Below, piece by piece: positions 1-64,000 of a DNA stretch of 64,000 bases. Both the position numbers and the translations under genes were made by a program. The DNA lies in assembly GCF_900101995.1 (NCBI RefSeq), contig NZ_FNAS01000001.1:124001-188000 (forward strand), written 5' to 3'. Numbering within the stretch: the first letter of the stretch is position 1; every line of letters begins with the position of its first letter. Origin of the DNA: Riemerella columbipharyngis. GTDB taxonomy: Bacteria; Bacteroidota; Bacteroidia; Flavobacteriales; Weeksellaceae. The notes under the pieces were generated by a model. The model searched no databases and was not told the DNA's origin. It saw only the letters and a list, made by a program, of their open reading frames with translations.

Positions 1-1
1 T

Positions 2-817
2 CCACCTAAATCTGGAGACCATAATGGAGACTGGAGTTGGTTGTTTAATGGTTTGTATCCTGGGTATGGACACTATATAGGAGGAGATTGTCTCAGGTAT
101 ATAAAATGTTTTGATCCTGTTAATGGATTTGATGGCGGAGGAGGAGGCTATTCTCCACTACCACCACTAAATGATAATAATGGTGATCCGTGTTCAGAGA
201 TGAAAAAAATGAATAATAGCTCAGCTTATTCAAAGAAAGTTGATGAGCTAAAAGAATCTTCTGTTCTTAGTAGAACTTACGAGACAGGATATAAAGAAAA
301 TAAAGATGGAACTTTTCATAGTCTTAGTCCTGCCAAATCTACTGCTAACTCTGACGGAATGAAAATTGATATAGATGCTGATACCAAAGGCTATATACAT
401 ACGCATATAGATGATTATGAAGTGGAGGACGCAAATGGAGATCTACAGATGAGGATGCCGATTAGAATGTTCTCGCCAGCCGATGTAAATGCCCTAATGG
501 AGATAGCAAAAATGCAAACGGACGGAAATTACGACGAAATATATGGGACGATGGTTTCCAGCGAAGGAATTTATACCATTAAATTTACAGGAACAAAATC
601 TGATATTAAAACTGGATTTAGTGGTAAAGAGTGGAGAGATAAATTCATATATTTTTGGAATAAACATAGTGGAAGTAATGAATTAAAATTTTTAAGATTT
701 TTAAAAGATGTTATGGGAATTGATGGAATATCCTTATATAAAACTGGGAAAGATGGTAAAATAGAAAATAAATTTTTAGAGAGTAACAATAGAGTAAAAT
801 CAAATGACTGTCCATAA
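2..817 (+). CDS. C-terminal part of a larger protein with a JAMM-like motif (5' truncated by window)
   Basis: The reading frame is open from base 2, so the true start lies outside the window; TTG at 41 is only an internal codon. The 271 visible residues begin with a Gly/Pro-rich linker (GFDGGGGGYSPLPPL) and end in a globular domain. In that domain, HTH at 398-406 followed by SPAD at 473-484 fits the H-x-H-x(n)-S-x-x-D metal site of JAMM/Mov34 peptidases. No matching upstream glutamate is proven. Such domains occur at the C-terminus of secreted polymorphic-toxin-like proteins in Bacteroidota (family knowledge); the missing N-terminus would be needed to say this. The stop overlaps only a leader frame of the next gene. 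Confidence 0.6.
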   Translation, partial: PPKSGDHNGDWSWLFNGLYPGYGHYIGGDCLRYIKCFDPVNGFDGGGGGYSPLPPLNDNNGDPCSEMKKMNNSSAYSKKVDELKESSVLSRTYETGYKENKDGTFHSLSPAKSTANSDGMKIDIDADTKGYIHTHIDDYEVEDANGDLQMRMPIRMFSPADVNALMEIAKMQTDGNYDEIYGTMVSSEGIYTIKFTGTKSDIKTGFSGKEWRDKFIYFWNKHSGSNELKFLRFLKDVMGIDGISLYKTGKDGKIENKFLESNNRVKSNDCP

Positions 818-836
818 TTTAAAAAAAAATAAAATA

Positions 837-1403
837 ATGAAAAAGATAATATTAGTATTCGCATTAATGATAATATGTAATATCAATGCCCAAAGAACAA
901 TATCATTAGCTCAGGCTTACGAATATTTTAAGTCGCCTAATGGAATACCAGAGGATGTATCCTATGTGAAGGATACTAATAATGACTTAAACAAATTTAT
1001 TGGTACCTGGAAAGGAAATTATGATGGGAAAACTTATATATTTAGGTTTATAAAAAAAATAAAAAGTGGGGAATATGATATAAAGTGGGATTATTTAGTA
1101 GGTAAGCTTAAAGTAACAGATAATAAAGGTAATATTCTTTATAATACATTTTCCTTAGACGATGATAAAACTTATTTTAGTGGAACATATCTACAACATC
1201 AATCTTATATTATGGATTTCATTGTAAATACTTATTGCAATGATTCTGGAGTTGTTTTTTTAAGGATATATGACAATCAACCTAATAAGATGAAAGTTTT
1301 ATTTGACAGAGATAGGACATGGTACGACCCTAAAAAATGTCCTAATTATGAGACTTACGAAACGACATTACCGCAGAAGTCTTTTGTTCTTACTAAGCAA
1401 TAA
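837..1403 (+). CDS. DUF6705-like exported protein, array copy 1
   Basis: A 188-residue protein with a Sec signal peptide (MKKIILVFALMIICNINAQ). I chose ATG 837 rather than the in-frame ATG 804 because the signal peptide starts there. The core carries the pattern YVKDTNNDLNKFIGTWKG followed by YDGKTY, which I recognise as the flavobacterial DUF6705 family (function unknown; probably a small lipocalin-like beta fold, inferred from the GTWKG motif). The last 55 or so residues, from YIMDFIVNTYC to FVLTKQ, are almost identical at DNA level to copies 4 and 5, while the middle is divergent. The gene lies 19 bp after the preceding partial gene and ends 48 bp before the next copy. Confidence 0.75.
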   Translation: MKKIILVFALMIICNINAQRTISLAQAYEYFKSPNGIPEDVSYVKDTNNDLNKFIGTWKGNYDGKTYIFRFIKKIKSGEYDIKWDYLVGKLKVTDNKGNILYNTFSLDDDKTYFSGTYLQHQSYIMDFIVNTYCNDSGVVFLRIYDNQPNKMKVLFDRDRTWYDPKKCPNYETYETTLPQKSFVLTKQ

Positions 1404-1409
1404 GAAACA

Positions 1410-1437
1410 AAAAGTCCGGTTACCCAGCCGGGCTTTT
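1410..1437 (+). terminator. array spacer hairpin 1
   Basis: Twelve-bp stem (AAAAGTCCGGTT with AGCCGGGCTTTT, two G-T wobbles), ACCC loop, four T then A-rich sequence. It starts 7 nt after the stop codon, as in every spacer of the array. Reads as a weak intrinsic terminator or an RNA-processing/stability hairpin. Confidence 0.6.
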
Positions 1438-1451
1438 AAAACTAAATAGAG

Positions 1452-2012
1452 ATGAAAAAGGTAATATTAATAACTACATTATTCGTAGCGTGTTTATGTA
1501 AGGCACAAACTTATACATTAAGAACGACAGGTGTAAAATTTCCTAAAGACAGCTATGTAAAGGATACTAACAACGAATTACCTGAATATGAAGGCACATG
1601 GAAAGGGACATGGGGCGGAAAAATGATTTACTTAACATTTAAAAAGATAAAATATTATAATTGGTTTTTAAACGATCGTGCCTACTACCGAGATATGTTA
1701 ATAGGGAAGTTTAAGGTATTAGATCAAAATAACAAAATACTATTTGATAATACTAATGTATCTGATAATGATGCAAGAATTAAAGGATTTGGATTTATGA
1801 AAACGGGAGGAAAGTATTTATTAGGGTATATTGATGAAGATATTTGTTATATGAATGGTCGCATTACTATTTATTTTACGGACAATACCAAAAAGAAACT
1901 TCAGTGGGATTTCTATGAAGGGGATAATCTCATTACACCGGATTGCAGGTATTATAAGGCAAAAGAATTTCCTCAGCCTTTACCAAAATCTATAGTTCTT
2001 ACTAAGCAATAA
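1452..2012 (+). CDS. DUF6705-like exported protein, array copy 2
   Basis: 186 residues with signal peptide MKKVILITTLFVACLCKAQ. It shares the YVKDTNNELPEYEGTWKGTW block with its neighbours but has a different second half (IYFTDNTKKKLQWDF, DCRYYKAKEFPQPLP) from copies 1, 4 and 5. The last 150 bp (1863-2012) are identical to the last 150 bp of copy 3 (2468-2617), and the signal-peptide DNA is nearly identical too; only the middle differs. This mosaic pattern points to gene conversion or a recent duplication with diversification of the core. Biochemical function unknown; expected location periplasm or outside. Confidence 0.75.
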   Translation: MKKVILITTLFVACLCKAQTYTLRTTGVKFPKDSYVKDTNNELPEYEGTWKGTWGGKMIYLTFKKIKYYNWFLNDRAYYRDMLIGKFKVLDQNNKILFDNTNVSDNDARIKGFGFMKTGGKYLLGYIDEDICYMNGRITIYFTDNTKKKLQWDFYEGDNLITPDCRYYKAKEFPQPLPKSIVLTKQ

Positions 2013-2018
2013 GAAACA

Positions 2019-2046
2019 AAAAGTCCGGTTACCCAGTCGGGCTTTT
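2019..2046 (+). terminator. array spacer hairpin 2
   Basis: Same hairpin as spacer 1 with one C-to-T change in the right arm that turns a C-G pair into a wobble, so the fold is kept. This spacer is 53 bp rather than 48 bp because of five extra bases (AAGAG) just before the next ATG. Confidence 0.6.
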
Positions 2047-2065
2047 AAAAATAAATAGAGAAGAG

Positions 2066-2617
2066 ATGAGAAAGGTAATATTAATAACTACATTATTCGT
2101 AGCGTGTTTATGCAAGGCACAAACCTATCCGTTGAGAACATTTACACAGTTACCTAATGGTGCTTATTTGAAAGATACTCAAAATGAATTATCTACATAC
2201 GAAGGCACATGGAAAGGTACTTGGGCAGAAAAAACGATTTACTTGACATTCAAGAAACAAACTAGATTTTATAATACAGTTTTAGGAATTTATAAAGACT
2301 TTTTAATAGCTAAATTTAAGGTCTTGGATAAAGACAATAAGATTCTATTTGATAATACCCATTTGTCAGATAAAGATGCTAAAATAGTAGGCGGTAAATT
2401 TAGAAAAAAAGATGGAAAATATTCTTTTAGTTATAGAGATGAAGATATTTGTGATATAAATGGTTATATTACTATTTATTTTACGGACAATACCAAAAAG
2501 AAACTTCAGTGGGATTTCTATGAAGGGGATAATCTCATTACACCGGATTGCAGGTATTATAAGGCAAAAGAATTTCCTCAGCCTTTACCAAAATCTATAG
2601 TTCTTACTAAGCAATAA
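2066..2617 (+). CDS. DUF6705-like exported protein, array copy 3
   Basis: 183 residues, signal peptide MRKVILITTLFVACLCKAQ, then YLKDTQNELSTYEGTWKGTW and a variable middle, then the same C-terminal block as copy 2 (identical over 150 bp). It is the closest paralogue of copy 2, with differences confined to residues of roughly 20-130. The family has no known function. Co-directional with the rest of the array, with no TAnnTTTG promoter in the spacer, so it probably depends on read-through from upstream. Confidence 0.75.
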   Translation: MRKVILITTLFVACLCKAQTYPLRTFTQLPNGAYLKDTQNELSTYEGTWKGTWAEKTIYLTFKKQTRFYNTVLGIYKDFLIAKFKVLDKDNKILFDNTHLSDKDAKIVGGKFRKKDGKYSFSYRDEDICDINGYITIYFTDNTKKKLQWDFYEGDNLITPDCRYYKAKEFPQPLPKSIVLTKQ

Positions 2618-2623
2618 GAAACA

Positions 2624-2651
2624 GAAAGTCCAGTTACCCAGCCGGGCTTTT
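2624..2651 (+). terminator. array spacer hairpin 3
   Basis: Same hairpin; one G-to-A change in the left arm (AAAGTCCAG) weakens one pair. Followed by TTTTAAAAATAAACGGATATG, the only spacer whose bases before the start codon differ (ACGGAT instead of ATAGAG). Confidence 0.55.
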
Positions 2652-2665
2652 AAAAATAAACGGAT

Positions 2666-3268
2666 ATGAAAAAGATAACATTAAGCTACTTACTAACGCT
2701 ATTTATAGCGAATATGGGAACTGCCCAAGAAAAAATAGGCACGCTAAGGCAGTTCGAAGAATGTGTGAGCAGATCTAATTATCAATCTGAGGGTTGTCCG
2801 GATTTAGAAAATATTACTTATATCAAAGATGTAGAGAATAGATTAGATAAATTTGTAGGAACTTGGACGGGAACTTATAACGGAAAAACTTATACTTTTA
2901 AATTTAATAAAAGAGTAAAGTATAGTGATGGAATGGGAAATAGAACCATAGATTTACTTTTTGGTAGAATAAAAGTTGAGGGAGCTAATGGAGAAATCCT
3001 TTATAATACTCTATCTGAAAGTAATGATAGTAATACTTATTTTTCCGGAGATAATTTTCAAAGAAATAGTTATATTATGGATTTCATTGTAAATACTTAT
3101 TGTAACGATACGGGTGTTGTTTTTTTAAGAATATATGACGATCAACCTAATAAGATGAAAGTTTTATTTGACAGAGATAGGACATGGTACGACCCTAAAA
3201 AATGCCCTAATTATGAGACTTACGAAACGACATTACCGCAGAAGTCTTTTGTTCTTACTAAGCAATAA
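2666..3268 (+). CDS. DUF6705-like exported protein, array copy 4
   Basis: 200 residues; signal peptide MKKITLSYLLTLFIANMGTAQ. Compared with copies 1-3 it has an insertion (QFEECVSRSNYQSEGCPDL) with two cysteines before the YIKDVENRLDKFVGTWTGTY block. The C-terminal 60 residues match copies 1 and 5. The two extra cysteines, together with YC and KCP later in the protein, could form disulfides in the periplasm (inference). Function unknown. Confidence 0.75.
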   Translation: MKKITLSYLLTLFIANMGTAQEKIGTLRQFEECVSRSNYQSEGCPDLENITYIKDVENRLDKFVGTWTGTYNGKTYTFKFNKRVKYSDGMGNRTIDLLFGRIKVEGANGEILYNTLSESNDSNTYFSGDNFQRNSYIMDFIVNTYCNDTGVVFLRIYDDQPNKMKVLFDRDRTWYDPKKCPNYETYETTLPQKSFVLTKQ

Positions 3269-3274
3269 GCAACG

Positions 3275-3302
3275 AAAAGTCCGGCTGCCCAGCCGAGCTT
3301 TT
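3275..3302 (+). terminator. array spacer hairpin 4
   Basis: Variant with the CCGGCTGCCCAGCCGA core: inner six pairs are perfect Watson-Crick, one outer C-A mismatch. The T-to-C and A-to-G changes near the loop relative to spacer 1 preserve the stem. Confidence 0.55.
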
Positions 3303-3316
3303 AAAAATAAATAGAG

Positions 3317-3922
3317 ATGAAAAAATTAATATTAAGCTACTTACTAATGCTATTTATAGCGAATATGGGAACTGCCCAAGAAAAAATAGGAACGCTAAGG
3401 CAGCTTGAAGAGTGTACTCATAGACCCAACCATCAGTCTGAGGGTTGTCCGGATTTAGATAATATCACTTATGTAAAAGATGTAGAGAATAGATTAGATA
3501 AGTTTGTAGGAACTTGGACGGGAACTTATAACGGAAAAACTTATACCTTTAAACTAAACAAGAGAGTTAAATTTGGATTTGGTCAAAGAAATGGGTTATA
3601 TTGGGATAGATTAATTGGCAGAATGAAAGTTCAAGGAGCTAATGGGGAAGTACTCTATAATACTCTATCCGAAAGTAACGATAGTAATACTTATTTTCAT
3701 GGGGATAATTTTCAAAGAAATAGTTATATTATGGATTTCATTGTAAATACTTATTGCAATGATTCTGGAGTTGTTTTTTTAAGGATATATGACAATCAAC
3801 CTAATAAGATGAAAGTTTTATTTGACAGAGATAGGACATGGTACGACCCTAAAAAATGCCCTAATTATGAGACTTACGAAACGACATTACCGCAGGTGTC
3901 ATTTGTTCTTACTAAGCAATAA
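3317..3922 (+). CDS. DUF6705-like exported protein, array copy 5
   Basis: 201 residues, signal peptide MKKLILSYLLMLFIANMGTAQ. N-terminal third is nearly the same as copy 4 (IGTLRQLEEC, EGCPDL, VENRLDKFVGTWTGTY), the middle (residues about 85-110) is divergent, and the C-terminal block is almost identical in DNA to copy 1 (a single difference over roughly 165 bp until the last codons). It therefore looks like a hybrid of copy 4-type 5' and copy 1-type 3' sequence. Function unknown; exported. Confidence 0.75.
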   Translation: MKKLILSYLLMLFIANMGTAQEKIGTLRQLEECTHRPNHQSEGCPDLDNITYVKDVENRLDKFVGTWTGTYNGKTYTFKLNKRVKFGFGQRNGLYWDRLIGRMKVQGANGEVLYNTLSESNDSNTYFHGDNFQRNSYIMDFIVNTYCNDSGVVFLRIYDNQPNKMKVLFDRDRTWYDPKKCPNYETYETTLPQVSFVLTKQ

Positions 3923-3928
3923 GAAACA

Positions 3929-3956
3929 AAAAGTCCGGTTACCCAGCCGGGTTTTT
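3929..3956 (+). terminator. array spacer hairpin 5
   Basis: Same hairpin with a C-to-T change in the right arm (GGGTTTTT) that replaces a G-C pair by a wobble and lengthens the T run to five. Confidence 0.6.
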
Positions 3957-3970
3957 AAAAATAAATAGAG

Positions 3971-4417
3971 ATGAAAAAATCATTAAAATTAGCAGTTTTA
4001 TCATTGTTTTTGGGAGTTCAGTTTTCATTTGCCCAGCAGGTTGTGGTTAATAAGCCGTCAGATACAAGGCTATTAGAAATTAATAAAAAAGAGTTTATAG
4101 GTAAACCTTTAGACTACTTATTGTCGGTCATTAAAGTACCAATAAAGTCTATTCAAGCCTATCCTAATAAAAACAAAAATGAAATCAATAGCTTAACATT
4201 TAGGTACATTACATATAAAGAATATCTTAAAACATGGGATAAAGAAATGAATGATAGACCTACTCAATTAGTTATTGAATTTAACCAAAATTGGAATTTT
4301 ATAGGTAAGAGGTGTTATCCTAATAAAAATCCTCAGTGTACAGAATGGCTGCCGGAAGATGAGAAAACTTTAGGGAATTTGATTGTTTATGATATTTATG
4401 TTTTGGGTAAAGACTAA
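3971..4417 (+). CDS. exported protein of unrecognised family, array copy 6
   Basis: 148 residues, signal peptide MKKSLKLAVLSLFLGVQFSFAQ. The mature part (KPSDTRLLEINKKEFIGKPL, then TQLVIEFNQNWNFIGKRC, then EWLPEDEKTLG) does not resemble DUF6705 and I do not recognise it. It shares with the DUF6705 copies only the signal-peptide style and the flanking 48-bp spacers. Two cysteines (RC and QC) are conserved in the following paralogue. No domain or active-site motif can be named. Confidence 0.7.
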   Translation: MKKSLKLAVLSLFLGVQFSFAQQVVVNKPSDTRLLEINKKEFIGKPLDYLLSVIKVPIKSIQAYPNKNKNEINSLTFRYITYKEYLKTWDKEMNDRPTQLVIEFNQNWNFIGKRCYPNKNPQCTEWLPEDEKTLGNLIVYDIYVLGKD

Positions 4418-4423
4418 TGCGAT

Positions 4424-4451
4424 AAAAGTCCGGTTACCCAGCCGGACTTTC
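4424..4451 (+). terminator. array spacer hairpin 6
   Basis: Same hairpin; right arm CCGGACTTT gives a Watson-Crick A-T pair where the others have a wobble, a compensatory-type change that supports selection on structure. Confidence 0.6.
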
Positions 4452-4465
4452 AAAACTAAATAGAG

Positions 4466-4915
4466 ATGAGAAAGTCATTAAAATTAGCAGTTTTATCATT
4501 GTTTTTGGGGATTCAGTTTTCGTGTGCCCAGCAGATTGTAATTAACAAGCCGTCAGATACAAGGCTGTTAGAAGTTAATAAAAAAGAATTTATAGGGAAA
4601 CCATTGAGTTATTTATTATCGGTTATTAAAGTACCTATAAAGTCAGTACTAGCTGTTCCTAATAAAAATAAGAATGAAATTAATATGCTATATTTTAGAT
4701 ATATTACTTATGATGAATATCGCAGAGTATGGACTAAAAGTAGTATTGAAGAAGGTCCTACTCAATTAGTTGTTAAATTTAATCAAAATTGGAATATGGA
4801 GGGGAAGTTGTGCAAACCTATAGAAAATCCCCAGTGTGCAGAATGGCTGCCGGAAGATGAGAAAAATTTAGGAGGTTTAATCGTATATGATATTTATGTA
4901 CGGGGTAAAGACTAA
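4466..4915 (+). CDS. exported protein of unrecognised family, array copy 7
   Basis: 149 residues, signal peptide MRKSLKLAVLSLFLGIQFSCAQ, which contains a Cys that could mimic a lipobox but is followed by AQ as in the non-lipoprotein paralogue. It is a clear paralogue of the preceding gene (INKPSDTRLLEVNKKEF, LLSVIKVPIKSV, EWLPEDEKNLGGLIVYDIYV), with most differences in the middle (residues about 70-95). Function unknown. Confidence 0.7.
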   Translation: MRKSLKLAVLSLFLGIQFSCAQQIVINKPSDTRLLEVNKKEFIGKPLSYLLSVIKVPIKSVLAVPNKNKNEINMLYFRYITYDEYRRVWTKSSIEEGPTQLVVKFNQNWNMEGKLCKPIENPQCAEWLPEDEKNLGGLIVYDIYVRGKD

Positions 4916-4921
4916 TACGAT

Positions 4922-4949
4922 AAAAGTCCGGCTGCCCAGTCGGGCTTTT
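4922..4949 (+). terminator. array spacer hairpin 7
   Basis: Same hairpin with the CTGCCCAG centre and a T in the right arm; followed by TTTTAATACTAAATAGAG and the ATG of an aborted reading frame. Confidence 0.6.
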
Positions 4950-4963
4950 AATACTAAATAGAG

Positions 4964-5038
4964 ATGAGAAAGGTAATACTAAGTGCTTCGTACCTTTTCA
5001 GTATTTTAGGCAAAAAGCATATGAAAGATTTATTTTGA
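4964..5038 (+). pseudogene. aborted eighth array gene (24-codon signal-peptide remnant)
   Basis: After the usual 48-bp spacer an ATG opens a frame (MRKVILSASYLFSILGKK) that starts like the signal peptides of copies 2 and 3 but stops after 24 codons. No mature domain follows; ten bases later a perfect 30-bp inverted repeat begins. This looks like a copy whose body was lost by deletion or replaced when the downstream segment arrived. Confidence 0.6.
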
Positions 5039-5047
5039 TAGCTTAGC

Positions 5048-5110
5048 TATTTTGTGATTATAAAAAGTTCCCACGCCGCAGGCGTGGGAACTTTTTATAA
5101 TCACAAAATA
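5048..5110. terminator. perfect 30-bp inverted repeat, bidirectional terminator
   Basis: Left arm 5048-5077 and right arm 5081-5110 are exact reverse complements, with a 3-nt loop (GCA). The core GTTCCCACGCC is GC-rich and flanked by AAAAA/TTTTT, so it terminates in both directions between the plus-strand array and the minus-strand gene ending at 5114. Its length and perfection exceed what termination needs; it could also be a small palindromic mobile unit. Confidence 0.8.
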
Positions 5111-5113
5111 CAC

Positions 5114-6097
5114 CTACTCATAGTAGGCAATCTCACGCTCTATGACGATTTTGGCTTTTCCGTCTTGATAGATTATTGTCTTAATCCAATTACCATGGGT
5201 GTCGTATTCGTAGGTATAAGTATTTTTCAAAGTTAAACCGCTCTCTAAGTTATAACTAACCCACTCTATCTCATTCCCTTTATCATCATACGCAAAAGTT
5301 TTTTTCCAATCTAAACTGCCATCTGAGTTATACCTAACCGTCTCTATCTGATTCCCTTTATCATCATACGCATAAGTCTCTTTCCAATCTAAACTGCCAT
5401 CTGAGTTATAACTAACCCACTCTATCTGATTCCCTTTATCATCATACGCAAAAGTGTTTTTCCAATCTAAACTGCCATCTGAGTTATAACTAACCTCCTC
5501 TATCTGATTCCCTTTATCATCATACGCAAAAGTGTTTTTCCAATCTAAACTGCCATCTGAGTTATAACTAACCCACTCTATCTGATTCCCTTTATCATCA
5601 TACGCAAAAGTGTTTTTCCAATCTAAACTGCCATCTGAGTTATAACTAACCCACTCTATCTGATTCCCTTTATCATCATACGCAAAAGTGTTTTTCCAAT
5701 CTAAACTGCCATCTGCGTTATAACTAACCTCCTCTATCTGATTCCCTTTATCATCATACGCAAAAGTGTTTTTCGAATCTAAACTGCCATCTGCGTTATA
5801 CCTAACCTCCTCTATCTGATTCCCTTTATCATCATACGCAAAAGTGTTTTTCGAATCTAAACTGCCATCTGCGTTATACCTAACCTCCTCTATCAAATTC
5901 CCTTTTTCATTAAAAACAGCATAAGAATTATCATCATTTCCACCTGTTTTTCTCCCTCTTTCTACTTTTCCAAATTTCTCTACGGCTTCATAAGATATCT
6001 GCCTTACGGATTTTACTTTTCCTTTCAAACCTGTTTCTTCTGCATCGGTTTTCTTGTGTTGTTTATCACACGCCCAAAGGCTTAATGCACTAAGCAT
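5114..6097 (-). CDS. lipoprotein of 26-residue RHS/YD-like repeats
   Basis: From ATG 6097 the protein has 327 residues, but this gives a signal lacking a basic N-terminus (MLSALSLWAC, with lipobox LWAC). Seven codons upstream at 6118 the frame reads ATA-AAA-CAA, so a more normal signal KQTILVMLSALSLWAC would exist if ATA (perhaps a mutated ATG) were the start. Residues 66-273 are eight 26-residue units of the form GNQIEEVSYNADGSLDWKNT plus FAYDDK, then a degenerate ninth and a unique C-terminus. The units resemble Bacteroidota YD/RHS-type beta-strand repeats. Probably a surface or periplasmic lipoprotein; function unknown. Confidence 0.7.
   Translation of the reverse strand: MLSALSLWACDKQHKKTDAEETGLKGKVKSVRQISYEAVEKFGKVERGRKTGGNDDNSYAVFNEKGNLIEEVRYNADGSLDSKNTFAYDDKGNQIEEVRYNADGSLDSKNTFAYDDKGNQIEEVSYNADGSLDWKNTFAYDDKGNQIEWVSYNSDGSLDWKNTFAYDDKGNQIEWVSYNSDGSLDWKNTFAYDDKGNQIEEVSYNSDGSLDWKNTFAYDDKGNQIEWVSYNSDGSLDWKETYAYDDKGNQIETVRYNSDGSLDWKKTFAYDDKGNEIEWVSYNLESGLTLKNTYTYEYDTHGNWIKTIIYQDGKAKIVIEREIAYYE
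5279..5902 (-). repeat. eight 78-bp tandem repeats inside the repeat lipoprotein gene
   Basis: Eight in-frame 78-bp units (26 codons) with few differences; units differ mainly at EE/EW/ET, S/R and A/S positions. Neighbouring units are nearly identical in DNA, so copy number can change by slippage or unequal crossing-over without breaking the frame. Confidence 0.9.
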
Positions 6098-6145
6098 AAC
6101 TAAAATTGTTTGTTTTATTTCTATTGAGTTTTTAAATGTTTTATA

Positions 6146-6425
6146 TTTTCATCAAAATTTTTAGATGAATTACCCAAATTTTTAGGCAGACCTACCAAAA
6201 TTTTTATTGATTTATTGAAAACTTTGCAACAACTACCTGAATTTTTAAGCTCTATATCCAAATTTTTGGCTTAAGTATCGAAATTTTTGGGTGCCATAGG
6301 CAAAATTTTAGGCTTAGGGGCTAAAATTTTCGCTGCCAAGGCTAAAAATTTCATTGTTTTAGGCAAATCTTTCATCGAGATAGCCAAAAGTTGGGGCATT
6401 TTGCCCCAACTTTTGGCTACCATAG
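6146..6425. repeat. about thirteen degenerate 21-bp repeats with phased A-tracts
   Basis: This intergenic stretch of over 300 bases contains no convincing gene. A motif like CCAAATTTTTGGCT recurs every 21 bp, near 6151, 6172, 6193, 6214, 6236, 6256, 6277, 6298, 6319, 6340, 6361, 6382 and 6403. The period is two helical turns and seven codons; read on the plus strand the last units give heptads such as AKIFAAK, AKNFIVL, GKSFIEI. The final two units form a perfect 17-bp inverted repeat. Confidence 0.75.
6381..6419. repeat. 17-bp perfect inverted repeat (hairpin)
   Basis: Arms 6381-6397 (TAGCCAAAAGTTGGGGC) and 6403-6419 are exact reverse complements around ATTTT. It lies 15 bp past the stop of the minus-strand gene ending at 6435, so it may end that transcript, although no long T run follows on the minus strand. 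Confidence 0.65.
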
Positions 6426-6434
6426 CTTTACGCT

Positions 6435-6926
6435 TTATTCAGAAGGCGTATTTTGTGGGTCTTCTGCTTTTTTCTTTTTAGAACGCGGAAAGAATTGCGA
6501 CAGTTCCTGTGCCATGCTCGTAGTACCCGGCGCATTCTCGCCACTGAGGTAGCGAATATTGCGGTAGAAAGTGAGTGCGGCAGTGTAGTTGTCGTTATCC
6601 AAAAGGATTTTGGTATCAGAGAGTTGCTCGGTGATGCTTTCCAGGCGCAAGAGGCGTTTTTCTATCACCTCGCGTGTGGCGTAATCTTTGTCAAACTCCG
6701 CTTTGTCCACAAAAGGCGGCACATAGTCTGGGTACTGCTCCATTAGGGTTTTGCTTTTTTGCACAAAGAGCTTGTTTTGCTCGGCAATTCTACCAAATTG
6801 TTTACGCTCTTCGGGCGTAAGGTTGCGGGTTTTGCCTTTCAACGCCTCTTCCACCGCTGCCAGGGCATCGTCTATTTTCTTTAAATCCTCGGCAGAAAAT
6901 TCAAGGCTTAATAAATCTTTGTTCAT
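6435..6926 (-). CDS. conserved protein of unknown function (163 aa)
   Basis: A soluble, mostly helical, charged protein: MNKDLLSLEFSAEDLKKIDDA at the N-terminus, a central PEERKQFGRIAEQ and YPDYVPPFVD, and a basic tail (PRSKKKKAEDP). I recall similar 150-170 residue proteins in many Bacteroidota genomes, none with an assigned role. There is no signal peptide or membrane segment. It sits directly beside the 21-bp repeat tract; a functional link is only a guess. Confidence 0.65.
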   Translation of the reverse strand: MNKDLLSLEFSAEDLKKIDDALAAVEEALKGKTRNLTPEERKQFGRIAEQNKLFVQKSKTLMEQYPDYVPPFVDKAEFDKDYATREVIEKRLLRLESITEQLSDTKILLDNDNYTAALTFYRNIRYLSGENAPGTTSMAQELSQFFPRSKKKKAEDPQNTPSE

Positions 6927-7038
6927 ACTGTTTTGGTTTTTTTTAAGTTAAACTTCTTTTTCTATTTAATTGTAAGGTATATACCTATGATTTTTTCACT
7001 CATTCTTTATTTAAGAGACTCGATAGATATGATATTAT

Positions 7039-8352
7039 TTAGGCTTTTATCCATTTCAGAAGTTGTTTCCAAGAAGCTTTATTACCATGCATCAAGATAC
7101 CCACACGGTAGATTTTTGAGGCAATAAAAACCATCAGCACCGTAAATGCTATCAAAATAGAAATAGACAAAATAATCTGCCATACAGGAACGCCAAAAGG
7201 TATCCTTGCAATCATTGCCACAGGCGAAGTAAACGGAATCATAGATAGCCAAAAGCCCATTGGTCCATCTGGATTTTGGGCAATAGAGAAACTGCCGTAC
7301 ATCCCTATCATCAGAGGCATTATTGTGAATAATGAGAACTGCTGGGTCTCTGTTTCATTATCCACCGCAGAACCTATGGCAGCGTACATAGAGCTGTAAA
7401 AAATATACCCCCAAAGAAAAAATAACAGAAATACGACAATGATGGTCATATAGTCCAAATCTAAAAGCGTATGAGAAATATTTGATAACATTTCTGTAAA
7501 ATTGTTCATCTTATTTAGAGGATTTTCTGCATTCAGATTTTGTAAATTTGTGGCAGAGCCGAAATAATTATTTATGACAAGAGCCGCAGAAACAGTCATT
7601 GCAATCCAAATCACAAATTGAGTGATAGCGACTAAGGTAACCCCCAAGATTTTTCCCGCCATTAGTTCAAAAGGTTTTACAGATGAAATGATGATTTCCA
7701 CCACACGGTTATTTTTTTCTTCCAGCACGCTCCGCATCACCCTCACCCCATACATAAGGATAAACATAAAGGTAATGTACATCAGAACCATACTCATTAC
7801 TGTTTTAACGCTAAAAGCGAGAGTATCATCTTCTTTGTCTTTTTCTAATATATTTTTGGTTTTGATTTCAAAAGACTTATCCAAATCTTCTAGTTGATTT
7901 TGAGTAATGCCTAAAGTTTTTATTTTTTCATTTTTGATAACTTTGGTCATTGCGTTGGCTATTTTTTCCCGCACATCATAGCTGATTTTTTTGTTAATCA
8001 AAAGCTGCGTATTTTGTTCCAGTGAATTGTAGTCGTTATTGATTAATGCAGGGATAATGAGTAGTCCGTCTATGCTATCCATTGTTTCGAGATTTTTTTT
8101 CAGAGCAGGTTCATCAGCTTCGGAGACATAGGTGAAAGTAATATCTTTAGGGGCTTTCATTTCTTTTTGAAAAATGCCGTTTTTGTCTATTACCAAAAAA
8201 CCGTGCTGTGTTTCATTAGCCTTGAAAATCATTCCGATAAGTCCGCCAAAACCTATTAGCAAAAGAGGTGCAAGTATGGTAAGGATAAGGAATGATTTCT
8301 TTTTTACTTGTGTAAGAAATTCTCTTTTGGTGATGATGAATATATTTTTCAT
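7039..8352 (-). CDS. ABC-2 type exporter permease (NatB-like)
   Basis: 437 residues. The N-terminal segment ITKREFLTQVKKKSFLILTI with the first membrane helix is typical of NatB/YhaP permeases; then comes a large extracytoplasmic domain (residues about 45-185) and a cluster of five or six membrane helices to the C-terminus, including VVEIIISSVKPFELMAGKIL, the usual motif after helix 2. It pairs with the ATPase encoded 19 bp upstream. Such systems export sodium, drugs or other small molecules; the substrate cannot be read from the sequence. Confidence 0.85.
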   Translation of the reverse strand: MKNIFIITKREFLTQVKKKSFLILTILAPLLLIGFGGLIGMIFKANETQHGFLVIDKNGIFQKEMKAPKDITFTYVSEADEPALKKNLETMDSIDGLLIIPALINNDYNSLEQNTQLLINKKISYDVREKIANAMTKVIKNEKIKTLGITQNQLEDLDKSFEIKTKNILEKDKEDDTLAFSVKTVMSMVLMYITFMFILMYGVRVMRSVLEEKNNRVVEIIISSVKPFELMAGKILGVTLVAITQFVIWIAMTVSAALVINNYFGSATNLQNLNAENPLNKMNNFTEMLSNISHTLLDLDYMTIIVVFLLFFLWGYIFYSSMYAAIGSAVDNETETQQFSLFTIMPLMIGMYGSFSIAQNPDGPMGFWLSMIPFTSPVAMIARIPFGVPVWQIILSISILIAFTVLMVFIASKIYRVGILMHGNKASWKQLLKWIKA

Positions 8353-8371
8353 AATGATTGTTCTTTGTGGG

Positions 8372-9277
8372 TTATTGGCTTACGGCATTGATGAATACTT
8401 CGTTCATACTCGGTATTTTTTCGTCAAAACTTCTGATATAGCCTATCTGCATTAGTTCGCTGATGATTTCGTTTTGATTACCGTTGTTTTTAGTTTCAAA
8501 ATAGACCAAATTATTATTTTTTCTACTTTCCAAGATTTTATATTTATTAAAGAATTGGGCTAATTTTTCCTCATCGGCATCAGCTAAAATAACATTGCAA
8601 ACATTTTTCTTGAATTTTTCCCTTACATCAAAGACTTTTCCGTCAATGATTTTTTTAGAATGGTTGATGAGAGCCACATAGTCGCACATTTCTTCAACAC
8701 TCTCCATTCTGTGGGTAGAGAGGATAATGGTAGTACCGTTTTCTTTTAGTTTGATGATTTGGTCTTTAATCAAATTAGCATTGACAGGGTCAAATCCTGA
8801 AAAAGGCTCATCTAATATCAATAGCTTCGGGCGGTGTAGCACAGTAACTACAAACTGTATTTTCTGTGCCATTCCTTTGGAGAGTTCGGCTATTTTTTTC
8901 TTCCACCATTGGTCTATTTGTAGCTGTTCAAACCAATATTTGGCCTGTTCCAGAGCGTCTTTTTTAGACATTCCTTTGAGCTCTCCGAAGTACAAAAGTT
9001 GGTCGCCCACTGTCATATTTTTGTATAGACCTCTCTCTTCGGGCATATAGCCGATATCCCGTATATGGTTGGGATTTAGTTTTTCATCGTCAATGAAAAT
9101 ATTGCCGCTGTCTGCTTGTATGATTTGGTTTACAATTCTGATAAAAGAAGTTTTGCCGGCACCATTAGGCCCCAACAGTCCGTATATGGAAGATTTTGGA
9201 ACATGGATGCTGAAATCCGAAAGGGCTACTTTCTTTCCGGCATCGTAAGTCTTGTTAATGTGTTCTGCTCGTAGCAT
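8372..9277 (-). CDS. ABC transporter ATP-binding protein (NatA-like)
   Basis: 301 residues. Walker A GPNGAGKT (residues 36-43), signature LSKGMAQ (about 133-139), Walker B KLLILDEP, and switch His in ILSTHRM. The C-terminal 80 residues form the accessory domain (DUF4162 type) common in NatA-like ATPases. It is the first gene of a two-gene unit with the permease that follows and has a good flavobacterial promoter at 9330-9360. Confidence 0.9.
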   Translation of the reverse strand: MLRAEHINKTYDAGKKVALSDFSIHVPKSSIYGLLGPNGAGKTSFIRIVNQIIQADSGNIFIDDEKLNPNHIRDIGYMPEERGLYKNMTVGDQLLYFGELKGMSKKDALEQAKYWFEQLQIDQWWKKKIAELSKGMAQKIQFVVTVLHRPKLLILDEPFSGFDPVNANLIKDQIIKLKENGTTIILSTHRMESVEEMCDYVALINHSKKIIDGKVFDVREKFKKNVCNVILADADEEKLAQFFNKYKILESRKNNNLVYFETKNNGNQNEIISELMQIGYIRSFDEKIPSMNEVFINAVSQ

Positions 9278-9329
9278 AAGAATAGGGTTTAGATAGAATG
9301 GACACTGCTGCCCTCTAAAATTTATTTAG

Positions 9330-9360
9330 CAAATTTAACTTATTCCGATAAAAAAGCAAA
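9330..9360 (-). promoter_or_regulatory. promoter for the natAB-like operon
   Basis: On the minus strand TTTG (9360-9357), a 19-nt spacer, then TAAATTTG (9337-9330) match the flavobacterial -33/-7 consensus. Transcription would start near 9324, about 45 nt before the ATPase start. Confidence 0.7.
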
Positions 9361-9392
9361 TAATAGACTATTAAGATAGAATAAAGTTGTCT

Positions 9393-10217
9393 TTACAGTT
9401 TGTCTATTTTAGAATTATGCAGCTCTACCGGATTTTTGGATTTCCGCATTTTCATATTGATAAATTCTACTGACAGAGAAAAAAATATTGCAAAGTAGAG
9501 ATAGCCCTTCGGAATGACGCCCACTTCCTGCCCAAATAACGCAAAATGCCCTAAATGTGAAGCTTCTGCTAAAAGCATTACCCCAATGAGAATTAGGAAA
9601 GATAATCCTAAGATCTGTATGCTAGGGTGGCGGTTCACAAAGTTGCTTACCGGTCCTGCAAAAGCCATCATTATAGCGATGGAAAGCACTACTGCAGCAA
9701 TCATTATAACTAATGCTCCACCGTTTCCATACTCCTGAAAACTTACCAATCCTATGGCAGTAAGAATACTGTCAAATGAAAAAACCAAATTGAGTGCCGC
9801 AATTTGAATGATAGCTCCTAATAGATTGATTTTCTTTTTAGATACAGATTGTATCTCGTCTTCTCCTTCCAATTTTTCGTGTATCTCGGAGACGGATTTA
9901 TACAAAAGAAATAATCCTCCAAAGAAAATAATCAAACTCTGCCCCGTGATGCTTCCGTGAAACCACGAAAGATGAATGCCAAAAAGTTCATCATTAAGGC
10001 TTACCACCCATTTTATCCCAAAGAGAAGCAAAACACGAAACCCCATCGCCAAAAGCAATCCTATATTCCTTGCTTTTTTGCGGTCAGACGCTTCTATCTT
10101 ATTGGATACTATAGAGATAAAGACAATATTGTCTATCCCAAGAATAATTTCTAAAAAGGTAAGCGTAAAGAATGCTATCCACGCTTCGGTGTTACTTAGA
10201 ACATCTAAAAATGCCAT
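9393..10217 (-). CDS. TerC family integral membrane protein
   Basis: 274 residues from ATG 10217; the longer open frame overlaps the next gene and lacks coding character. Seven or so membrane helices, with the TerC signatures TFLEIILGIDNIVFISI (residues about 19-35) and LNLVFSFDSILTAIGLV, whose acidic residues lie within membranes. TerC proteins are linked to metal (manganese) export or metallation of exported enzymes in some bacteria; the metal here is not deducible. It lies 38 bp downstream of the helicase gene on the same strand. Confidence 0.88.
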   Translation of the reverse strand: MAFLDVLSNTEAWIAFFTLTFLEIILGIDNIVFISIVSNKIEASDRKKARNIGLLLAMGFRVLLLFGIKWVVSLNDELFGIHLSWFHGSITGQSLIIFFGGLFLLYKSVSEIHEKLEGEDEIQSVSKKKINLLGAIIQIAALNLVFSFDSILTAIGLVSFQEYGNGGALVIMIAAVVLSIAIMMAFAGPVSNFVNRHPSIQILGLSFLILIGVMLLAEASHLGHFALFGQEVGVIPKGYLYFAIFFSLSVEFINMKMRKSKNPVELHNSKIDKL

Positions 10218-10255
10218 AGGGTATGTATTATTAAGCCACAAAAATAGTGAATATC

Positions 10256-13200
10256 TTAGATATAAATGATTTCTGTGCCTATTACCTTTTTCCCTATTTG
10301 CTCCAGAAGCGCTTGATATTGCTCTATCTGTTTGCGGTGTTCTTTTTTCTCTTCCCCTGTTTTGAAGTCCACGATATAGCATCCGTCCTCGGTTTCCACA
10401 ATGCGGTCCGGGCGGTAGAGGTGTGCTCCTTGCTCATCTGAAACCATAATGGCTCTTTCATTAATCACATTCCGAAATCCGGAAAAATATTTTTGATACA
10501 GAGAATTTCTTACAATGGCTAATATCCTGTTTTCTATTTCTGTTTTCTCATCTTGGGAAATAAGCCCTTCCAGAAGATAATTGCCTAAAACTTTCGCAAT
10601 ATCGTTTTCGGATTTTATTTTGGATAATATTTCGTGAATAAAGATACCTTGTCTTACCTTTTCATTTCTATTTTTGTAGCTTTTAGACGGTGTGGCAATA
10701 CGGATATTATCAACTTTTTGGGAAGGTTTTATTTCTTTAATACTTAAAATATTTGCGGAAAAATCCTCTTCCTTTTTTTCTAATTTTTTGTAAGAGCTGC
10801 CCACCTCAGGGTACAAATCAAAGCTATCCTCCGTGCTGTTTATTTTTTGGACAAAATCCATAATCACAGAAGGTGACTCTTGAGAACTATCCGACTGCCG
10901 CTGTATATAGAGGAACAGCTGTTGTTCCGGTCTCGTGGTGGCTACATATTGTACACAGAGGTCATCTATTTTTTCTTTGTAAGCAATGGCATCATTATAT
11001 TCTTTCGCTTTCTCATCGTAGCCTGCAATTTGTGTATTAAAAGGTTTAATATTCACATAGCGAAGCTCTCCCATATCTTCTACCGAATACCAATCACTGG
11101 ATTTCTTTTTATTAGAGCCTATCAGAATAGGATACATGACCACCGGAAACTCAAGACCTTTGGCAGAGTGTATGGTCATAAATTTTATGGCATCTATATT
11201 TTCAGAACTTTGTACAGATTGTCCTTTCGCTTCATCGTCCCAGTATTTCACAAAATCTTTGAGGGTTTTTCCCGGTATCTGAGCGAAATTATACGCCACT
11301 TCCAAGAAGGTCAATAGAAAGTTGGTTTCCTTTTCGGAAACAGATAACACTTGTATGCATTCCTCTATATAGTTGTACAAATTGAGTGAAAACAGTCCTT
11401 TTTGCCTTAGCTCCAAATCATATTTTTCTGCCAAAAAATCTTTAATGGCTTCTGGTGATTTTAGATTGAGAATATGCTGTAAATCTTCGGTAAAAGACTT
11501 TATCTCAATTCTTTTATTTTCGTTAAGGTAATAAAGCATTTTCACAAGGTATTCCCGATTTTCAGAGCTCAGCTCCCAATTGATAAAAGCCATCAAAGCT
11601 CTTAGCGTTAATGATAATTCTAAAGCCAACCCTCTTTCAGAAATGGTTTTGATTTTAGATGGGCTGCCGTGGTATGTTACTTCCTTTTTACCAAGCTCTA
11701 ATGAAAGCGAGGCGATATCTTTGCCATTCCTACATAGGATACAGATATCCGAAAACTCAAAACCATTGTTGATACATTCCTGTATGTCGTGATGGATTTT
11801 TTCTGCCGCATTTTCGTGGAAATCATTATGGCTAATGAGATTGATACGCACTCTGCCTTCGTGATTTTTCTTTGCTTTCTGTATCGCTAAGTCCCCGAAA
11901 ATCCGTTTATGTTTAGGTTCCAGATTTTCCGCTTCGGTAGCGTATAGTTTATTATTGAAATCCACAATGTTTTTGGCACTTCGCCAATTGTTTTCTAAGT
12001 TTTCGACATTGATTTTCACAGAGGTATAGCCGTCCTTTTTAGCCTCTTCTTCATTGATGATACCCAGCATCAGCTCACTATCGCCTCCTCGGAAACGGTA
12101 GATACTTTGTTTGGGGTCTCCCACAATGGTAAAAGTGTGGTCTTCCGAGCTTATGGTGTGGTTTCTTAGAGGAATAATATTTTTCCATTGCATCTTAGAA
12201 GTATCCTGAAACTCATCAAAGAAATAGTGCTGAAATTTAGTCCCTACCTTTTCATAAATAAACGCGGAAGGCTCATCTTTAAGGTTTTCATTAATAATAA
12301 CATTGAACTTTGATAATAGCACAAGCTCATTTTCTTCCTCTATTAAGTTAAGCTCGTCCGAGATATTTTTGTTAATGGTAAGCGGTAGAAGTTCTTTCAA
12401 GATTTTTTTGATTTTCTCTATCTCTATCCAGTCTTTTGTAATCTCTTCCCATAGGGGGATAAGCTCGGTAAGAGCACCGTCCACACTATCGCGGATACTT
12501 TGGTTTTTAGAAGCTGTCCCACTCTTAAAATTTGCCATAGAGCGTTCTTTATCTTTGGGTATCTTCAGCTCTTTGGTTTTGTTTTCAGAAAAAAGCAAGT
12601 TGTCCAAGAAATACTTTGCAATGCTTGATCTCGTCCCTCCCTTGAAATCACTTACCGTAAGCCCACTTTCTTGGATAATATCACAGCCTTTCCGGATATT
12701 GGATTTTATTTTTTCTTCCTTTTCTTTGATGAAAGCCCTTATCTTATCTTTGGTTTCCTCATAAGCCTTTTGGTCAAAAGATTTATTTTCTTTAAGTTGC
12801 TCGTAGTTCGTATCTTTAATAAATTCTTTCGCAGCTTCATAAAGGGATTGGTTTAGGTGTACACGCTCATCGTTTTCTAAATGGAAGTACATTAAGTCCA
12901 GCAGCGTTTTAGAGAGTATCTCATCATCTCCCACTTTGTCCAATAGCCTTTCCACCGCTTCCACCAAGAAAGGTTCGTTATTAATTTCGATATTGAAATT
13001 TTGGGGAAGCCCAAGCTCAAAGGCAAAGCTCCGTATAAGCTTGGAATTGAATTTATCAATCGTCCCAATATTTAGCACCGAATAATTATGCAGTATGTAA
13101 TCCAAAAGTTTTTTTGAGCGTTCGTGCAGGTCTTCTATGCTTATATTTATACCGTTTTCTTTTAAGTATTTTTTTATGCTTTTAAGCTCAGAATTGGTTT

Positions 13201-13408
13201 TATAATCCTCTTTGGTAAAGCCTAGCAGCCACTCCAATATACGGGATTTCATCTCATTTGCGGCCTTATTGGTAAAGGTAAGGGCAAGGATGTGTCTGAT
13301 GGTCTCGCGTCCGTTAGGGTCTTTTAAGCATAGCGAAAGTACTCTAATGGCAAGTGCATAAGTTTTTCCCGAACCGGCGGAAGCATTGATGGCAGTATAG
13401 CTGTGCAT
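10256..13408 (-). CDS. UvrD-family helicase with C-terminal PD-(D/E)XK nuclease (AddA/RecB-like)
   Basis: 1050 residues. Walker A ASAGSGKT (9-16), LTFTNKAANEMKSRI (motif Ia), FDEFQDTS (motif II), VGDPKQSIYRFRGG (motif III), TIHSAKGLEFPVV (motif V), and VATTRPEQQLF (motif VI). The C-terminus has RPDRIV, IVDFKTG and QIEQYQ, a RecB-type nuclease. It therefore works in double-strand-break end resection, like AddA of AddAB. Its usual AddB-like partner is not adjacent: the upstream neighbour is an outer-membrane protein and the downstream one TerC. Confidence 0.88.
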   Translation of the reverse strand: MHSYTAINASAGSGKTYALAIRVLSLCLKDPNGRETIRHILALTFTNKAANEMKSRILEWLLGFTKEDYKTNSELKSIKKYLKENGINISIEDLHERSKKLLDYILHNYSVLNIGTIDKFNSKLIRSFAFELGLPQNFNIEINNEPFLVEAVERLLDKVGDDEILSKTLLDLMYFHLENDERVHLNQSLYEAAKEFIKDTNYEQLKENKSFDQKAYEETKDKIRAFIKEKEEKIKSNIRKGCDIIQESGLTVSDFKGGTRSSIAKYFLDNLLFSENKTKELKIPKDKERSMANFKSGTASKNQSIRDSVDGALTELIPLWEEITKDWIEIEKIKKILKELLPLTINKNISDELNLIEEENELVLLSKFNVIINENLKDEPSAFIYEKVGTKFQHYFFDEFQDTSKMQWKNIIPLRNHTISSEDHTFTIVGDPKQSIYRFRGGDSELMLGIINEEEAKKDGYTSVKINVENLENNWRSAKNIVDFNNKLYATEAENLEPKHKRIFGDLAIQKAKKNHEGRVRINLISHNDFHENAAEKIHHDIQECINNGFEFSDICILCRNGKDIASLSLELGKKEVTYHGSPSKIKTISERGLALELSLTLRALMAFINWELSSENREYLVKMLYYLNENKRIEIKSFTEDLQHILNLKSPEAIKDFLAEKYDLELRQKGLFSLNLYNYIEECIQVLSVSEKETNFLLTFLEVAYNFAQIPGKTLKDFVKYWDDEAKGQSVQSSENIDAIKFMTIHSAKGLEFPVVMYPILIGSNKKKSSDWYSVEDMGELRYVNIKPFNTQIAGYDEKAKEYNDAIAYKEKIDDLCVQYVATTRPEQQLFLYIQRQSDSSQESPSVIMDFVQKINSTEDSFDLYPEVGSSYKKLEKKEEDFSANILSIKEIKPSQKVDNIRIATPSKSYKNRNEKVRQGIFIHEILSKIKSENDIAKVLGNYLLEGLISQDEKTEIENRILAIVRNSLYQKYFSGFRNVINERAIMVSDEQGAHLYRPDRIVETEDGCYIVDFKTGEEKKEHRKQIEQYQALLEQIGKKVIGTEIIYI

Positions 13409-13486
13409 TTTCTATCATTTAATAGACTGCCAAGATATGTAATTATTTTGAATTAAGCAATCGTGAGCCGCAGGATATTGATGAGG

Positions 13487-14083
13487 TTAGTTAAGCTTAT
13501 ATGAGAGCATAATTCCTCCTCTATAAGGGATCCATTCTCCACTGAGGTTCCATTTTCCAGAGTGTACTTCATATCTCCTGATAAAACTTGGGGGATTATC
13601 CGCAGGTTCGTAGCCGTGGTAAAATCCTTGAGAGCTACCGCCTCCCAAGAATAGGTCTATATTCCATTTTTTGCTCCATTGGTATTGGTAGCCCACTACA
13701 CCACCCAGCATATAATTGAACCCCCGTTGGTATTTTTTAGATTTCAGATAGTTCCATTTTGTAATATCAAAAAGTCCAAAGCCTACATTGAGACCAGCAT
13801 ACCAGCCTTTAAAGGCTTGTTTGAAATAATACCTGACCTCCGTATGCCCCATATAGATTTGAAAATGATGCCCATTCACCGACCGCCATGGTGAAACCAA
13901 CACATCGGCTTGCAGAGTGTATTTAGGCGCCAGCTTACATTCGGCTCCGGCATTGAAAATCAAGGCTGGAAGTGTCAAGACATTACCTTTTACATAAATC
14001 TCAGGGAATTTTCGCTCTACATTATTTTGTGCAAATATTGCAATCGGCAAAAATAAAAATAGGATAATCTTAGCTGTCTTCAT
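13487..14083 (-). CDS. DUF3575-type outer-membrane beta-barrel protein
   Basis: 198 residues from ATG 14083, chosen because the signal peptide MKTAKIILFLFLPIAIFAQ starts there. The mature part has alternating aromatic strands and ends in MLSYKLN, consistent with a small beta barrel; KGNVLTLPALIFNAGAECKL matches the start of the DUF3575 family. Role unknown. TATATTTG lies only 4 nt before the start codon, so its mRNA may be leaderless. Confidence 0.75.
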   Translation of the reverse strand: MKTAKIILFLFLPIAIFAQNNVERKFPEIYVKGNVLTLPALIFNAGAECKLAPKYTLQADVLVSPWRSVNGHHFQIYMGHTEVRYYFKQAFKGWYAGLNVGFGLFDITKWNYLKSKKYQRGFNYMLGGVVGYQYQWSKKWNIDLFLGGGSSQGFYHGYEPADNPPSFIRRYEVHSGKWNLSGEWIPYRGGIMLSYKLN

Positions 14084-14143
14084 ACTGCAAATATACATAG
14101 ACTCCAGAGAAAATGGAATTTTGTAAAATTTATAATAAATTCT

Positions 14144-14182
14144 CAATAAAAATCCACCGCTTAAAAAGCTAAGCAGTGGATT
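14144..14182 (-). terminator. intrinsic terminator after the metalloprotease pair
   Basis: On the minus strand a 13-bp stem (AATCCACTGCTTA with TAAGCGGTGGATT, one mismatch) is followed by TTTTATT. It lies 19 bp past the stop of the metalloprotease ending at 14201. Confidence 0.75.
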
Positions 14183-14200
14183 AAATTGCTGTGATTATTT

Positions 14201-16513
14201 CTAATTTTTCACGACTAATTTTCCTTTTATGGGAACTAAATTATCTCCTAAATTTATCACATAAATATAGATTCCGGCAGGCACATTAGCCCTCCAAGAG
14301 TTGTTGTATCCTTTTTTTGTAAATATCAATTTTCCGCTGAGGTTAAAGATTTGAACCTCATTGTTTTTATATTTATCAAGGTTTAATATATTCCAAGTTT
14401 GATTATAACTAAGAATATTGTTCACAAGAATATCAGAAGTCGTATTATCTTGTACCCCTAAAGAATTATCATTTCCCTCTTTCACTGTTACCTCTGCTTT
14501 GTTTACGGCAAGGAAAATATTGTCATCGGCTTTAATCATAATTCTGCCGTGCTCCGTTACCATATCGTTAGTAAATTTAATGTCTGCGGCACCATTGTTC
14601 GGAAGATTTTTCGCTACTAGATAAGGAAACGATTTTCCGCCGTCGGCAGAGAAATAAACGGAAACGGTTTTGGTGTTAATCGGCACGTTATCCGTGCCTG
14701 CGACATCCCAAGTGATATGTGTATCTTTGTAGGCAGTAAAGGTTTCAGGAAACTCTTGTGAGGTTACCTTGAAAGGCCCCGACTGCTCATCAACCGTAAT
14801 ATCCACATAATCCCATACTACATTTCCTGCTTCTCCTCCGGCAACCGCTCTGTCTCTTACCACAAAAGTCCATTTCATCGTTCTACCTATGCTCGAAACG
14901 GTTTCCCAGTCGCCTCCTTGAGGCCATGTTTCGGTTAATTTATCTTCCAATATTCTGGAAAGTTTAGGCACATATCGGAAATTGTCTGCAGAAGGTGGGT
15001 ACATTCTTGTCGTTGCTCCTGCCGGTTGGCTGGGGCCAAAAGTTTGGATGCTCACTTCTTTAAAGTCTTTGTTGGTCTTGTCCTCTTCTTCCCAGGTGTA
15101 GTAGAGTTGGTCGTTATCCGCATCGGTGGCTTTGCCTTCCAATTTATAAGCCGTAAGTTTCGGTATGGTAAATTCAGAATGTTTTCTTGCCCCGATAGCG
15201 GGAGCGTGGTTACCCGTTTCTTCCGTCCTAAGCTGTAACCCCTGCTCTTTTGCTTTTTCTAAGGTATTTCTGATTTGCTGCACGGAGTAATGATTAAAGT
15301 AGTTATCCGAGCTTCCTTGTACATTGTTTTCGTATTTCAATCCGGCATAACCCATTATGGTAGTTCCGCTGCCGGGTTCTATGGCAGATGTATATATAGG
15401 ATTTCCCACGGAAAAAGAATGTGTTGCCCCCAGCTGGTGTCCTACTTCGTGAGCGAAGATTAAATCTTCCATAACGGTTTGTATATGGTTAAACCGCGTA
15501 TAAGCTTTGGTTCTGGATAGCTGCAGAGACGGCTTTATGGATCCAACTACAGCCTGCCCCGAAGGCGTTCCGCCATGAAACCTGTGGCCTAAATCATAGT
15601 TGTCTTTTCCTACCTCTTTGTTGATGAGGTCTCTTATCTTCTTCCCGTTTGCAATGAAAACAGGATTATCGCCTTTGTCGAGGTATTTACTTTTTTCGCT
15701 AAATTCCGTAAATATCGTAGAGATGCCGGAGACAAGCTCTAAGCGTATGCCTAAATCCGACATAAGAATCTGGTTGGCAGTATTGATTGTCCCTGCTATT
15801 GCACCCAAAACAGCTTCTTTTTTTTCTTGGTCTGTGGCGTGTTCGTAAGGGCTTCCTATGGGGCCGCCATAGCCTTTTGAGTAATATAGGAAAGCTCTGG
15901 AATATTCTACCGTAGCCAATACGGCGAATCTTACCACGCGGGTTTTAATGGGGTTTTCTGCCGGCTGGGTATAGGGGATTATGTCTGAATTTCCGGCAGC
16001 CTCCCTTGCAGCAGTAGAAAATGCATCGAGGTCAAGCTCGCGGCAGGCATCGGTTTTCAGCATTTCTTTGGAGATGCTGCTTTTTCGGACGGAATATTGG
16101 TTGTCAGTATCTTTACTGATGTATTGTATTTTGTCTCCGTCTATCACGGCGGCGTCCGATAGTCCTTGCTTTGTCAGTACAAAATTGATGATTTTCTTAG
16201 GATTGTTTACAGAGATACCTGTATAGGTACGGATGTTCGGGTATTTTCTTTGAAGTTCGTCCGACAGAGTTTTGGTCTGCCTCACCTCATAACCTTCTGT
16301 TTTTCCTTGTGCATCAGGGAAATAAACTTTTTTTGCAGCATTGAAATCAGAAGGGAGTTTAGCTTCAAGAGCCTTATTGTTTAAGTGATATTCAACGGCA
16401 TTCAGGCTGTTTTTATTTGCTTTTGCTACGCTCAGCTGTTTCCAATATTGTTGGGAAAAAGCCGTCGAAGAAAGTAGCAAAAAAATAAATATTGTTATTC
16501 CTCTTATTTTCAT
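14201..16513 (-). CDS. T9SS-exported reprolysin-like metalloprotease
   Basis: 770 residues; signal peptide MKIRGITIFIFLLLSSTAFSQ. A propeptide-like N-terminal region is followed by the metzincin zinc site HEVGHQLGATH (355-365) with a Met-turn IMGYAG (about 386). Beta-sandwich modules follow, and the C-terminus (WNILNLDKYKNNEVQIFN to LPVAGIYIYVI-type strands ending KGKLVVKN) resembles the gliding-associated (type B, CHU_C) sorting domain. So it should cross the outer membrane by the type IX system. It is 6 bp downstream of a paralogue and likely co-transcribed. Confidence 0.85.
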   Translation of the reverse strand: MKIRGITIFIFLLLSSTAFSQQYWKQLSVAKANKNSLNAVEYHLNNKALEAKLPSDFNAAKKVYFPDAQGKTEGYEVRQTKTLSDELQRKYPNIRTYTGISVNNPKKIINFVLTKQGLSDAAVIDGDKIQYISKDTDNQYSVRKSSISKEMLKTDACRELDLDAFSTAAREAAGNSDIIPYTQPAENPIKTRVVRFAVLATVEYSRAFLYYSKGYGGPIGSPYEHATDQEKKEAVLGAIAGTINTANQILMSDLGIRLELVSGISTIFTEFSEKSKYLDKGDNPVFIANGKKIRDLINKEVGKDNYDLGHRFHGGTPSGQAVVGSIKPSLQLSRTKAYTRFNHIQTVMEDLIFAHEVGHQLGATHSFSVGNPIYTSAIEPGSGTTIMGYAGLKYENNVQGSSDNYFNHYSVQQIRNTLEKAKEQGLQLRTEETGNHAPAIGARKHSEFTIPKLTAYKLEGKATDADNDQLYYTWEEEDKTNKDFKEVSIQTFGPSQPAGATTRMYPPSADNFRYVPKLSRILEDKLTETWPQGGDWETVSSIGRTMKWTFVVRDRAVAGGEAGNVVWDYVDITVDEQSGPFKVTSQEFPETFTAYKDTHITWDVAGTDNVPINTKTVSVYFSADGGKSFPYLVAKNLPNNGAADIKFTNDMVTEHGRIMIKADDNIFLAVNKAEVTVKEGNDNSLGVQDNTTSDILVNNILSYNQTWNILNLDKYKNNEVQIFNLSGKLIFTKKGYNNSWRANVPAGIYIYVINLGDNLVPIKGKLVVKN

Positions 16514-16519
16514 AAAGCT

Positions 16520-19348
16520 TTAATTTTTAATCAGTAATTTTCCTTTGAAAGTACTCTTTGTTTTATCTTCTAATGCAATGATATAATAATAAATGCCGGC
16601 AGGAAGTCTTACCGTCCAATCATTGCGATAATCTTTCAGAGTGAGAACCCGCTTTCCTGATGCGTCAAAAATACGGATTATATTTTTTTTGTAAAACTCA
16701 ATATTTTTGATGTACCAAATTTGGTTTGCATGAAGAAAATTGGAAACAATTATTTTATGATCATTAGCAGAGGGTTCTTTGTTTTTCAAAGTATCATCCT
16801 TTTCATCACAAACATCTCCGATGCCGTCGTTGTCCGTATCTTTTTGGTCTGGATTGGCTATATTTGGACAATTATCTTGTACATTAGGAATTCCGTCTCC
16901 GTCGATATCGTCATCGCACGAATCTCCGATGCCGTCGTTATCCGAGTCTTGCTGGTTGGGATTGGCAAAGTTCGGGCAGTTGTCTTGATTGTTTAATATA
17001 TCGTCTCCGTCAATATCATTGTCGCAAGTATCTCCGATGCCGTCGTTGTCCGTATCTTTTTGGTCTGGATTGGCTATATTTGGACAATTATCTTGTACAT
17101 TAGGAATTCCGTCTCCGTCAATATCACTGTCGCAAGTATCACCAATGCCGTCGTTATCCGAGTCTTTTTGGTCAGGATTGGCAATGTTCGGGCAGTTGTC
17201 TTGATTGTTTAATATACCGTCTCCGTCAATATCATTGTCACAAATATCTCCGATGCCGTCGTTATCGGTATCTTTCTGGTCAGGATTGGCTATATTCGGG
17301 CAGTTGTCTTTACCATCTTCAATACCGTCTCCATCTTTGTCTGTAACAGGCTCTTCCCCCTCTTTCACGGTTATTTCTGCTTTGTTTACGGCAAGGAAAA
17401 TATTGTCATCGGCTTTAATCATAATTCTACCGTACTCCGTTGCCATATCGTTGGTAAATTTAATGTCGGCAGAACCGGTATTCGGTAAGTTTTTAGCCAC
17501 TAAGTAAGGGAACGATTTTCCGCCGTTGGCAGAGAAATAAACGGAAACGGTTTTGGCGTTAATCGGCGCATTATCCGTGCCTGCGACATCCCAAGTGATA
17601 TGTGCATCTTGGTAGGCGGTAAACGTTTCAGGCGACTCTTGTGAGGTTACCTTAAAGGGGCCTGCATCGGCATCTACGGTTACATTCGTATAATCGAACA
17701 CCGTGTTTCCTGCTTCGCCGCTGGTAATGGCTCTGTCTCTTACCACAAAAGCCCATTTCATCGTTCTGCCTACGCCCGAAACGGTTTCCCAGTCGCCAAA
17801 CATCGGATATGCCGAAGTGTTGGGATTGGTTTCCGTAAGTCTGCCTTCCAGTATTCGGGACAGCTTGGGTACATATCTGAAATTATCTGCAGACGGCGGA
17901 TGCATTCTTGTAAGAGCCCCCTGCTCCAAATCTGGTCCAAATCGTTCTTTGGTAACGGGTTTGGAAGGTGCCAGCGGGTCGGATTCCTCCCAAGCATAGT
18001 AGAGTTGGTCTTTGTCGGGGTCTTCGGCTGTTCCTTCCAATTTATAAGCCGTAAGTTTCGGAATGGTAAATGTTTTTACACGCTCGGAAATTACGGGAGC
18101 TTGGTTGGCAGACGGCTCCGTCCTTAGCGATACGCGGCTCAAAACATTTTTCATTTCCATAATTGAACGGTGGTTGTAATATAAATCTTTTTTGTATTGA
18201 ATATTTTGGCTTACTCTGTTCCCCGTAAAGGCCACCCCGGGATATGCCATTATAGTACTGCCGCTCGCCGGTTCTATTTTACTGCTGTTTCCCAAAATTT
18301 CTCTTTTGTAGGAGAAAGAATGAAAAGCACCCAGCTGATGCCCTATTTCGTGGGCAAGTACTCCTTCGAAGCGGTCTCTTATGTTAAAAGATTGGTCTGA
18401 TGAAAAGGCATTGGCTTTTTGGTTTGGAAAAGCAATGGTTCCCACCCCTGCGGATAAGCCTCCACGGCTACCGAAGAGAAATAAATGTCCTAAATCGTAA
18501 TTATTTGCACCGATAGCTTTGTCTAGAGTTTCTTTAATTTTGAAATCATGCCAAGAGCCGCTTCCTCCTCCTATGTAGGGTTCGTTGTGTTGGTTCAAAA
18601 AAATAGTGGATTCATCAGAAACCAATTCCAGACGAACCGCTAAGTCTGGCATAAGCATATCGTTCACGCGGTTGACAGAGCGTGTAATGGCTTCCAAAAC
18701 CACGCGTTTCTTCTCCTCTTCCGAGGCATTTTCTTTATTCATAAGTTTCAGCCATACATTAGAATATCCGGCGGAAGCAAGAACCGCAAAACGCACCACG
18801 CGTATTTGATGATTTGTTTCGGCAGAGAAACGTCTCATCCATCCGTACGGCTTTTGGTTGTTCTCCGGCAGTTCATTCATATTGCATTCAAAGGGCAGCT
18901 TGGGCTCTTGGTTCGGCTGCTTTCCGGTAATATGGTATGCTCCCTCTTTTGGGCTTAAATAATAGATTTTATCGGGTGTTTCAAAAACAGCGTCCAATCC
19001 TGTGGAAGACCACACAAAACTCACTTTATTTTGTGGTTTTTTTACGGAATAGCCCCTGAAAGTAAGGAGTTTTGGGTGTTTTCTCTGTAATTCGTCGGAG
19101 AGGGTTTTGGTTTTTACAATTTCGTAAGCAGAGAGGTTTCCGTTTTCATCAGGTAGGTAAATGGTTATTTTCTGCCCAAAAGGAGTATTTGCCAAATTAT
19201 TTTCAAAATCGGTTTTGTTTAGTTTATAATACTGTTTTTCAGTGTTTTTGTGCAATTGGTTTTTAGCAATGGTCCAATATTGTTGAGAGAATAAAAAATT
19301 AGAAAGAAATAAACTTAAATAGAACGGAATGGCTTTGATTTTTATCAT
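16520..19348 (-). CDS. T9SS-exported reprolysin-like metalloprotease with thrombospondin type 3 repeats
   Basis: 942 residues from ATG 19348 (signal peptide [21 protein letters not shown]). Zinc site [11 protein letters not shown] at 333-343 and Met-turn IMAYPG near 371. It follows the same plan as the next gene, but between the beta-sandwich modules and the sorting domain it carries five thrombospondin type 3 calcium-binding repeats (DxDxDGxxD, DNCPN), residues about 669-849. The C-terminus ([34 protein letters not shown]) is a type B T9SS signal. Probably a secreted or surface-anchored protease; target unknown. Confidence 0.86.
16800..17343 (-). repeat. thrombospondin type 3 repeats: 108-bp units in a 216-bp higher-order repeat
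   Basis: Five 36-residue units ([20 protein letters not shown] then [10 protein letters not shown]). Units alternate between ILNNQ and IPNVQ endings, so DNA similarity is highest at 216 bp: for example the block beginning at 16815 recurs at 17031. This indicates recent duplication of a two-unit block. Confidence 0.85.
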
Positions 19349-19360
19349 TTTATTTTTCCA

Positions 19361-19398
19361 CAAAGTTACTATATTTTTTTTTTAATATTTTTTTCAAA
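19361..19398 (-). promoter_or_regulatory. probable promoter of the metalloprotease pair
   Basis: Minus strand TAACTTTG (19368-19361) is a good -7 element 12 nt before the start codon; a TTTG at 19398-19395 is 26 nt away, slightly long for the -33 element. Confidence 0.5.
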
Positions 19399-19574
19399 AA
19401 TAGAATTAACTAATTTTTAGACAAGCTCTATTATGGCGATGTCAGAAGTTTTGGACTTACCTTAAAATGGAATTTTACGGGGAAAATCTATCGCCAAAGC
19501 TCAATGTAAAACATAAACGACAATACAATAGATAGATTGAAATAAACTTATATAATCAAAATAATTCCTCTTAG

Positions 19575-19608
19575 TTGTTCGTTTTTGACGGAATTTTGAT
19601 TACTTTTG
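19575..19608 (+). promoter_or_regulatory. promoter of the small acidic protein gene
   Basis: TTG (19575-19577), 23 nt, TACTTTTG (19601-19608), 19 nt before the start codon. The remaining 230 bases back to the divergent metalloprotease gene show nothing else I can name. Confidence 0.55.
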
Positions 19609-19627
19609 TAGAACAAAAATTTATATT

Positions 19628-19870
19628 ATGAAATTACCAAAATTTTTAATGGCAGATAATTCAGATTTTCCTGAGGATCTGTTCGTTGTTCACACGGAAT
19701 ATCCAAGATTTATCCTCAATGTAGAAGAGGAAGAAGTAGAGTGGCTTGACGATTTGGAAGGCGATGATGAAGAGACCATTGCAGACGAAGCTACAAAAGT
19801 AATAGAAGCTGCTTTCAAATGGTGCGATGCCGAATTGGAAAAATACGATACTGGAGAAGACGAAGAATAA
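19628..19870 (+). CDS. small acidic conserved protein (80 aa)
   Basis: 80 residues with a strongly acidic second half (NVEEEEVEWLDDLEGDDEE). It starts MKLPKFLMADNSDFPEDLFVVHTEYP, a pattern I associate with a small cytosolic protein widespread in Flavobacteriia without known function. No membrane segment or metal motif. The good -7 element just upstream and the codon usage support it as real. It is followed 20 bp later by a tiny membrane protein gene. Confidence 0.75.
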   Translation: MKLPKFLMADNSDFPEDLFVVHTEYPRFILNVEEEEVEWLDDLEGDDEETIADEATKVIEAAFKWCDAELEKYDTGEDEE

Positions 19871-19890
19871 TATCAAAAAGATATTCAAGA

Positions 19891-20016
19891 ATGAAAGATG
19901 ACTCGTTAAGAACGATAGCTCGGATCTTTATTGCAATTTTTTGTTTATCTATTTTATATAATTGGGGATATCAATACGCAAAAAGACATCTTGAAAACCA
20001 CAGCACACGACGATAA
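19891..20016 (+). CDS. single-span small membrane protein (41 aa)
   Basis: ATG 19891 opens 41 codons: MKDDSLRTIARIFIAIFCLS, then ILYNWGYQYAKRHLENHSTRR. One hydrophobic helix (residues about 8-25) with a basic tail. It lies 20 bp after the acidic-protein gene and 12 bp before an intrinsic terminator, which fits a two-gene transcript. Function unknown; its size makes it easy to miss. Confidence 0.5.
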   Translation: MKDDSLRTIARIFIAIFCLSILYNWGYQYAKRHLENHSTRR

Positions 20017-20028
20017 TTATTCAAAAAA

Positions 20029-20058
20029 AAGCTGTCCAAAAAGGACGGCTTTTTTATT
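20029..20058. terminator. bidirectional intrinsic terminator
   Basis: AAGCTGTCC (20029-20037), AAAAA loop, GGACGGCTT (20043-20051) with T and A runs on both sides; it lies between convergent genes and overlaps the stop of the LptF/G-like gene. Confidence 0.8.
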
Positions 20059-21508
20059 GGTAACGTTTGTGTTCCTCTTTCTTTATAAATGGTTTGATAA
20101 TTGGCTTAAAGAACATTTTATATTTTTCGGCATCAAAGACTTGAGAGTCTGTAAGGGCCTTGAATACAAGCCAGATACTAAGAGGGAATAACACGATATT
20201 CGGTAGCCATACTGCAAGATAAGGATTAAGCCGAGATTTCCAAGACAAATTCTCCGCTGTGAGGTCTATTACATAAAAAACAATATAAATCATAATCGCT
20301 ACTACCACAGGGAAGCCCATTCCTCCTTTACGAATAATAGAACCCAAACTTGCCCCTATAATAAAAAAAATCAAACAAGCAAAGGAATAGCTCAGCATCT
20401 TCTGTTGGTATTTTATTACTGTACTTTGATGCTTTATCATATTATAGATTTCGTTTTTGTAGTTTTTACTATTGTCTTTTAATGTGGTTATTTTATCATA
20501 AGCATTCTCCAGAATTCTCAGTCTTTTCTTTGAGTCAAGGGTATCCAGTTTGAATGGTAGAGGCGGAAGTTTTGTTTTGTCTTTCACGCCGTCGCTCGTA
20601 AGATAGGGGCTAATCTGGCTCAGTATATCATAGCTAATCGTTTCAAAACCTGATTTATTGTCGTTTTTTACCTTTTTTATGTCATTACTAACTTCGCTAT
20701 AATTGTGGAAATCATAGTTATCTGTTACCTTTTCTTTTTCTATAGCTTGGTTCCGTAGTTCGCTAATATCAAAGTTAGACACAAGGCTGTCAAATTTCAC
20801 AGACTGATTCGGCTGTTTTACCCTCCGTGAGAAATCTGAGCCGTCTATATTATCCTCAAAAATATAACCATTATACAAAACAAGTTTCAGATAATTCGGA
20901 TCTTCGGCATTAGCGAAACGCCCTCTTTTAGCGACTATGGTTTGTTGGTCTTCGTAGAGGTTTGCAGTTTTGTGAATAAAAACGCCGGTAAGGTTTTGCC
21001 CATTTTCGCCTTCTATTTTATCGAATTTTACAGAGGTGCCTGGCAGTGAGGTAACAAATTGCCCTGCCGTAAAGGATAGCGCCGGTCGTGCGATGGCTAT
21101 ATTGTAGAGCATATTCTTAGCCTTCTTATTAAAGCTCGGAATAATGTTATTGGAAAACAAAAATAAAATTCCGGCAATAATCCCCACCACCATAAGTAAC
21201 GGACGCATCACTCGAAAGAGCGAAATTCCGGCGGACTTTATTGCTGCCAGTTCGTAATGTTCTCCAAAATCTCCAAAAGTCATTATAGAAGACAAGAGGA
21301 TCGTCAAAGGCATTACCATCTGAATGATACTTACCCCAAGGTAAAACAATAATTTTGAAATCTCAAAAGGAGTAAGTCCTTTACCGGTGAAATCGGATAA
21401 TTTGATCCATACGATATTGACAATGAATATAAAACACAGCACGCTGAAAATAAACAGAAACGGTCCAAAGAAAGTTTTGATGATATATTTATCTAATTTT
21501 TTCAGCAT
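20054..21508 (-). CDS. LptF/LptG family LPS-export permease
   Basis: 484 residues. Three N-terminal membrane helices (LDKYIIKTFFGPFLFIFSVL and following), a periplasmic beta-jellyroll region with a family-typical Bacteroidota insertion, then three C-terminal helices (LIFFIIGASLGSIIRKGGMG). This YjgP/YjgQ fold forms, with LptB, the inner-membrane extractor of LPS. Flavobacteria carry two such genes and the sequence alone does not tell F from G. Next gene upstream is LolA-like, then ftsK, an order common in the class. Confidence 0.88.
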   Translation of the reverse strand: MLKKLDKYIIKTFFGPFLFIFSVLCFIFIVNIVWIKLSDFTGKGLTPFEISKLLFYLGVSIIQMVMPLTILLSSIMTFGDFGEHYELAAIKSAGISLFRVMRPLLMVVGIIAGILFLFSNNIIPSFNKKAKNMLYNIAIARPALSFTAGQFVTSLPGTSVKFDKIEGENGQNLTGVFIHKTANLYEDQQTIVAKRGRFANAEDPNYLKLVLYNGYIFEDNIDGSDFSRRVKQPNQSVKFDSLVSNFDISELRNQAIEKEKVTDNYDFHNYSEVSNDIKKVKNDNKSGFETISYDILSQISPYLTSDGVKDKTKLPPLPFKLDTLDSKKRLRILENAYDKITTLKDNSKNYKNEIYNMIKHQSTVIKYQQKMLSYSFACLIFFIIGASLGSIIRKGGMGFPVVVAIMIYIVFYVIDLTAENLSWKSRLNPYLAVWLPNIVLFPLSIWLVFKALTDSQVFDAEKYKMFFKPIIKPFIKKEEHKRYQ

Positions 21509-21576
21509 ACCTTATTAAGATTGGAACCACAAAGATAAAATTCTATGGCTAAAAAGAAAACTTTTTGTAGTCTTTA

Positions 21577-22215
21577 TTATAGTTCCGTGATGACATAGTC
21601 CGGATATTTACTTTTATCAAAAGAAAATGCAGCCCCATTGCTTGCATTGGCTTTATAAGAATTTACAGTGATAGAGGAGGAGGTATTATTCTTATAAACT
21701 TGCTGCATTTTTAATATTTGCTTTTTCGAGGCATCAATGTACAGAGAAATGTATCTAAACTCTGATGAAGAGGTAGGTGTAAGCCTAACGACAGAAGCCT
21801 GTTTTCCGTTTATCCGCTGAGTTCCCATAGCCTTTATAGCATAGCCTTTACGGTATTCTTCAATATAGTTAAGAGGAGAAAAGACAGATGCAGAAGCATT
21901 AGGTTTGCTTATTGTTATTTCTTTTTCTTCTTTGTTGATGCTGTAAACTTTTTTTCCGTCAAAAATTTGTCGGGTTCCCGTTATCTCGAGGGCATATTTA
22001 TTCCCCGATGCATCAAATGTCCCTTTCTGCTGTACTTTGCTGCTGCCTGTCGAGTATGTAAAAGTGAAATAATTACTCTTTTTAGATTTGTAGTTTGCGG
22101 ATACTGCGTCCAAGAGTGCTTTAGCCTTCGCATCTATTTTTTGGGCAAAAGTATAACTACCCATAAACACAAGTACGGTAAAGGCTAAGATGATGTTCCT
22201 ATTTAATATCTTCAT
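21577..22215 (-). CDS. LolA-like periplasmic lipoprotein carrier
   Basis: 212 residues with signal peptide MKILNRNIILAFTVLVFMGSYTFAQ. The mature domain shows the LolA/LppX strand pattern: YFTFTYS, GTFDASGNKYALEI, QIFDGKKVYSINKEEKEITI, then FRYISLYIDASKKQILKM. LolA moves lipoproteins from the inner to the outer membrane. It is 11 bp downstream of ftsK and likely co-transcribed with it and with the LptF/G permease gene 68 bp further on. Confidence 0.85.
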   Translation of the reverse strand: MKILNRNIILAFTVLVFMGSYTFAQKIDAKAKALLDAVSANYKSKKSNYFTFTYSTGSSKVQQKGTFDASGNKYALEITGTRQIFDGKKVYSINKEEKEITISKPNASASVFSPLNYIEEYRKGYAIKAMGTQRINGKQASVVRLTPTSSSEFRYISLYIDASKKQILKMQQVYKNNTSSSITVNSYKANASNGAAFSFDKSKYPDYVITEL

Positions 22216-22226
22216 TATTAAAACTT

Positions 22227-24674
22227 TTAGTTTCTCATTTGTTCCAAAAATTGTTCCAAAGCATTCAAATCAGAGATTAAGACATCTCTTGCCTTAGAGC
22301 CTTTGAAAGTCCCTACGATACCATTGGCTTCCAGCTGATCCATAATCCTGCCCGCTCTGTTGTACCCCAGTTTCAGCTGTCTTTGCAGCATAGAGGTAGA
22401 GCCTTGCTGTGTAGAAACTACTATTCTTGCCGCCTCTTCAAAAAGACTGTCTCTTTCATTTGGGTCAAAATCTCCCGATGTACCGCCTGCATCTTCCCCT
22501 ACATACTCCGGCAGTTCATAGGCACCACCATAACCTCTCTGCTCACTGATGAACTCTACTATTCTCTCTACCTCAGGCGTATCTATGAATGCACACTGAA
22601 GACGCGTTAAATCATTACCGTTAAAATAAAGCATATCCCCTTTACCTATAAGCTGTTCCGCTCCGGGACTGTCTAATATGGTACGGGAATCCACTCCCGA
22701 AATCACTCTAAACGCAGCTCGTGCAGGGAAATTGGCTTTTATCATCCCCGTAATTACATTTACGGATGGTCTTTGGGTGGCGATAATCAAATGGATACCT
22801 ACCGCCCTTGCCAATTGAGCGAGACGGGCTATAGGATGCTCCACTTCTTTTCCTGCTGTCATGATAAGGTCTGCAAACTCATCTACGACCAACACGATAT
22901 AGGGCAGATAGCGATGTCCGTTTTCGGGGTTAAGTTTTCGCTCTGTAAATTTTTGGTTATATTCTTTTAGGTTTCTACAAAATGCCGCTTTCAGCAAATC
23001 GTAGCGGTTATCCATCTCTATACAAAGAGAATTAAGCGTATTGATAACCTTTGTGGTATCGGTAAGCACCGCATCTTCTTCGCCCGGAAGTTTTGCGAGA
23101 TAATGGTTCTCCAAATGGGCATACAGCGAAAGTTCTACTTTTTTCGGGTCCACCATCACAAACTTAAGCTCGCTCGGGTGCTTTTTATAAAGTAAAGAAG
23201 CTAATATTGCATTGATACCCACAGATTTACCTTGTCCCGTAGCACCAGCCATCAGTAGGTGTGGCATTTTTGCCAAATCCATCATAAAAATTTCATTAGA
23301 GATGGTTCTACCAAAGACTACAGGCAGCTCCATATCGGTTTTTCTAAATCTATAAGAATCGATAACGGAACGCATAGAGACCATAGCCGGATTGCTACGA
23401 GGCACCTCTATACCAATAGTTCCCTTACCCGGCATAGGGGCGATAATTCTAATCCCGAGAGCTGCCAAATTCAGGGCGATATCATCTTGCAATCTCTTAA
23501 TTGTAGAAACTCTTACTCCCACTTCTGGAATAAGCTCATAGAGAATTACCGTAGGTCCTACAGTAGCGTGAATATTTGCTATACCCACATTGAAGTTTTT
23601 GAGAAGGTCTTCTATCTTTTTTTTGCTTTCCTCAAGTTCTTCTTGAGATATGGTGATTTCTTGATTGCCATAATCTTTTAGCAATTCTATAGTCGGCATT
23701 TGGAATTTTGCCAAATCTAAACGGTGGTCGTACAGCCCGTGCTTTTCTACCAAATCATTAGGGGCAGGTTCCTCTTCTTTGTCGTCTTCTTCCGAATGGA
23801 TAGGTTCAATGACAATAGGGATATCCCCCAGACTGCTTCCCTTAGGTTCTTCATCTCTTGGGATAGAAGTGCTGCCTGCCGCTGTAGGCGGTTCATCATC
23901 GGAGTGATTGAGCTGAATATTGATAGGCGGTGTCGTTTTTACTTCGCTGCCATTGCCAACAACTTCTTTATTATCCGGTGTTTTAATTGGCGCTACTGAT
24001 GGCGGATTTTCAAAAACCTTATCCTCAAAGCTTTGTACGGCTTCTTTACTTTCAGACTCATCATTCTCATCATATACCGCATCTTTTATTTTATTTTTTT
24101 GTTCCTCCGCTTTTTCTTTCCAGTCATTAAGTTTTGACTTAACTCCGTCAAAACTGAAATTAAATTCTAAAATAAGATAAAGGATAATCACCGATAAAAG
24201 TATCAGCCATAAGCCAAAACTCCCTAAAATAGACTCTCCGTACTCATACATTTCGTAGCCGTAAACACCGCTTAGAACACTACTTCCTCCGGTAACGGTG
24301 GCAATGAATACCGGCAGCCACAAAAGGAAAAATACACTGTGGTAAACCGCTTTCCAAAATTTGAATAATTTTGTTTTGAAAAATACAGAACTCAATAAGA
24401 AAAACAAAAAGGCAATAAAAAATGCCGCTATCCCAAAGCTCTCATAGATAAATAAATTGCCCAGCCAATCTCCTAATTTTCCAAACACATTAGAAGACTG
24501 TACACTTTTATTAAACATTGCGGCTGATTGGCTTTGGTCTTCCTGCCACTTAAAGAGATAGGAGACAAACGAAATTGTCAAAATAATGGAAAATATAAAC
24601 AGCACCCAGCCGGTTATGATACGGACTTTATTCTTTTTTTTTGGTGCTTTTGGTGTTTCTTTGTTAGTGTTCAT
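22227..24674 (-). CDS. ftsK: DNA translocase FtsK
   Basis: 815 residues. Four or five N-terminal membrane helices (residues about 20-165), an acidic linker rich in E/D/P (about 180-310), then the motor domain with Walker A GATGQGKSVG (about 473-482) and Walker B VVDEFADL. The C-terminal winged-helix gamma domain (LKLGYNRAGRIMDQLEANGI) reads KOPS-type sites. FtsK couples septation to chromosome-dimer resolution. A -7 element TAAATTTG is present at 24709-24702 in the 209-bp divergent region upstream. Confidence 0.95.
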   Translation of the reverse strand: MNTNKETPKAPKKKNKVRIITGWVLFIFSIILTISFVSYLFKWQEDQSQSAAMFNKSVQSSNVFGKLGDWLGNLFIYESFGIAAFFIAFLFFLLSSVFFKTKLFKFWKAVYHSVFFLLWLPVFIATVTGGSSVLSGVYGYEMYEYGESILGSFGLWLILLSVIILYLILEFNFSFDGVKSKLNDWKEKAEEQKNKIKDAVYDENDESESKEAVQSFEDKVFENPPSVAPIKTPDNKEVVGNGSEVKTTPPINIQLNHSDDEPPTAAGSTSIPRDEEPKGSSLGDIPIVIEPIHSEEDDKEEEPAPNDLVEKHGLYDHRLDLAKFQMPTIELLKDYGNQEITISQEELEESKKKIEDLLKNFNVGIANIHATVGPTVILYELIPEVGVRVSTIKRLQDDIALNLAALGIRIIAPMPGKGTIGIEVPRSNPAMVSMRSVIDSYRFRKTDMELPVVFGRTISNEIFMMDLAKMPHLLMAGATGQGKSVGINAILASLLYKKHPSELKFVMVDPKKVELSLYAHLENHYLAKLPGEEDAVLTDTTKVINTLNSLCIEMDNRYDLLKAAFCRNLKEYNQKFTERKLNPENGHRYLPYIVLVVDEFADLIMTAGKEVEHPIARLAQLARAVGIHLIIATQRPSVNVITGMIKANFPARAAFRVISGVDSRTILDSPGAEQLIGKGDMLYFNGNDLTRLQCAFIDTPEVERIVEFISEQRGYGGAYELPEYVGEDAGGTSGDFDPNERDSLFEEAARIVVSTQQGSTSMLQRQLKLGYNRAGRIMDQLEANGIVGTFKGSKARDVLISDLNALEQFLEQMRN

Positions 24675-24843
24675 TGCTAATGATTAAATATAGAAAAAAT
24701 GCAAATTTAATAATAATTATCCCAAAAATAAACCTTAAAAAAGAAAACTTTTCCACTCTTTACAACACGAAAATAGAGTTATTTATATTCTATAAAAATA
24801 ATAAATTAGTGATTATTATTAGACTTTTTTGGCATATCCTCTT

Positions 24844-24851
24844 TATATTTG
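24844..24851 (+). promoter_or_regulatory. -7 element upstream of ccsBA
   Basis: TATATTTG, 32 nt before the start codon. The nearest TTTG (24828-24831) is only 12 nt upstream, so the -33 element is not convincing. Confidence 0.4.
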
Positions 24852-24883
24852 TGGTTTGAAATTTTTACACACGCCTTTATTTT

Positions 24884-27800
24884 ATGGAAAAATTACAGAA
24901 AATACTGATTTCTACACGCACTATGGCAGTTCTTCTGCTGGTTTATGCTATTTCAATGGCGTATGCCACTTTTCTGGAAAATGACTTCGGGACTCCTGCC
25001 GCCAAAGCCTATATATACAATTCGTGGTGGTTCTCAGCAATAATGTTTCTACTGATTATCAATTTTATAGCTAATATCCCAAGATACCGTCTCTGGAAAA
25101 AAGAAAAATGGCCTTTGCTGGTGTTCCATTTGTCGTTTATACTACTATTTATCGGTGGGGCTATTACTCGATACATCAGCTATGAGGGACAGATGCATAT
25201 CCGCCAAGGAGATACTTCTAACCAGATTGTGTCCGACAGAAATTATTTCAAAATAAAAATGGAACGCGATGGCGATGTGTACAACTATCAAGACATTCCG
25301 TATATCGCTACACCGAAAGTCCCGTTCTGGACTGCCGTTACACAGCATAATTTTCGTGCTGCATACGACTTCAACGGCGAAAAAATAAAAGTAACGGAAC
25401 TAAATTATGTCCCAAGGAAAAAAGACAGCATACAGCTGAATCCAAGCGGAAAAAAATACCTCCACTTTGTGACTACGGACAATGCAGGAAGATTGGAATA
25501 TTATATCGAAGACGGAGAAGTGAAAAATATTGGAAACTACCTCGTTACGCTGAACAGAAAGATAGACGGTGCCATAGAGTTCAAAACAGAAGGAGATAAA
25601 ATTTTGATTAAAGCGCCTATTGATGCAAGCTACCTTACGATGGCAACCCAAACTACCGGAACCGTACGGAAAGACACCTACGAGCCTCTTGCTCTTAGAA
25701 GCCTGTATTCCATTGACCAACTGAAAATAGTGGTTCCTAACGGGATTGAACGCGGTAATCTAATCTCTTACTCCGGAGACAAAGTAAAAGAGAAAAACCT
25801 CCCTGACGAAATGACGGTGGAAGTACAAGGGCAAAAGTCCAAGCAAATCGTAAAACTAACCGTACAGGACAACACACCGGGACAGATGAAACAAATCAAT
25901 GTAGATGGGATCAATATAATGCTGGGGTACGGATCAAAAGTTTACACCACGCCATTTGCCTTGAAATTAGATGAGTTTATACTGAAAACTTACCCTGGCT
26001 CTTCTTCGCCTTCTTCTTTCGAAAGTAAAGTTAAAATCATTGACAACGGTACAGAAACACCTTTTAGAATTTATATGAACCATATTCTCAATTATAGAGG
26101 CTATCGCTTTTTCCAATCGAGTTTTGATCCTGATAGAAAGGGGACTATCCTCTCCGTAAATCACGATTATTGGGGGACGCTCATTACTTACATCGGCTAC
26201 GCATTGTTGTTTTTAGGAATGTTTGTTACTCTATTCTGGAAAGGGACTCGCTTTTGGGAGCTTAATAAAAGACTTAGAGATATTGCTAAAAAAAGAGGAC
26301 TCACCGTTCTGATTTTTCTGTTGGCTTTCGGTTTTTCTAAAGCCCAGAACCATACTCAAAACACGCTTGCCCCTACGTCTCCTACGGCTAATAGGTCTGC
26401 CGAGGAGATTTTGAAAACCATTAAAATAGATAAACACCACGCTGAAGAATTTGGTTCGCTATTGGTGCAAAGCTACGACGGAAGAATAGAACCGATAAAC
26501 ACCCAGGCACTTGATGTACTAAGGAAGCTCACGGCTCACGACAGCTACGAGGGCATAGATGCCAACCAATGGTTTTTGGATGCGGTGATTATTTCCGCTG
26601 TCAATCCTATGATTTTGGCTAACTTGAAAGTAATAAAAGTAGAAAGCCAAGGAAATATAGGAAAAGAAATAGAGAAAAAAGCCAGAGCCAATGCAGACGG
26701 TTATACCAGCCTGATAAACCTCTATACACCAGATACTAACGGTATGCCGGTATATGTTTTTGAAGATGATTATAACAAAGCTTTCAGAAAGAAAGCATCT
26801 GAACAGACGAAATACGACCAAGCTGTCATTAAACTAAACGATAAGGTACAAGTAATGAACAGTCTGATGAACTGGCAATACTTCCGCGTAGTGCCTGTCC
26901 AGAACGATCCTAACCACCGCTGGAACTCCGTAGTAGATGCAGAGCTGAAACCTGATAGTATTTCTCAGAAAATCCTCGGACCTTATGTTTCCGCGGTAGT
27001 AGATGCTACGCAAACCCACAACTGGAAACAAGCTGACGTGGAACTGAAAAAACTGAAAGACTACCAAATGAAATGGGGGAAAAGCGTAATTCCATCTGAT
27101 TCTAAAATAAAAACAGAACTTTTGCTAAATAAGTTGGATATCAATTTTATATTGATGATTTTCTATACTGTAATTGCTGTGATATTAATTGTTTTAGGAT
27201 TTGTAGAACTCTTTAAACCTCATTCTATTTTGCATAAAATCATCAAGATGATTATTGCATTAGGAATATTAGGCTATATCGTCCATTTTGTAGGACTTGT
27301 CGCAAGGTGGTATGTTTCCGGGCACGCCCCGTGGAGCAATGGCTACGAGGCGATTATGTTCATCTCTTGGATCGGTATTACGGCGGGGCTGTTGCTTTAC
27401 CGAAACGGAAACGCATTGATTCCTTGTTCGGGGTTTATGGTAGCAGTGCTTCTTATGGGGTTTGCACACGGTGCTCTTAGCCTCAATCCACAGATTACCC
27501 CGCTTGTTCCAGTACTGAAGTCTTATTGGCTTGTGGTGCATGTTGCCATCATTACTTCCAGCTATGGCTTCTTTGCACTCTCGTTCATTATAGGCTCTAC
27601 GGTACTTATTTTCTATATCCTTACAAATAAAAAAGTGTATAAAAAGCATCACGATACTACGATAAAGGAACTAGGAATAGTCTCTGAAATGTCTCTTACG
27701 GTGGGGCTGTTCTTGCTTACCATAGGTACATTCCTTGGGGGGATTTGGGCTAATGAATCTTGGGGACGCTATTGGTCTTGGGATCCTAAAGAGACTTGGG

Positions 27801-28072
27801 CTTTTATCTCGGTAATGGTTTATGCATTTGTATTACATATGCGTCTTGTGCCGGGGCTTAGAGGGGCACATACTTTTCATATGGTAACGATGTTTGCATT
27901 CAGTAGTGTGGTAATGACTTATTTTGGAGTAAATTATTATCTCACCGGGCTGCATTCCTATGCGGCGGGAGATCCTATTCCTATTCCGATATGGGTATAT
28001 ATTACCACTGCTGTGATGATAGCTCTTTCGGTATGGTCGTGGATAAAGTACAAGGAACTTAACCGTAAATAG
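24884..28072 (+). CDS. ccsA: fused cytochrome c biogenesis protein CcsBA (ResB-CcsA)
   Basis: 1062 residues. The N-terminal ResB/Ccs1-like half has membrane helices around residues 15-100 and 430-460 and a long periplasmic section; the C-terminal CcsA half has about eight helices and the heme-handling WWD motif WGRYWSWDPKETWAF (about residue 963), with a conserved WYVSGHAPWSNGYE loop and histidines. It brings heme across the inner membrane and attaches it to c-type cytochromes (System II). The fusion is normal for Bacteroidota. Terminator at 28105 follows. Confidence 0.93.
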   Translation: MEKLQKILISTRTMAVLLLVYAISMAYATFLENDFGTPAAKAYIYNSWWFSAIMFLLIINFIANIPRYRLWKKEKWPLLVFHLSFILLFIGGAITRYISYEGQMHIRQGDTSNQIVSDRNYFKIKMERDGDVYNYQDIPYIATPKVPFWTAVTQHNFRAAYDFNGEKIKVTELNYVPRKKDSIQLNPSGKKYLHFVTTDNAGRLEYYIEDGEVKNIGNYLVTLNRKIDGAIEFKTEGDKILIKAPIDASYLTMATQTTGTVRKDTYEPLALRSLYSIDQLKIVVPNGIERGNLISYSGDKVKEKNLPDEMTVEVQGQKSKQIVKLTVQDNTPGQMKQINVDGINIMLGYGSKVYTTPFALKLDEFILKTYPGSSSPSSFESKVKIIDNGTETPFRIYMNHILNYRGYRFFQSSFDPDRKGTILSVNHDYWGTLITYIGYALLFLGMFVTLFWKGTRFWELNKRLRDIAKKRGLTVLIFLLAFGFSKAQNHTQNTLAPTSPTANRSAEEILKTIKIDKHHAEEFGSLLVQSYDGRIEPINTQALDVLRKLTAHDSYEGIDANQWFLDAVIISAVNPMILANLKVIKVESQGNIGKEIEKKARANADGYTSLINLYTPDTNGMPVYVFEDDYNKAFRKKASEQTKYDQAVIKLNDKVQVMNSLMNWQYFRVVPVQNDPNHRWNSVVDAELKPDSISQKILGPYVSAVVDATQTHNWKQADVELKKLKDYQMKWGKSVIPSDSKIKTELLLNKLDINFILMIFYTVIAVILIVLGFVELFKPHSILHKIIKMIIALGILGYIVHFVGLVARWYVSGHAPWSNGYEAIMFISWIGITAGLLLYRNGNALIPCSGFMVAVLLMGFAHGALSLNPQITPLVPVLKSYWLVVHVAIITSSYGFFALSFIIGSTVLIFYILTNKKVYKKHHDTTIKELGIVSEMSLTVGLFLLTIGTFLGGIWANESWGRYWSWDPKETWAFISVMVYAFVLHMRLVPGLRGAHTFHMVTMFAFSSVVMTYFGVNYYLTGLHSYAAGDPIPIPIWVYITTAVMIALSVWSWIKYKELNRK

Positions 28073-28104
28073 AAGCCGTGGATTTTAATGATTTTCATTG
28101 TTAG

Positions 28105-28137
28105 CGAGAGGTCTGATGCGATACTCTCGTTTTTTTA
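28105..28137 (+). terminator. intrinsic terminator of ccsBA
   Basis: CGAGAG (28105-28110) pairs with CTCTCG (28124-28129), followed by seven T. Confidence 0.75.
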
Positions 28138-28267
28138 CAAATAAAATAGTTGAAAATTTTATAATCTCCCGAATTTAATTTCAAAAACAAGCCGTATCTA
28201 TTTGTAAACAAGGAAGGTTTGTTAAAAGAGAGGTTTTGGAAGGCATTACTTGGGACGATATTTCGGA

Positions 28268-28299
28268 TTTGTTTACAAAGTAAAGATATGGTATATTTG
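28268..28299 (+). promoter_or_regulatory. promoter of def
   Basis: TTTG (28268-28271), 20 nt, TATATTTG (28292-28299): a near-perfect flavobacterial promoter giving a leader of about 45 nt. Confidence 0.75.
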
Positions 28300-28350
28300 C
28301 AAAATCTTTTCTTAAGTAAAATGAGAATTGAAAAAGAATAATTATAGAAT

Positions 28351-28929
28351 ATGATACTACCTATTCGTGCATACGGCGACCCTGTCTTGAGAAAGAAAGG
28401 AATGGATATTTCTGCGGATTATCCCAATCTCGGGCAGCTGATTAGTGATATGTTTGAAACGATGAATAGTGCCAACGGCATTGGCCTTGCCGCACCGCAG
28501 ATAGGATTGGATATCCGCTTGTTCATCGTAGATGTATCGCCTTTGGCAACCGATGAGGACTATGCCGATATTGCCGACGAGCTGAAGGATTTTAAGAAAG
28601 TATTCATCAATGCTAAAATTCTTGAAGAAAGCGGCGAAGAATGGAAGTTCAATGAGGGCTGCCTCTCCATACCCGAAGTTCGTGAAGATGTAAAGCGTAA
28701 AGACACCATCGTGATAGAGTACTATGACGAGAATTTCCAAAAGCATACCGAAACCTATTCGGATATCCGTGCAAGGGTAATCCAGCACGAGTATGATCAT
28801 ATAGAGGGCATACTCTTCACTGATAAAATAAGCTCTCTGAAGAAAAAAATGATTAAAGGAAAGCTCAGCAAAATATCTAATGGCGAAGTCCATATTAACT
28901 ATAAAATGAGATTTCCAAATAAAAAATAA
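28351..28929 (+). CDS. def: peptide deformylase
   Basis: 192 residues. All three motifs are intact: GIGLAAPQ (43-50), EGCLSIP (102-108) with the metal-binding Cys, and HEYDH (146-150). It removes the formyl group from nascent N-terminal methionine. The gene heads the conserved def-DUF5606-mazG order seen in Flavobacteriia. Confidence 0.96.
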   Translation: MILPIRAYGDPVLRKKGMDISADYPNLGQLISDMFETMNSANGIGLAAPQIGLDIRLFIVDVSPLATDEDYADIADELKDFKKVFINAKILEESGEEWKFNEGCLSIPEVREDVKRKDTIVIEYYDENFQKHTETYSDIRARVIQHEYDHIEGILFTDKISSLKKKMIKGKLSKISNGEVHINYKMRFPNKK

Positions 28930-28955
28930 GTGTATAACATGTAATACAATATAAA

Positions 28956-29384
28956 ATGATTTTAGAAAAAATAATTTCAATCTCGGGAAAACCAGGACTT
29001 TATAAACTTGTTTCTCAGCTCAGAAACGGATTTATCGTAGAGGACATTACGACCAAGAAAAAATTGAGTATTTCTAATTCCAGCCAAGTAAGTCTGTTGG
29101 ATAATATTGCCATGTTTAGTTTTAGCAGAGAAGTTCCTCTTTTTGAAGTCTTTGAAAATATTGCTAAAGACGAGGATTACAAGCAAACCATTAATCATAA
29201 ATCTTCTGACGAAGAACTGAAAACATTTATGTCTAAAGCCTTGCCGGACTATGATACCGATAGAGTCTATGTATCCGATATCAAGAAATTGGTGCAATGG
29301 TACAATATTTTGCAAAAAGCGGGATATATTACGCCAGATAGCTTTGTGAAAGCAGATACAGAAGCTTCTGGAGAGAACGGATAA
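28956..29384 (+). CDS. DUF5606 family protein
   Basis: 142 residues starting MILEKIISISGKPGLYKLVS, the hallmark of DUF5606. The N-terminal part looks like a small beta barrel (about residues 1-60); the C-terminal part is helical (DIKKLVQWYNILQKAGYI). Cytosolic, no known function. It lies 26 bp after def and is followed by a terminator, so def and this gene probably form one transcript. Confidence 0.85.
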   Translation: MILEKIISISGKPGLYKLVSQLRNGFIVEDITTKKKLSISNSSQVSLLDNIAMFSFSREVPLFEVFENIAKDEDYKQTINHKSSDEELKTFMSKALPDYDTDRVYVSDIKKLVQWYNILQKAGYITPDSFVKADTEASGENG

Positions 29385-29416
29385 AAATAATGATGTACAT
29401 ATAAATTATAAATTTT

Positions 29417-29454
29417 AACTTTGCTGTTGGATAAGCTTCAGCAAAGTTTTTTAT
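29417..29454 (+). terminator. intrinsic terminator between DUF5606 and mazG
   Basis: A perfect 10-bp stem (AACTTTGCTG 29417-29426 with 29439-29448), 12-nt loop, six T then ATTT. The hairpin ends only a few bases before the mazG start, so mazG must be expressed by read-through or a start inside it. Confidence 0.7.
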
Positions 29455-29456
29455 TT

Positions 29457-30233
29457 ATGAATACCAAAGAACAAAAACTACAAGCCTTTGAGGAGTTGTT
29501 AGGCATTATGGACGAGCTTAGGGAGAAATGTCCTTGGGACAGGAAACAAACGCTGCAATCTCTTAGGCATCTTACATTGGAGGAAGTCTATGAGCTCTCT
29601 GATGCCCTTCTTGGGGAAGACCTCGAAGAAATAAAAAAAGAATTGGGTGATGTCCTATTGCATTTGATATTCTATGCCAAAATAGGTTCTGAAAAAAATA
29701 GCTTTGATATCGGTGATGTCATTAAATCTCTCAATGAAAAATTGATATTCCGCCACCCTCATATCTACGGTGATACGGAGGTGAAAAATGAAGAAGAAGT
29801 AAAAAGAAATTGGGAAAAACTTAAACTAAAAGAAGGGCAAAAATCCGTTTTAGCTGGTGTACCCAAAAGTCTTCCGCCCGTGATAAAAGCATTTAGAATA
29901 CAAGAGAAAGTTAAGGGGATAGGTTTTGAATTTCCTAATGCAGAGGAGGCTTGGAAAAAGGTAGAAGAAGAGCTGAAAGAATTTCATACAGAGCAAGACT
30001 TCAGGAAAAAAGAAGAAGAATTAGGAGATATTTTTTTCTCTCTTATCAACTATGCCAGACTTTTGGACATTAATCCGGACACGGCATTGGAACGAACCAA
30101 TCAAAAATTCATTAAAAGATTTCAATGTATGGAACGCTTAGCCCAAGAAGAAAACACTACACTTTCCGAGCTTAATCTCGATGAAATAGAGCAATTGTGG
30201 AACAAAGCCAAAACCATTATTAAAAATCCTTAA
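29457..30233 (+). CDS. mazG: nucleoside triphosphate pyrophosphohydrolase MazG
   Basis: 258 residues from ATG 29457; the longer open frame to 29421 runs through the terminator hairpin and is rejected. Two MazG domains: [23 protein letters not shown] and [13 protein letters not shown] in the first, EELKEF and [17 protein letters not shown] in the second, each with the EExxE and ExxD magnesium motifs. It hydrolyses NTPs to NMP and pyrophosphate, cleaning damaged nucleotides. Ends 4 bp before thyA. Confidence 0.94.
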
Positions 30234-30237
30234 CCCT

Positions 30238-31032
30238 ATGAATAACTATTTAGATTTACTTCGTCATATTTTAGAAAACGGAACAGATAAAACGGATAGA
30301 ACGGGCACCGGCACTCGGAGTGTTTTCGGATACCAGCTAAGATACGACCTGTCCAAGGGATTTCCTTTGGTAACCACAAAAAAAGTCCATCTCAAATCTA
30401 TTATTTACGAATTGCTTTGGTTTTTGAAAGGAGATACAAATATTAAATATCTAAATGATAACGGCGTAACGATTTGGGATGAATGGGCGGATGCCAATGG
30501 AGACTTAGGTCCCGTATATGGTGCCCAGTGGAGAAGTTGGAAGGGGGCCGATGGGAAAGTCGTAGACCAAATAAAAGAGGTCATTCATCAAATAAAAACC
30601 AATCCAGACAGTAGGAGAATGCTGGTTTCGGCGTGGAATGTGGCAGAGCTTCCAAATATGGCTCTGGCACCTTGCCATGCAATGTTTCAGTTTTATGTGG
30701 CTGATGGAAAACTTTCTTTGCAACTATACCAAAGAAGTGCTGATGTATTTTTAGGAGTACCGTTTAATATTGCGAGCTATGCCTTATTAGCGATGATGGT
30801 AGCACAAGTCTGCGATTTGGGAGTGGGAGAATTTATCCACTCGTTTGGCGATGTTCATATTTATAACAACCATTTTGAACAGGTAAAAACACAGCTGTCC
30901 AGAGAGCCGAGAGAGCTTCCCAAAATGATGATCAATCCTAAAGTGAAAGACATTTTTGATTTTGAATACCAAGATTTTACATTAGAGGGCTACAATCCCC
31001 ATTCGGCTATTAAAGCCTCTGTTGCCATTTAA
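30238..31032 (+). CDS. thyA: thymidylate synthase
   Basis: 264 residues, the standard short ThyA length. Active-site Cys146 in [10 protein letters not shown], phosphate-binding [11 protein letters not shown] (residues 21-31), [18 protein letters not shown], and the C-terminal [11 protein letters not shown]. It makes dTMP from dUMP with methylene-tetrahydrofolate. Four bp after mazG, so co-transcription is likely; both genes act on the nucleotide pool. Confidence 0.97.
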
Positions 31033-31047
31033 TCCTAAACCACTAAG

Positions 31048-31992
31048 ATGCTTTTAGAAATTAAAAACCTTTATTTTTCTTATAATCCTCAGAAACCTTT
31101 ATTCCGAAACTTATGCTTAGAGATAAAGGAGGGGCAAATTATTGGACTTGCCGGGGAAAGCGGATGCGGAAAATCTACACTTTTAAGCTTAATTTACGGA
31201 TTGCTTGACTGGCAGTCGGGGCAGATTATCTTTGAAGGTATTCCTACATTTGGTCCGAAAGGCAACTTGGTTCCCGGAGAAAAGGATATGAAATTAGTCG
31301 CTCAAAATGATGAGCTGATGCCCTATGCAACAGTGTATGATAATGTAGGGCAATTTTTGTCTAATATCAATCTCTCTGCAAAGAAAAGCAAGGTGCAGGA
31401 GCTTCTTCAAGTGGTAGGATTAGAAGACTACGCCACTCGACAAGTGAAATATCTAAGCGGAGGGCAGCGGCAGCGTGTAGCTATAGCGAGAGCTTTATCT
31501 GTAATGCCTAAACTTCTGCTGTTGGACGAGCCTTTTAGCAATTTAGACTTTGCGAGAAAATTGGAGCTTCGCCACAAGCTGTTTGGCTATGTAAGAAAAT
31601 ACAACCTCTCGCTCATCATCTCTACACACGAGTTGCAAGAAGTAATGCCTTGGCTCGATAAAATTATTATTCTTCAAGAAGGAAGGCTAATACAAAACGA
31701 CACGCCGGAAGACACTTACAAAAAACCATACAACACCTATGTGGCAAGCCTTATGGGCGAAGTAAATGTGCTGAGCGACAAAGACCAAACCGCTCTCAAT
31801 TTGGAGAGAGACCACTACTATCCGCACGAGATATATCTGTGTGATAATGGAAGATCGGCTAAAGTATTGGAAAGTCGCTTTGCAGGCAGTTATTTTTGGA
31901 ATCTTATTTCCGTAGAGGGAATAAAGTTTATCATCTATAGTCCTCAAGTACTTGAGGGAGAAATTTTTGTTGAGTTTCAACAAATGTTGTGA
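31048..31992 (+). CDS. ABC transporter ATP-binding protein, orphan
   Basis: 314 residues. Walker A GESGCGKST (36-44), LSGGQRQRVAIARAL signature, Walker B LLLLDEP, and ISTHELQEV switch. Roughly 90 C-terminal residues form a TOBE-like regulatory domain, as in PotA/FbpC-type importer ATPases. No permease or binding protein lies nearby, so the substrate is unknown. Fifteen bp after thyA. Confidence 0.85.
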   Translation: MLLEIKNLYFSYNPQKPLFRNLCLEIKEGQIIGLAGESGCGKSTLLSLIYGLLDWQSGQIIFEGIPTFGPKGNLVPGEKDMKLVAQNDELMPYATVYDNVGQFLSNINLSAKKSKVQELLQVVGLEDYATRQVKYLSGGQRQRVAIARALSVMPKLLLLDEPFSNLDFARKLELRHKLFGYVRKYNLSLIISTHELQEVMPWLDKIIILQEGRLIQNDTPEDTYKKPYNTYVASLMGEVNVLSDKDQTALNLERDHYYPHEIYLCDNGRSAKVLESRFAGSYFWNLISVEGIKFIIYSPQVLEGEIFVEFQQML

Positions 31993-32071
31993 AGTTTTAT
32001 GTAAAAAAAATATCTTAGTTGCGGAAAAAAGATATTGTTAAATGAATAATCCGAAATAAAAACTTAAAAAT

Positions 32072-32923
32072 ATGAAATGGACTAATAATAGAAGTGGTAT
32101 AGACGACCGTCGTGGACAAGGTCTGAAAGGAGGATTGGTAGGTGGCGGTATTGGTACTCTTGTCATTGCCGCAATTATCTTTTTTTTAGGAGGAGATCCC
32201 AGTGCTTTGTTGGATTCTAATATGAACTCTGCTCCGGTTCAAACAGAACAACGCCAATTGACACAGCAAGAGCTTCAGATAAGAGAATTTATAGAGATGC
32301 TGCACGCTGAAAATGATATTACTTGGCAAAAAGAACTTCAGAAAATAGGAGTAGAGTACAGACCTCCCAAAGTAGTTTTGTTTGAGAATACTACCCAGTC
32401 AGGCTGTGGAACAGCTCGTTCGGAAATGGGGCCTTTCTATTGTCCCGCAGATGAAACCATTTATATGGATATGAGCTTTTTTAAGGAATTGGAAAGCCGT
32501 TTTGGAGCTAAAGTGACAGAGTTTTCTGTGGCTTATGTATTTGCCCATGAACAAGGACATCATATTCAGACGATTTTAGGGACTACTCAAAAAGTAAACA
32601 GCTTGAGACACAGTAGAAAATACTCCGAAGCACAAATGAACAGAGTGTCTGTGGCGACTGAACTTCAAGCTGATTTTTATGCCGGACTATGGGCGAGATT
32701 GACAGACAACAGAGCCAAAATATTAGAACCTGGAGATATCCAAAGTGCATTAGATGCTGCTGAAGCTGTAGGCGATGATAATATCCAAAAACGACAACAA
32801 GGCTATGTGAACCAAGAGGCTTTTACACACGGAAGCTCCAAGCAAAGAGAAGAATGGTTTCTAAAAGGCTACCAAACGGGAGATATCCGCCAAGGAGATA
32901 CTTTCAGTGTTTTGCTGAGATAA
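32072..32923 (+). CDS. YpfJ-type neutral zinc metallopeptidase
   Basis: 283 residues. An N-terminal MKWTNNRSGIDDRRGQG and one membrane helix (GGGIGTLVIAAIIFFLGG, about 23-41) anchor a periplasmic domain. HEQGHH at 159-164 is the HExxH zinc site and ELQADFYAG supplies the third ligand region. This matches the YpfJ/KPN_02809 family of putative peptidases, for which substrates are not known. Confidence 0.9.
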   Translation: MKWTNNRSGIDDRRGQGLKGGLVGGGIGTLVIAAIIFFLGGDPSALLDSNMNSAPVQTEQRQLTQQELQIREFIEMLHAENDITWQKELQKIGVEYRPPKVVLFENTTQSGCGTARSEMGPFYCPADETIYMDMSFFKELESRFGAKVTEFSVAYVFAHEQGHHIQTILGTTQKVNSLRHSRKYSEAQMNRVSVATELQADFYAGLWARLTDNRAKILEPGDIQSALDAAEAVGDDNIQKRQQGYVNQEAFTHGSSKQREEWFLKGYQTGDIRQGDTFSVLLR

Positions 32924-33121
32924 ATAGTGTTTTTTAGGGTTTGTTTCATAAAGGGAATAAAGGATAGAGTAGAGACATCATTCACGCTATGTGTGTGGTT
33001 TCCTTTATTTATAGGATTATAAAACATTGAATATTAGTTTGAGATATTGATGATAGATGAAAAAAAATGACGACAAGGTAAGCCGACTTTGTTGTAGTAT
33101 TAAGTGAAAAAAAATATATTA

Positions 33122-33154
33122 TTGAAGCTAAGTTCCGAATATTATGTAATTTTG
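33122..33154 (+). promoter_or_regulatory. promoter of the CopD-like gene
   Basis: TTG (33122-33124), 22 nt, TAATTTTG (33147-33154), 26 nt before the start codon. The rest of the 257-bp gap shows no clear feature. Confidence 0.6.
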
Positions 33155-33180
33155 CAGATGATATTAGGAACTTTTTTATT

Positions 33181-33627
33181 ATGCCACATCATTTATTGCT
33201 GATTATACACTTATTAGGTGCTGCCATTTGGGTAGGTGGTCATCTTGTCTTGTCCATTGGTATTTTACCCGAAGTGCTTAAAAAGAAATCTCCGGAATTA
33301 CTCCTGAATTTTGAGCGTAAGTATGAGAAAATAGGAATGCCCGCCCTCGTACTAATGGTAGTTACAGGAATATGGATGGCTTATAATTACGGCGTAGGTT
33401 CCAGCCAATGGTTTCATTTTGCCACGCCGCTGGAGTGTGTTGTTTCGCTGAAACTCACATTGCTGTTAAGCACGGTGTTATTTGCCCTAAGTGCCAACAT
33501 ATTTTTATTACCAAATCTAACTCCAAAAAAACTTCCTATAATGGCATTTCATATTATCTGTGTTACGCTTATCGGGGTGGTTATGCTGATATTGGGTAGT
33601 TTTGTGAGATATGGAGGAGCTTTCTAA
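33181..33627 (+). CDS. CopD-like integral membrane protein
   Basis: 148 residues with four membrane helices. HHLLLIIHLLGAAIWVGGHLVL has the helix-1 histidines and IWVGGH pattern of the CopD/DUF2269-like superfamily, and a histidine follows near helix 4 (AFHIICVTLIGVVML). Such proteins are linked to copper or heme handling in the membrane; which one applies here cannot be told. Confidence 0.7.
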   Translation: MPHHLLLIIHLLGAAIWVGGHLVLSIGILPEVLKKKSPELLLNFERKYEKIGMPALVLMVVTGIWMAYNYGVGSSQWFHFATPLECVVSLKLTLLLSTVLFALSANIFLLPNLTPKKLPIMAFHIICVTLIGVVMLILGSFVRYGGAF

Positions 33628-33709
33628 AATTTTTAATCTTTTCAAAAATAAATATTTAACAAAAAGTTTGGTACAATTTTTTATTATTAAACCATAAAAA
33701 TTAAAACAA

Positions 33710-34201
33710 ATGAAAAATTTAATTATCATAGGTATCATAGGTGCTGCTACGATAGCCTCTTGTTCTTCTCTTCAACAAGAGCAGCAAGCCCAAAACAATC
33801 GTAAAGAATTCCTGAAATTAAAAGGAAAATGGCAAATCGTAGAGATAAATAACTACAACAAAAACTTTAGAGTTAAACCTTTTGATGAAGGCATAGATTC
33901 CAAGTGTTTTATGGGCAGTGTATGGACGCTTGTGCCTAATAACTGGAGTGGGTCTTACACTCTGGAAAATCACGAAGGGTGTCCTTTTGTTTCTCAGAAT
34001 ATTAAGTTTGATGTGAAAAATGGAAATGAATTTATATTCAAAAAAATCTTTTCAGGAGAGAAACCTAAACAAGTCGTTTCTGGATATTCTCTTACTTTGG
34101 AAAATCAGACAGATGATTCGTTTACTTTGGCACAAAATATATCTTACCAAGGCGAAAATATTAAAGTGGCTTATGTATTCAAAAAAATTAGCAATAAATA
34201 A
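33710..34201 (+). CDS. lipocalin-like lipoprotein
   Basis: 163 residues with a lipoprotein signal (MKNLIIIGIIGAATIASCSS, Cys18). The mature domain starts LKGKWQIVEIN, the GxW motif of lipocalin-type beta barrels, and ends IKVAYVFKKI. It lies 12 bp before an OmpA-family lipoprotein gene, a pairing I recall in Chryseobacterium relatives; the two probably act together at the outer membrane (inference). Confidence 0.75.
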   Translation: MKNLIIIGIIGAATIASCSSLQQEQQAQNNRKEFLKLKGKWQIVEINNYNKNFRVKPFDEGIDSKCFMGSVWTLVPNNWSGSYTLENHEGCPFVSQNIKFDVKNGNEFIFKKIFSGEKPKQVVSGYSLTLENQTDDSFTLAQNISYQGENIKVAYVFKKISNK

Positions 34202-34213
34202 ATTATAACACAA

Positions 34214-34912
34214 ATGAAATTATTTAACAAAACAAGTGCAGCTGCAGTGTTCCTATCCGGAAGTCTTTTACTCACAAGCTGCGAAGCGGTACAAAACTCA
34301 AATAACCAGCAAAGAGGTACAGCCATAGGCGTTGCTGCGGGTGCTGTTATTGGAGGGATATTGGGCAACAACTTAGGGAAAGGTAAAAATGCCCCACTTG
34401 GAGCGGTACTTGGCGGGGTTGTAGGTGGTGTGGCTGGAAATGCCATCGGAAGAAAGATGGATAAACAGGCAAAACAGATTAAAGAAATACTTCCAGGTGC
34501 AGAAGTAGAAAGGGTAAACGAAGGTATCAAAGTAACCCTGCACGAAAATATGGTAAACTTTGCGTTCAACTCTTCGGACCTTACGAACCAAGCTAAAACC
34601 AACTTGGATAAATTAGGTAAAGTACTTAAAGACAACCCAGAAACCAATATCAATATATACGGCTATACGGACAATGTAGGCTCTGATGCTTATAACCTAA
34701 AACTGTCTGATAGAAGAGCTTCCGCCGTAGTAGATTACCTTGCGTCATTGGGTATAGACAGAAGCCGATTGATTCCTAAAGGAATGGGAGAAGCTGATCC
34801 TGTAGATACTAACGCCACAGCCGCAGGACGTGCTAAAAACCGTCGTGTAGAATTTGCCATTACTGCAAATGAAAATATGATCAACGAAGTAAAACAGGAA
34901 GCTGTGAGATAA
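34214..34912 (+). CDS. OmpA-family lipoprotein with glycine zipper
   Basis: 232 residues. Lipobox SGSLLLTSC, a Gly-rich zipper (IGVAAGAVIGGILGNNLGKG and GAVLGGVVGGVAGNAIGR, residues about 35-80), then a complete OmpA peptidoglycan-binding domain (FAFNSSDLTNQAKTNLDKLG, YTDNVGSDAYNLKLSDRRA, GMGEADPVDTN, NRRVEFAI). It ties the outer membrane to the cell wall. A terminator follows at 34930. Confidence 0.92.
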   Translation: MKLFNKTSAAAVFLSGSLLLTSCEAVQNSNNQQRGTAIGVAAGAVIGGILGNNLGKGKNAPLGAVLGGVVGGVAGNAIGRKMDKQAKQIKEILPGAEVERVNEGIKVTLHENMVNFAFNSSDLTNQAKTNLDKLGKVLKDNPETNINIYGYTDNVGSDAYNLKLSDRRASAVVDYLASLGIDRSRLIPKGMGEADPVDTNATAAGRAKNRRVEFAITANENMINEVKQEAVR

Positions 34913-34929
34913 TTTATTATCTGTAAGTA

Positions 34930-34972
34930 AAAATCGTCTCGGAGTATTTTTTCTCTGAAGCGATTTTTTTTT
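34930..34972 (+). terminator. intrinsic terminator of the OmpA lipoprotein gene
   Basis: AAAATCG...GGAG pairs imperfectly with CTCTGAAGCGATTTT and is followed by nine T. Confidence 0.65.
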
Positions 34973-35245
34973 CTATACTTGGAACTCGTATCGATCGTAT
35001 CATTTCAAGGAGTTAAAGCTTTTTTAGCAAAATTAAATAAAAAATATTATGAATTAGTCGTAGCTTCAGTATTGTGTGTTAATGTTTATTCTTCAAAAAC
35101 TATTCTTTTCCAGAATCGGAGTAGGAATTCATTATTATTTTGATTTTAAATAACTTCAAAAAATACATATTTCTTCGGCTAATGTCCTTATCATTTGATA
35201 ATCGCATTAGCCGTTTTTTTTGTTTTAAGCTTGTAGGAAACAAAG
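34973..35245. other. intergenic region with an orphan terminator
   Basis: No convincing reading frame. The only clear element is a second, stronger terminator-like hairpin at 35176-35221, which no annotated plus-strand gene needs. Possible site of a small RNA. Confidence 0.5.
35176..35221 (+). terminator. orphan intrinsic terminator (possible small RNA 3' end)
   Basis: CGGCTAATG (35176-35184) pairs with CATTAGCCG (35205-35213); inside, TTATC pairs with GATAA around ATTT; eight T follow. The last plus-strand gene already has its own terminator 200 bp upstream. Confidence 0.7.
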
Positions 35246-36262
35246 TTATTTTTCTTCTTCAAAGTATAGACGGTAGAATTTCCCTTTTTCATTTTGTCCG
35301 GTTTCTATCATTTTACGGTCACCGTGTACATAGATATGGAAATTTTTGTCTAGTTTTATTACGCTTTTGAAATACCGCTGTTGTTTTTTTACTGCCGTCG
35401 TATTTATTGGGAATTCTTCGGCTATGGACATTTGGGTTTCTTGTTCGTAGTCGGTTTTGTAATTGACAAAACTTTCTATCACATTTTCGTCTCCGATAAC
35501 TTCTTGGGTAAATTCCTCAAAATCAAATTGCTCTTTATCTTTAAAGAAATTGATGGATTTATTCAAAAAATCGGCTTGGTCTGCTTTTGAAATTTCGAAT
35601 TCTTGGGGAAGCTGTTTTGTAATATAATCTTTGTAAACGGCGAGGGTTTCTTGGGTGTGGAAGTAGTCGTCCTCGCGTTGTTTTACTTTTAGAAAATCTT
35701 CGAACCAGTAATAGACATCGCCATTTTTGTTATTATCTATTATGGATAAAATGTATCCGGTTTCTTTATTATTGTTGTAAATGACGGCCCCTTTGTCCAG
35801 CTTTGAAAGTCCGATGCCAAAGTCTTTTTCTAAGTTGTAGGCATCATCATCATTAGCATTTATTTTTAAGAAAGTTTCTTTGTTTTCTGTTTTGAAAATC
35901 CCGATAGAATCTATCTTTCCGCCTTCTGTCTCTTCGCCTTCAAAATAAACGATAAATAATTCGCCCCCTTGTACACGTGGGTTTTCGGTTATTTCGTAAA
36001 GGTGTTTGGCAATATTTTCGCTTTCCCAAAGAAATTTATTTTTATCCTCAAATATTTCGGAAACAGAGCTATAAACGGGGTTGCTCGTGAGATAGGAATC
36101 GCTGTAAAACTGAAACTGTTCTTCGCCTTTGAAGGATTTTAGGAAGAAGTTTTCTAACAATTCCTGCATTTCCTCGTCTAAGTGTAATTCCTCCGAAGAA
36201 AGAAATAAATTTTCTTGGTTTATTTTGTTTCCTACTTTATGTACAATTATTTTAGAAATCAT
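35246..36262 (-). CDS. nucleoid-associated protein (NdpA/YejK-like)
   Basis: 338 residues from ATG 36262 (MISKIIVHKVGNKINQENLF), the usual start of this family. No signal peptide; acidic and basic segments alternate; DKNFHIYVHGDRKMIETGQ near the C-terminus is the most conserved part. Members bind the nucleoid in E. coli, but function is poorly known. Monocistronic. Confidence 0.85.
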   Translation of the reverse strand: MISKIIVHKVGNKINQENLFLSSEELHLDEEMQELLENFFLKSFKGEEQFQFYSDSYLTSNPVYSSVSEIFEDKNKFLWESENIAKHLYEITENPRVQGGELFIVYFEGEETEGGKIDSIGIFKTENKETFLKINANDDDAYNLEKDFGIGLSKLDKGAVIYNNNKETGYILSIIDNNKNGDVYYWFEDFLKVKQREDDYFHTQETLAVYKDYITKQLPQEFEISKADQADFLNKSINFFKDKEQFDFEEFTQEVIGDENVIESFVNYKTDYEQETQMSIAEEFPINTTAVKKQQRYFKSVIKLDKNFHIYVHGDRKMIETGQNEKGKFYRLYFEEEK

Positions 36263-36397
36263 ATTAGAGTGTGTATTTTTGTGCACAAAGATAAGGATTA
36301 AATAAGATTTTTATTCTGGAAATTTCGGATAGTTTGGTTTGTATAGATGTAAAATTACGGACTTGTTTAGTTTTTTTAGGCAGAGGGCTTAAACTAA

Positions 36398-36429
36398 TTT
36401 GTAAACTTCAATAAAAAAAATTACATTTG
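36398..36429 (+). promoter_or_regulatory. promoter of the aminotransferase gene
   Basis: TTTG (36398-36401), 20 nt, TACATTTG (36422-36429): close to the flavobacterial consensus; leader about 45 nt. Confidence 0.75.
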
Positions 36430-36480
36430 TAGAACAGAATTAAAGGTGTTTTAACGCTTAATGACTAAAAATATTTTATA

Positions 36481-37734
36481 ATGAAATTATCTCATCTTGC
36501 TACCCACTTGGTAGCCTCTGAAATTGTAAAAATAAGCAATGAAGTTAATGATTTGAAATCTAAGGGAAGAGCTATTTCCAATCTTACCATTGGAGATTTG
36601 AATTCCAATATATATCCTATCCCTGCTCTTTTAAAAGAAGCTATACAGGAGGCATATAATGCTAATTTTACCAACTATCCACCGTCGCCGGGTATTGCAG
36701 AGCTTAGAGAAGTGGTATCTAAAGACATTAAAGAGAGGTATGATTTGGATTATCCTGCTTCGGATATTCAGATTGCCGGAGGTTCCCGTCCATTGATTTA
36801 CACTACTTATTTGAGTATTGTAGATGAAGGGGATAAAGTCGTCTATCCGGTACCTTCTTGGAATAATAATCACTTCTGCTATCTCAGTGATGCCCAAAAA
36901 GTGGAGGTAGAGACTAAGCCTGAAAATAATTTTTTGCCTACGGCAGAAGAGCTTAGAGGAAAATTAGACGGAGCAGTTCTTTTAGCCCTTTGTTCACCGC
37001 TCAACCCTACAGGAACAGCCTATACAGAGAAACAATTAAAAGAAATCTGTGATTTGGTTTTAGAGGAAAACAAAAGAAGATCGCCGGACCAAAAGCCACT
37101 CTATCTCTTGTATGACCAAATCTATGCATTGCTTACTTTTGGAGGTAAGCATGTATCACCAGTGGGTATATACCCGGAGATGAAAAAATATACTATCTAT
37201 ATTGATGGGATATCCAAATGTCTGGCAGCCACCGGAGTTCGTGTAGGCTGGGCATACGGTCCTACTGAAGTTATTGCTAAAATCAAGGCTTTTCTTACCC
37301 ATATTGGAGCTTGGGCACCAAAACCGGAGCAAGAAGCTACAGCTAAGTTTTGGGCTAAAGCAGATGCGGTAGATGCCTTCGTTGCTGATTTCAAAGGAAA
37401 GATTAACCATAGTTTGGAAACTTTGCATCAAGGGATTCAAAGCCTTAAATCAAAAGGGTTTGCGGTTGATAGCATTAAACCTATGGGGGCATTGTACTTG
37501 ACTGTAAAAATGGATTATGTAGGAAAAACAGCACCGGACGGAACAGTTATAAAGGATACCACAGATTTGGTGTTCTATCTCATTAACAATGCAGATGCTG
37601 CTTTTGTGCCGTTTTCGGCATTTGGGAATGGTAGAGAGATGCCTTGGTTTAGGGCTTCTGCGGGAGGATGTTCTTTGGAAGATATCCAAAATCTATTGCC
37701 GAAATTAGAAAAAGCACTTTCTCAGTTGAAATAA
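36481..37734 (+). CDS. PLP-dependent class I/II aminotransferase
   Basis: 417 residues. PLP lysine is K246 in IDGISKCLAATGVRVGW; SPLNPTGTAY and YDQIY give the Asn and Asp/Tyr cofactor contacts, and the C-terminal PWFRASAG holds the substrate-carboxylate Arg. It belongs to the aspartate-aminotransferase fold group; the amino-acid substrate is not evident. Confidence 0.88.
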   Translation: MKLSHLATHLVASEIVKISNEVNDLKSKGRAISNLTIGDLNSNIYPIPALLKEAIQEAYNANFTNYPPSPGIAELREVVSKDIKERYDLDYPASDIQIAGGSRPLIYTTYLSIVDEGDKVVYPVPSWNNNHFCYLSDAQKVEVETKPENNFLPTAEELRGKLDGAVLLALCSPLNPTGTAYTEKQLKEICDLVLEENKRRSPDQKPLYLLYDQIYALLTFGGKHVSPVGIYPEMKKYTIYIDGISKCLAATGVRVGWAYGPTEVIAKIKAFLTHIGAWAPKPEQEATAKFWAKADAVDAFVADFKGKINHSLETLHQGIQSLKSKGFAVDSIKPMGALYLTVKMDYVGKTAPDGTVIKDTTDLVFYLINNADAAFVPFSAFGNGREMPWFRASAGGCSLEDIQNLLPKLEKALSQLK

Positions 37735-37750
37735 TAAAATGCTATAATGT

Positions 37751-37803
37751 AAACAAACTTCATCGATGCCAAATTTTTGGATAGATGGAGTTTTGTTTTT
37801 TTA
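37751..37803 (+). terminator. terminator of the aminotransferase gene
   Basis: AAACAAACTTCATC (37751-37764) pairs, with a bulge, with GATGGAGTTTTGTT and runs into seven or more T just before kdsB. Confidence 0.6.
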
Positions 37804-37813
37804 AGGATTAAAA

Positions 37814-38557
37814 ATGAAAAATAAAATCATAGCGGTAATTCCTGCACGGTATCAGGCAAGCCGTTTTCCGGGTAAGCTAATGCAGAAATTGGGTGACCGA
37901 ACTGTCATTTCTACGACTTATCATAATGTGAGAGAAACCGGACTTTTCGATGATGTTCTTGTCGCTACGGATTCTGAAATGATATTCAATGAAATCAAGG
38001 CTAATAGCGGGAATGTCGTGATGACGGGGACTCACGAAACGGGGAGCGACCGCATAGCGGAGGCGGTGCAAGATTTGGATTGCGATATCGTGGTGAATGT
38101 TCAGGGCGATGAGCCTTTTCTCAAAACAGAGCCTTTGAAGCAGCTTGTAGAGGTTTTCGATGAAGATGTTCAGAAAGAGATCTCTTTAGCCTCATTAAAA
38201 ATAAAAATGAAAAACTTTACCGAAGTAGAAAATCCGAATAATGTAAAAGTCATTACCGACAAAGATGGTTTTGCTCTTTATTTTAGTCGTTCACCTATTC
38301 CTTACCCAAGGGAGAAAACAGATTCTTTGGCCTATTACAGACATATCGGCGTTTATGCTTTCCGTAGAGAGGCACTTTTGGAGTTTTCAAAATTACCAAT
38401 GCGTCCTTTGGAGACAGCAGAAAAAATAGAATGTTTGCGTTATCTGGAGCACGGGATGAGAATAAAACTCATAGAGACAGACTTTGTAGGCGTGGGTATA
38501 GATGTACCCAAAGACTTGGAGAGAGCCAGAGAAATTATCGGGAAAGGAAGCGTATAG
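37814..38557 (+). CDS. kdsB: 3-deoxy-manno-octulosonate cytidylyltransferase
   Basis: 247 residues. [16 protein letters not shown] (nucleotide loop), [18 protein letters not shown], and NVQGDEPF are all diagnostic of KdsB. It activates Kdo with CTP for LPS inner-core synthesis, so this organism makes Kdo-containing LPS. Standard length. A terminator lies just upstream, implying its own promoter or read-through. Confidence 0.96.
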
Positions 38558-38615
38558 TTTTTTTATTAAAATTAAAATTATATCTTTGGCAATATTTAGA
38601 TTTAATTGAATGCGG

Positions 38616-39281
38616 ATGAAAAAGATATTTTTGATTTTAATTCTATGTTTGGGAGGCGGGGCTTTTTCTCAGACTGCAAAGGAAATTATAGCTAAAAATA
38701 TAGAGCTTACAGGAGGTGAAAACCATTGGAAACTTCTCAATTCTATAATGCTTCAGGGGAAGGTGGTATTGAGCCTCAATGAAGAATACCCCATAGAAAT
38801 TTTTCAACAGAGGCCCAATCTTACCAAGACTGTCATCATCAATAATGGCAAAGAAAGCGTGATAGAAGCCTATGACGGTAAGAAAGGCTACGCGATGAAC
38901 TATGCGACTAATAAACTTCAAGAGTTTAGCGATTATCAGCCCGAGAGTTTTGATACAGACTACTTGAACTACGAGGCGAAAGGCTTTACAGCGACGGTTT
39001 TGGGTAAAGATATGGTCGATGGAAAATCTTGCTACAAAGTAGAACTGACTAAAAATGTAAATAAAACCATTTATTATTTTGATGTCAATAGCTATATGCT
39101 GCTGAAAGAGGAGAAAAAAGGCGAAACGCTTATTTATTCGGATTTTAGGAAGGTAGGAAATCTTGTGATGCCCTATAGAATAGAGTCTTCTAATTCTAAA
39201 AAAGAAGGTGAATATTTAATGGTTTTTACCCAAATAGATGTTAATAAAGTACTACCTAAAAACACATTTAAAATTAAATAA
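38616..39281 (+). CDS. LolA/LolB-superfamily outer-membrane lipoprotein-sorting-like protein
   Basis: 221 residues from ATG 38616 (ATG 38610 two codons upstream is equally possible). Signal peptide MKKIFLILILCLGGGAFSQ. The body has the LolA-like pattern of a large half-barrel: YDGKKGYAMNY, LGKDMVDGKSCYKVEL, IYYFDVNSYMLLKEE, VMPYRIE. Probably binds a lipid or lipoprotein in the periplasm; exact role unknown. Five bp before the peroxidase gene. Confidence 0.72.
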   Translation: MKKIFLILILCLGGGAFSQTAKEIIAKNIELTGGENHWKLLNSIMLQGKVVLSLNEEYPIEIFQQRPNLTKTVIINNGKESVIEAYDGKKGYAMNYATNKLQEFSDYQPESFDTDYLNYEAKGFTATVLGKDMVDGKSCYKVELTKNVNKTIYYFDVNSYMLLKEEKKGETLIYSDFRKVGNLVMPYRIESSNSKKEGEYLMVFTQIDVNKVLPKNTFKIK

Positions 39282-39286
39282 ACATT

Positions 39287-39853
39287 ATGAAAAAAATATT
39301 GGTTTTATTCCTGTCGGTTTTAGCATTTTTTCAATGTACTAAAAGTAAAGGACAATCTTCTAAAAAAGATGCCGGTATCCCGAAAAGTATTTATGATTTT
39401 AAGGTGGAAAGTTTAGATGGAGACGAGATAAATTTTGCGGATTTCAAAGGCAAAAAAATCCTTATCGTAAATACCGCTTCCAAGTGTGGTTTTACCCCTC
39501 AGTACGAAGGTTTGGAGAAACTTTATGAAAAGTACAAAGACAAACTAGTGGTAGTAGGTTTTCCTGCGGATAATTTTGCCCATCAGGAGCCGGGGAGCAA
39601 CGAGGAAATACAGTCGTTCTGTAAAAAGAATTACGGCGTAACTTTCCCAATGGCGGCCAAAGTTTCTGTAAAGGGAGAGGATACAGCTCCTATTTTTAGA
39701 TTTTTGACGGAAAAGAAATTCAATGGGGTAAAGAATACGACGATACTATGGAACTTCACTAAGTTTTTGTTAGACGAAAACGGGAGAATCATCGATACCT
39801 ATCTCAGTACCACCAAACCGAATAGCGAAAGTATCACCAAGCATTTGCAATAA
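39287..39853 (+). CDS. glutathione peroxidase-family thiol peroxidase (lipoprotein)
   Basis: 188 residues. A lipobox-like FFQC (Cys17) suggests lipid anchoring. Catalytic Cys67 in NTASKCGFTPQYEGLEKLY, then GFPADNFAHQEPG (the Gln site; most relatives have CNQFGGQEPG) and WNFTKFL (Trp site). It reduces peroxides, in bacteria usually with thioredoxin. Codon for the active site is Cys, not selenocysteine. The ADN-for-CNQ change removes a resolving cysteine position. Confidence 0.9.
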   Translation: MKKILVLFLSVLAFFQCTKSKGQSSKKDAGIPKSIYDFKVESLDGDEINFADFKGKKILIVNTASKCGFTPQYEGLEKLYEKYKDKLVVVGFPADNFAHQEPGSNEEIQSFCKKNYGVTFPMAAKVSVKGEDTAPIFRFLTEKKFNGVKNTTILWNFTKFLLDENGRIIDTYLSTTKPNSESITKHLQ

Positions 39854-39887
39854 ATGAACTGAAATGTCCGGAAACTTGTCATATAAG

Positions 39888-41174
39888 ATGAGAAAAACTC
39901 AGATTATCGGGCTGATGGTGTTGGGTGTTTTTATCTTGTTGGTACAGTTAGGTTTTTATTTTTATAAGACTAATAATACGGAACAATCTCCTGAAATAGA
40001 GCTTTTGGGGGATTCTGCTTTACCGAAGGCAGGGGGAACGGAGCTGTCACCATTTAATCCGAATGATTTGGATGAAGAGGGCTGGCAGAGGTTAGGCTTT
40101 TCGGAAAAACAAGTAAAAACAATTCTAAAATACAAAGACATCGTAGGAGGGAGGTTTGTATCCAAAGAGCAACTGTCAAAGTGCTATGTCATATCCAAAG
40201 AGAAGTACGAGACACTGAAAAATTTCATTATCCTGCCCGAAACTTATTCCGAAAATAGGAAACCGCAATACAGCCATTCCCGCCACAGCCTTTACATAAA
40301 AGGAAAATTCAATCCGGATCAATATACCCAAGCACAGTGGCAAGCATTGGGCTTTAGCGAAAGGCAGGCACAGGCGATTATGAAGTATAAAAATTACCTC
40401 GGAGGCAGTTTTCTGAGTAAAGAAAAATTTGCAGAGTGCTTTGTTATTAGCCCTGAAAATTATAGACAATTAGCCCCTTACCTTATATTGCCTGAAAAAG
40501 TAGAAAAGGATTGGTCTAACGCTGATTTTGATAAAACTAAAAGACAAAAAATCAATCTGGTGTCGTATGCAAAGTTCAATCCTAATTCTTACAGCAAGGA
40601 AGATTGGGAGCTGATAGGCTTTTCGGAGAAGCAGGCACAGGCGATTATAAATTATCGGGATAAGAAATTGGGCGGGCGATTTTCGTCGTTGGGTGATTTG
40701 AAAAATTGCTTTGTAATATCGGAGCAAAAATACCAAGAAATGGCACCGTATATCGTGATTCCGAAAGAAGCGGAGAAGCCCAAAATAGATTTTTCAAAAT
40801 TGGAGCTGAACAGCATCACTTACGAACAACTTTTAGCGTTTGGTTTTTCTCCTAAGGAAGCCAAAGGTTTTGTGTCTTTTAGGGAAGCTCTCGGAGGTTT
40901 TCAGGATAAAAATCAGATATTGGAAGTTTATGGAATTGACCAAAACTTAGCTTCAAAACTAATGGGAATAGCACAATTTGACAATTCTAAAGTTAAGAAA
41001 TATAAATTGGTAGAAGCTCCTGAAAATTGGCTCAAGCAGCATCCTTATTTTAAGTATTATTCGGATAAAATACTCTATTTTAGAATGAATTACAGATCTA
41101 CAGATAAGATTCTAAAGAAAGCAAATGCTCGGGATTTTGATCTTCCGAAAATGAAACTTTACCTTAGAGAATGA
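39888..41174 (+). CDS. membrane-anchored protein with four helix-hairpin-helix repeats
   Basis: 428 residues from ATG 39888 (ATG 39864 eight codons upstream is possible). One N-terminal helix (IIGLMVLGVFILLVQLGFYF), then four ComEA-like units: FNPNDLDEEGWQRLGFSEKQ, FNPDQYTQAQWQALGFSERQ, FNPNSYSKEDWELIGFSEKQ and LNSITYEQLLAFGFSPKEAK, each followed by an ILKYKD/IMKYKN-type strand. ComEA-type HhH domains bind DNA, which suggests periplasmic DNA or protein binding (inference). Confidence 0.82.
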   Translation: MRKTQIIGLMVLGVFILLVQLGFYFYKTNNTEQSPEIELLGDSALPKAGGTELSPFNPNDLDEEGWQRLGFSEKQVKTILKYKDIVGGRFVSKEQLSKCYVISKEKYETLKNFIILPETYSENRKPQYSHSRHSLYIKGKFNPDQYTQAQWQALGFSERQAQAIMKYKNYLGGSFLSKEKFAECFVISPENYRQLAPYLILPEKVEKDWSNADFDKTKRQKINLVSYAKFNPNSYSKEDWELIGFSEKQAQAIINYRDKKLGGRFSSLGDLKNCFVISEQKYQEMAPYIVIPKEAEKPKIDFSKLELNSITYEQLLAFGFSPKEAKGFVSFREALGGFQDKNQILEVYGIDQNLASKLMGIAQFDNSKVKKYKLVEAPENWLKQHPYFKYYSDKILYFRMNYRSTDKILKKANARDFDLPKMKLYLRE

Positions 41175-41244
41175 TAATAGATGAATTTGATTTTGTGTAT
41201 TTCGGTGAAAAGCAATAACTTCGCCGTCCTATTATAATAAATCA

Positions 41245-41721
41245 ATGAATAAAGAACTTCGTATTTCTTATAAGGTCATTGAGGCAAACGACCTTGATGA
41301 AACGGAAAAGAAACTTTTTGATGCAGCCAAGAAGGCAAGAGAAGACGCCTATGCACCGTACTCTAATTTTCTGGTGGGCTGTGCTTTGCTTTTGGAAAGC
41401 GGCGAAATCATCAAAGGGAGTAATCAGGAAAATGCAGCCTATCCATCGGGATTGTGTGCGGAAAGGACTACGATATACTGGGCATCGGCTAACTATCCCA
41501 ATGCTAAAATCAAAAAACTCTTCGTACTTGGAGCTCCTCGTGATGTTATAGAGTATCCGCCTACGCCGCCTTGCGGTGCATGTAGGCAGAGTATGCTGGA
41601 ATATGAAGCCAAACAAGAAGAAAAAATAGAAATTTATATAGCTTCTTTGGGAGGAGCCATTTACAAGGTGGATTCCATTCGCAGTCTTTTGCCTTTTTCC
41701 TTTGATCAATCGTTTTTGTAG
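41245..41721 (+). CDS. cdd: cytidine deaminase
   Basis: 158 residues. Zinc site C71-A-E73 (GLCAERT) and C110/C113 (PPCGACRQ), with the substrate loop YAPYSNFLVGCALL. It converts cytidine to uridine in pyrimidine salvage. The family (homotetramer type) has this length. Confidence 0.94.
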   Translation: MNKELRISYKVIEANDLDETEKKLFDAAKKAREDAYAPYSNFLVGCALLLESGEIIKGSNQENAAYPSGLCAERTTIYWASANYPNAKIKKLFVLGAPRDVIEYPPTPPCGACRQSMLEYEAKQEEKIEIYIASLGGAIYKVDSIRSLLPFSFDQSFL

Positions 41722-41747
41722 TATTTGCTGTTGGCTTAAATAGGTTG

Positions 41748-41785
41748 TCAATAAAATAGATGCTATTTATTGAGATTGTTTTTGT
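41748..41785 (+). terminator. terminator-like hairpin after cdd
   Basis: TCAATAAAATAG pairs with CTATTTATTGA (one bulged A) and leads into GATTGTTTTTG. AT-rich, so weak. Confidence 0.5.
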
Positions 41786-41815
41786 ACAGGAGTATGAGGG
41801 GGAAGAGATTTTATG

Positions 41816-41850
41816 TTGAGCATAGATTTTAAGTTATTTGATTAAATTTG
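41816..41850 (+). promoter_or_regulatory. promoter of panD, probably giving a leaderless mRNA
   Basis: TTG (41816-41818), 24 nt, TAAATTTG (41843-41850); the start codon begins only 4 nt later, so the transcript likely starts at or within a few bases of ATG. Confidence 0.6.
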
Positions 41851-41854
41851 CAGA

Positions 41855-42208
41855 ATGTTAATAGAAGTTTTTAAATCAAAAATTCACAGAGTAAAGGTTA
41901 CGCAGTCGGATCTCAACTATATTGGCAGCATTACTGTTGATGAAGATTTGTTAGACGCTGCCGGAATTATAGCCGGAGAGCGGGTTTATATTGTGAATGT
42001 AAATAATGGAGAACGCTTTGATACCTATGCCATCAGAGGGAAAAGAGGCTCGGGAGAGGTGTGCCTTAATGGTCCCGCTGCACGACGGGTACAGAAGGGA
42101 GATATCATTATCATCATATCTTATGCACAGATGACGATGGAGGAGGCTAAAACTTTTCAGCCTAAGATTGTTTTTCCAAATGAAGAAACCAACCGCCTTA
42201 CAAACTAA
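41855..42208 (+). CDS. panD: aspartate 1-decarboxylase (pyruvoyl enzyme)
   Basis: 117 residues. Self-cleavage occurs at Gly24-Ser25 in NYIGSITVD, generating the pyruvoyl cofactor; [18 protein letters not shown] and GDIIIIISY follow. It makes beta-alanine from aspartate for pantothenate and CoA. Its stop shares one base with the next start (TAATG). Confidence 0.97.
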
Positions 42209-43239
42209 TGGAAGAAAAAAAACGAAATGAGACCTTTAAAAATATCCTTACGATAGTGACATCATTGCTATTTGCAGGACTTTTTATGTGGCTTGCCCTT
42301 CGTGGTCTTAATTTTGACGAGATTACCAAATCATTGGAAAAAGCCAATTATTTTTGGGTTTTGGCAGCGGCATTTTTTGGCGTTTTAGCCTATTGGGTAA
42401 GAGCAGTGCGGTGGCATCTGTTACTTGAGCCATTAGGCTATGAGATTTCAAATTCTAATTCTCTCTGGTCGTTGTCTTTCGGGTATTTAATGAACCTCAC
42501 GATTCCAAGAAGTGGGGAAGTGGCAAGGGCAACAGCCCTCTATCGTGTAGAGAAGGTTCCTGTGGAAAAATCGTTTGGCACTATCATTACGGAGCGTATT
42601 GTGGATCTGTTGTGTATGGGGATTTTTCTTGTTCTTACCCTTATTTTTAAGCATAAAGCCATCATTGAGTTTTATCAATTTGCCGTAAAACAAAAGAAAG
42701 ATGAGCCGAAAAGTGATTTCCCGTTAGCTTATGTTCTTTTAGGATTTTCTATATTGATTTTAATACTATTCTTCATTCGGAAGAAGATAAAGGGAATGCT
42801 GCTGTTTGTTAAGATAAGATTATTTTTAGTAGGCTTGTTTCACGGTGTCGTTTCCGTATTTAGGATGAAGCAAAAAGGTAAGTTTATACTATTATCTTTG
42901 GGAATTTGGATTTGTTATTATTTAGCGACTTATCTGGTATTCTTCGCGTTGCCGGAAACATCTCATCTTGGGATTGCAGACGGCTTTTTCATCATCGTTG
43001 TGGGAACATTAGGAATGATGGTGCCCGCGAGCGGAGGTATTGGGGCTTTTCATTTTGCGTTGAAATTGGGCTTTATGGCATTGTTTATTTCTATAGGTGA
43101 GAATCCTAAATTAGGCGGAGAAATGGGGTTATCTTATGCACTCATTGCTCATACAATGCAGCTGGTAATAATGCTGGTAATGGGAGCCATATCGGTACCT
43201 ATTCTTGCTAAAAATAAAAATGCTTTAATTGTGAAATAA
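42208..43239 (+). CDS. lysylphosphatidylglycerol synthase TM-region / flippase-like membrane protein
   Basis: 343 residues, about eight membrane helices, with the family pattern VRAVRWHLLLEPLGY, SLSFGYLMNLTIPRSGEVARA (arginine-rich loop) and MVPASGGIGAFHFAL. This UPF0104/LPG_synthase_TM family is thought to flip lipids or lipid-linked sugars; it lacks the soluble lysyl-transferase domain of MprF. Translationally coupled to panD. Confidence 0.85.
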   Translation: MEEKKRNETFKNILTIVTSLLFAGLFMWLALRGLNFDEITKSLEKANYFWVLAAAFFGVLAYWVRAVRWHLLLEPLGYEISNSNSLWSLSFGYLMNLTIPRSGEVARATALYRVEKVPVEKSFGTIITERIVDLLCMGIFLVLTLIFKHKAIIEFYQFAVKQKKDEPKSDFPLAYVLLGFSILILILFFIRKKIKGMLLFVKIRLFLVGLFHGVVSVFRMKQKGKFILLSLGIWICYYLATYLVFFALPETSHLGIADGFFIIVVGTLGMMVPASGGIGAFHFALKLGFMALFISIGENPKLGGEMGLSYALIAHTMQLVIMLVMGAISVPILAKNKNALIVK

Positions 43240-43243
43240 TTTG

Positions 43244-43251
43244 TATATTTG
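43244..43251 (+). promoter_or_regulatory. -7 element of the YceI-like gene
   Basis: TATATTTG, 23 nt before the start codon; no well-spaced TTG upstream, so evidence is partial. Confidence 0.4.
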
Positions 43252-43274
43252 TCTTGGTAGAAGAATAAAATAAT

Positions 43275-43910
43275 ATGATGACAAAGAAAATTTCGTATGC
43301 AGTGTTGATGGCAGGAATGCTTTTAATATCTTGCGGTAAAAAGAATCAAGAAGATAATAATGCTGCGGCTCCGGTTGCTCAAGGGGACCAAAAGCTAAAG
43401 CCTATTGCAGATTCTTTAAAAGTAGATTGGACGGCCTATAAAACGACGGATAAAGTACCGGTAAAAGGACATTTCACTTCGATAAAATTAGAAAAAGTAA
43501 GTGAAGGCAACAGCATAGAAGACATTATGAACAGTGCTGAGTTTAGTATCAATTCTATGGAATTGGCTACAGGAAACGATGGCAGAGATGAAAAACTTAA
43601 AAAATCTTTTTTCGGACTAATGGATGAGCCGGGCGTGATAAAGGGAAAACTGAATTTTAACGATAATCAATGGACGGTTTCCCTCACAATGAATGGCGTA
43701 ACAGTGGATAATGTTCCTGCACAAGTGGAAATCAAAGACCAAAAATTCACGCTGAATACGACCATAAAATTAGAAGACTTCAAAGCCATAAAAGTGCTGA
43801 ATGCCTTGAATGAAATTTGCCACGATCTGCATAAAGGTCCGGACGGTATCAGTAAAACTTGGGATGTGGTAGATGTCTCTGCTACGGAAGTTTTTGAGGG
43901 AGTAGAATAA
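43275..43910 (+). CDS. YceI-like lipoprotein
   Basis: 211 residues. Lipobox MLLISC then a linker (KKNQEDNNAAAPVAQG). The domain (VDWTAYKTTDKVPVKGHFTS, EFSINSMELATGNDGRDEKL, FFGLMDEPGVIKGKL, FTLNTTIKLEDFKAI) matches the YceI lipocalin-like fold that binds isoprenoid lipids. Periplasmic or outer-membrane; exact ligand unknown. Confidence 0.83.
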   Translation: MMTKKISYAVLMAGMLLISCGKKNQEDNNAAAPVAQGDQKLKPIADSLKVDWTAYKTTDKVPVKGHFTSIKLEKVSEGNSIEDIMNSAEFSINSMELATGNDGRDEKLKKSFFGLMDEPGVIKGKLNFNDNQWTVSLTMNGVTVDNVPAQVEIKDQKFTLNTTIKLEDFKAIKVLNALNEICHDLHKGPDGISKTWDVVDVSATEVFEGVE

Positions 43911-43937
43911 GTTAAAAACGAATCTAAAATGTTTTTT

Positions 43938-43975
43938 AGTGATACTTCTTATTCGTTGGGGGTATCACTTTTGTT
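43938..43975 (+). terminator. terminator after the YceI-like gene
   Basis: AGTGATAC (43938-43945) pairs perfectly with GTATCACT (43962-43969), followed by TTTGTT. Confidence 0.65.
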
Positions 43976-43999
43976 AAATATCCTTAAGCGTACAGGTTT

Positions 44000-45238
44000 A
44001 TGAAAGTATTCAAGTTTGGGGGAGCTTCTGTAAAAGATGCCTTAGGTGTAAAGAATGTTGCAAAGGTTTTGAATTTACAAAAGTTTGAAAATGGTGTCAT
44101 TGTAGTTTCTGCTATGGGGAAGACCACCAATGCATTGGAGGCAGTGGTAGAAGCCTATTTTAATGGGAGCGATTATCTTTCGGGATTAAGTAAAATAGAA
44201 GATTTTCATTATCAAATAGTGAGAGATTTGGATCTGGAGGATATTGCCGAAGCAAAAGGTATTTTTTCGGTATTTAATGATATTCAATCTTTTTTAGAGA
44301 GAAACAAATCCCCTAACTATAACTTTGTCTATGACCAAATCGTATCCTGCGGAGAGATTCTTTCGTCCAAAATTTTAAGCTGTTATCTCAACAAAAACGA
44401 TATAGCCAATAGCTGGTTGGATGCAAGAGATTATATTAAAACTGATGATTCTTATAGAGATGCTAATGTGGACTGGCAGAGAACGGAAGAAAATATTATT
44501 GCACTAAAACCACATAAACGATATGTTACGCAGGGCTTTATAGGCTCTGATGCCAATCACTTCTCGGTAACATTAGGGAGAGAGGGGTCGGACTATTCGG
44601 CGGCAATATTTGCTTATGCTTTAGAGGTCTCCCAGATGGTGATATGGAAAGATGTTCCGGGCGTGATGACAGGCGATCCTCGTGTTTTTGATAATGTGAA
44701 ATTACTTTCCAATATTTCTTACGAAGAAGCGATAGAGATGGCGTATTATGGCGCATCAGTCATTCACCCAAAAACTTTACAGCCATTGAAGCAAAAACAT
44801 ATTCCGCTCTATGTGAAGTCCTTTACAGAACCTACTGCAGAGGGAACTATGGTAGGGATTTCGGATAAAAACCAGAAGGAAGAAAGTTTTATTCTGAAGA
44901 AAAATCAAGTGCTGATGAAGATTAGTACTCGGGATTTTTCGTTCATTGCAGAGGAGCATATCAGCTTGATATTCGGCTTGTTGTATAAATACAGAATGAA
45001 AGTTTCATTGATGCAAAATTCTGCAATATCATTGGCGGTATGTATGGAGGATAAGTTTGATAATTACAAAAAAATAATTGAAGATTTGGAGTGTAAATTC
45101 AAAATAGATTGCCAAAAGGATATTTCTTTATATACTATTAGGAATGCTGATATGGAAAAAATTGATGATTTTTATGAAGATAAGGATATTCTTTTGGAGC
45201 AGATATCGCAAAAAACAATTCAAATAGTAACCCGATAA
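44000..45238 (+). CDS. aspartate kinase
   Basis: 412 residues. KFGGASVKDA (phosphate loop, residues 4-13), VVSAMGKTTNALE, GREGSDYSAAIFA and KDVPGVMTGDPRV are the aspartokinase signatures. The C-terminal 120 residues form ACT-like regulatory sequence but without a recognisable fusion to homoserine dehydrogenase. First step toward lysine, threonine and methionine; dapA lies 16 kb away in this window. Confidence 0.92.
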   Translation: MKVFKFGGASVKDALGVKNVAKVLNLQKFENGVIVVSAMGKTTNALEAVVEAYFNGSDYLSGLSKIEDFHYQIVRDLDLEDIAEAKGIFSVFNDIQSFLERNKSPNYNFVYDQIVSCGEILSSKILSCYLNKNDIANSWLDARDYIKTDDSYRDANVDWQRTEENIIALKPHKRYVTQGFIGSDANHFSVTLGREGSDYSAAIFAYALEVSQMVIWKDVPGVMTGDPRVFDNVKLLSNISYEEAIEMAYYGASVIHPKTLQPLKQKHIPLYVKSFTEPTAEGTMVGISDKNQKEESFILKKNQVLMKISTRDFSFIAEEHISLIFGLLYKYRMKVSLMQNSAISLAVCMEDKFDNYKKIIEDLECKFKIDCQKDISLYTIRNADMEKIDDFYEDKDILLEQISQKTIQIVTR

Positions 45239-45247
45239 AGCCTTATA

Positions 45248-47050
45248 ATGAGTCTGATTACAAAGAAAGATTTAATAAATGCAGCCCATCTCAATAAGAT
45301 AGGTCCGCTCAAGAGACCTGTTGCTTCTTTGATAATGAAAGTTGCAAAAATATCGGAAATCAATAAGCTGTATGAAAAGCTGAAAATTTACGAAGGAAAA
45401 GATTTTTTTGATCATTTTCTTAAAGAAAGAGATATTCGTTATGAGGTCTTTGAGGAAGATTTACAAAGAATACCGAAGACAGGTCCTTTTATATTGGTGG
45501 CAAACCACCCCTTGGGTGCCATAGACGGTATTTTGATGTGTAAAATACTTACAGAGATACGCCCTGATTTTAAGATTATGGGAAATTTTCTTTTGGAGAA
45601 AATCCAGCCGATGGTACCATTTGTAATTCCGGTAAACCCTTTCGAGACTCGTAAAGATCTTCGGAGCAGTGCTACGGGATTAAAAAGAACTTTGGAGCAT
45701 CTCAATAATGGCGGATGCATTGGCGTTTTTCCGGCAGGAGAAGTATCCAATAAAAATAACGAAACAAGAGAAATACTTGATAAACAATGGGAAATACCTG
45801 TTCTAAAGTTAATTCAAAAGGCTAAAATACCAGTAGTGCCAATGTATTTCCATACTAAAAATAGTAATATTTTTTATAACGCAGCTAAAATACACGCAGA
45901 TTTACAAACACTGATGCTGCCTTATGAAATGATGAATAAACGCAGCAAACCTATAAAAATAAGAATAGGAAAACCCATTACCCTTAGAGTGATGCGGGAT
46001 TACGAGACCCCTAAAGAATTAGGCGAATTTCTTAGAAAGCGGGTGTATATGATGAAATCTTATTTTGATAAGAGAAAATCTATCGCCAATATGCTGAAAT
46101 TACCAAACCTTAATATTAAACAAATTGTAGGAAAACCTGTTATTCAAAATATTATAGAAGAAACCCCGAAAGAGAATCTTTTGGCAGAGATTGAAAAACT
46201 CCGCTCTCAGGAAAAAATGCTTTTTAAGAATAATAATTACGAAGTATATTTCAGCCCGTATGATGATATCCCTAATATTATGAGGGAGATAGGAAGGCAG
46301 AGAGAGCTTACATTCCGTACGGTGGGAGAGGGTAGCAATCTGCCTTTTGACCTTGACGAGTACGACCAATATTACCACCATTTATTTCTTTGGGACAGCG
46401 GGCAAGAAAAATTGGCAGGAGCTTATAGAATGGGGCTGGGTAAAGAAATTATGCAGAGCAGAGGGATTAAGGGATTTTATACCAATTCTCTATTTGAATT
46501 TGATGCTGAACTTCATCCGTTTTTCCGAAAAGTCATCGAGATGGGAAGGGCTTATATTTCTACGGAATACCAGCAGAAACCACTGCCGCTGTTCCTTTTA
46601 TGGAGAGGGATAGTGCATGTTTGTTTGAGAAATCCGGAACATAAATTCCTAATGGGAGGCGTGAGTATCAGCAATAAATTTTCGGATTTTTCCAAATCTT
46701 TGATGATAGAGTTTATGCGTTCTCATTATTACGACCCTGTGGTGGCACAGTATGTACACCCAAAGAATGAGTTTAAAGTAATGCTTAAAGAGAAAGATAA
46801 AAATTTATTCTTTGAAGATATGGATGCAGACTTAGGAAAGCTGGATAAACTGATAGATGATTTGGAACCGGAGATGCGTTTGCCTGTATTGATAAAAAAA
46901 TACATAAAACAAAATGCAAAAGTCATCTCATTTAATGTTGATCCTAAATTTAATGATGCTATAGATGGGCTGATGTATATCCGCATAAGTGATTTACCGG
47001 AGGAAACAATTAAACCTGTTTTAGAGGAAATGAGTGAGCAATTATTCTAA
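45248..47050 (+). CDS. OlsF-like bifunctional acyltransferase (PlsC-type + GNAT/OlsB-type)
   Basis: 600 residues. N-terminal half is a PlsC-type O-acyltransferase (NHPLGAID, NPFETRKDLR, FPAGEVS, VVPMYFHTKN). C-terminal half (from about 335) is an OlsB-type N-acyltransferase of the GNAT fold (RELTFRTVGEG, YYHHLFLWD, GAYRMGLG, EMGRAYIS, MGGVSISNKFSD). The order matches OlsF, which makes acyl-oxyacyl aminolipids; in Bacteroidota the head group may be ornithine, glycine or glycylserine (GlsA/GlsB relatives). Head group cannot be read from sequence. Nine bp after aspartate kinase. Confidence 0.82.
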   Translation: MSLITKKDLINAAHLNKIGPLKRPVASLIMKVAKISEINKLYEKLKIYEGKDFFDHFLKERDIRYEVFEEDLQRIPKTGPFILVANHPLGAIDGILMCKILTEIRPDFKIMGNFLLEKIQPMVPFVIPVNPFETRKDLRSSATGLKRTLEHLNNGGCIGVFPAGEVSNKNNETREILDKQWEIPVLKLIQKAKIPVVPMYFHTKNSNIFYNAAKIHADLQTLMLPYEMMNKRSKPIKIRIGKPITLRVMRDYETPKELGEFLRKRVYMMKSYFDKRKSIANMLKLPNLNIKQIVGKPVIQNIIEETPKENLLAEIEKLRSQEKMLFKNNNYEVYFSPYDDIPNIMREIGRQRELTFRTVGEGSNLPFDLDEYDQYYHHLFLWDSGQEKLAGAYRMGLGKEIMQSRGIKGFYTNSLFEFDAELHPFFRKVIEMGRAYISTEYQQKPLPLFLLWRGIVHVCLRNPEHKFLMGGVSISNKFSDFSKSLMIEFMRSHYYDPVVAQYVHPKNEFKVMLKEKDKNLFFEDMDADLGKLDKLIDDLEPEMRLPVLIKKYIKQNAKVISFNVDPKFNDAIDGLMYIRISDLPEETIKPVLEEMSEQLF

Positions 47051-47115
47051 ATAGATAAAAAATAATTTTGATAATCAATGATTTGTATATATTGGTAAAA
47101 AAAATATCTGAAAAA

Positions 47116-47147
47116 TTTGTATAAATAAGAATTAAGATATATCTTTG
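47116..47147 (+). promoter_or_regulatory. promoter of tRNA-Phe
   Basis: TTTG (47116-47119), 20 nt, TATCTTTG (47140-47147): one of the best consensus matches in the window; start predicted near 47153. Confidence 0.75.
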
Positions 47148-47184
47148 CACCGCTGAAAACAACTGATAGTAGTTAAGCAAACAA

Positions 47185-47257
47185 GGTCTCTTAGCTCAGT
47201 TGGTAGAGCAAAGGACTGAAAATCCTTGTGTCCCTGGTTCGATTCCTGGAGAGACCA
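47185..47257 (+). tRNA. tRNA-Phe (GAA)
   Basis: 73 nt. Acceptor GGTCTCT/AGAGACC, D-arm GCTC...GAGC, anticodon stem AAGGA/TCCTT with loop CTGAAAA (anticodon GAA at 47218-47220), T-arm CCTGG-TTCGATT-CCTGG, discriminator A. CCA is not encoded. All invariant positions are present. Confidence 0.97.
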
Positions 47258-47258
47258 C

Positions 47259-47290
47259 AAACCGCCTTTAAATAGGGCGGTTTTTGTTTT
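47259..47290 (+). terminator. terminator of tRNA-Phe
   Basis: AAACCGCC (47259-47266) pairs with GGCGGTTT (47276-47283), then TTGTTTT. Confidence 0.8.
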
Positions 47291-47309
47291 ATATTCTTGT
47301 TTTTATAGA

Positions 47310-47341
47310 AAATAAAAGCTACTACAATGTAGCTTTTATTT
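47310..47341. terminator. bidirectional terminator between tRNA-Phe and mfd
   Basis: A perfect 13-bp stem (AAATAAAAGCTAC 47310-47322 with 47329-47341), 6-nt loop, lying 31 bp past the mfd stop on the minus strand. Confidence 0.7.
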
Positions 47342-47372
47342 ATGTTTTGCGATAATGTTTTACGCTAATATA

Positions 47373-50300
47373 TTAGGAAGAGATAATCTTTTCAAGGACG
47401 GCAGTTACTTCTTCTACGGTTTGTATATGGTCTTTCCTCATCATCAGTTGGACACCATCTTTTCCGTGTTTTTCTTTGAGGGCAGCGTCTGTAGGGTTTT
47501 TACTAAGATAATTGATTACCGTTCGGAATTTATCGCTTTGGTAAAACTTATCTTGTGGATTGGAAGGAAAGTAGCCTAAAAAAATACCGTTCTTCATCAC
47601 TATTTTTTCGAAACCGATGTCGGCAGCCAGCCATTTTAGCGTTACAGATTTCAAAAGATTGACCACTTCTTGAGGGCATTTTCCGAAGCGGTCTTCCAGC
47701 TCGTATTGGAACTTTTCTAATTCTTCTTTAGTGCTAATGTCTGCTAATTTTTGATAGAGAGAAAGACGCTCTTCCGTACTCTGGACATAGGCGTCAGGAA
47801 TCATTAGCTCTAGGTCGGTATCTATATTTACTTCCTTTTGGGATTTAAATAATTTTTTACGGTCTTGTTCGTTCTCAAAAAGCGTTTCAAAATCATCACT
47901 ATTCTGAAGTTCTTCTAATGCTTCTTGCATAATTTTTTGATAAGTGTCAAAGCCCATTTCATTGATAAAGCCGCTCTGCTCGCCTCCGAGTAAATCCCCT
48001 GCACCGCGTATTTCTAAGTCTTTCATAGCAATCTGAAATCCGCTGCCCAAATCAGAAAATTGCTCTATGGCTTCTAATCTTTTGCGGGCATCGGTAGTCA
48101 TCATATCGTATGGTGGCGTAATAAGATAGCAGAACGCTTTTCTATTACTTCGCCCCACACGCCCACGCATCTGGTGCAAGTCTGCCATACCGAAACGCTG
48201 TGCATCGTTTATGAAAATCGTATTGGCATTCGGTACATCTACACCGCTCTCCACGATAGTTGTAGATACCAATACATCGTATTTTCCCTCCATAAAGTCC
48301 AGTACATTCTCTTCCAGCTGTTTCCCATCCATTTGTCCGTGTCCTGTAATTACTCTTGCATCCGGCACCAGTCTTTGTATCATTCCGGCGATATCTTTTA
48401 GATTTTCCACTCTGTTGTTGATGAAATAGACCTGCCCGTCCCGCTGAAGTTCATAGGAGATAGCGTCGCGGATGATTTCTTCATTAAATCCGATTATATT
48501 AGTATCCACAGGCTGGCGGTTAGGCGGAGGTGTTTTTATGACGGATAAATCCCTCGCTGCCATCAGAGAAAACTGCAAAGTTCTCGGTATAGGCGTCGCG
48601 GTGAGGGTAAGTGTATCGATATTGGTTTTAATGGTTTTTAGTTTGTCTTTCACAGAAACGCCGAATTTGTGTTCTTCATCAATGATAAGAAGCCCTAAAT
48701 TTTTGAATTTAACTTTATCCGATACCAGCTGATGGGTCCCTATGATGATATCTACTTTTCCCTCTGCGAGGGCTTTCAGTGTTTCATTTTTTTGTTTTGC
48801 AGTTCGAAATCTATTGAGATAAGAAATATTTACCGGAAAATCTTTGAGCCGTTCTGCAAAGCTGTGATAGTGCTGGAATGCCAAAATAGTTGTGGGAACC
48901 AATACTGCCACTTGCTTGCCGTCTGTTGCAGCTTTGAAAGCGGCTCTAATGGCAACTTCTGTTTTACCGAAGCCCACATCTCCACAGATGAGCCTGTCCA
49001 TAACGGTTTCTGCTTCCATATCTCTTTTTACATCGGCAGTAGCTTTTTCTTGATCGGGGGTATCTTCGTAGATGAAGCTGGCTTCCAATTCATTCTGAAG
49101 ATAAGAATCTGGTGCAAAGGCAAATCCCCGTGCCGATTTTCTTTTGGCATAAAGTTTTATAAGGTCAAAAGCGATTTGTTTTACTTTGGCTTTAGTCTTG
49201 TTTTTAAGATTTTTCCACGCTGGTGAGCCTAATTTGGAAAGTGTGATTTCTCTACCTTCCGGTGGGTTGTATTTAGAGATCTTGTGCAAGGCGTGGATGC
49301 TCACATAGAGCAGGTCGCCGTTTTTGTAGCTTAGCTTAAAGCATTCCTGCACCTTACCATTATTATTCACTTTTACCAATCCCATGAATTTACCAATCCC
49401 GTGGTCTATATGCGTGATAAAATCTCCTACTTTCAGCGACATCAAGTCTTTTAAGGTCAATTGTTCGGATTTTGCAAAGGCATTTTTGGCTTTATATCGT
49501 TGGTATCGATCAAAGATTTGATGGTCTGTATAAACTGATATTTTGTACTTAGTATCTACGAAACCGGCGTGGAGTTCAGACTTAAAAGATTTGAACGGAA
49601 CGATTTTCTTTAATTCTTCAAAAATATTTTTTAGGCGTTCTTCTTGTTTTTCCGATGAAAATGATATCCAAATGTCATAGTTGTCTTTAAGTTTTTGCTC
49701 CAAATCTTCGATAAGCATCTCGAAGTTTTTGTGAAAGATCGGTTGCGGAGTTTGGAATAATTGAATTTCTTGCCATTTTGATTGCAATGGCTGTACAGTA
49801 AAATCTATAATCCGAAAATTCTTTAGCTTACTAAGAAATAAGTCTTCCGAAATAAATAATTCCTCTGGTGTACGGTGCTTGATATCTTTATTCAGCTCGG
49901 TATATGCTTGTTCGGCTTTTTTATAAAAATCTCTGATATATTCTACGCTTAGGAACGCTTCTTTTGTTGTGATAATGCTGTTTTTTGGGAGAATATCAAA
50001 GAAAGAAACCTTAGTGCTGTTTGGTTTGAAATTCATATTAGAAACCAGCTGCATTTGATCTGTTTTTTCTACGGAAAGCTGGGTATCAATGTCAAATATT
50101 TTGATGCTTTCCACCTCATTCCCAAAGAAAGAAATCCGATAAGGGTGTTCGTTGGCATAAGAAAAAACATCTACAATACCACCTCTCATGGCAAACTCTC
50201 CAGGTTCCGAAACAAAGTCTGTTCGGGTAAATTGAAACTGATGAAGCAGCTCCTCCGTAAAATCAAAATCCAGCTGGTCTCCCACCTTTATATGATGAGA

Positions 50301-50732
50301 GATTTCATTTAGGTCTTCTTTTTTTAAGACTTTCTCCGCGAGAGCAGAGCTGTGTGCGATGATGATTTTAGGTGTTTTATCTGCATTCAGCCGGTGGAGT
50401 ACTTCTGTTCTTAGCACCAAATTGGCATTTTGGGTTTTCTCGGTTTGGTAGGGGCTAAGGTGTGTCGCAGGGAAATAGAGTACTTGTTCTTTACCGATGA
50501 GCTCTTCCATTTCGGTGGTGATATACTGCGCTTCTTCTTTGTCATTGACGATAAAGAGAATGGTTTTCTTTTCGGCTAAGAATAATTCTGCGGTTATCAG
50601 CGTGGGAACAGAGCCGGCAGCTCCCTTTACGGTGATATGTGTGTGTTTATTTAATGCCCGAAACAGCTCTCCGCCAAACTCATTTTTTTGCAAATCGGGT
50701 AAGAGCGTCTCGTTGATTTTTTTCAATGCCAT
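47373..50732 (-). CDS. mfd: transcription-repair coupling factor
   Basis: 1119 residues. UvrB-homology region at the N-terminus (PDLQKNEFG; REFAMRGGIVDVFSYANEHP), RNA-polymerase-interacting Tudor-like domain (LKVGDFITHIDHGIGKFMGL), then SF2 helicase with Walker A GDVGFGKTE (about 582), DEEH box, TATPIPRTL, and the C-terminal TRCF D7 domain. It strips stalled RNA polymerase and recruits UvrA. Standard length for the phylum. Confidence 0.96.
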   Translation of the reverse strand: MALKKINETLLPDLQKNEFGGELFRALNKHTHITVKGAAGSVPTLITAELFLAEKKTILFIVNDKEEAQYITTEMEELIGKEQVLYFPATHLSPYQTEKTQNANLVLRTEVLHRLNADKTPKIIIAHSSALAEKVLKKEDLNEISHHIKVGDQLDFDFTEELLHQFQFTRTDFVSEPGEFAMRGGIVDVFSYANEHPYRISFFGNEVESIKIFDIDTQLSVEKTDQMQLVSNMNFKPNSTKVSFFDILPKNSIITTKEAFLSVEYIRDFYKKAEQAYTELNKDIKHRTPEELFISEDLFLSKLKNFRIIDFTVQPLQSKWQEIQLFQTPQPIFHKNFEMLIEDLEQKLKDNYDIWISFSSEKQEERLKNIFEELKKIVPFKSFKSELHAGFVDTKYKISVYTDHQIFDRYQRYKAKNAFAKSEQLTLKDLMSLKVGDFITHIDHGIGKFMGLVKVNNNGKVQECFKLSYKNGDLLYVSIHALHKISKYNPPEGREITLSKLGSPAWKNLKNKTKAKVKQIAFDLIKLYAKRKSARGFAFAPDSYLQNELEASFIYEDTPDQEKATADVKRDMEAETVMDRLICGDVGFGKTEVAIRAAFKAATDGKQVAVLVPTTILAFQHYHSFAERLKDFPVNISYLNRFRTAKQKNETLKALAEGKVDIIIGTHQLVSDKVKFKNLGLLIIDEEHKFGVSVKDKLKTIKTNIDTLTLTATPIPRTLQFSLMAARDLSVIKTPPPNRQPVDTNIIGFNEEIIRDAISYELQRDGQVYFINNRVENLKDIAGMIQRLVPDARVITGHGQMDGKQLEENVLDFMEGKYDVLVSTTIVESGVDVPNANTIFINDAQRFGMADLHQMRGRVGRSNRKAFCYLITPPYDMMTTDARKRLEAIEQFSDLGSGFQIAMKDLEIRGAGDLLGGEQSGFINEMGFDTYQKIMQEALEELQNSDDFETLFENEQDRKKLFKSQKEVNIDTDLELMIPDAYVQSTEERLSLYQKLADISTKEELEKFQYELEDRFGKCPQEVVNLLKSVTLKWLAADIGFEKIVMKNGIFLGYFPSNPQDKFYQSDKFRTVINYLSKNPTDAALKEKHGKDGVQLMMRKDHIQTVEEVTAVLEKIISS

Positions 50733-50757
50733 ATCGTAACTTTAATAAACGAGAAAT

Positions 50758-50787
50758 AACGCTATAAGGGCTTTCCCTCATAGCGTT
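50758..50787 (-). terminator. hairpin between tamA-like gene and mfd
   Basis: AACGCTAT and ATAGCGTT pair with inner AGGG/CCCT around CTTT. On the minus strand it can end the BamA/TamA-like transcript (TTATTT tail). A -7 element TATATTTG at 50803-50796 would place it in the mfd leader. Confidence 0.6.
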
Positions 50788-50820
50788 TTGTTTTGCAAAT
50801 ATAAAGAATAACTGCTAATT

Positions 50821-53421
50821 CTAAAAAGGATATCCGAAAGCAAAATTCAAAGTAGGTTTTAGAGGCTTAAAGTATCTGAATTGCCATCTTTGCCCTTCCG
50901 GTTCGTTGGGGTCGTACATTTTGTAAGCTAAATCCACCCTTAGTAGAACATAGGCGACATTTATCCTTAGCCCAAAGCCGCTGCCTACTCCTAATTGTTT
51001 ATAGAATTTGTTAAACTTAAATTCATCGTTCAGTCCTCTGTTTTTGAGAGACCAAATGTTTCCGGCATCGGTGAATATTGCCCCCTCAAACATATCCGAA
51101 AACGGATAGCGGTACTCTATGCTGGTGGTCAGCTTTACATTGTCCATAATGTAGGAGCGTATTTTTGAGTCTAACTGGGAATCTGCAGGACCTAAGCCGC
51201 TAAATGCTACCCACGCTCTGATATCATTAGAGCCGCCATTGAAATACGAGCGTACAAAAGGCATAGAAGAAGAGTTGCCATAAGGAATGCCTATCCCGAT
51301 GAACTGCCTGATTGCGAGGGTCGTCTTTTGGTCATTAAGCGTAAAATTAAAATATTTTCTGGCATCTAAATCAAATTTCACAAACTGAGAAAAAGGAATC
51401 CCGAATATCGTTTTTTCTTTGCCGCTAAGCACACCTTGTTGTTTCCTATTTTGGGTTATTAGGTTTGGTATATTCCCTGCCAATTCTATTTTCCCATTAA
51501 AATAAAACGGATTTGTATAGCTTTTATTACCTCTTTCGTTGTAGAGGTAATTGTAGATGAGGGAAGTAATCAGCACATCTTGGGTTTGTCTGTCTTTATT
51601 GAGCAGAGATTGCACAAATGTATTGTACTCATCTATTTGTTCGGTGGGTAAGGAATTGATAAATCCGTTGTCCGAAAGGATATGAGAAGAGACTTCATCG
51701 TAGTTTTTGCCATTGATACCGTAAGATGGATTATAGCCGGCATAGAGGTTGAAAATTTTTTCTCGTATAAGATTATCTCCGGTGAAGAGTTCGTAGTATT
51801 TTTCTTTATTTTGGGTTAAGCTCAGCTGGGTATTAAAGAGGCTGAGTTTGTGCGAAATCACACTATTGACATCCATCGTGTAATTGAGTCCTGCATTGAA
51901 ATTTATCCTTCCCATACCGATATTATTCTGCACAGAAGTTCCCAAGACGATGGAAGAGCTTGGTGTATATCTTTTTGGGACAAAATTATAGTACTTGAAA
52001 GGGACTAAAAGCCTTGGTATATCCAGTTCGACTTGTGCAGAGAGTTCGTAGGCATTGAAAAGTTTGTTGGGGTTTTTAGCGTTTTTAGTCGTACCTACAA
52101 TTCCTGAAAAGCTGGTGCTGAGATTTTCTCCTCCTCCAAAGATATTTCTGGAAGTAAGCTCCAAAGAAGGGGAAAATCCGAAATTCAAAATTTGGGAATA
52201 ATGCACATCCATAGCCGTTCTTAGTTCGTAGCGTTTCATAGGGCTGAGGATATATCGCACATTCAGAATGCTGTCGTTAGGTTTTCTTTGCAGATATTCT
52301 TTATAGCTAATGATGTTGAAATTGTTCATTCCCATTAAGTTTCTTTTGGTAAGGTCTAATCTGCTTTGATTATAGACTTCTCCGTGTTTTAGCGTTATCG
52401 GCAGCCAGAGTGCTCTTGTATTGTACTTGTTGTCGGCTTTATGGATAAATACGCTGTCTTTGGTTTGTTTTTCGTTGAATGTATAATCTTTAGTTTTCAG
52501 TGTGTCTTTTATATTTCTATCGTTAATGAGGTAAATGTCTATTTTTCCAATAGTTGTTTTTCTATAAGGCGTATCCAGAGAGTCCCGGTGAATGTCCATC
52601 GTAAGTGGAACATCTTTCTGGCTTTCAAGGGTATCTGCAGTAAAATAGATTTCATTGTTATTTCTATTGAAATTGTAGTACCCCTCTTGCTGCATTTGGG
52701 CATTTATCCGTTTGATTTCTTTTTCAAGATTGGTTTGGTCCAAGACCATACCTATTTTTATTTTGTTGTCTTTATAATTTCTTTCGTATAAAGCCCTAAT
52801 ATTTTTATCAGGAATATTGTAATAAAAATTTTTAATAATGGTAGGCGTGCCGGTTTTTACAGAATAGGTTACTTTGGCTTTTTTGGCCATTATATCTTTG
52901 TTAATATCGTAATGAGTTTCGGCATCCCAATAGCCTTTATAGACTAAAAATTGTTTGATGTTTTTGGCACTGTTTTCGGTTTTACTTTCGTTTAGGATTA
53001 CCGGTACACTTCCTATAGAGTGCAGGAATCTGCTGATAAACATACTTTTACCCTTGTACTCGGGGTGTCCGTATTTTATAAAGAGAGAATCCCTTAGAGC
53101 TTGGTTTCTCATTTGGTTGGGATAAGTCATATACTCATTGATAATGGTATCGTACTTTGGATTTGCCAAATCATACGCCCATAGGGTAATAGGGAACAAG
53201 AAAAGAAATTTTTTATTAGGTTTTTGGGCGATATAATCCGGAATCTGACTGGAAAATATCTTTTTATCCGTATATTTGAATTTGTTTTTGGTAAGCAGGT
53301 ACTCGCCTCTGGGTACTTTATTGGTGGTGCTGCAAGAGTTTGAGAAAATGATTACCATTATTGTAGATAACAGAAAAATATAATATTTTTGACAATATTT
53401 CAAAATATGCTTACGAATCAT
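50821..53421 (-). CDS. BamA/TamA-family outer-membrane lipoprotein
   Basis: 866 residues. Lipobox SNSCSTT after an N-terminal helix, then POTRA-like segments (GTPTIIKNFYYNI, QTNLEKEIKRINAQMQQEGYY, GEVYNQSRLDLTKRNLMG), then a 16-strand barrel from about residue 400 with SSSMPFVRSYFNGGSNDIRAW and the closing strand LNFAFGYPF. It belongs to the Omp85 superfamily; the lipoprotein form is common in Bacteroidota and resembles TamA more than BamA. Inserts or assembles outer-membrane proteins. Confidence 0.88.
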   Translation of the reverse strand: MIRKHILKYCQKYYIFLLSTIMVIIFSNSCSTTNKVPRGEYLLTKNKFKYTDKKIFSSQIPDYIAQKPNKKFLFLFPITLWAYDLANPKYDTIINEYMTYPNQMRNQALRDSLFIKYGHPEYKGKSMFISRFLHSIGSVPVILNESKTENSAKNIKQFLVYKGYWDAETHYDINKDIMAKKAKVTYSVKTGTPTIIKNFYYNIPDKNIRALYERNYKDNKIKIGMVLDQTNLEKEIKRINAQMQQEGYYNFNRNNNEIYFTADTLESQKDVPLTMDIHRDSLDTPYRKTTIGKIDIYLINDRNIKDTLKTKDYTFNEKQTKDSVFIHKADNKYNTRALWLPITLKHGEVYNQSRLDLTKRNLMGMNNFNIISYKEYLQRKPNDSILNVRYILSPMKRYELRTAMDVHYSQILNFGFSPSLELTSRNIFGGGENLSTSFSGIVGTTKNAKNPNKLFNAYELSAQVELDIPRLLVPFKYYNFVPKRYTPSSSIVLGTSVQNNIGMGRINFNAGLNYTMDVNSVISHKLSLFNTQLSLTQNKEKYYELFTGDNLIREKIFNLYAGYNPSYGINGKNYDEVSSHILSDNGFINSLPTEQIDEYNTFVQSLLNKDRQTQDVLITSLIYNYLYNERGNKSYTNPFYFNGKIELAGNIPNLITQNRKQQGVLSGKEKTIFGIPFSQFVKFDLDARKYFNFTLNDQKTTLAIRQFIGIGIPYGNSSSMPFVRSYFNGGSNDIRAWVAFSGLGPADSQLDSKIRSYIMDNVKLTTSIEYRYPFSDMFEGAIFTDAGNIWSLKNRGLNDEFKFNKFYKQLGVGSGFGLRINVAYVLLRVDLAYKMYDPNEPEGQRWQFRYFKPLKPTLNFAFGYPF
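53384..53391 (+). promoter_or_regulatory. -7 element of the RNA methyltransferase gene, inside the tamA-like gene
   Basis: TATTTTTG, with TTG at 53361-53363 exactly 20 nt upstream, 15 nt before ATG 53407. It sits within the first codons of the opposite gene. Confidence 0.65.
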
Positions 53422-54132
53422 AAGATTAAGATTTTACAGTCTCTGGATAAAAAAAAATTTAGACAAAAATACAATTTGTTTTTGGTTGAGGGCAACAAAA
53501 TTATCAAAGAACTTAAAAACTCGCCGTTTCAGGTTGAGGAAATCTATTCTACAAATCCGGCAGAGATAGATTTTTTCGGTGATAAAATAATTCCCATTAG
53601 CGATAGCGAACTAAAGAAAATTAGTTTTCTAAAAACCCCGAAAGACAGTGTGGCAGTCTGCCGCCTCAAAAGCTCTTCTATCCTTGATGCTTCTATCAAT
53701 ATAGTATTAGACGGCATACAAGATCCGGGTAATCTGGGGACTATCATTCGTCTGGCAGATTGGTTTGGCATAGAGCAAGTAATCTGCAGCAAAGATACTG
53801 TAGATGTCTATAATCCCAAGGTAATACAAGCTACAATGGGGTCTTTTACGAGAGTAAATGTATCCTACACGGCTCTAAGTGATTTTTTAACTGGCACAGA
53901 GGGCGTAAATATAGGTACGGATATGGAGGGAACCTCTCTTTTTGAGTTTGATTTTCCCAAGAAATTCAATCTTATTCTCGGCAACGAAGGGAACGGTATA
54001 AAACCTGAAACTTTATCAAGCCTCAGTCATAAAATTACAATCCCCCGATTTGGCAAAAACCAAAGTGCGGAAAGCCTCAATGTCTCTATGGCTGCGGCAA
54101 TAATAACAGCACAGATTTTTGCTAAACATTAA
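53407..54132 (+). CDS. TrmH/SpoU-family RNA 2'-O-methyltransferase
   Basis: 241 residues from ATG 53407. N-terminal substrate-binding domain (KKKFRQKYNLFLVEGNKII), then SPOUT knot motifs LDGIQDPGNLGTIIRLADWF, LGNEGNGIKPE and IPRFGKNQSAESLNVSMAAA. It methylates a ribose in rRNA or tRNA with S-adenosylmethionine; the target nucleotide is unknown. Its start overlaps the divergent gene's start by 15 bp; its stop TAA overlaps the next convergent stop. Confidence 0.9.
   Translation: MLTNHKIKILQSLDKKKFRQKYNLFLVEGNKIIKELKNSPFQVEEIYSTNPAEIDFFGDKIIPISDSELKKISFLKTPKDSVAVCRLKSSSILDASINIVLDGIQDPGNLGTIIRLADWFGIEQVICSKDTVDVYNPKVIQATMGSFTRVNVSYTALSDFLTGTEGVNIGTDMEGTSLFEFDFPKKFNLILGNEGNGIKPETLSSLSHKITIPRFGKNQSAESLNVSMAAAIITAQIFAKH
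53464..53495 (-). promoter_or_regulatory. promoter of the tamA-like gene, inside the methyltransferase gene
   Basis: Minus strand TTG (53495-53493), 21 nt, TATTTTTG (53471-53464). Predicted start near 53458 gives a leader of about 37 nt and about 60 nt of antisense overlap with the methyltransferase mRNA. Confidence 0.6.
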
Positions 54133-54605
54133 GGAATATTTTTTTTGGAATTTTCTACGCGGTCTATAAAACTTCTTAGAAATATAGGGACAATGTATAG
54201 AATAGCTATACCCAAAATTCTTTTTGTCCAGCTTTTATGGTACAGCTGTTTTTTTACAAGGTTTCCGACAAAATTTACAGCACTGATTTTTAGAAAACTA
54301 TCTAAAAAACTCTCGGATAGATTTTCGTTCTTTAGCGAAACCAATGCGTTTTTGTTTTTAGAAGAAATATTTTCTTTTACTTTATCAGAAATAAGATTTA
54401 CTAAGTTTCCTGTGTTTAGAGCTAATTTGGATTTTCCATCATCATCTTTCCGCTCGGAGAGAAAGCGGTCTGTAAAACCATTGGTAAATACAGATAGAGA
54501 AGCTTTAGGATTCTTAAAAGTAATGAGGGATTCTATTTCTGCAATCTCATTTTTTAATGTCCGTTTTTGCTTTTTCAGGTCGTACAAACTTCTTATACTT
54601 CTCAT
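54129..54605 (-). CDS. unknown protein with C-terminal membrane helix, third gene of ytxH-holin set
   Basis: 158 residues. Charged N-terminal half (LYDLKKQKRTLKNEIAEIES, helical), a middle (NLISDKVKENISSKNKN), and one C-terminal hydrophobic stretch (ILGIAILYIVPIFLRSFI). No named family recognised. It follows the holin-like gene by 6 bp and is usual company for YtxH and holin-X genes in Flavobacteriia (recollection). The stop overlaps the convergent methyltransferase stop by 3 bp. Confidence 0.6.
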   Translation of the reverse strand: MRSIRSLYDLKKQKRTLKNEIAEIESLITFKNPKASLSVFTNGFTDRFLSERKDDDGKSKLALNTGNLVNLISDKVKENISSKNKNALVSLKNENLSESFLDSFLKISAVNFVGNLVKKQLYHKSWTKRILGIAILYIVPIFLRSFIDRVENSKKNIP

Positions 54606-54611
54606 ATTCTA

Positions 54612-54920
54612 TTATTTATTTAAAATTTTGAAAACGATATTGGCTAAGACTGATTTTACTGATTTTTTTGCTAAGATAAAAATGAGTAACAGCAATATAT
54701 GTCCTCCGGATACAATAAGAAATCCATAAGAAATTTTAGCTAAATAAGAGCCGATAAGCAAAGCTAATCCTATATTAACCATTATAGAAAACAAAAGCAC
54801 CATCATTGCCATAATGGCAGCAAAAACAATTCCGCTTATTTTTTCTGCCATCTTTTCTTTTGCTTCAAGTTTTGCCAGCTCTATTTTTTTTGAAATATAA
54901 TCTTTAAAAATATTGAACAT
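54612..54920 (-). CDS. phage holin-X family membrane protein
   Basis: 102 residues from ATG 54920 (ATG 54929 is also possible). An amphipathic N-terminus (FNIFKDYISKKIELAKLEAK) and two helices (FAAIMAMMVLLFSIMVNIGL and GFLIVSGGHILLLLIFILA). It matches the actinobacterial holin-X family, which in chromosomes is not phage-related and is of unknown function, perhaps envelope stress. Confidence 0.75.
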   Translation of the reverse strand: MFNIFKDYISKKIELAKLEAKEKMAEKISGIVFAAIMAMMVLLFSIMVNIGLALLIGSYLAKISYGFLIVSGGHILLLLIFILAKKSVKSVLANIVFKILNK

Positions 54921-54949
54921 TCTAATCATTTTTTTTGTTAACAGTAGCA

Positions 54950-54983
54950 AAGATATAAAAAAAGGAGCTCAATACAAGCTCCT
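54950..54983 (-). terminator. terminator between ytxH and the holin-X gene
   Basis: AGGAGCT / AGCTCCT stem (54963-54969, 54977-54983) with seven T on the minus strand; likely lets YtxH be made in excess over the membrane proteins. Confidence 0.7.
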
Positions 54984-55011
54984 AAAAACTAAAACTACGA
55001 TTAAAACCTAA

Positions 55012-55356
55012 TTATTTAAGGTTGTCTAATTCAGATTCCACATCTTTCGCTACGGAAGAGGCTTTATCTTTTACTTTGTCCTTGTATTTGTCATAAGTAT
55101 CTTTTACAGAAGATACTAAGTCGTCTACTTTGGATTTAGTCTTATCAGAATAGTCATTGTAGTGATCTATTGCTTTTTCTTTAGCCTGTTTATACTTTTC
55201 ACTGGCTTGGTCTTTTAGGTCTTCGGCTTTTTTTCTTATTTTCTTTCTTGTTTTTTTACCTTCTTCCGGAGCGTAAAGCATTCCCAAGATTACTCCTGCC
55301 GCAGCACCGGCTAAAAGTCCTGCCAATATTCCTGATTTGTTTCCTTTTCTTGCCAT
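55012..55356 (-). CDS. YtxH domain protein
   Basis: 114 residues: ILAGLLAGAAAGVILGMLYAP (glycine-alanine hydrophobic segment, residues 9-29) followed by a lysine-rich amphipathic coiled region with 11-residue LEA-like periodicity (KAEDLKDQASEKYKQAKEKA). Typical of YtxH/Gas-vesicle-like small stress proteins; role not established. Confidence 0.82.
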   Translation of the reverse strand: MARKGNKSGILAGLLAGAAAGVILGMLYAPEEGKKTRKKIRKKAEDLKDQASEKYKQAKEKAIDHYNDYSDKTKSKVDDLVSSVKDTYDKYKDKVKDKASSVAKDVESELDNLK

Positions 55357-55633
55357 GATTATTGATTTTATAAAATTATTATTATTAATTTTTAATTACC
55401 ATACAAATTGCAATATCTGTGCCACATATCATTTTTTTTTACGAAATACTGGGGATTGTCATACATATGCTGGTAGTTGGTGTCGTCTCATTTTATATTG
55501 ATATTGTTTTTTTTGTTCATTGAATATGAGCAAAGTTTTTTACTTGTTCAAGAGGATGGTTTTAATAAATAATACTCTTTGGATTTTGGATGCATTTTTT
55601 TTCAATTACTCAAAAATTCAAGATGGTATTCTA

Positions 55634-55663
55634 TTGCAAATTGAAAAAATATTTTTACCTTTG
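55634..55663 (+). promoter_or_regulatory. promoter of rplS
   Basis: TTG (55634-55636), 19 nt, TACCTTTG (55656-55663). Start predicted near 55668, leaving a leader of about 65 nt. Confidence 0.75.
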
Positions 55664-55735
55664 CACCTCGTTAATCAACCTCTGACGAGAGCCGTGTATG
55701 TTGTTTAGCTTTTAACCTTTTTATTATTAAAAGAA
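55664..55735 (+). promoter_or_regulatory. structured leader of rplS (candidate autoregulatory element)
   Basis: CTCGT (near 55667) can pair with ACGAG (near 55685), and CTTTTAA with TTAAAAG directly before the start codon. Leader elements upstream of L19 have been proposed for Flavobacteria in comparative surveys; I cannot confirm the match. Confidence 0.4.
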
Positions 55736-56095
55736 ATGGATTTAATTAAGTATGTACAAGACAAGTACATTGACAAAAAAGAGTTCCCAAAATTCAAAGC
55801 CGGTGATACCATCACGGTATACTATGAAATTAAAGAGGGACAAAAGACAAGAACACAGTTTTTTAAAGGTGTAGTTATTCAATTGAGAGGTAGCGGTGCT
55901 ACAAAAACTTTTACTATCAGAAAAATGAGTGGTGATGTAGGTGTAGAAAGAGTATTCCCAATCAATATGCCAGCACTGCAAAAAATAACTCTTGATAGAA
56001 GAGGTAGCGTAAGAAGAGCAAGAATCTACTACTTCCGTAATCTTAGAGGTAAGAAAGCGAGAATTAAAGATAAAGCTTATACTGCTGCGAAGTAA
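55736..56095 (+). CDS. rplS: 50S ribosomal protein L19
   Basis: 119 residues. FKAGDTITVYYEIKEGQKTR, RRGSVRRARIYYFRNLRGKK and the preceding VERVFPINMP are L19 hallmarks. It sits at the 30S-50S interface. Transcribed alone between a good promoter and a strong terminator. Confidence 0.97.
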   Translation: MDLIKYVQDKYIDKKEFPKFKAGDTITVYYEIKEGQKTRTQFFKGVVIQLRGSGATKTFTIRKMSGDVGVERVFPINMPALQKITLDRRGSVRRARIYYFRNLRGKKARIKDKAYTAAK

Positions 56096-56104
56096 GATAG
56101 GAAA

Positions 56105-56145
56105 AAACCAAAAAGCCTCTCAAATTGAGAGGGCTTTTTGGTTTT
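56105..56145. terminator. bidirectional terminator between rplS and recO
   Basis: A long stem (AAACCAAAAAGCC-TCTC with GAGAGGGCTTTTTGGTTT, one bulge) around AAATT; it overlaps the recO stop codon. Confidence 0.8.
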
Positions 56146-56821
56146 ACAAAATTTGTCTTAAAATTTCTAATGATTTGGGCGAAGTAAAATCCGCAATATG
56201 ATGCCCGCAATAGTCCATTAGAATGTCTATGATTTTTTTTCTGTGGGTGTTTTTTAATCCCATATTAAGAAAAGAGAAATCATCGATAGACCTTATGATT
56301 TGAGATAATTCTTCTCCTAATGTAAATGTACTGCTTTCATTTGTGAAAATACCGTTTTTTGTATCAAAATAAACAGCATCTGAAAAATCAAAACCGTAGC
56401 CTAAGTATTTTATAATTTTATAAAGATAAAAAGCTAAGGCGTTGTTCTGTGATAAATTTTTGCAATATTCTGACAATAAATCATAAACGATGCCATTGGG
56501 CTCTCCGTAGGGAATAACTTTAGCAATAAACTCTGCAGCCAGCATCATTTGTGCATTATTGATAATAGAGTATTCCAATTCCTTGGTGCTGTCGGAAACA
56601 GATATTTTAGTAATCTGCGGTAAGCCTTTCTGAGACTCGGATGCGGTAAAATCTATTCCCATAAGAGGACTTAGATAGCTTTTCTTTTTATTTTGTCTGA
56701 GGTAGATATTTTTTATAAAATAAGACTCTATGCCATTCTCTCTTTCAAAGATTTTTACAATGGCACTCACATCATTGTACTTGAGATAAGACAATATGAA
56801 TCCGGATTTTGTAACAGTCAT
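56144..56821 (-). CDS. recO: DNA repair protein RecO
   Basis: 225 residues. OB-fold N-terminus (TVTKSGFILSYLKYNDVSAIVKIFERENG) and helical C-domain. The zinc-finger cysteines of proteobacterial RecO are absent, as usual in Bacteroidota. It loads RecA on SSB-coated DNA with RecR. Two bp after porZ, last gene of a four-gene minus-strand operon. Confidence 0.9.
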   Translation of the reverse strand: MTVTKSGFILSYLKYNDVSAIVKIFERENGIESYFIKNIYLRQNKKKSYLSPLMGIDFTASESQKGLPQITKISVSDSTKELEYSIINNAQMMLAAEFIAKVIPYGEPNGIVYDLLSEYCKNLSQNNALAFYLYKIIKYLGYGFDFSDAVYFDTKNGIFTNESSTFTLGEELSQIIRSIDDFSFLNMGLKNTHRKKIIDILMDYCGHHIADFTSPKSLEILRQIL

Positions 56822-56823
56822 AA

Positions 56824-59100
56824 TCAGTTAACCACTGCTATTTTAGCCGTAGCAGTTTCGGTACCGTCGCTATTGGTCATCAGCACGAAATAGATGCCGG
56901 ATGCTACTTTTTGTCCGTTTTGATTTCTGAGATTCCACTCGTAGAAGCCTCCTCTTACCACACCTTGATGAACCAAATTTCCTGTGACATCGGTTATTCT
57001 TATATTGGTTTTATCTGCAAGTCCTCTTATTGTTACATTTCCTCTATACTGCTTGGTTACAACAGGATTAGGATAGACCAAAACATTATTGAAACTATTT
57101 CCTACTTCTTTAACATCCGAAGTATAAGCCACTATTCCGTCTTTTGTCGCAAAATAAACGATACCTTTCCGGTCGTCAATCTGAATGTCTGTAACATTAT
57201 TGACCGGCAGAGGTGAGTTCTCTTTCGTAAAATGCTGAATGGTTTTTTGTCCGTCTGATGACAAGTAATATACACCACCGCCACTTACAGAGACCCATTT
57301 GTTGTTTCCTGAGTCTACGGCTATACTAAGAATTGATGCATTTCTGAAAAGTTCCTCCGGAATCCCCGATTGAATGATGACAATAGGTTCCAATTTTGCA
57401 TTCTCAAGATTTCCATTAATATTATTAAGGATTTTTAAGCCTAATTTAGTTCCTATCCAGGTGGTATCGTTATTGTCAATAGCCACAGAGAGACTTCCCT
57501 CTGAGCTGTCTGTGGAATTAAATCCATTCTTTTGGTCGAGAATGGTGTAACGGTCGTCGTTTAAGTTTTCAGGCGTATTATTGTAGTCGTAAATCAGAAA
57601 GCTGGAAGTCCTTGCCATTGGACACCATAAAGTGCTGTTATGGACTAGCGGCCGTTCAAGGGAAATATTCTTTCCTCCTCCTAAATCATTATACTTATCA
57701 AAAGAATCTGTTTGTCTATCATAAATAAAAATTCCCGCTGCGGCATCATTGCCTATAAACGAAGCTGTATTGAATAATGTCCCACTTTCGGTAAAAGCCA
57801 ATCCTACCGGTCTATTATGAAAATTATCGCCTCCTATTGAATATTGTTTACAATTTTGTATGTCATTCTGCTCTTTGTCATAAGTACATTTATATATCCC
57901 TTTACTCCCACTAAAAGTGTAATTAGTAAAGAAAATCTCACCGGATTTTACGGGATTTTCGGCGACATCCAATACATTAAAACTTCCGTTATTGCCAGTG
58001 AAATAAGAAGGATAAATCCATTGGCTTCCATTATAAAAATAAAAACCTAAATTATCCGGACTAAGAAACGGTGTGTTATAATCATTTCTATCCCCTGTGG
58101 ATACTAATATCTTGTCGCCCGATAAAGACATTTTGTAAGCCTGATTGTTGTACGGTCCATCAGGTTTTATTTTCTCTGGCTGGGTATCCGAATATTTAAC
58201 CATTCCCATATGCTTAGTTCCTGCAAAAATACCTTCATCTCCTGCATACGCTGCACTTAGAGACATTTCCGGAAAGGAATATTCGCCTATGGAACTTCCA
58301 TTGGAGGCATTGAATAGATAAACTTTATGACTGTTGGCATCACTAACGATTAAGGAATCTCCTTTTAGCGATAAATCTGTAATATTCTGAAATGATTGAG
58401 ATAAGGTAGATAAATTCTGAGATAGATAGACCGCTGTTTTTGTCGCAAATACGCTATGTTGTTCATTGCTTGCCGTAAGGATAAAGTTTCCGGTCTTTAG
58501 AGTCTGCCAAGTGCTGTAATCCGAAAAATTCACATCCAAAGTATGGGATATTACTCCTCTTTTAGTAGCGGCATACACGACATTATCTTTGACAAAAGCC
58601 GAAAGAGCAGGGGTATAGTTGGTGCTTTCTCTAAAAAATGCCGTATCCCCGAATTCTTTCTTTTTCAAATCAAAAACGGATACGCCGTAATTCGCCGAAA
58701 TAATAGCTTTATCGCCATTTATAGAAATAGAATTTACCGCCTTGCTTCCAGTATAGCTTTGTGCGATGGGGATATCTACGATATAGAATATTCCGTCGGG
58801 ATTGATAACATCCATAGCTCCGCTTTCATAGCCTATCAATGCGGTTTTTGTTTTCGGATTATAGCCAAATGCCGATATTTTCACCTCGTGAAGTCCATTG
58901 GCTTTAGATAATTTTGAAATTTCTCCTGTCTGGTTATTATAGAAAAATAAACCATTGGAGGATGCTGCTATTAGGCCGTTTTCGTTTTTTCTTATTTTCA
59001 AAATATTATTGTAAGAAAAAAGATCTGTCCACCGTTCTTGTTTTTGTGCAAAAGAGCAAAGCATTCCAAAACAAAATATAAATATTAAAAAGCGTTTCAT
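56824..59100 (-). CDS. porZ: type IX secretion system protein PorZ
   Basis: 758 residues, close to the 776 of Porphyromonas gingivalis PorZ. Signal peptide MKRFLIFIFCFGMLCSFAQ, N-terminal PorZ-type propeller (WTDLFSYNNILKIRKNENG), a second propeller with two-component-regulator-like repeats (NNTPENLNDDRYTI; TDIQIDDRKGIVYFATKDGI), and a type A C-terminal sorting domain (VLVYPNPV, GIYFVLMTN). PorZ sits on the cell surface and presents anionic LPS to the T9SS attachment complex. The neighbour recO is typical. Confidence 0.87.
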   Translation of the reverse strand: MKRFLIFIFCFGMLCSFAQKQERWTDLFSYNNILKIRKNENGLIAASSNGLFFYNNQTGEISKLSKANGLHEVKISAFGYNPKTKTALIGYESGAMDVINPDGIFYIVDIPIAQSYTGSKAVNSISINGDKAIISANYGVSVFDLKKKEFGDTAFFRESTNYTPALSAFVKDNVVYAATKRGVISHTLDVNFSDYSTWQTLKTGNFILTASNEQHSVFATKTAVYLSQNLSTLSQSFQNITDLSLKGDSLIVSDANSHKVYLFNASNGSSIGEYSFPEMSLSAAYAGDEGIFAGTKHMGMVKYSDTQPEKIKPDGPYNNQAYKMSLSGDKILVSTGDRNDYNTPFLSPDNLGFYFYNGSQWIYPSYFTGNNGSFNVLDVAENPVKSGEIFFTNYTFSGSKGIYKCTYDKEQNDIQNCKQYSIGGDNFHNRPVGLAFTESGTLFNTASFIGNDAAAGIFIYDRQTDSFDKYNDLGGGKNISLERPLVHNSTLWCPMARTSSFLIYDYNNTPENLNDDRYTILDQKNGFNSTDSSEGSLSVAIDNNDTTWIGTKLGLKILNNINGNLENAKLEPIVIIQSGIPEELFRNASILSIAVDSGNNKWVSVSGGGVYYLSSDGQKTIQHFTKENSPLPVNNVTDIQIDDRKGIVYFATKDGIVAYTSDVKEVGNSFNNVLVYPNPVVTKQYRGNVTIRGLADKTNIRITDVTGNLVHQGVVRGGFYEWNLRNQNGQKVASGIYFVLMTNSDGTETATAKIAVVN

Positions 59101-60044
59101 TATATCCTTATTTTATCGTCGATAATTTGATTGTTCCAAGCGATATTTTTTACATTATGATGGCTATCGAAATAGAAATCTATTCGCCCTAACAGAAGTC
59201 CTGCCCAGCCCACTTGATTGACTAAAACTTTTTGGTTTTTTCTATTTCTGAAAACTTGTGGTTCCGGCAAAAATGTATGGGTATGCCCGCCTAATATGAT
59301 GTCTATATTATCGGTCCGCTTAGCAAGCTCTACATCGCATATTTTCTCCGGCTGGTCGGGATATTGGTAGCCTATGTGGGAAAGACATACTACCAGATCA
59401 CAATGCTTTTGGTTTCTGAGAAAATCCGAATAATGCTGTGCCACTTCCACGGGGTCGTTGTAAACCGTTTCGCCATAACTCTTTTTGCCCACCAACCCCT
59501 TGAGTTCTATACCAAGTCCGAAGAGACCTACCTTTATGCCGCCTTTATTAATGACTTTGTAGGGGATGGTCCGCCCATCTAATATCGTATTTTGGAAATC
59601 ATAATTGGAACAGATGAATGGGAATTTGGCATTGGGCAAGACTTTAAGAAAGCCCTCAAGCCCGTTATCAAAATCGTGGTTTCCCATAGTAGAGGCCTCG
59701 TAGCCCATCATAGACATCAGCTTAAATTCCAGCTCTCCGCCAAACATATTGAAATAAGGCGTTCCCTGAAAAATATCTCCGCTGTCCAGCAGCAGTACAT
59801 TCTTTTCTTTAGCCCTGATGTCGCTTATTAGTTTTGCTCTCCGTGCAAAGCCGCCTTGGTTGGGGTTTCGGGTGTAGCTGGCATCAAATGGCTCTATATG
59901 GCTGTGCTGGTCGTTAGTATGTAGTATGGTGAGTTTTTTTTCGGTGCCGAAATTATTTATTATTTCTGCTTTCAGAGTGTTTGGAATTAAGGACATAGCA
60001 AGAGCACCGCCGCCTATTGTCTTTATAAAATCTTTTCTTTTCAT
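59100..60044 (-). CDS. metallophosphatase domain of a split 5'-nucleotidase
   Basis: 314 residues. Signal with MKRKDFIKTIGGGALAMSLI, resembling a Tat-type signal but with Lys-Arg-Lys instead of a clean twin Arg. Metal sites: ILHTNDQHSH, LLDSGDIFQG, MGNHDFDNG, VCLSHIG, LGGHTHTF, the complete UshA-type catalytic half. Its missing C-terminal substrate-binding half is encoded by the gene immediately upstream. Stop overlaps the porZ start (TAATG). Confidence 0.9.
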   Translation of the reverse strand: MKRKDFIKTIGGGALAMSLIPNTLKAEIINNFGTEKKLTILHTNDQHSHIEPFDASYTRNPNQGGFARRAKLISDIRAKEKNVLLLDSGDIFQGTPYFNMFGGELEFKLMSMMGYEASTMGNHDFDNGLEGFLKVLPNAKFPFICSNYDFQNTILDGRTIPYKVINKGGIKVGLFGLGIELKGLVGKKSYGETVYNDPVEVAQHYSDFLRNQKHCDLVVCLSHIGYQYPDQPEKICDVELAKRTDNIDIILGGHTHTFLPEPQVFRNRKNQKVLVNQVGWAGLLLGRIDFYFDSHHNVKNIAWNNQIIDDKIRI

Positions 60045-60053
60045 TGATCTTTT

Positions 60054-60818
60054 TTATTTAATAAAAGTTAGACGGATAGCAGTAGGAGGCACTACTTCCG
60101 GATGCTTCTTAAACTCACGAATAAAAATATCTCTAAGTTTTTCATTGGTGTCAATGATTTCTCCTTTTCCGAAAAACCACATATTGTCTCCTCCGAGTGC
60201 TAAATAATCATTAGTTGCGATATAATAATCTCTGCTTTCATCAATAGGTTTCCCGTCTATTAGTGCCTTCGTGATTTTTCCTTTCTCTACGCTGATGACA
60301 AGGTGTGAAATAGGATTGTTCTTTTTCGTTTTGGCATAATAATCAAAAAGCCCCTGAATGTCTTTACCCTTAAACTTAACAATAACGAGCTGGTTCTCAA
60401 AAGGCATTACTTCGTAAATATGCCTTAGCAGAATATCACCTCTGCCAATGGTGGAACGAATACTTCCGATATTGATTACGGCAGCATCTACAGATGGAAT
60501 ATTGTTTTTTTTTGCCCATTCCCGAGCTGCTGCATAAGTATAATCTGCCAAAAGATTTCCGAGTGTAGAATTGTCTCCATTTTTATCAAGATCCATAGAG
60601 GTATGAGAGATCTTTTCGTCCATTCTGCAATCCATTTCTTTTTTGTAAGGAGCTATGATACTGTTTATTTCGGTATCTTCCTCCATTCCCGGGTGTATGC
60701 TTATATTCTTATAAACCCTCTCACCTGTAACGATATGGCGGGGAGAGCAACTTATCTGTAAAAGGACGGCACAGATAAGAATAATTTGAGTTTTTGCTGT
60801 TGATAATTTGATTTTCAT
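60054..60818 (-). CDS. 5'-nucleotidase C-terminal domain lipoprotein
   Basis: 254 residues. Lipobox LLQISC at Cys24. Motifs NLLADYTYAAAREWAKK, INIGSIRSTIGRGDI, MPFENQLVIVKFKG, YIATNDYLALGGDNMWFF are the UshA/CpdB C-terminal nucleotide-binding domain. With the next gene it makes a full nucleotidase from two polypeptides. A -7 element TATATTTG ends 5 nt before the start codon, so the operon mRNA may be leaderless. Confidence 0.88.
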   Translation of the reverse strand: MKIKLSTAKTQIILICAVLLQISCSPRHIVTGERVYKNISIHPGMEEDTEINSIIAPYKKEMDCRMDEKISHTSMDLDKNGDNSTLGNLLADYTYAAAREWAKKNNIPSVDAAVINIGSIRSTIGRGDILLRHIYEVMPFENQLVIVKFKGKDIQGLFDYYAKTKKNNPISHLVISVEKGKITKALIDGKPIDESRDYYIATNDYLALGGDNMWFFGKGEIIDTNEKLRDIFIREFKKHPEVVPPTAIRLTFIK

Positions 60819-60916
60819 ACCTGCAAATATAGCAAAAACAAAAACTTAAACAGAGAGTTTGGTGGTTAAATCTATGTTGGGTAATTCGGTATTATGTCAT
60901 TGGCAAAAAAATATGC

Positions 60917-60955
60917 TTTGCATTCTGCTAAAACAATAAATTTTCCGTACATTTG
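60917..60955 (+). promoter_or_regulatory. promoter of dapA
   Basis: TTTG (60917-60920) and TACATTTG (60948-60955), spacing 27 nt, longer than ideal; the -7 match is excellent. Confidence 0.5.
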
Positions 60956-60980
60956 GTGGAATATTATATTAGATTAAATA

Positions 60981-61874
60981 ATGAAAGCACTAAAAGGTCT
61001 TGGCGTAGCACTTATTACGCCTTTCAAACAGGATTTGTCCATAGATTTTGATGCACTTACTCGCTTGGTAGAATACAATATAGAGAATGGTACCCACTTT
61101 TTTGTCGTTTTGGGAACAACGGCAGAAGCTGCCACTCTGTCTGCAGAGGAAAAAGACAAAGTAATACGGCATATTATAAAGGTCAATGATAACAGGCTTC
61201 CTTTGGTTTTAGGAATAGGCGGGAATAATACAATGGCTGTGAAGCATCAGATAGAAAGTACGGATTTATCGGCGTTCGAAGCGGTATTATCCGTATCCCC
61301 GTATTACAATAAGCCCAATCAAGAGGGACTCTACCAGCACTACCGTGTTTTGGCATCCACTGGGAAAAATATTATTATCTATAATGTACCCGGTAGAACA
61401 GGACAGAATATAGACGCCTCTACGACCCTAAGATTGGCTCAGGATTTTCCTAATCTTATTTGCATAAAAGAAGCGGGGCCTAATATCTCCCAATATTTTG
61501 ATATTCTAAGAAAGAAACCGGAACATTTCTCGCTGCTTTCCGGTGATGATGAATTCACGCTGCCGGTAACTCTCGCAGGGGGCGATGGCGTTATCTCCGT
61601 AATAGGGCAGGCGTATCCAAAACATTTCTCCGAAATGCTGAAATTAGCCAAAGAAAACAAAGTACAAGAAGCTTACAAAATCCATAATAAACTGGTGGAA
61701 ATAACAAGATTGATTTTTGCGGAAGGAAACCCTTGCGGCATAAAGGCCGTTCTCTCCGAAATGCAAATCATAGAAAACCATTTAAGACTGCCGTTAGTGA
61801 AAGCATCAGAAAGCCTTACCCAAAGGATAAAAACTGAAATGCAACATCTGGATAGCAGCCCTATGTCTGTATAA
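60981..61874 (+). CDS. dapA: 4-hydroxy-tetrahydrodipicolinate synthase
   Basis: 297 residues. Schiff-base Lys163 in ICIKEAG, Tyr134 in IIYNVPGRT, Thr47 in VLGTTAEAATLS. The usual GTTGES is GTTAEA here, a common Bacteroidota variant. It condenses aspartate semialdehyde with pyruvate toward diaminopimelate and lysine. Confidence 0.95.
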   Translation: MKALKGLGVALITPFKQDLSIDFDALTRLVEYNIENGTHFFVVLGTTAEAATLSAEEKDKVIRHIIKVNDNRLPLVLGIGGNNTMAVKHQIESTDLSAFEAVLSVSPYYNKPNQEGLYQHYRVLASTGKNIIIYNVPGRTGQNIDASTTLRLAQDFPNLICIKEAGPNISQYFDILRKKPEHFSLLSGDDEFTLPVTLAGGDGVISVIGQAYPKHFSEMLKLAKENKVQEAYKIHNKLVEITRLIFAEGNPCGIKAVLSEMQIIENHLRLPLVKASESLTQRIKTEMQHLDSSPMSV

Positions 61875-62258
61875 CCATTGTAATGTTTAGAAATTATAAA
61901 ACGATTGTTTATTAGGGAGATAGGTTGATTGGCTTTTAGCGTAAAAGTTATCGAATCAGTTAGATATAGTTTTAATTGGCTTTATTTTTATTACAAATCC
62001 TAAAAAAGCAAATGAATTGGGAAAGCTGATAATAAAATACGAATGCTTTTGTCCTAATACGGAATAATAAATTATCGAATGATGTGCAGGACTATTTTAG
62101 CAAAACAAGAAAACAATAAGCCGTAGGCGATGTTTATAAATATTATGAATCAAATTTTGCGAAAATAGGAATGGGGGGGGCTCTTTAGGTGTAATTATAG
62201 GGAGCCATATCGGAATTTTTTTTAGGACTATCAAGGATTTTGTTTAGCTGGAAATTAA
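61875..62258. other. non-coding, apparently decayed region with a G8 tract
   Basis: Over 300 bases with stops in all frames. The only striking element is a run of eight G at 62173-62180, followed by a 26-codon open stretch (SLGVIIGSHIGIFF) that ends in a stop. I see no promoter or RNA gene. Confidence 0.5.
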
Positions 62259-62534
62259 GACTTTGGCATTCAATTGAAAAACCACAAAAGTACGATAATT
62301 TTCGTCTCCGACCACGGAGAATCTTTAGACGAAAAGAATCTATATATGCAGGGTTTACCGAAGAGCATTGCCCCGAAAGAACAATACGAAATTCCGTTTA
62401 TTGTTTGGGTTTCCGATGCTTCTCAAAAACTGAAGCCAGAAAAGATGCTTTCACAGAATTATGTTTTTCACAGCGTTTTACACTTTTTGGGAATAGACAG
62501 TCCTATTTATAATGAAAAACTGAATATTTATTAA
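62259..62534 (+). pseudogene. 3' remnant of an EptA-like phosphoethanolamine transferase / sulfatase-fold gene
   Basis: About 91 codons from just after an in-frame stop (62256-62258), with no valid ATG. STIIFVSDHGESLDEKNLYM and GLPKSIAPKEQYEIPFIVWV are the metal-site block and following segment of the alkaline-phosphatase-like catalytic domain; YVFHSVLHFLGIDSPIY matches the end of such enzymes. The membrane part and the catalytic Thr region are missing, so the product cannot work. Confidence 0.75.
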
Positions 62535-62583
62535 TAAATTTGAAGCAAAGAAAGAGTAATAGGATTTTAACCCTAAAATAAGT

Positions 62584-63036
62584 ATGTTTAAATTTTTAGT
62601 TTACATCGGTTTTATAATGAACTTTATAGCTGCGTCGGCACAGGAAAGAATACAAATTCAGAGCGATTTCTCATTTGAGGAAACCTCCGAACGCCTTACT
62701 CAAACTTTGGGTGAGAAAAACATTAAAATCTTTGCCGTCATTGACCACCACGCGGAAGCCTCCACTGCAGGGCTTACGCTCCTCCCTACTCGTTTAATTA
62801 TTTTCGGCTCACCAAAAGTCGGCACTCTGCTGATGCAGGAACAGCAGTCCATTGGCTTAGATTTGCCTCTCAAAATGCTTATTACCGAAGATGTACACGG
62901 AAGAGTTTGGCTTACTTACATACCCGTCGTCCAGTTGCAACAAAGTTATGCCTTATCACCCTCTGCTGTGATTGAAAACATTGGAAAGCTCCAACAGCTT
63001 TTAGCCCAGAAAGCAACAAAAAATAATGGTTTGTAA
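62584..63036 (+). CDS. DUF302 domain exported protein
   Basis: 150 residues with a signal peptide (MFKFLVYIGFIMNFIAASAQ). The body matches DUF302: KIFAVIDHHAEASTAGLTLL, PTRLIIFGSPKVGTLLMQ, IGLDLPLKMLITEDVHGRVW. The fold is a dimeric alpha/beta sandwich; function unknown, periplasmic here. It follows the pseudogene by 49 bp. Confidence 0.85.
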   Translation: MFKFLVYIGFIMNFIAASAQERIQIQSDFSFEETSERLTQTLGEKNIKIFAVIDHHAEASTAGLTLLPTRLIIFGSPKVGTLLMQEQQSIGLDLPLKMLITEDVHGRVWLTYIPVVQLQQSYALSPSAVIENIGKLQQLLAQKATKNNGL

Positions 63037-63242
63037 AAATAAAATTTTGAAAATGATGAAATAGGGTAGTTTGGTTATCATAAAGAAAACAAAAGGGAAA
63101 TAGCTCGACCTTTTTATCCCATTCATTATGTTTATCTTATGCTGATAAATTAAATATTTTCATAAAAATCAAAGAATTTAATGGTAGGACTCAAGACAAT
63201 TTTAGTAAATGACTTTTATTTGTTAATGATTTGATTATTAGT

Positions 63243-64000
63243 TTATAAAAACCGAGAAACAGCATGAATTATCAGCCCCACTATACCGCCTACCAAGGTG
63301 CCGTTTACCCTAATGAACTGAAGGTCTTTACCCACTTCCAGCTCCAGTTTGTTGCTAAGCTCTTTCCCCTGCCAATTTTCCATAGTGGAACTGATGAGTT
63401 CTCCGAATTTATGCGTATTGCGCAAGAGGTAATGATAGGCCTTAGCCCTTACCCAGCAGTCTATTTTATATTGCAGGGCAGTATTGTTTTTGAGATTTTG
63501 GGATAGGGTGGCGATATTATTTCTAAGATAAGTTTTTAGTACCGTGTCATTAGAGCTTAGCTCTTGTACCAATGTTGATTTTATAGCATCCCAAATGTCT
63601 TTTGCATAGTCATTTACCTTGTCTTCGCGAAGAAGATAATCTTTCAGCTGATTAAGTTTTTTTTGCCATTTCTCTTCGTTTTTAATTTCGGAAGAAAAAG
63701 CAATGACTTTAGCCTCTATCTCTCGACGCAGCGGATGCTGTACATTGGTTTCCACCTCTTGAAAATATTTGGCAATGCCATTGGTGATTTTGTCGGCAAG
63801 AGTATCATCTATGAATTTTGGAATAATGCTGTAGCTCTCTTGTTTTACTTTTTCACGAATGAGCTCTTGATGTGCCAAAACATAATGTTTAATCTCTCTT
63901 ACCGTAGAAGTGATAAGGTTCTGATGCTCCTGTTTTTCTACAAAAAACAAAATGCCGTTGCTTAAAACCGTATTCACATCAATTCCCGTAGCAAGCTCTT
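63243..64000 (-). CDS. DUF445 family membrane protein (5' end beyond window)
   Basis: The frame is open to the window edge, so the N-terminus is missing; at least 252 codons are visible. Long amphipathic helices (REIEAKVIAFSSEIKNEEKW, IWDAIKSTLVQELSSNDTVL, KDLQFIRVNGTLVGGIVGLI) and a final hydrophobic segment near the C-terminus are typical of the YjiN/DUF445 family, of unknown function. Confidence 0.8.
   Translation of the reverse strand, partial: ELATGIDVNTVLSNGILFFVEKQEHQNLITSTVREIKHYVLAHQELIREKVKQESYSIIPKFIDDTLADKITNGIAKYFQEVETNVQHPLRREIEAKVIAFSSEIKNEEKWQKKLNQLKDYLLREDKVNDYAKDIWDAIKSTLVQELSSNDTVLKTYLRNNIATLSQNLKNNTALQYKIDCWVRAKAYHYLLRNTHKFGELISSTMENWQGKELSNKLELEVGKDLQFIRVNGTLVGGIVGLIIHAVSRFL

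What the first reader, a model, noticed from the sequence alone, without database searches (positions are those of the whole stretch)
837..5038. Head-to-tail array of exported small proteins joined by near-identical hairpin spacers
Seven genes of two unrelated families plus an aborted eighth lie in one direction. Each is followed at a fixed distance by the same hairpin, with spacers of 48 bp (one is 53 bp). Unrelated genes sharing the same spacer means the spacer, not the gene, is the unit of homology. This is cassette-like, but without integron core sites. Recombination between spacers could add, delete or swap cassettes.
Basis: partly seen in the sequence, partly recalled or inferred. Interest (0 to 1): 0.75.

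Follow-up and report, generated by a model that had tools for sequence, protein, structure and literature searches.

The report
Toxin gene with immunity-gene array
In a Riemerella bacterium, a lipoprotein that looks like a weapon against other bacteria is followed by seven small proteins that look like antidotes, each ending in its own hairpin; the same arrangement recurs in related bacteria and suggests a job for a protein family of unknown function.

Summary
In detail: seven co-directional ORFs of two unrelated families, an aborted eighth, and seven near-identical hairpin spacers of 48 bp (one 53). Five genes are DUF6705 (PF20448; g2 models as a lipocalin-like barrel), two a second family. 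In 44 loci, window included, 51 JAMM-type domains sit directly before such a gene. Domain and neighbour co-vary (rho 0.79; 0 of 2000 permutations); the lipoprotein's N-terminus and the neighbour do not (rho 0.10). This is most likely a polymorphic toxin with cognate and orphan immunity genes. The spacer occurs nowhere else in its genome, so it is not a dispersed cassette site. Spacers are alike within a genome and differ between genomes, and within each DUF6705 class the homology runs into gene ends (3'-end dS 0.00-0.08, core 0.70-1.48), pointing to ordinary recombination or gene conversion. One whole-unit difference is seen between two relatives. New variant of a known kind; toxicity untested.

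The parts
1..817 (+). 3' part of a 480-aa lipoprotein gene (starts upstream, L008:11376); residues from 271 on (window 185-814) form a JAMM-like C-terminal domain, putative toxin
837..1403 (+). g1, DUF6705 protein; putative cognate immunity protein of the upstream toxin
   Evidence: best match outside the window is the immunity gene beside the most similar toxin domain
1404..1451 (.). 48-bp spacer S1 with hairpin
1452..2012 (+). g2, DUF6705; putative orphan immunity (closest to the immunity gene beside the G001/G002 toxin class, 70%)
   Evidence: predicted lipocalin-like barrel
2013..2065 (.). 53-bp spacer S2 with hairpin
2066..2617 (+). g3, DUF6705; putative orphan immunity, same class as g2
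2618..2665 (.). 48-bp spacer S3 with hairpin
2666..3268 (+). g4, DUF6705; putative orphan immunity (long-insert JAMM class)
3269..3316 (.). 48-bp spacer S4 with hairpin
3317..3922 (+). g5, DUF6705; putative orphan immunity (long-insert JAMM class)
3923..3970 (.). 48-bp spacer S5 with hairpin, between the two unrelated families
3971..4417 (+). g6, second immunity-like family (4 relatives lie directly after JAMM domains)
4418..4465 (.). 48-bp spacer S6 with hairpin
4466..4915 (+). g7, second immunity-like family
4916..4963 (.). 48-bp spacer S7 with hairpin
4964..5038 (+). aborted eighth unit: DUF6705-like start (MRKVIL...), 24 codons

Best explanation
The locus is a polymorphic toxin-immunity island. 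A lipoprotein with a constant N-terminal region and a Gly/Pro-rich linker carries an exchangeable C-terminal JAMM (zinc metalloprotease-like) toxin domain. The gene directly downstream (DUF6705 here, the second family in some relatives) is its exported immunity protein; the further genes are immunity proteins kept or duplicated against other JAMM toxin classes. Inferred working: the lipoprotein reaches the outer membrane or surface and attacks related neighbours in the cell envelope, and the exported immunity proteins bind the JAMM domain there. Each immunity gene ends in a hairpin just past its stop, most likely a 3' RNA element (weak termination or 3'-end protection). The array grows, shrinks and is homogenised by ordinary homologous recombination or gene conversion through shared gene ends plus spacer. 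Shown: architecture, co-variation, JAMM motif, hairpin position, homogenised ends within DUF6705 classes, one whole-unit difference. Inferred: toxicity, neutralisation, delivery, hairpin function.
For: Upstream lipoprotein with lipobox (by eye). E33, H72, H74, S97, D100 invariant in 37 of 37 aligned domains (37 of the 50 distinct domains were given; HxH/S/D had been used to pick them, E not). AlphaFold model from 3 sequences, pLDDT 73.5: the 50 rows shown of the VIA re-alignment are JAMM/MPN chains by title or by recalled chain identity (EMC, proteasome lid, spliceosome); best AMSH Z 7.4, rmsd 3.9, 131 aligned. 51 JAMM-to-immunity adjacencies (47 DUF6705, 4 second family) in 44 loci; pattern in 7 of 372 other ORFs. 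Domain-immunity rho 0.79, 0 of 2000 permutations; 0.85 against 0.10 for N-terminus-immunity in the 32 with an N-terminus; nearest neighbours agree in 26 of 51 (1000 permutations: mean 1.1, maximum 7). Array genes match immunity genes of three JAMM classes. G003: a displaced 117-nt toxin tail (90.6% identical) before an interrupted immunity-type start; orphan domain-immunity pairs in L068, L069, L071. Hairpin at or below -10 kcal/mol: Riemerella internal genes 11 of 11, last or isolated 7 of 9; elsewhere 26 of 51 internal and 34% of 64 last or isolated; random 45-mers 5-6%. 3'-end dS 0.00-0.08, core 0.70-1.48 in g1/g4, g1/g5, g2/g3, g4/g5.
Against: No toxicity, binding or export was tested. The JAMM Z of 7.4 is middling; Foldseek gave no match at E<=0.001, its top rows being other folds. 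The sequence profile's best PDB hits, Prp8, are at E 0.28; Prok-JAB matched 1 of 37 members. Toxin genes of G001 and G003 have an in-frame stop in the N-terminal part, and G004's has no standard start ahead of its signal-like stretch, so several may be inactive. The homogenised-end pattern is not general: g1/g2 (different classes) and g6/g7 in the window lack it (g6/g7 core dS 0.79, 3' end 0.65), and over 95 comparable pairs 3'-end dS is below core dS in only 60. The window's hairpins do not pass the + strand intrinsic-terminator scan. Loci were chosen for DUF6705 clusters, not at random.
Confidence: 0.8

Rival explanations
1. Surface protease with dedicated inhibitors: the JAMM lipoprotein is a housekeeping or host-interaction enzyme and the small proteins are its regulators, not antidotes against rivals.
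For: JAMM proteins are often peptidases (recalled); lipoprotein and small proteins both look exported (by eye); no delivery machine was identified, and VipB of the type VI system is not found in 6 of 6 genus genomes.
Against: Exchangeable domains with a co-varying neighbour and an N-terminus that varies independently; displaced domain-immunity pairs and a toxin-tail remnant; most array members match partners of toxin classes or variants other than the one in the window; no DUF6705 in G005.
Confidence: 0.12
2. Integron-like or rAID-like cassette system: the hairpin spacer is a recognition site for a recombinase that inserts and swaps genes.
For: Unrelated genes share the spacer in two genomes (G000, G004); rAID arrays of Bacteroidales are described with conserved intergenic motifs (passages of PMC12247911).
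Against: The spacer is found only in this array; none of 9 recombinase matches of the genome is on the array's contig; homology runs into gene ends; spacer sequence differs between genomes.
Confidence: 0.1
3. Simple tandem duplication of one gene plus spacer, with no toxin connection.
For: Five DUF6705 paralogs in tandem and two of the second family, near-constant spacing.
Against: Does not explain why two unrelated families share the spacer or why spacers group by genome, nor the toxin pairing.
Confidence: 0.05

Closest known systems
Polymorphic toxin systems and polyimmunity loci (Zhang et al. 2012, PMC3482391; passages seen)
   Same: Variable C-terminal toxin domain, immunity gene directly downstream, tandem immunity genes, standalone toxin cassettes
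   Different: No Pfam family at cut-off covers the lipoproteins scanned; DUF6705 is a Pfam family of unknown function; the array stays attached to a toxin gene
Tox-JAB-1 / Imm65 (PF15659; same paper, passages)
   Same: JAB/JAMM-type domain in Bacteroidetes with an immunity protein that has signal peptide and lipobox
   Different: Tox-JAB-1 is described with N-terminal RHS repeats; PF15659 finds nothing in 6 of 6 genus genomes and profiles do not align (hhalign probability 0.6%)
SitA/SitI lipoprotein toxins of myxobacteria (PMC5562445; passages seen)
   Same: Polymorphic lipoprotein toxin with C-terminal toxin domain and adjacent immunity gene
   Different: Different phylum; sequences not compared; delivery by outer membrane exchange not tested here
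rAID arrays of Bacteroidales (PMC12247911; passages seen)
   Same: Co-oriented short immunity genes with conserved intergenic sequence
   Different: No tyrosine recombinase match on the array's contig; no VipB match in the genus; the array follows its own toxin gene
Vibrio cholerae immunity arrays by effector displacement (PMC5361080; passages seen)
   Same: Immunity genes retained in an array 3' of the current effector
   Different: That paper argues against duplication; here duplicated and homogenised paralogs are present as well

Membership tests
Polymorphic toxin system | Constant N-terminal part joined to exchangeable C-terminal domain | tested here: met
   N-terminus vs C-terminal domain similarity rho 0.10 over 32 proteins; alignment A1 of 5 Riemerella proteins, 3 of them entered without their first residues
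Polymorphic toxin system | Immunity gene directly downstream that co-varies with the toxin domain | tested here: met
   51 adjacencies; rho 0.79, 0 of 2000 permutations
Polymorphic toxin system | Displaced toxin tails or orphan domain-immunity pairs | tested here: met
   In relatives: L028 117-nt tail, L068/L069/L071 orphan pairs; none found in the window
Polymorphic toxin system | Toxicity neutralised by the immunity protein | not testable with these tools
   Needs expression experiments
JAMM/MPN superfamily | Zn-site signature E ... HxH ... SxxD | tested here: met
   Invariant in 37 of 37; HxH/S/D used for selection, E not
JAMM/MPN superfamily | JAMM/MPN fold | tested here: inconclusive
   The 50 rows shown by VIA are of the superfamily (part by recalled chain identity) but Z is at most 7.4; Foldseek none at E<=0.001; Prok-JAB 1 of 37
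Tox-JAB-1 (PF15659) | Match to the family model | tested here: not met
   0 of 6 genus genomes incl. own, while 10 of all 120 genomes searched match; hhalign probability 0.6%
Tox-JAB-1 (PF15659) | N-terminal RHS repeats | tested here: not met
   Full lipoprotein has no RHS match at E<=1 in Pfam
rAID system | Co-oriented array of short immunity-type genes with conserved intergenic sequence | tested here: met
rAID system | Linked tyrosine recombinase | tested here: not met
   0 of 9 PF00589 matches of G000 on contig C28; in G001 and G002 the best-scoring PF00589 match lies about 8.5 kb from the array
Integron cassette array | Linked integrase | tested here: not met
   No PF00589 match on the contig
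Integron cassette array | attC sites | not tested
   No attC model was run
SitA-type lipoprotein toxin | Lipobox, toxin domain, adjacent immunity gene | tested here: met
   By sequence reading
SitA-type lipoprotein toxin | Homology to SitA and TraA-dependent exchange | not tested
   No SitA or TraA sequence was compared

The most novel reading that the evidence does not exclude
The array is a built-in diversification device. Recombination keeps the secretion signal, 3' end, hairpin and ribosome site of units interchangeable, while the toxin-binding core is left free to diverge, so that new antidote cores, even of unrelated folds, can be slotted into a standard frame; the hairpin doubles as transcript end and homology handle. 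The toxin would be an envelope-acting JAMM peptidase, whereas JAB toxins were proposed to be nucleases (PMC3482391).
Probability: 0.2. Interest if true: 0.72.

Novelty: new variant of a known kind. Interest (0 to 1): 0.56.

Why it matters
It gives a testable function to DUF6705 (PF20448), found in 158 of 296 genomes drawn from the family and named in none of the papers held, and to a second unnamed family, and it links both to a JAMM-type domain with no Pfam match over cut-off in the lipoproteins scanned whole. Antidotes that look exported and a lipoprotein toxin put the presumed target in the cell envelope, which speaks for a peptidase rather than the nuclease role suggested for JAB toxins in PMC3482391. 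The arrays also show, by silent-site divergence, how immunity genes can be renewed by recombination at their ends.

Tried and rejected
Mobile cassette or dispersed repeat: rejected, the spacer has no copy elsewhere in the genome. Integron or rAID: no recombinase match on the contig. Type VI link: VipB not found in 6 of 6 genus genomes; subtype iii sheath proteins might escape this model. Tox-JAB-1: model and profile comparison negative (one search read loci on the wrong strand and was redone; one search found one locus only). Empty-site comparison: the flanking genes are not adjacent in the relatives, so none could be defined. Companion 164-aa gene: copies 83-100% identical to the G002 query lie beside the arrays of G001-G004, but G005 has one (82%) without an array and G000's is distant (35%), so it is not essential. 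Bacteroidota-type promoters (recalled consensus): none in window 1-6500; matches in L008 are far from the toxin gene. Sigma-70 scan: 13 sites against 31 expected by chance. Positive selection: in the core dN is below dS in the window pairs listed. Foldseek: no E<=0.001 for either model. NCBIfam: nothing over cut-off for the toxin or the immunity genes tried. PDB profile of the second family: best E 0.04, a retinol-binding protein, not significant. Genome-contig scan: two Riemerella loci only. Pfam: no family over cut-off for the full lipoproteins.
Full report
OBSERVATION. Spacer identity is far above shuffled copies (0.70-0.96 against a mean of 0.47 and a maximum of 0.61). In the whole genome (2.14 Mb, 41 contigs) the hairpin with up to three mismatches occurs seven times, all here.

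WHAT LIES IN FRONT. Nineteen bases before the first gene ends a 480-aa lipoprotein gene that begins 626 bp outside the window. Five Riemerella proteins, three of them entered without their first residues because of a stop or missing standard start, align along the N-terminal region, a Gly/Pro-rich linker and a C-terminal domain with invariant E303, H342, H344, S367 and D370.

THE SAME LOCUS ELSEWHERE. In the genus, 5 of 6 genomes have DUF6705. The six arrays read in these five genomes lie 3' of such a lipoprotein gene, at four different chromosomal sites. In genomes drawn from the family 158 of 296 have DUF6705; from the order 44 of 296, the two draws overlapping. I read 44 loci from 42 genomes, window included; the 38 outside the genus were chosen by me from the listed hits, mostly for clusters, so the set is not random. 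In them 47 DUF6705 genes and 4 genes of the second family lie directly after an ORF with the pattern HxH...SxxD in its last 260 residues. Of the other DUF6705 genes 53 follow another array gene, 11 have no same-strand neighbour within 300 bp, and 11 follow some other ORF, of which eight, by eye, have the same kind of tail. Among 372 other ORFs the pattern occurs in 7.

TOXIN-IMMUNITY TEST. If these are toxin and antidote, the toxin domain and its neighbour must co-vary while the carrier part need not. Over 51 pairs from 37 genomes, comparing different genomes only, domain-neighbour similarity has rho 0.79 (0 of 2000 permutations as high, permutation maximum 0.39). In the 32 with an N-terminus it is 0.85, against 0.10 for N-terminus-neighbour. 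The nearest relative of domain and neighbour is the same pair in 26 of 51 (1000 permutations: mean 1.1, maximum 7). Near-identical pairs (L025/L026, L027/L028) were not removed; the low N-terminal value shows that relatedness of species is not the cause. By the same comparison g1, g4 and g5 match antidotes of the long-insert class of the own toxin, g2 and g3 those of the G001/G002 class (70% and 58% identity), and g6 and g7 the one in L069 (47%). The array would cover three toxin classes, one of which has its toxin here.

FOLDS. The JAMM domain was modelled from three sequences (pLDDT 73.5). The 50 rows shown of the structural re-alignment of Foldseek's top 1000 belong to the JAMM/MPN superfamily, by title or by recalled chain identity (AMSH Z 7.4, rmsd 3.9 over 131 residues). 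Z is middling, and Foldseek's own ranking shows other folds with none at E<=0.001. The sequence profile's best PDB hits are Prp8 at E 0.28, not significant, and Prok-JAB matches 1 of 37 members. With the metal-site residues invariant in 37 of 37 (37 of the 50 distinct domains were given) I take the assignment as likely. DUF6705 g2 models as a small beta-barrel (pLDDT 82.5) like Tp0751 (Z 9.6, rmsd 3.0 over 96 residues) and designed or avidin-like barrels. Acidic residues follow the presumed lipid-bearing Cys in 22 of 27 toxins where a rule picked one; 5 more had none picked, some picks look wrong, and the window's own protein was not in this set. Bacteroidota surface lipoproteins carry an N-terminal export signal (passages of PMC11885536); that these residues form one is recalled, not tested.

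THE SPACERS. Hairpins directly after the stop are a wider trait: at or below -10 kcal/mol in 11 of 11 internal and 7 of 9 last or isolated genes of Riemerella, in 26 of 51 internal and 34% of 64 last or isolated genes elsewhere, and in 5-6% of random 45-mers. Their sequence is particular to each genome: 18 Riemerella spacers average 0.83 within a genome and family (19 pairs), 0.76 within a genome across unrelated families (13), 0.61 between genomes within a family (69) and 0.57 between genomes across families (52). L027 was left out of that count as a near copy of L028. In the window the shared block is wider than the spacer: the last 45 codons have dS 0.00-0.08 in g1/g4, g1/g5, g2/g3 and g4/g5, while their cores have dS 0.70-1.48. 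g1/g2, of different classes, has no such end; g6/g7 does not show it either (core 0.79, 3' end 0.65); five other window pairs fell below the identity filter. G001 and G002 show the pattern (3' end 0.08-0.16, core 0.41-0.61). Of 130 pairs 95 passed the filter; 3'-end dS is lower than core dS in 60 of them and 3'-end identity higher in 77; 14 of 32 arrays have ends at least 10 points more alike than cores. So the effect is strong in DUF6705 of Riemerella and mixed elsewhere. Such differences at silent sites call for recombination, not selection alone. G001 and G002 share one site; G001 has two units and G002 three with the same spacers, the extra one interrupted near its start by an insertion sequence. 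In G003 a 117-nt copy of the toxin's end (90.6% identical) lies after the first immunity gene, in front of an interrupted immunity-type start, as expected if toxin tails are displaced.

HOW IT LIKELY WORKS. Shown: arrangement, co-variation, conserved metal-site residues, hairpins, homogenised ends, one unit difference. Inferred: the lipoprotein poisons neighbours in the envelope, the exported small proteins protect, the orphans protect against rivals' toxins, the hairpins act in RNA as weak terminators or 3' protectors. They do not pass the terminator scan on the + strand, and no Bacteroidota-type promoter pattern was seen in the array, so read-through along the array is likely.

KNOWN KINDS. 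The logic is that of polymorphic toxins and polyimmunity loci (PMC3482391, passages), and the lipoprotein form recalls SitA (PMC5562445, passages). A Bacteroidetes polymorphic toxin class with a TANFOR domain (PMC7073777, passages) differs: its main text holds neither 'JAB' nor 'lipoprotein'. Tox-JAB-1/Imm65 is the nearest named pair but membership fails. rAID arrays share co-orientation and conserved intergenic sequence (PMC12247911, passages) but no recombinase match lies on this contig. Effector displacement building immunity arrays is described for V. cholerae (PMC5361080, passages). No held paper has the word DUF6705. The other searches were seen as listings, some of them the top rows of longer lists; none of the titles or abstract starts shown describes this locus, and most subscription papers are not held.

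Noticed in passing
window 5048-5110: Perfect 30-bp inverted repeat with a 3-base loop between the array and the convergent next gene; looks like a two-way terminator.
   Followed up: no
window 5114-6097 (-): Lipoprotein-like 327-aa protein made of 26-residue YD-like repeats (nine overlapping 300-nt matches at 78-bp steps, 61-93% identical to the reference).
   Followed up: no
window 6435-6926 (-); G001-G005: About 164-aa protein family of unknown function; copies 83-100% identical lie beside the toxin arrays of G001-G004, and G005 has one without an array.
   Followed up: partly
window about 6130-6370: Degenerate short AAAATTTT/TTTTTAGG-type repeats between two genes, seen by eye.
   Followed up: no
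L025, L028, L029: Toxin genes of G001 and G003 carry an in-frame stop in the N-terminal part and G004's lacks a standard start ahead of its signal-like stretch, while most immunity genes downstream stay open.
   Followed up: partly
L062-L065, L101: A small regulator that looks like the XRE type (by eye) lies on the opposite strand just upstream of the toxin gene in several loci of other genera.
   Followed up: no
L026, L027, L028: Nearly the same IS (DDE transposase) sits at the starts of immunity-type genes in different arrays of G002 and G003.
   Followed up: partly
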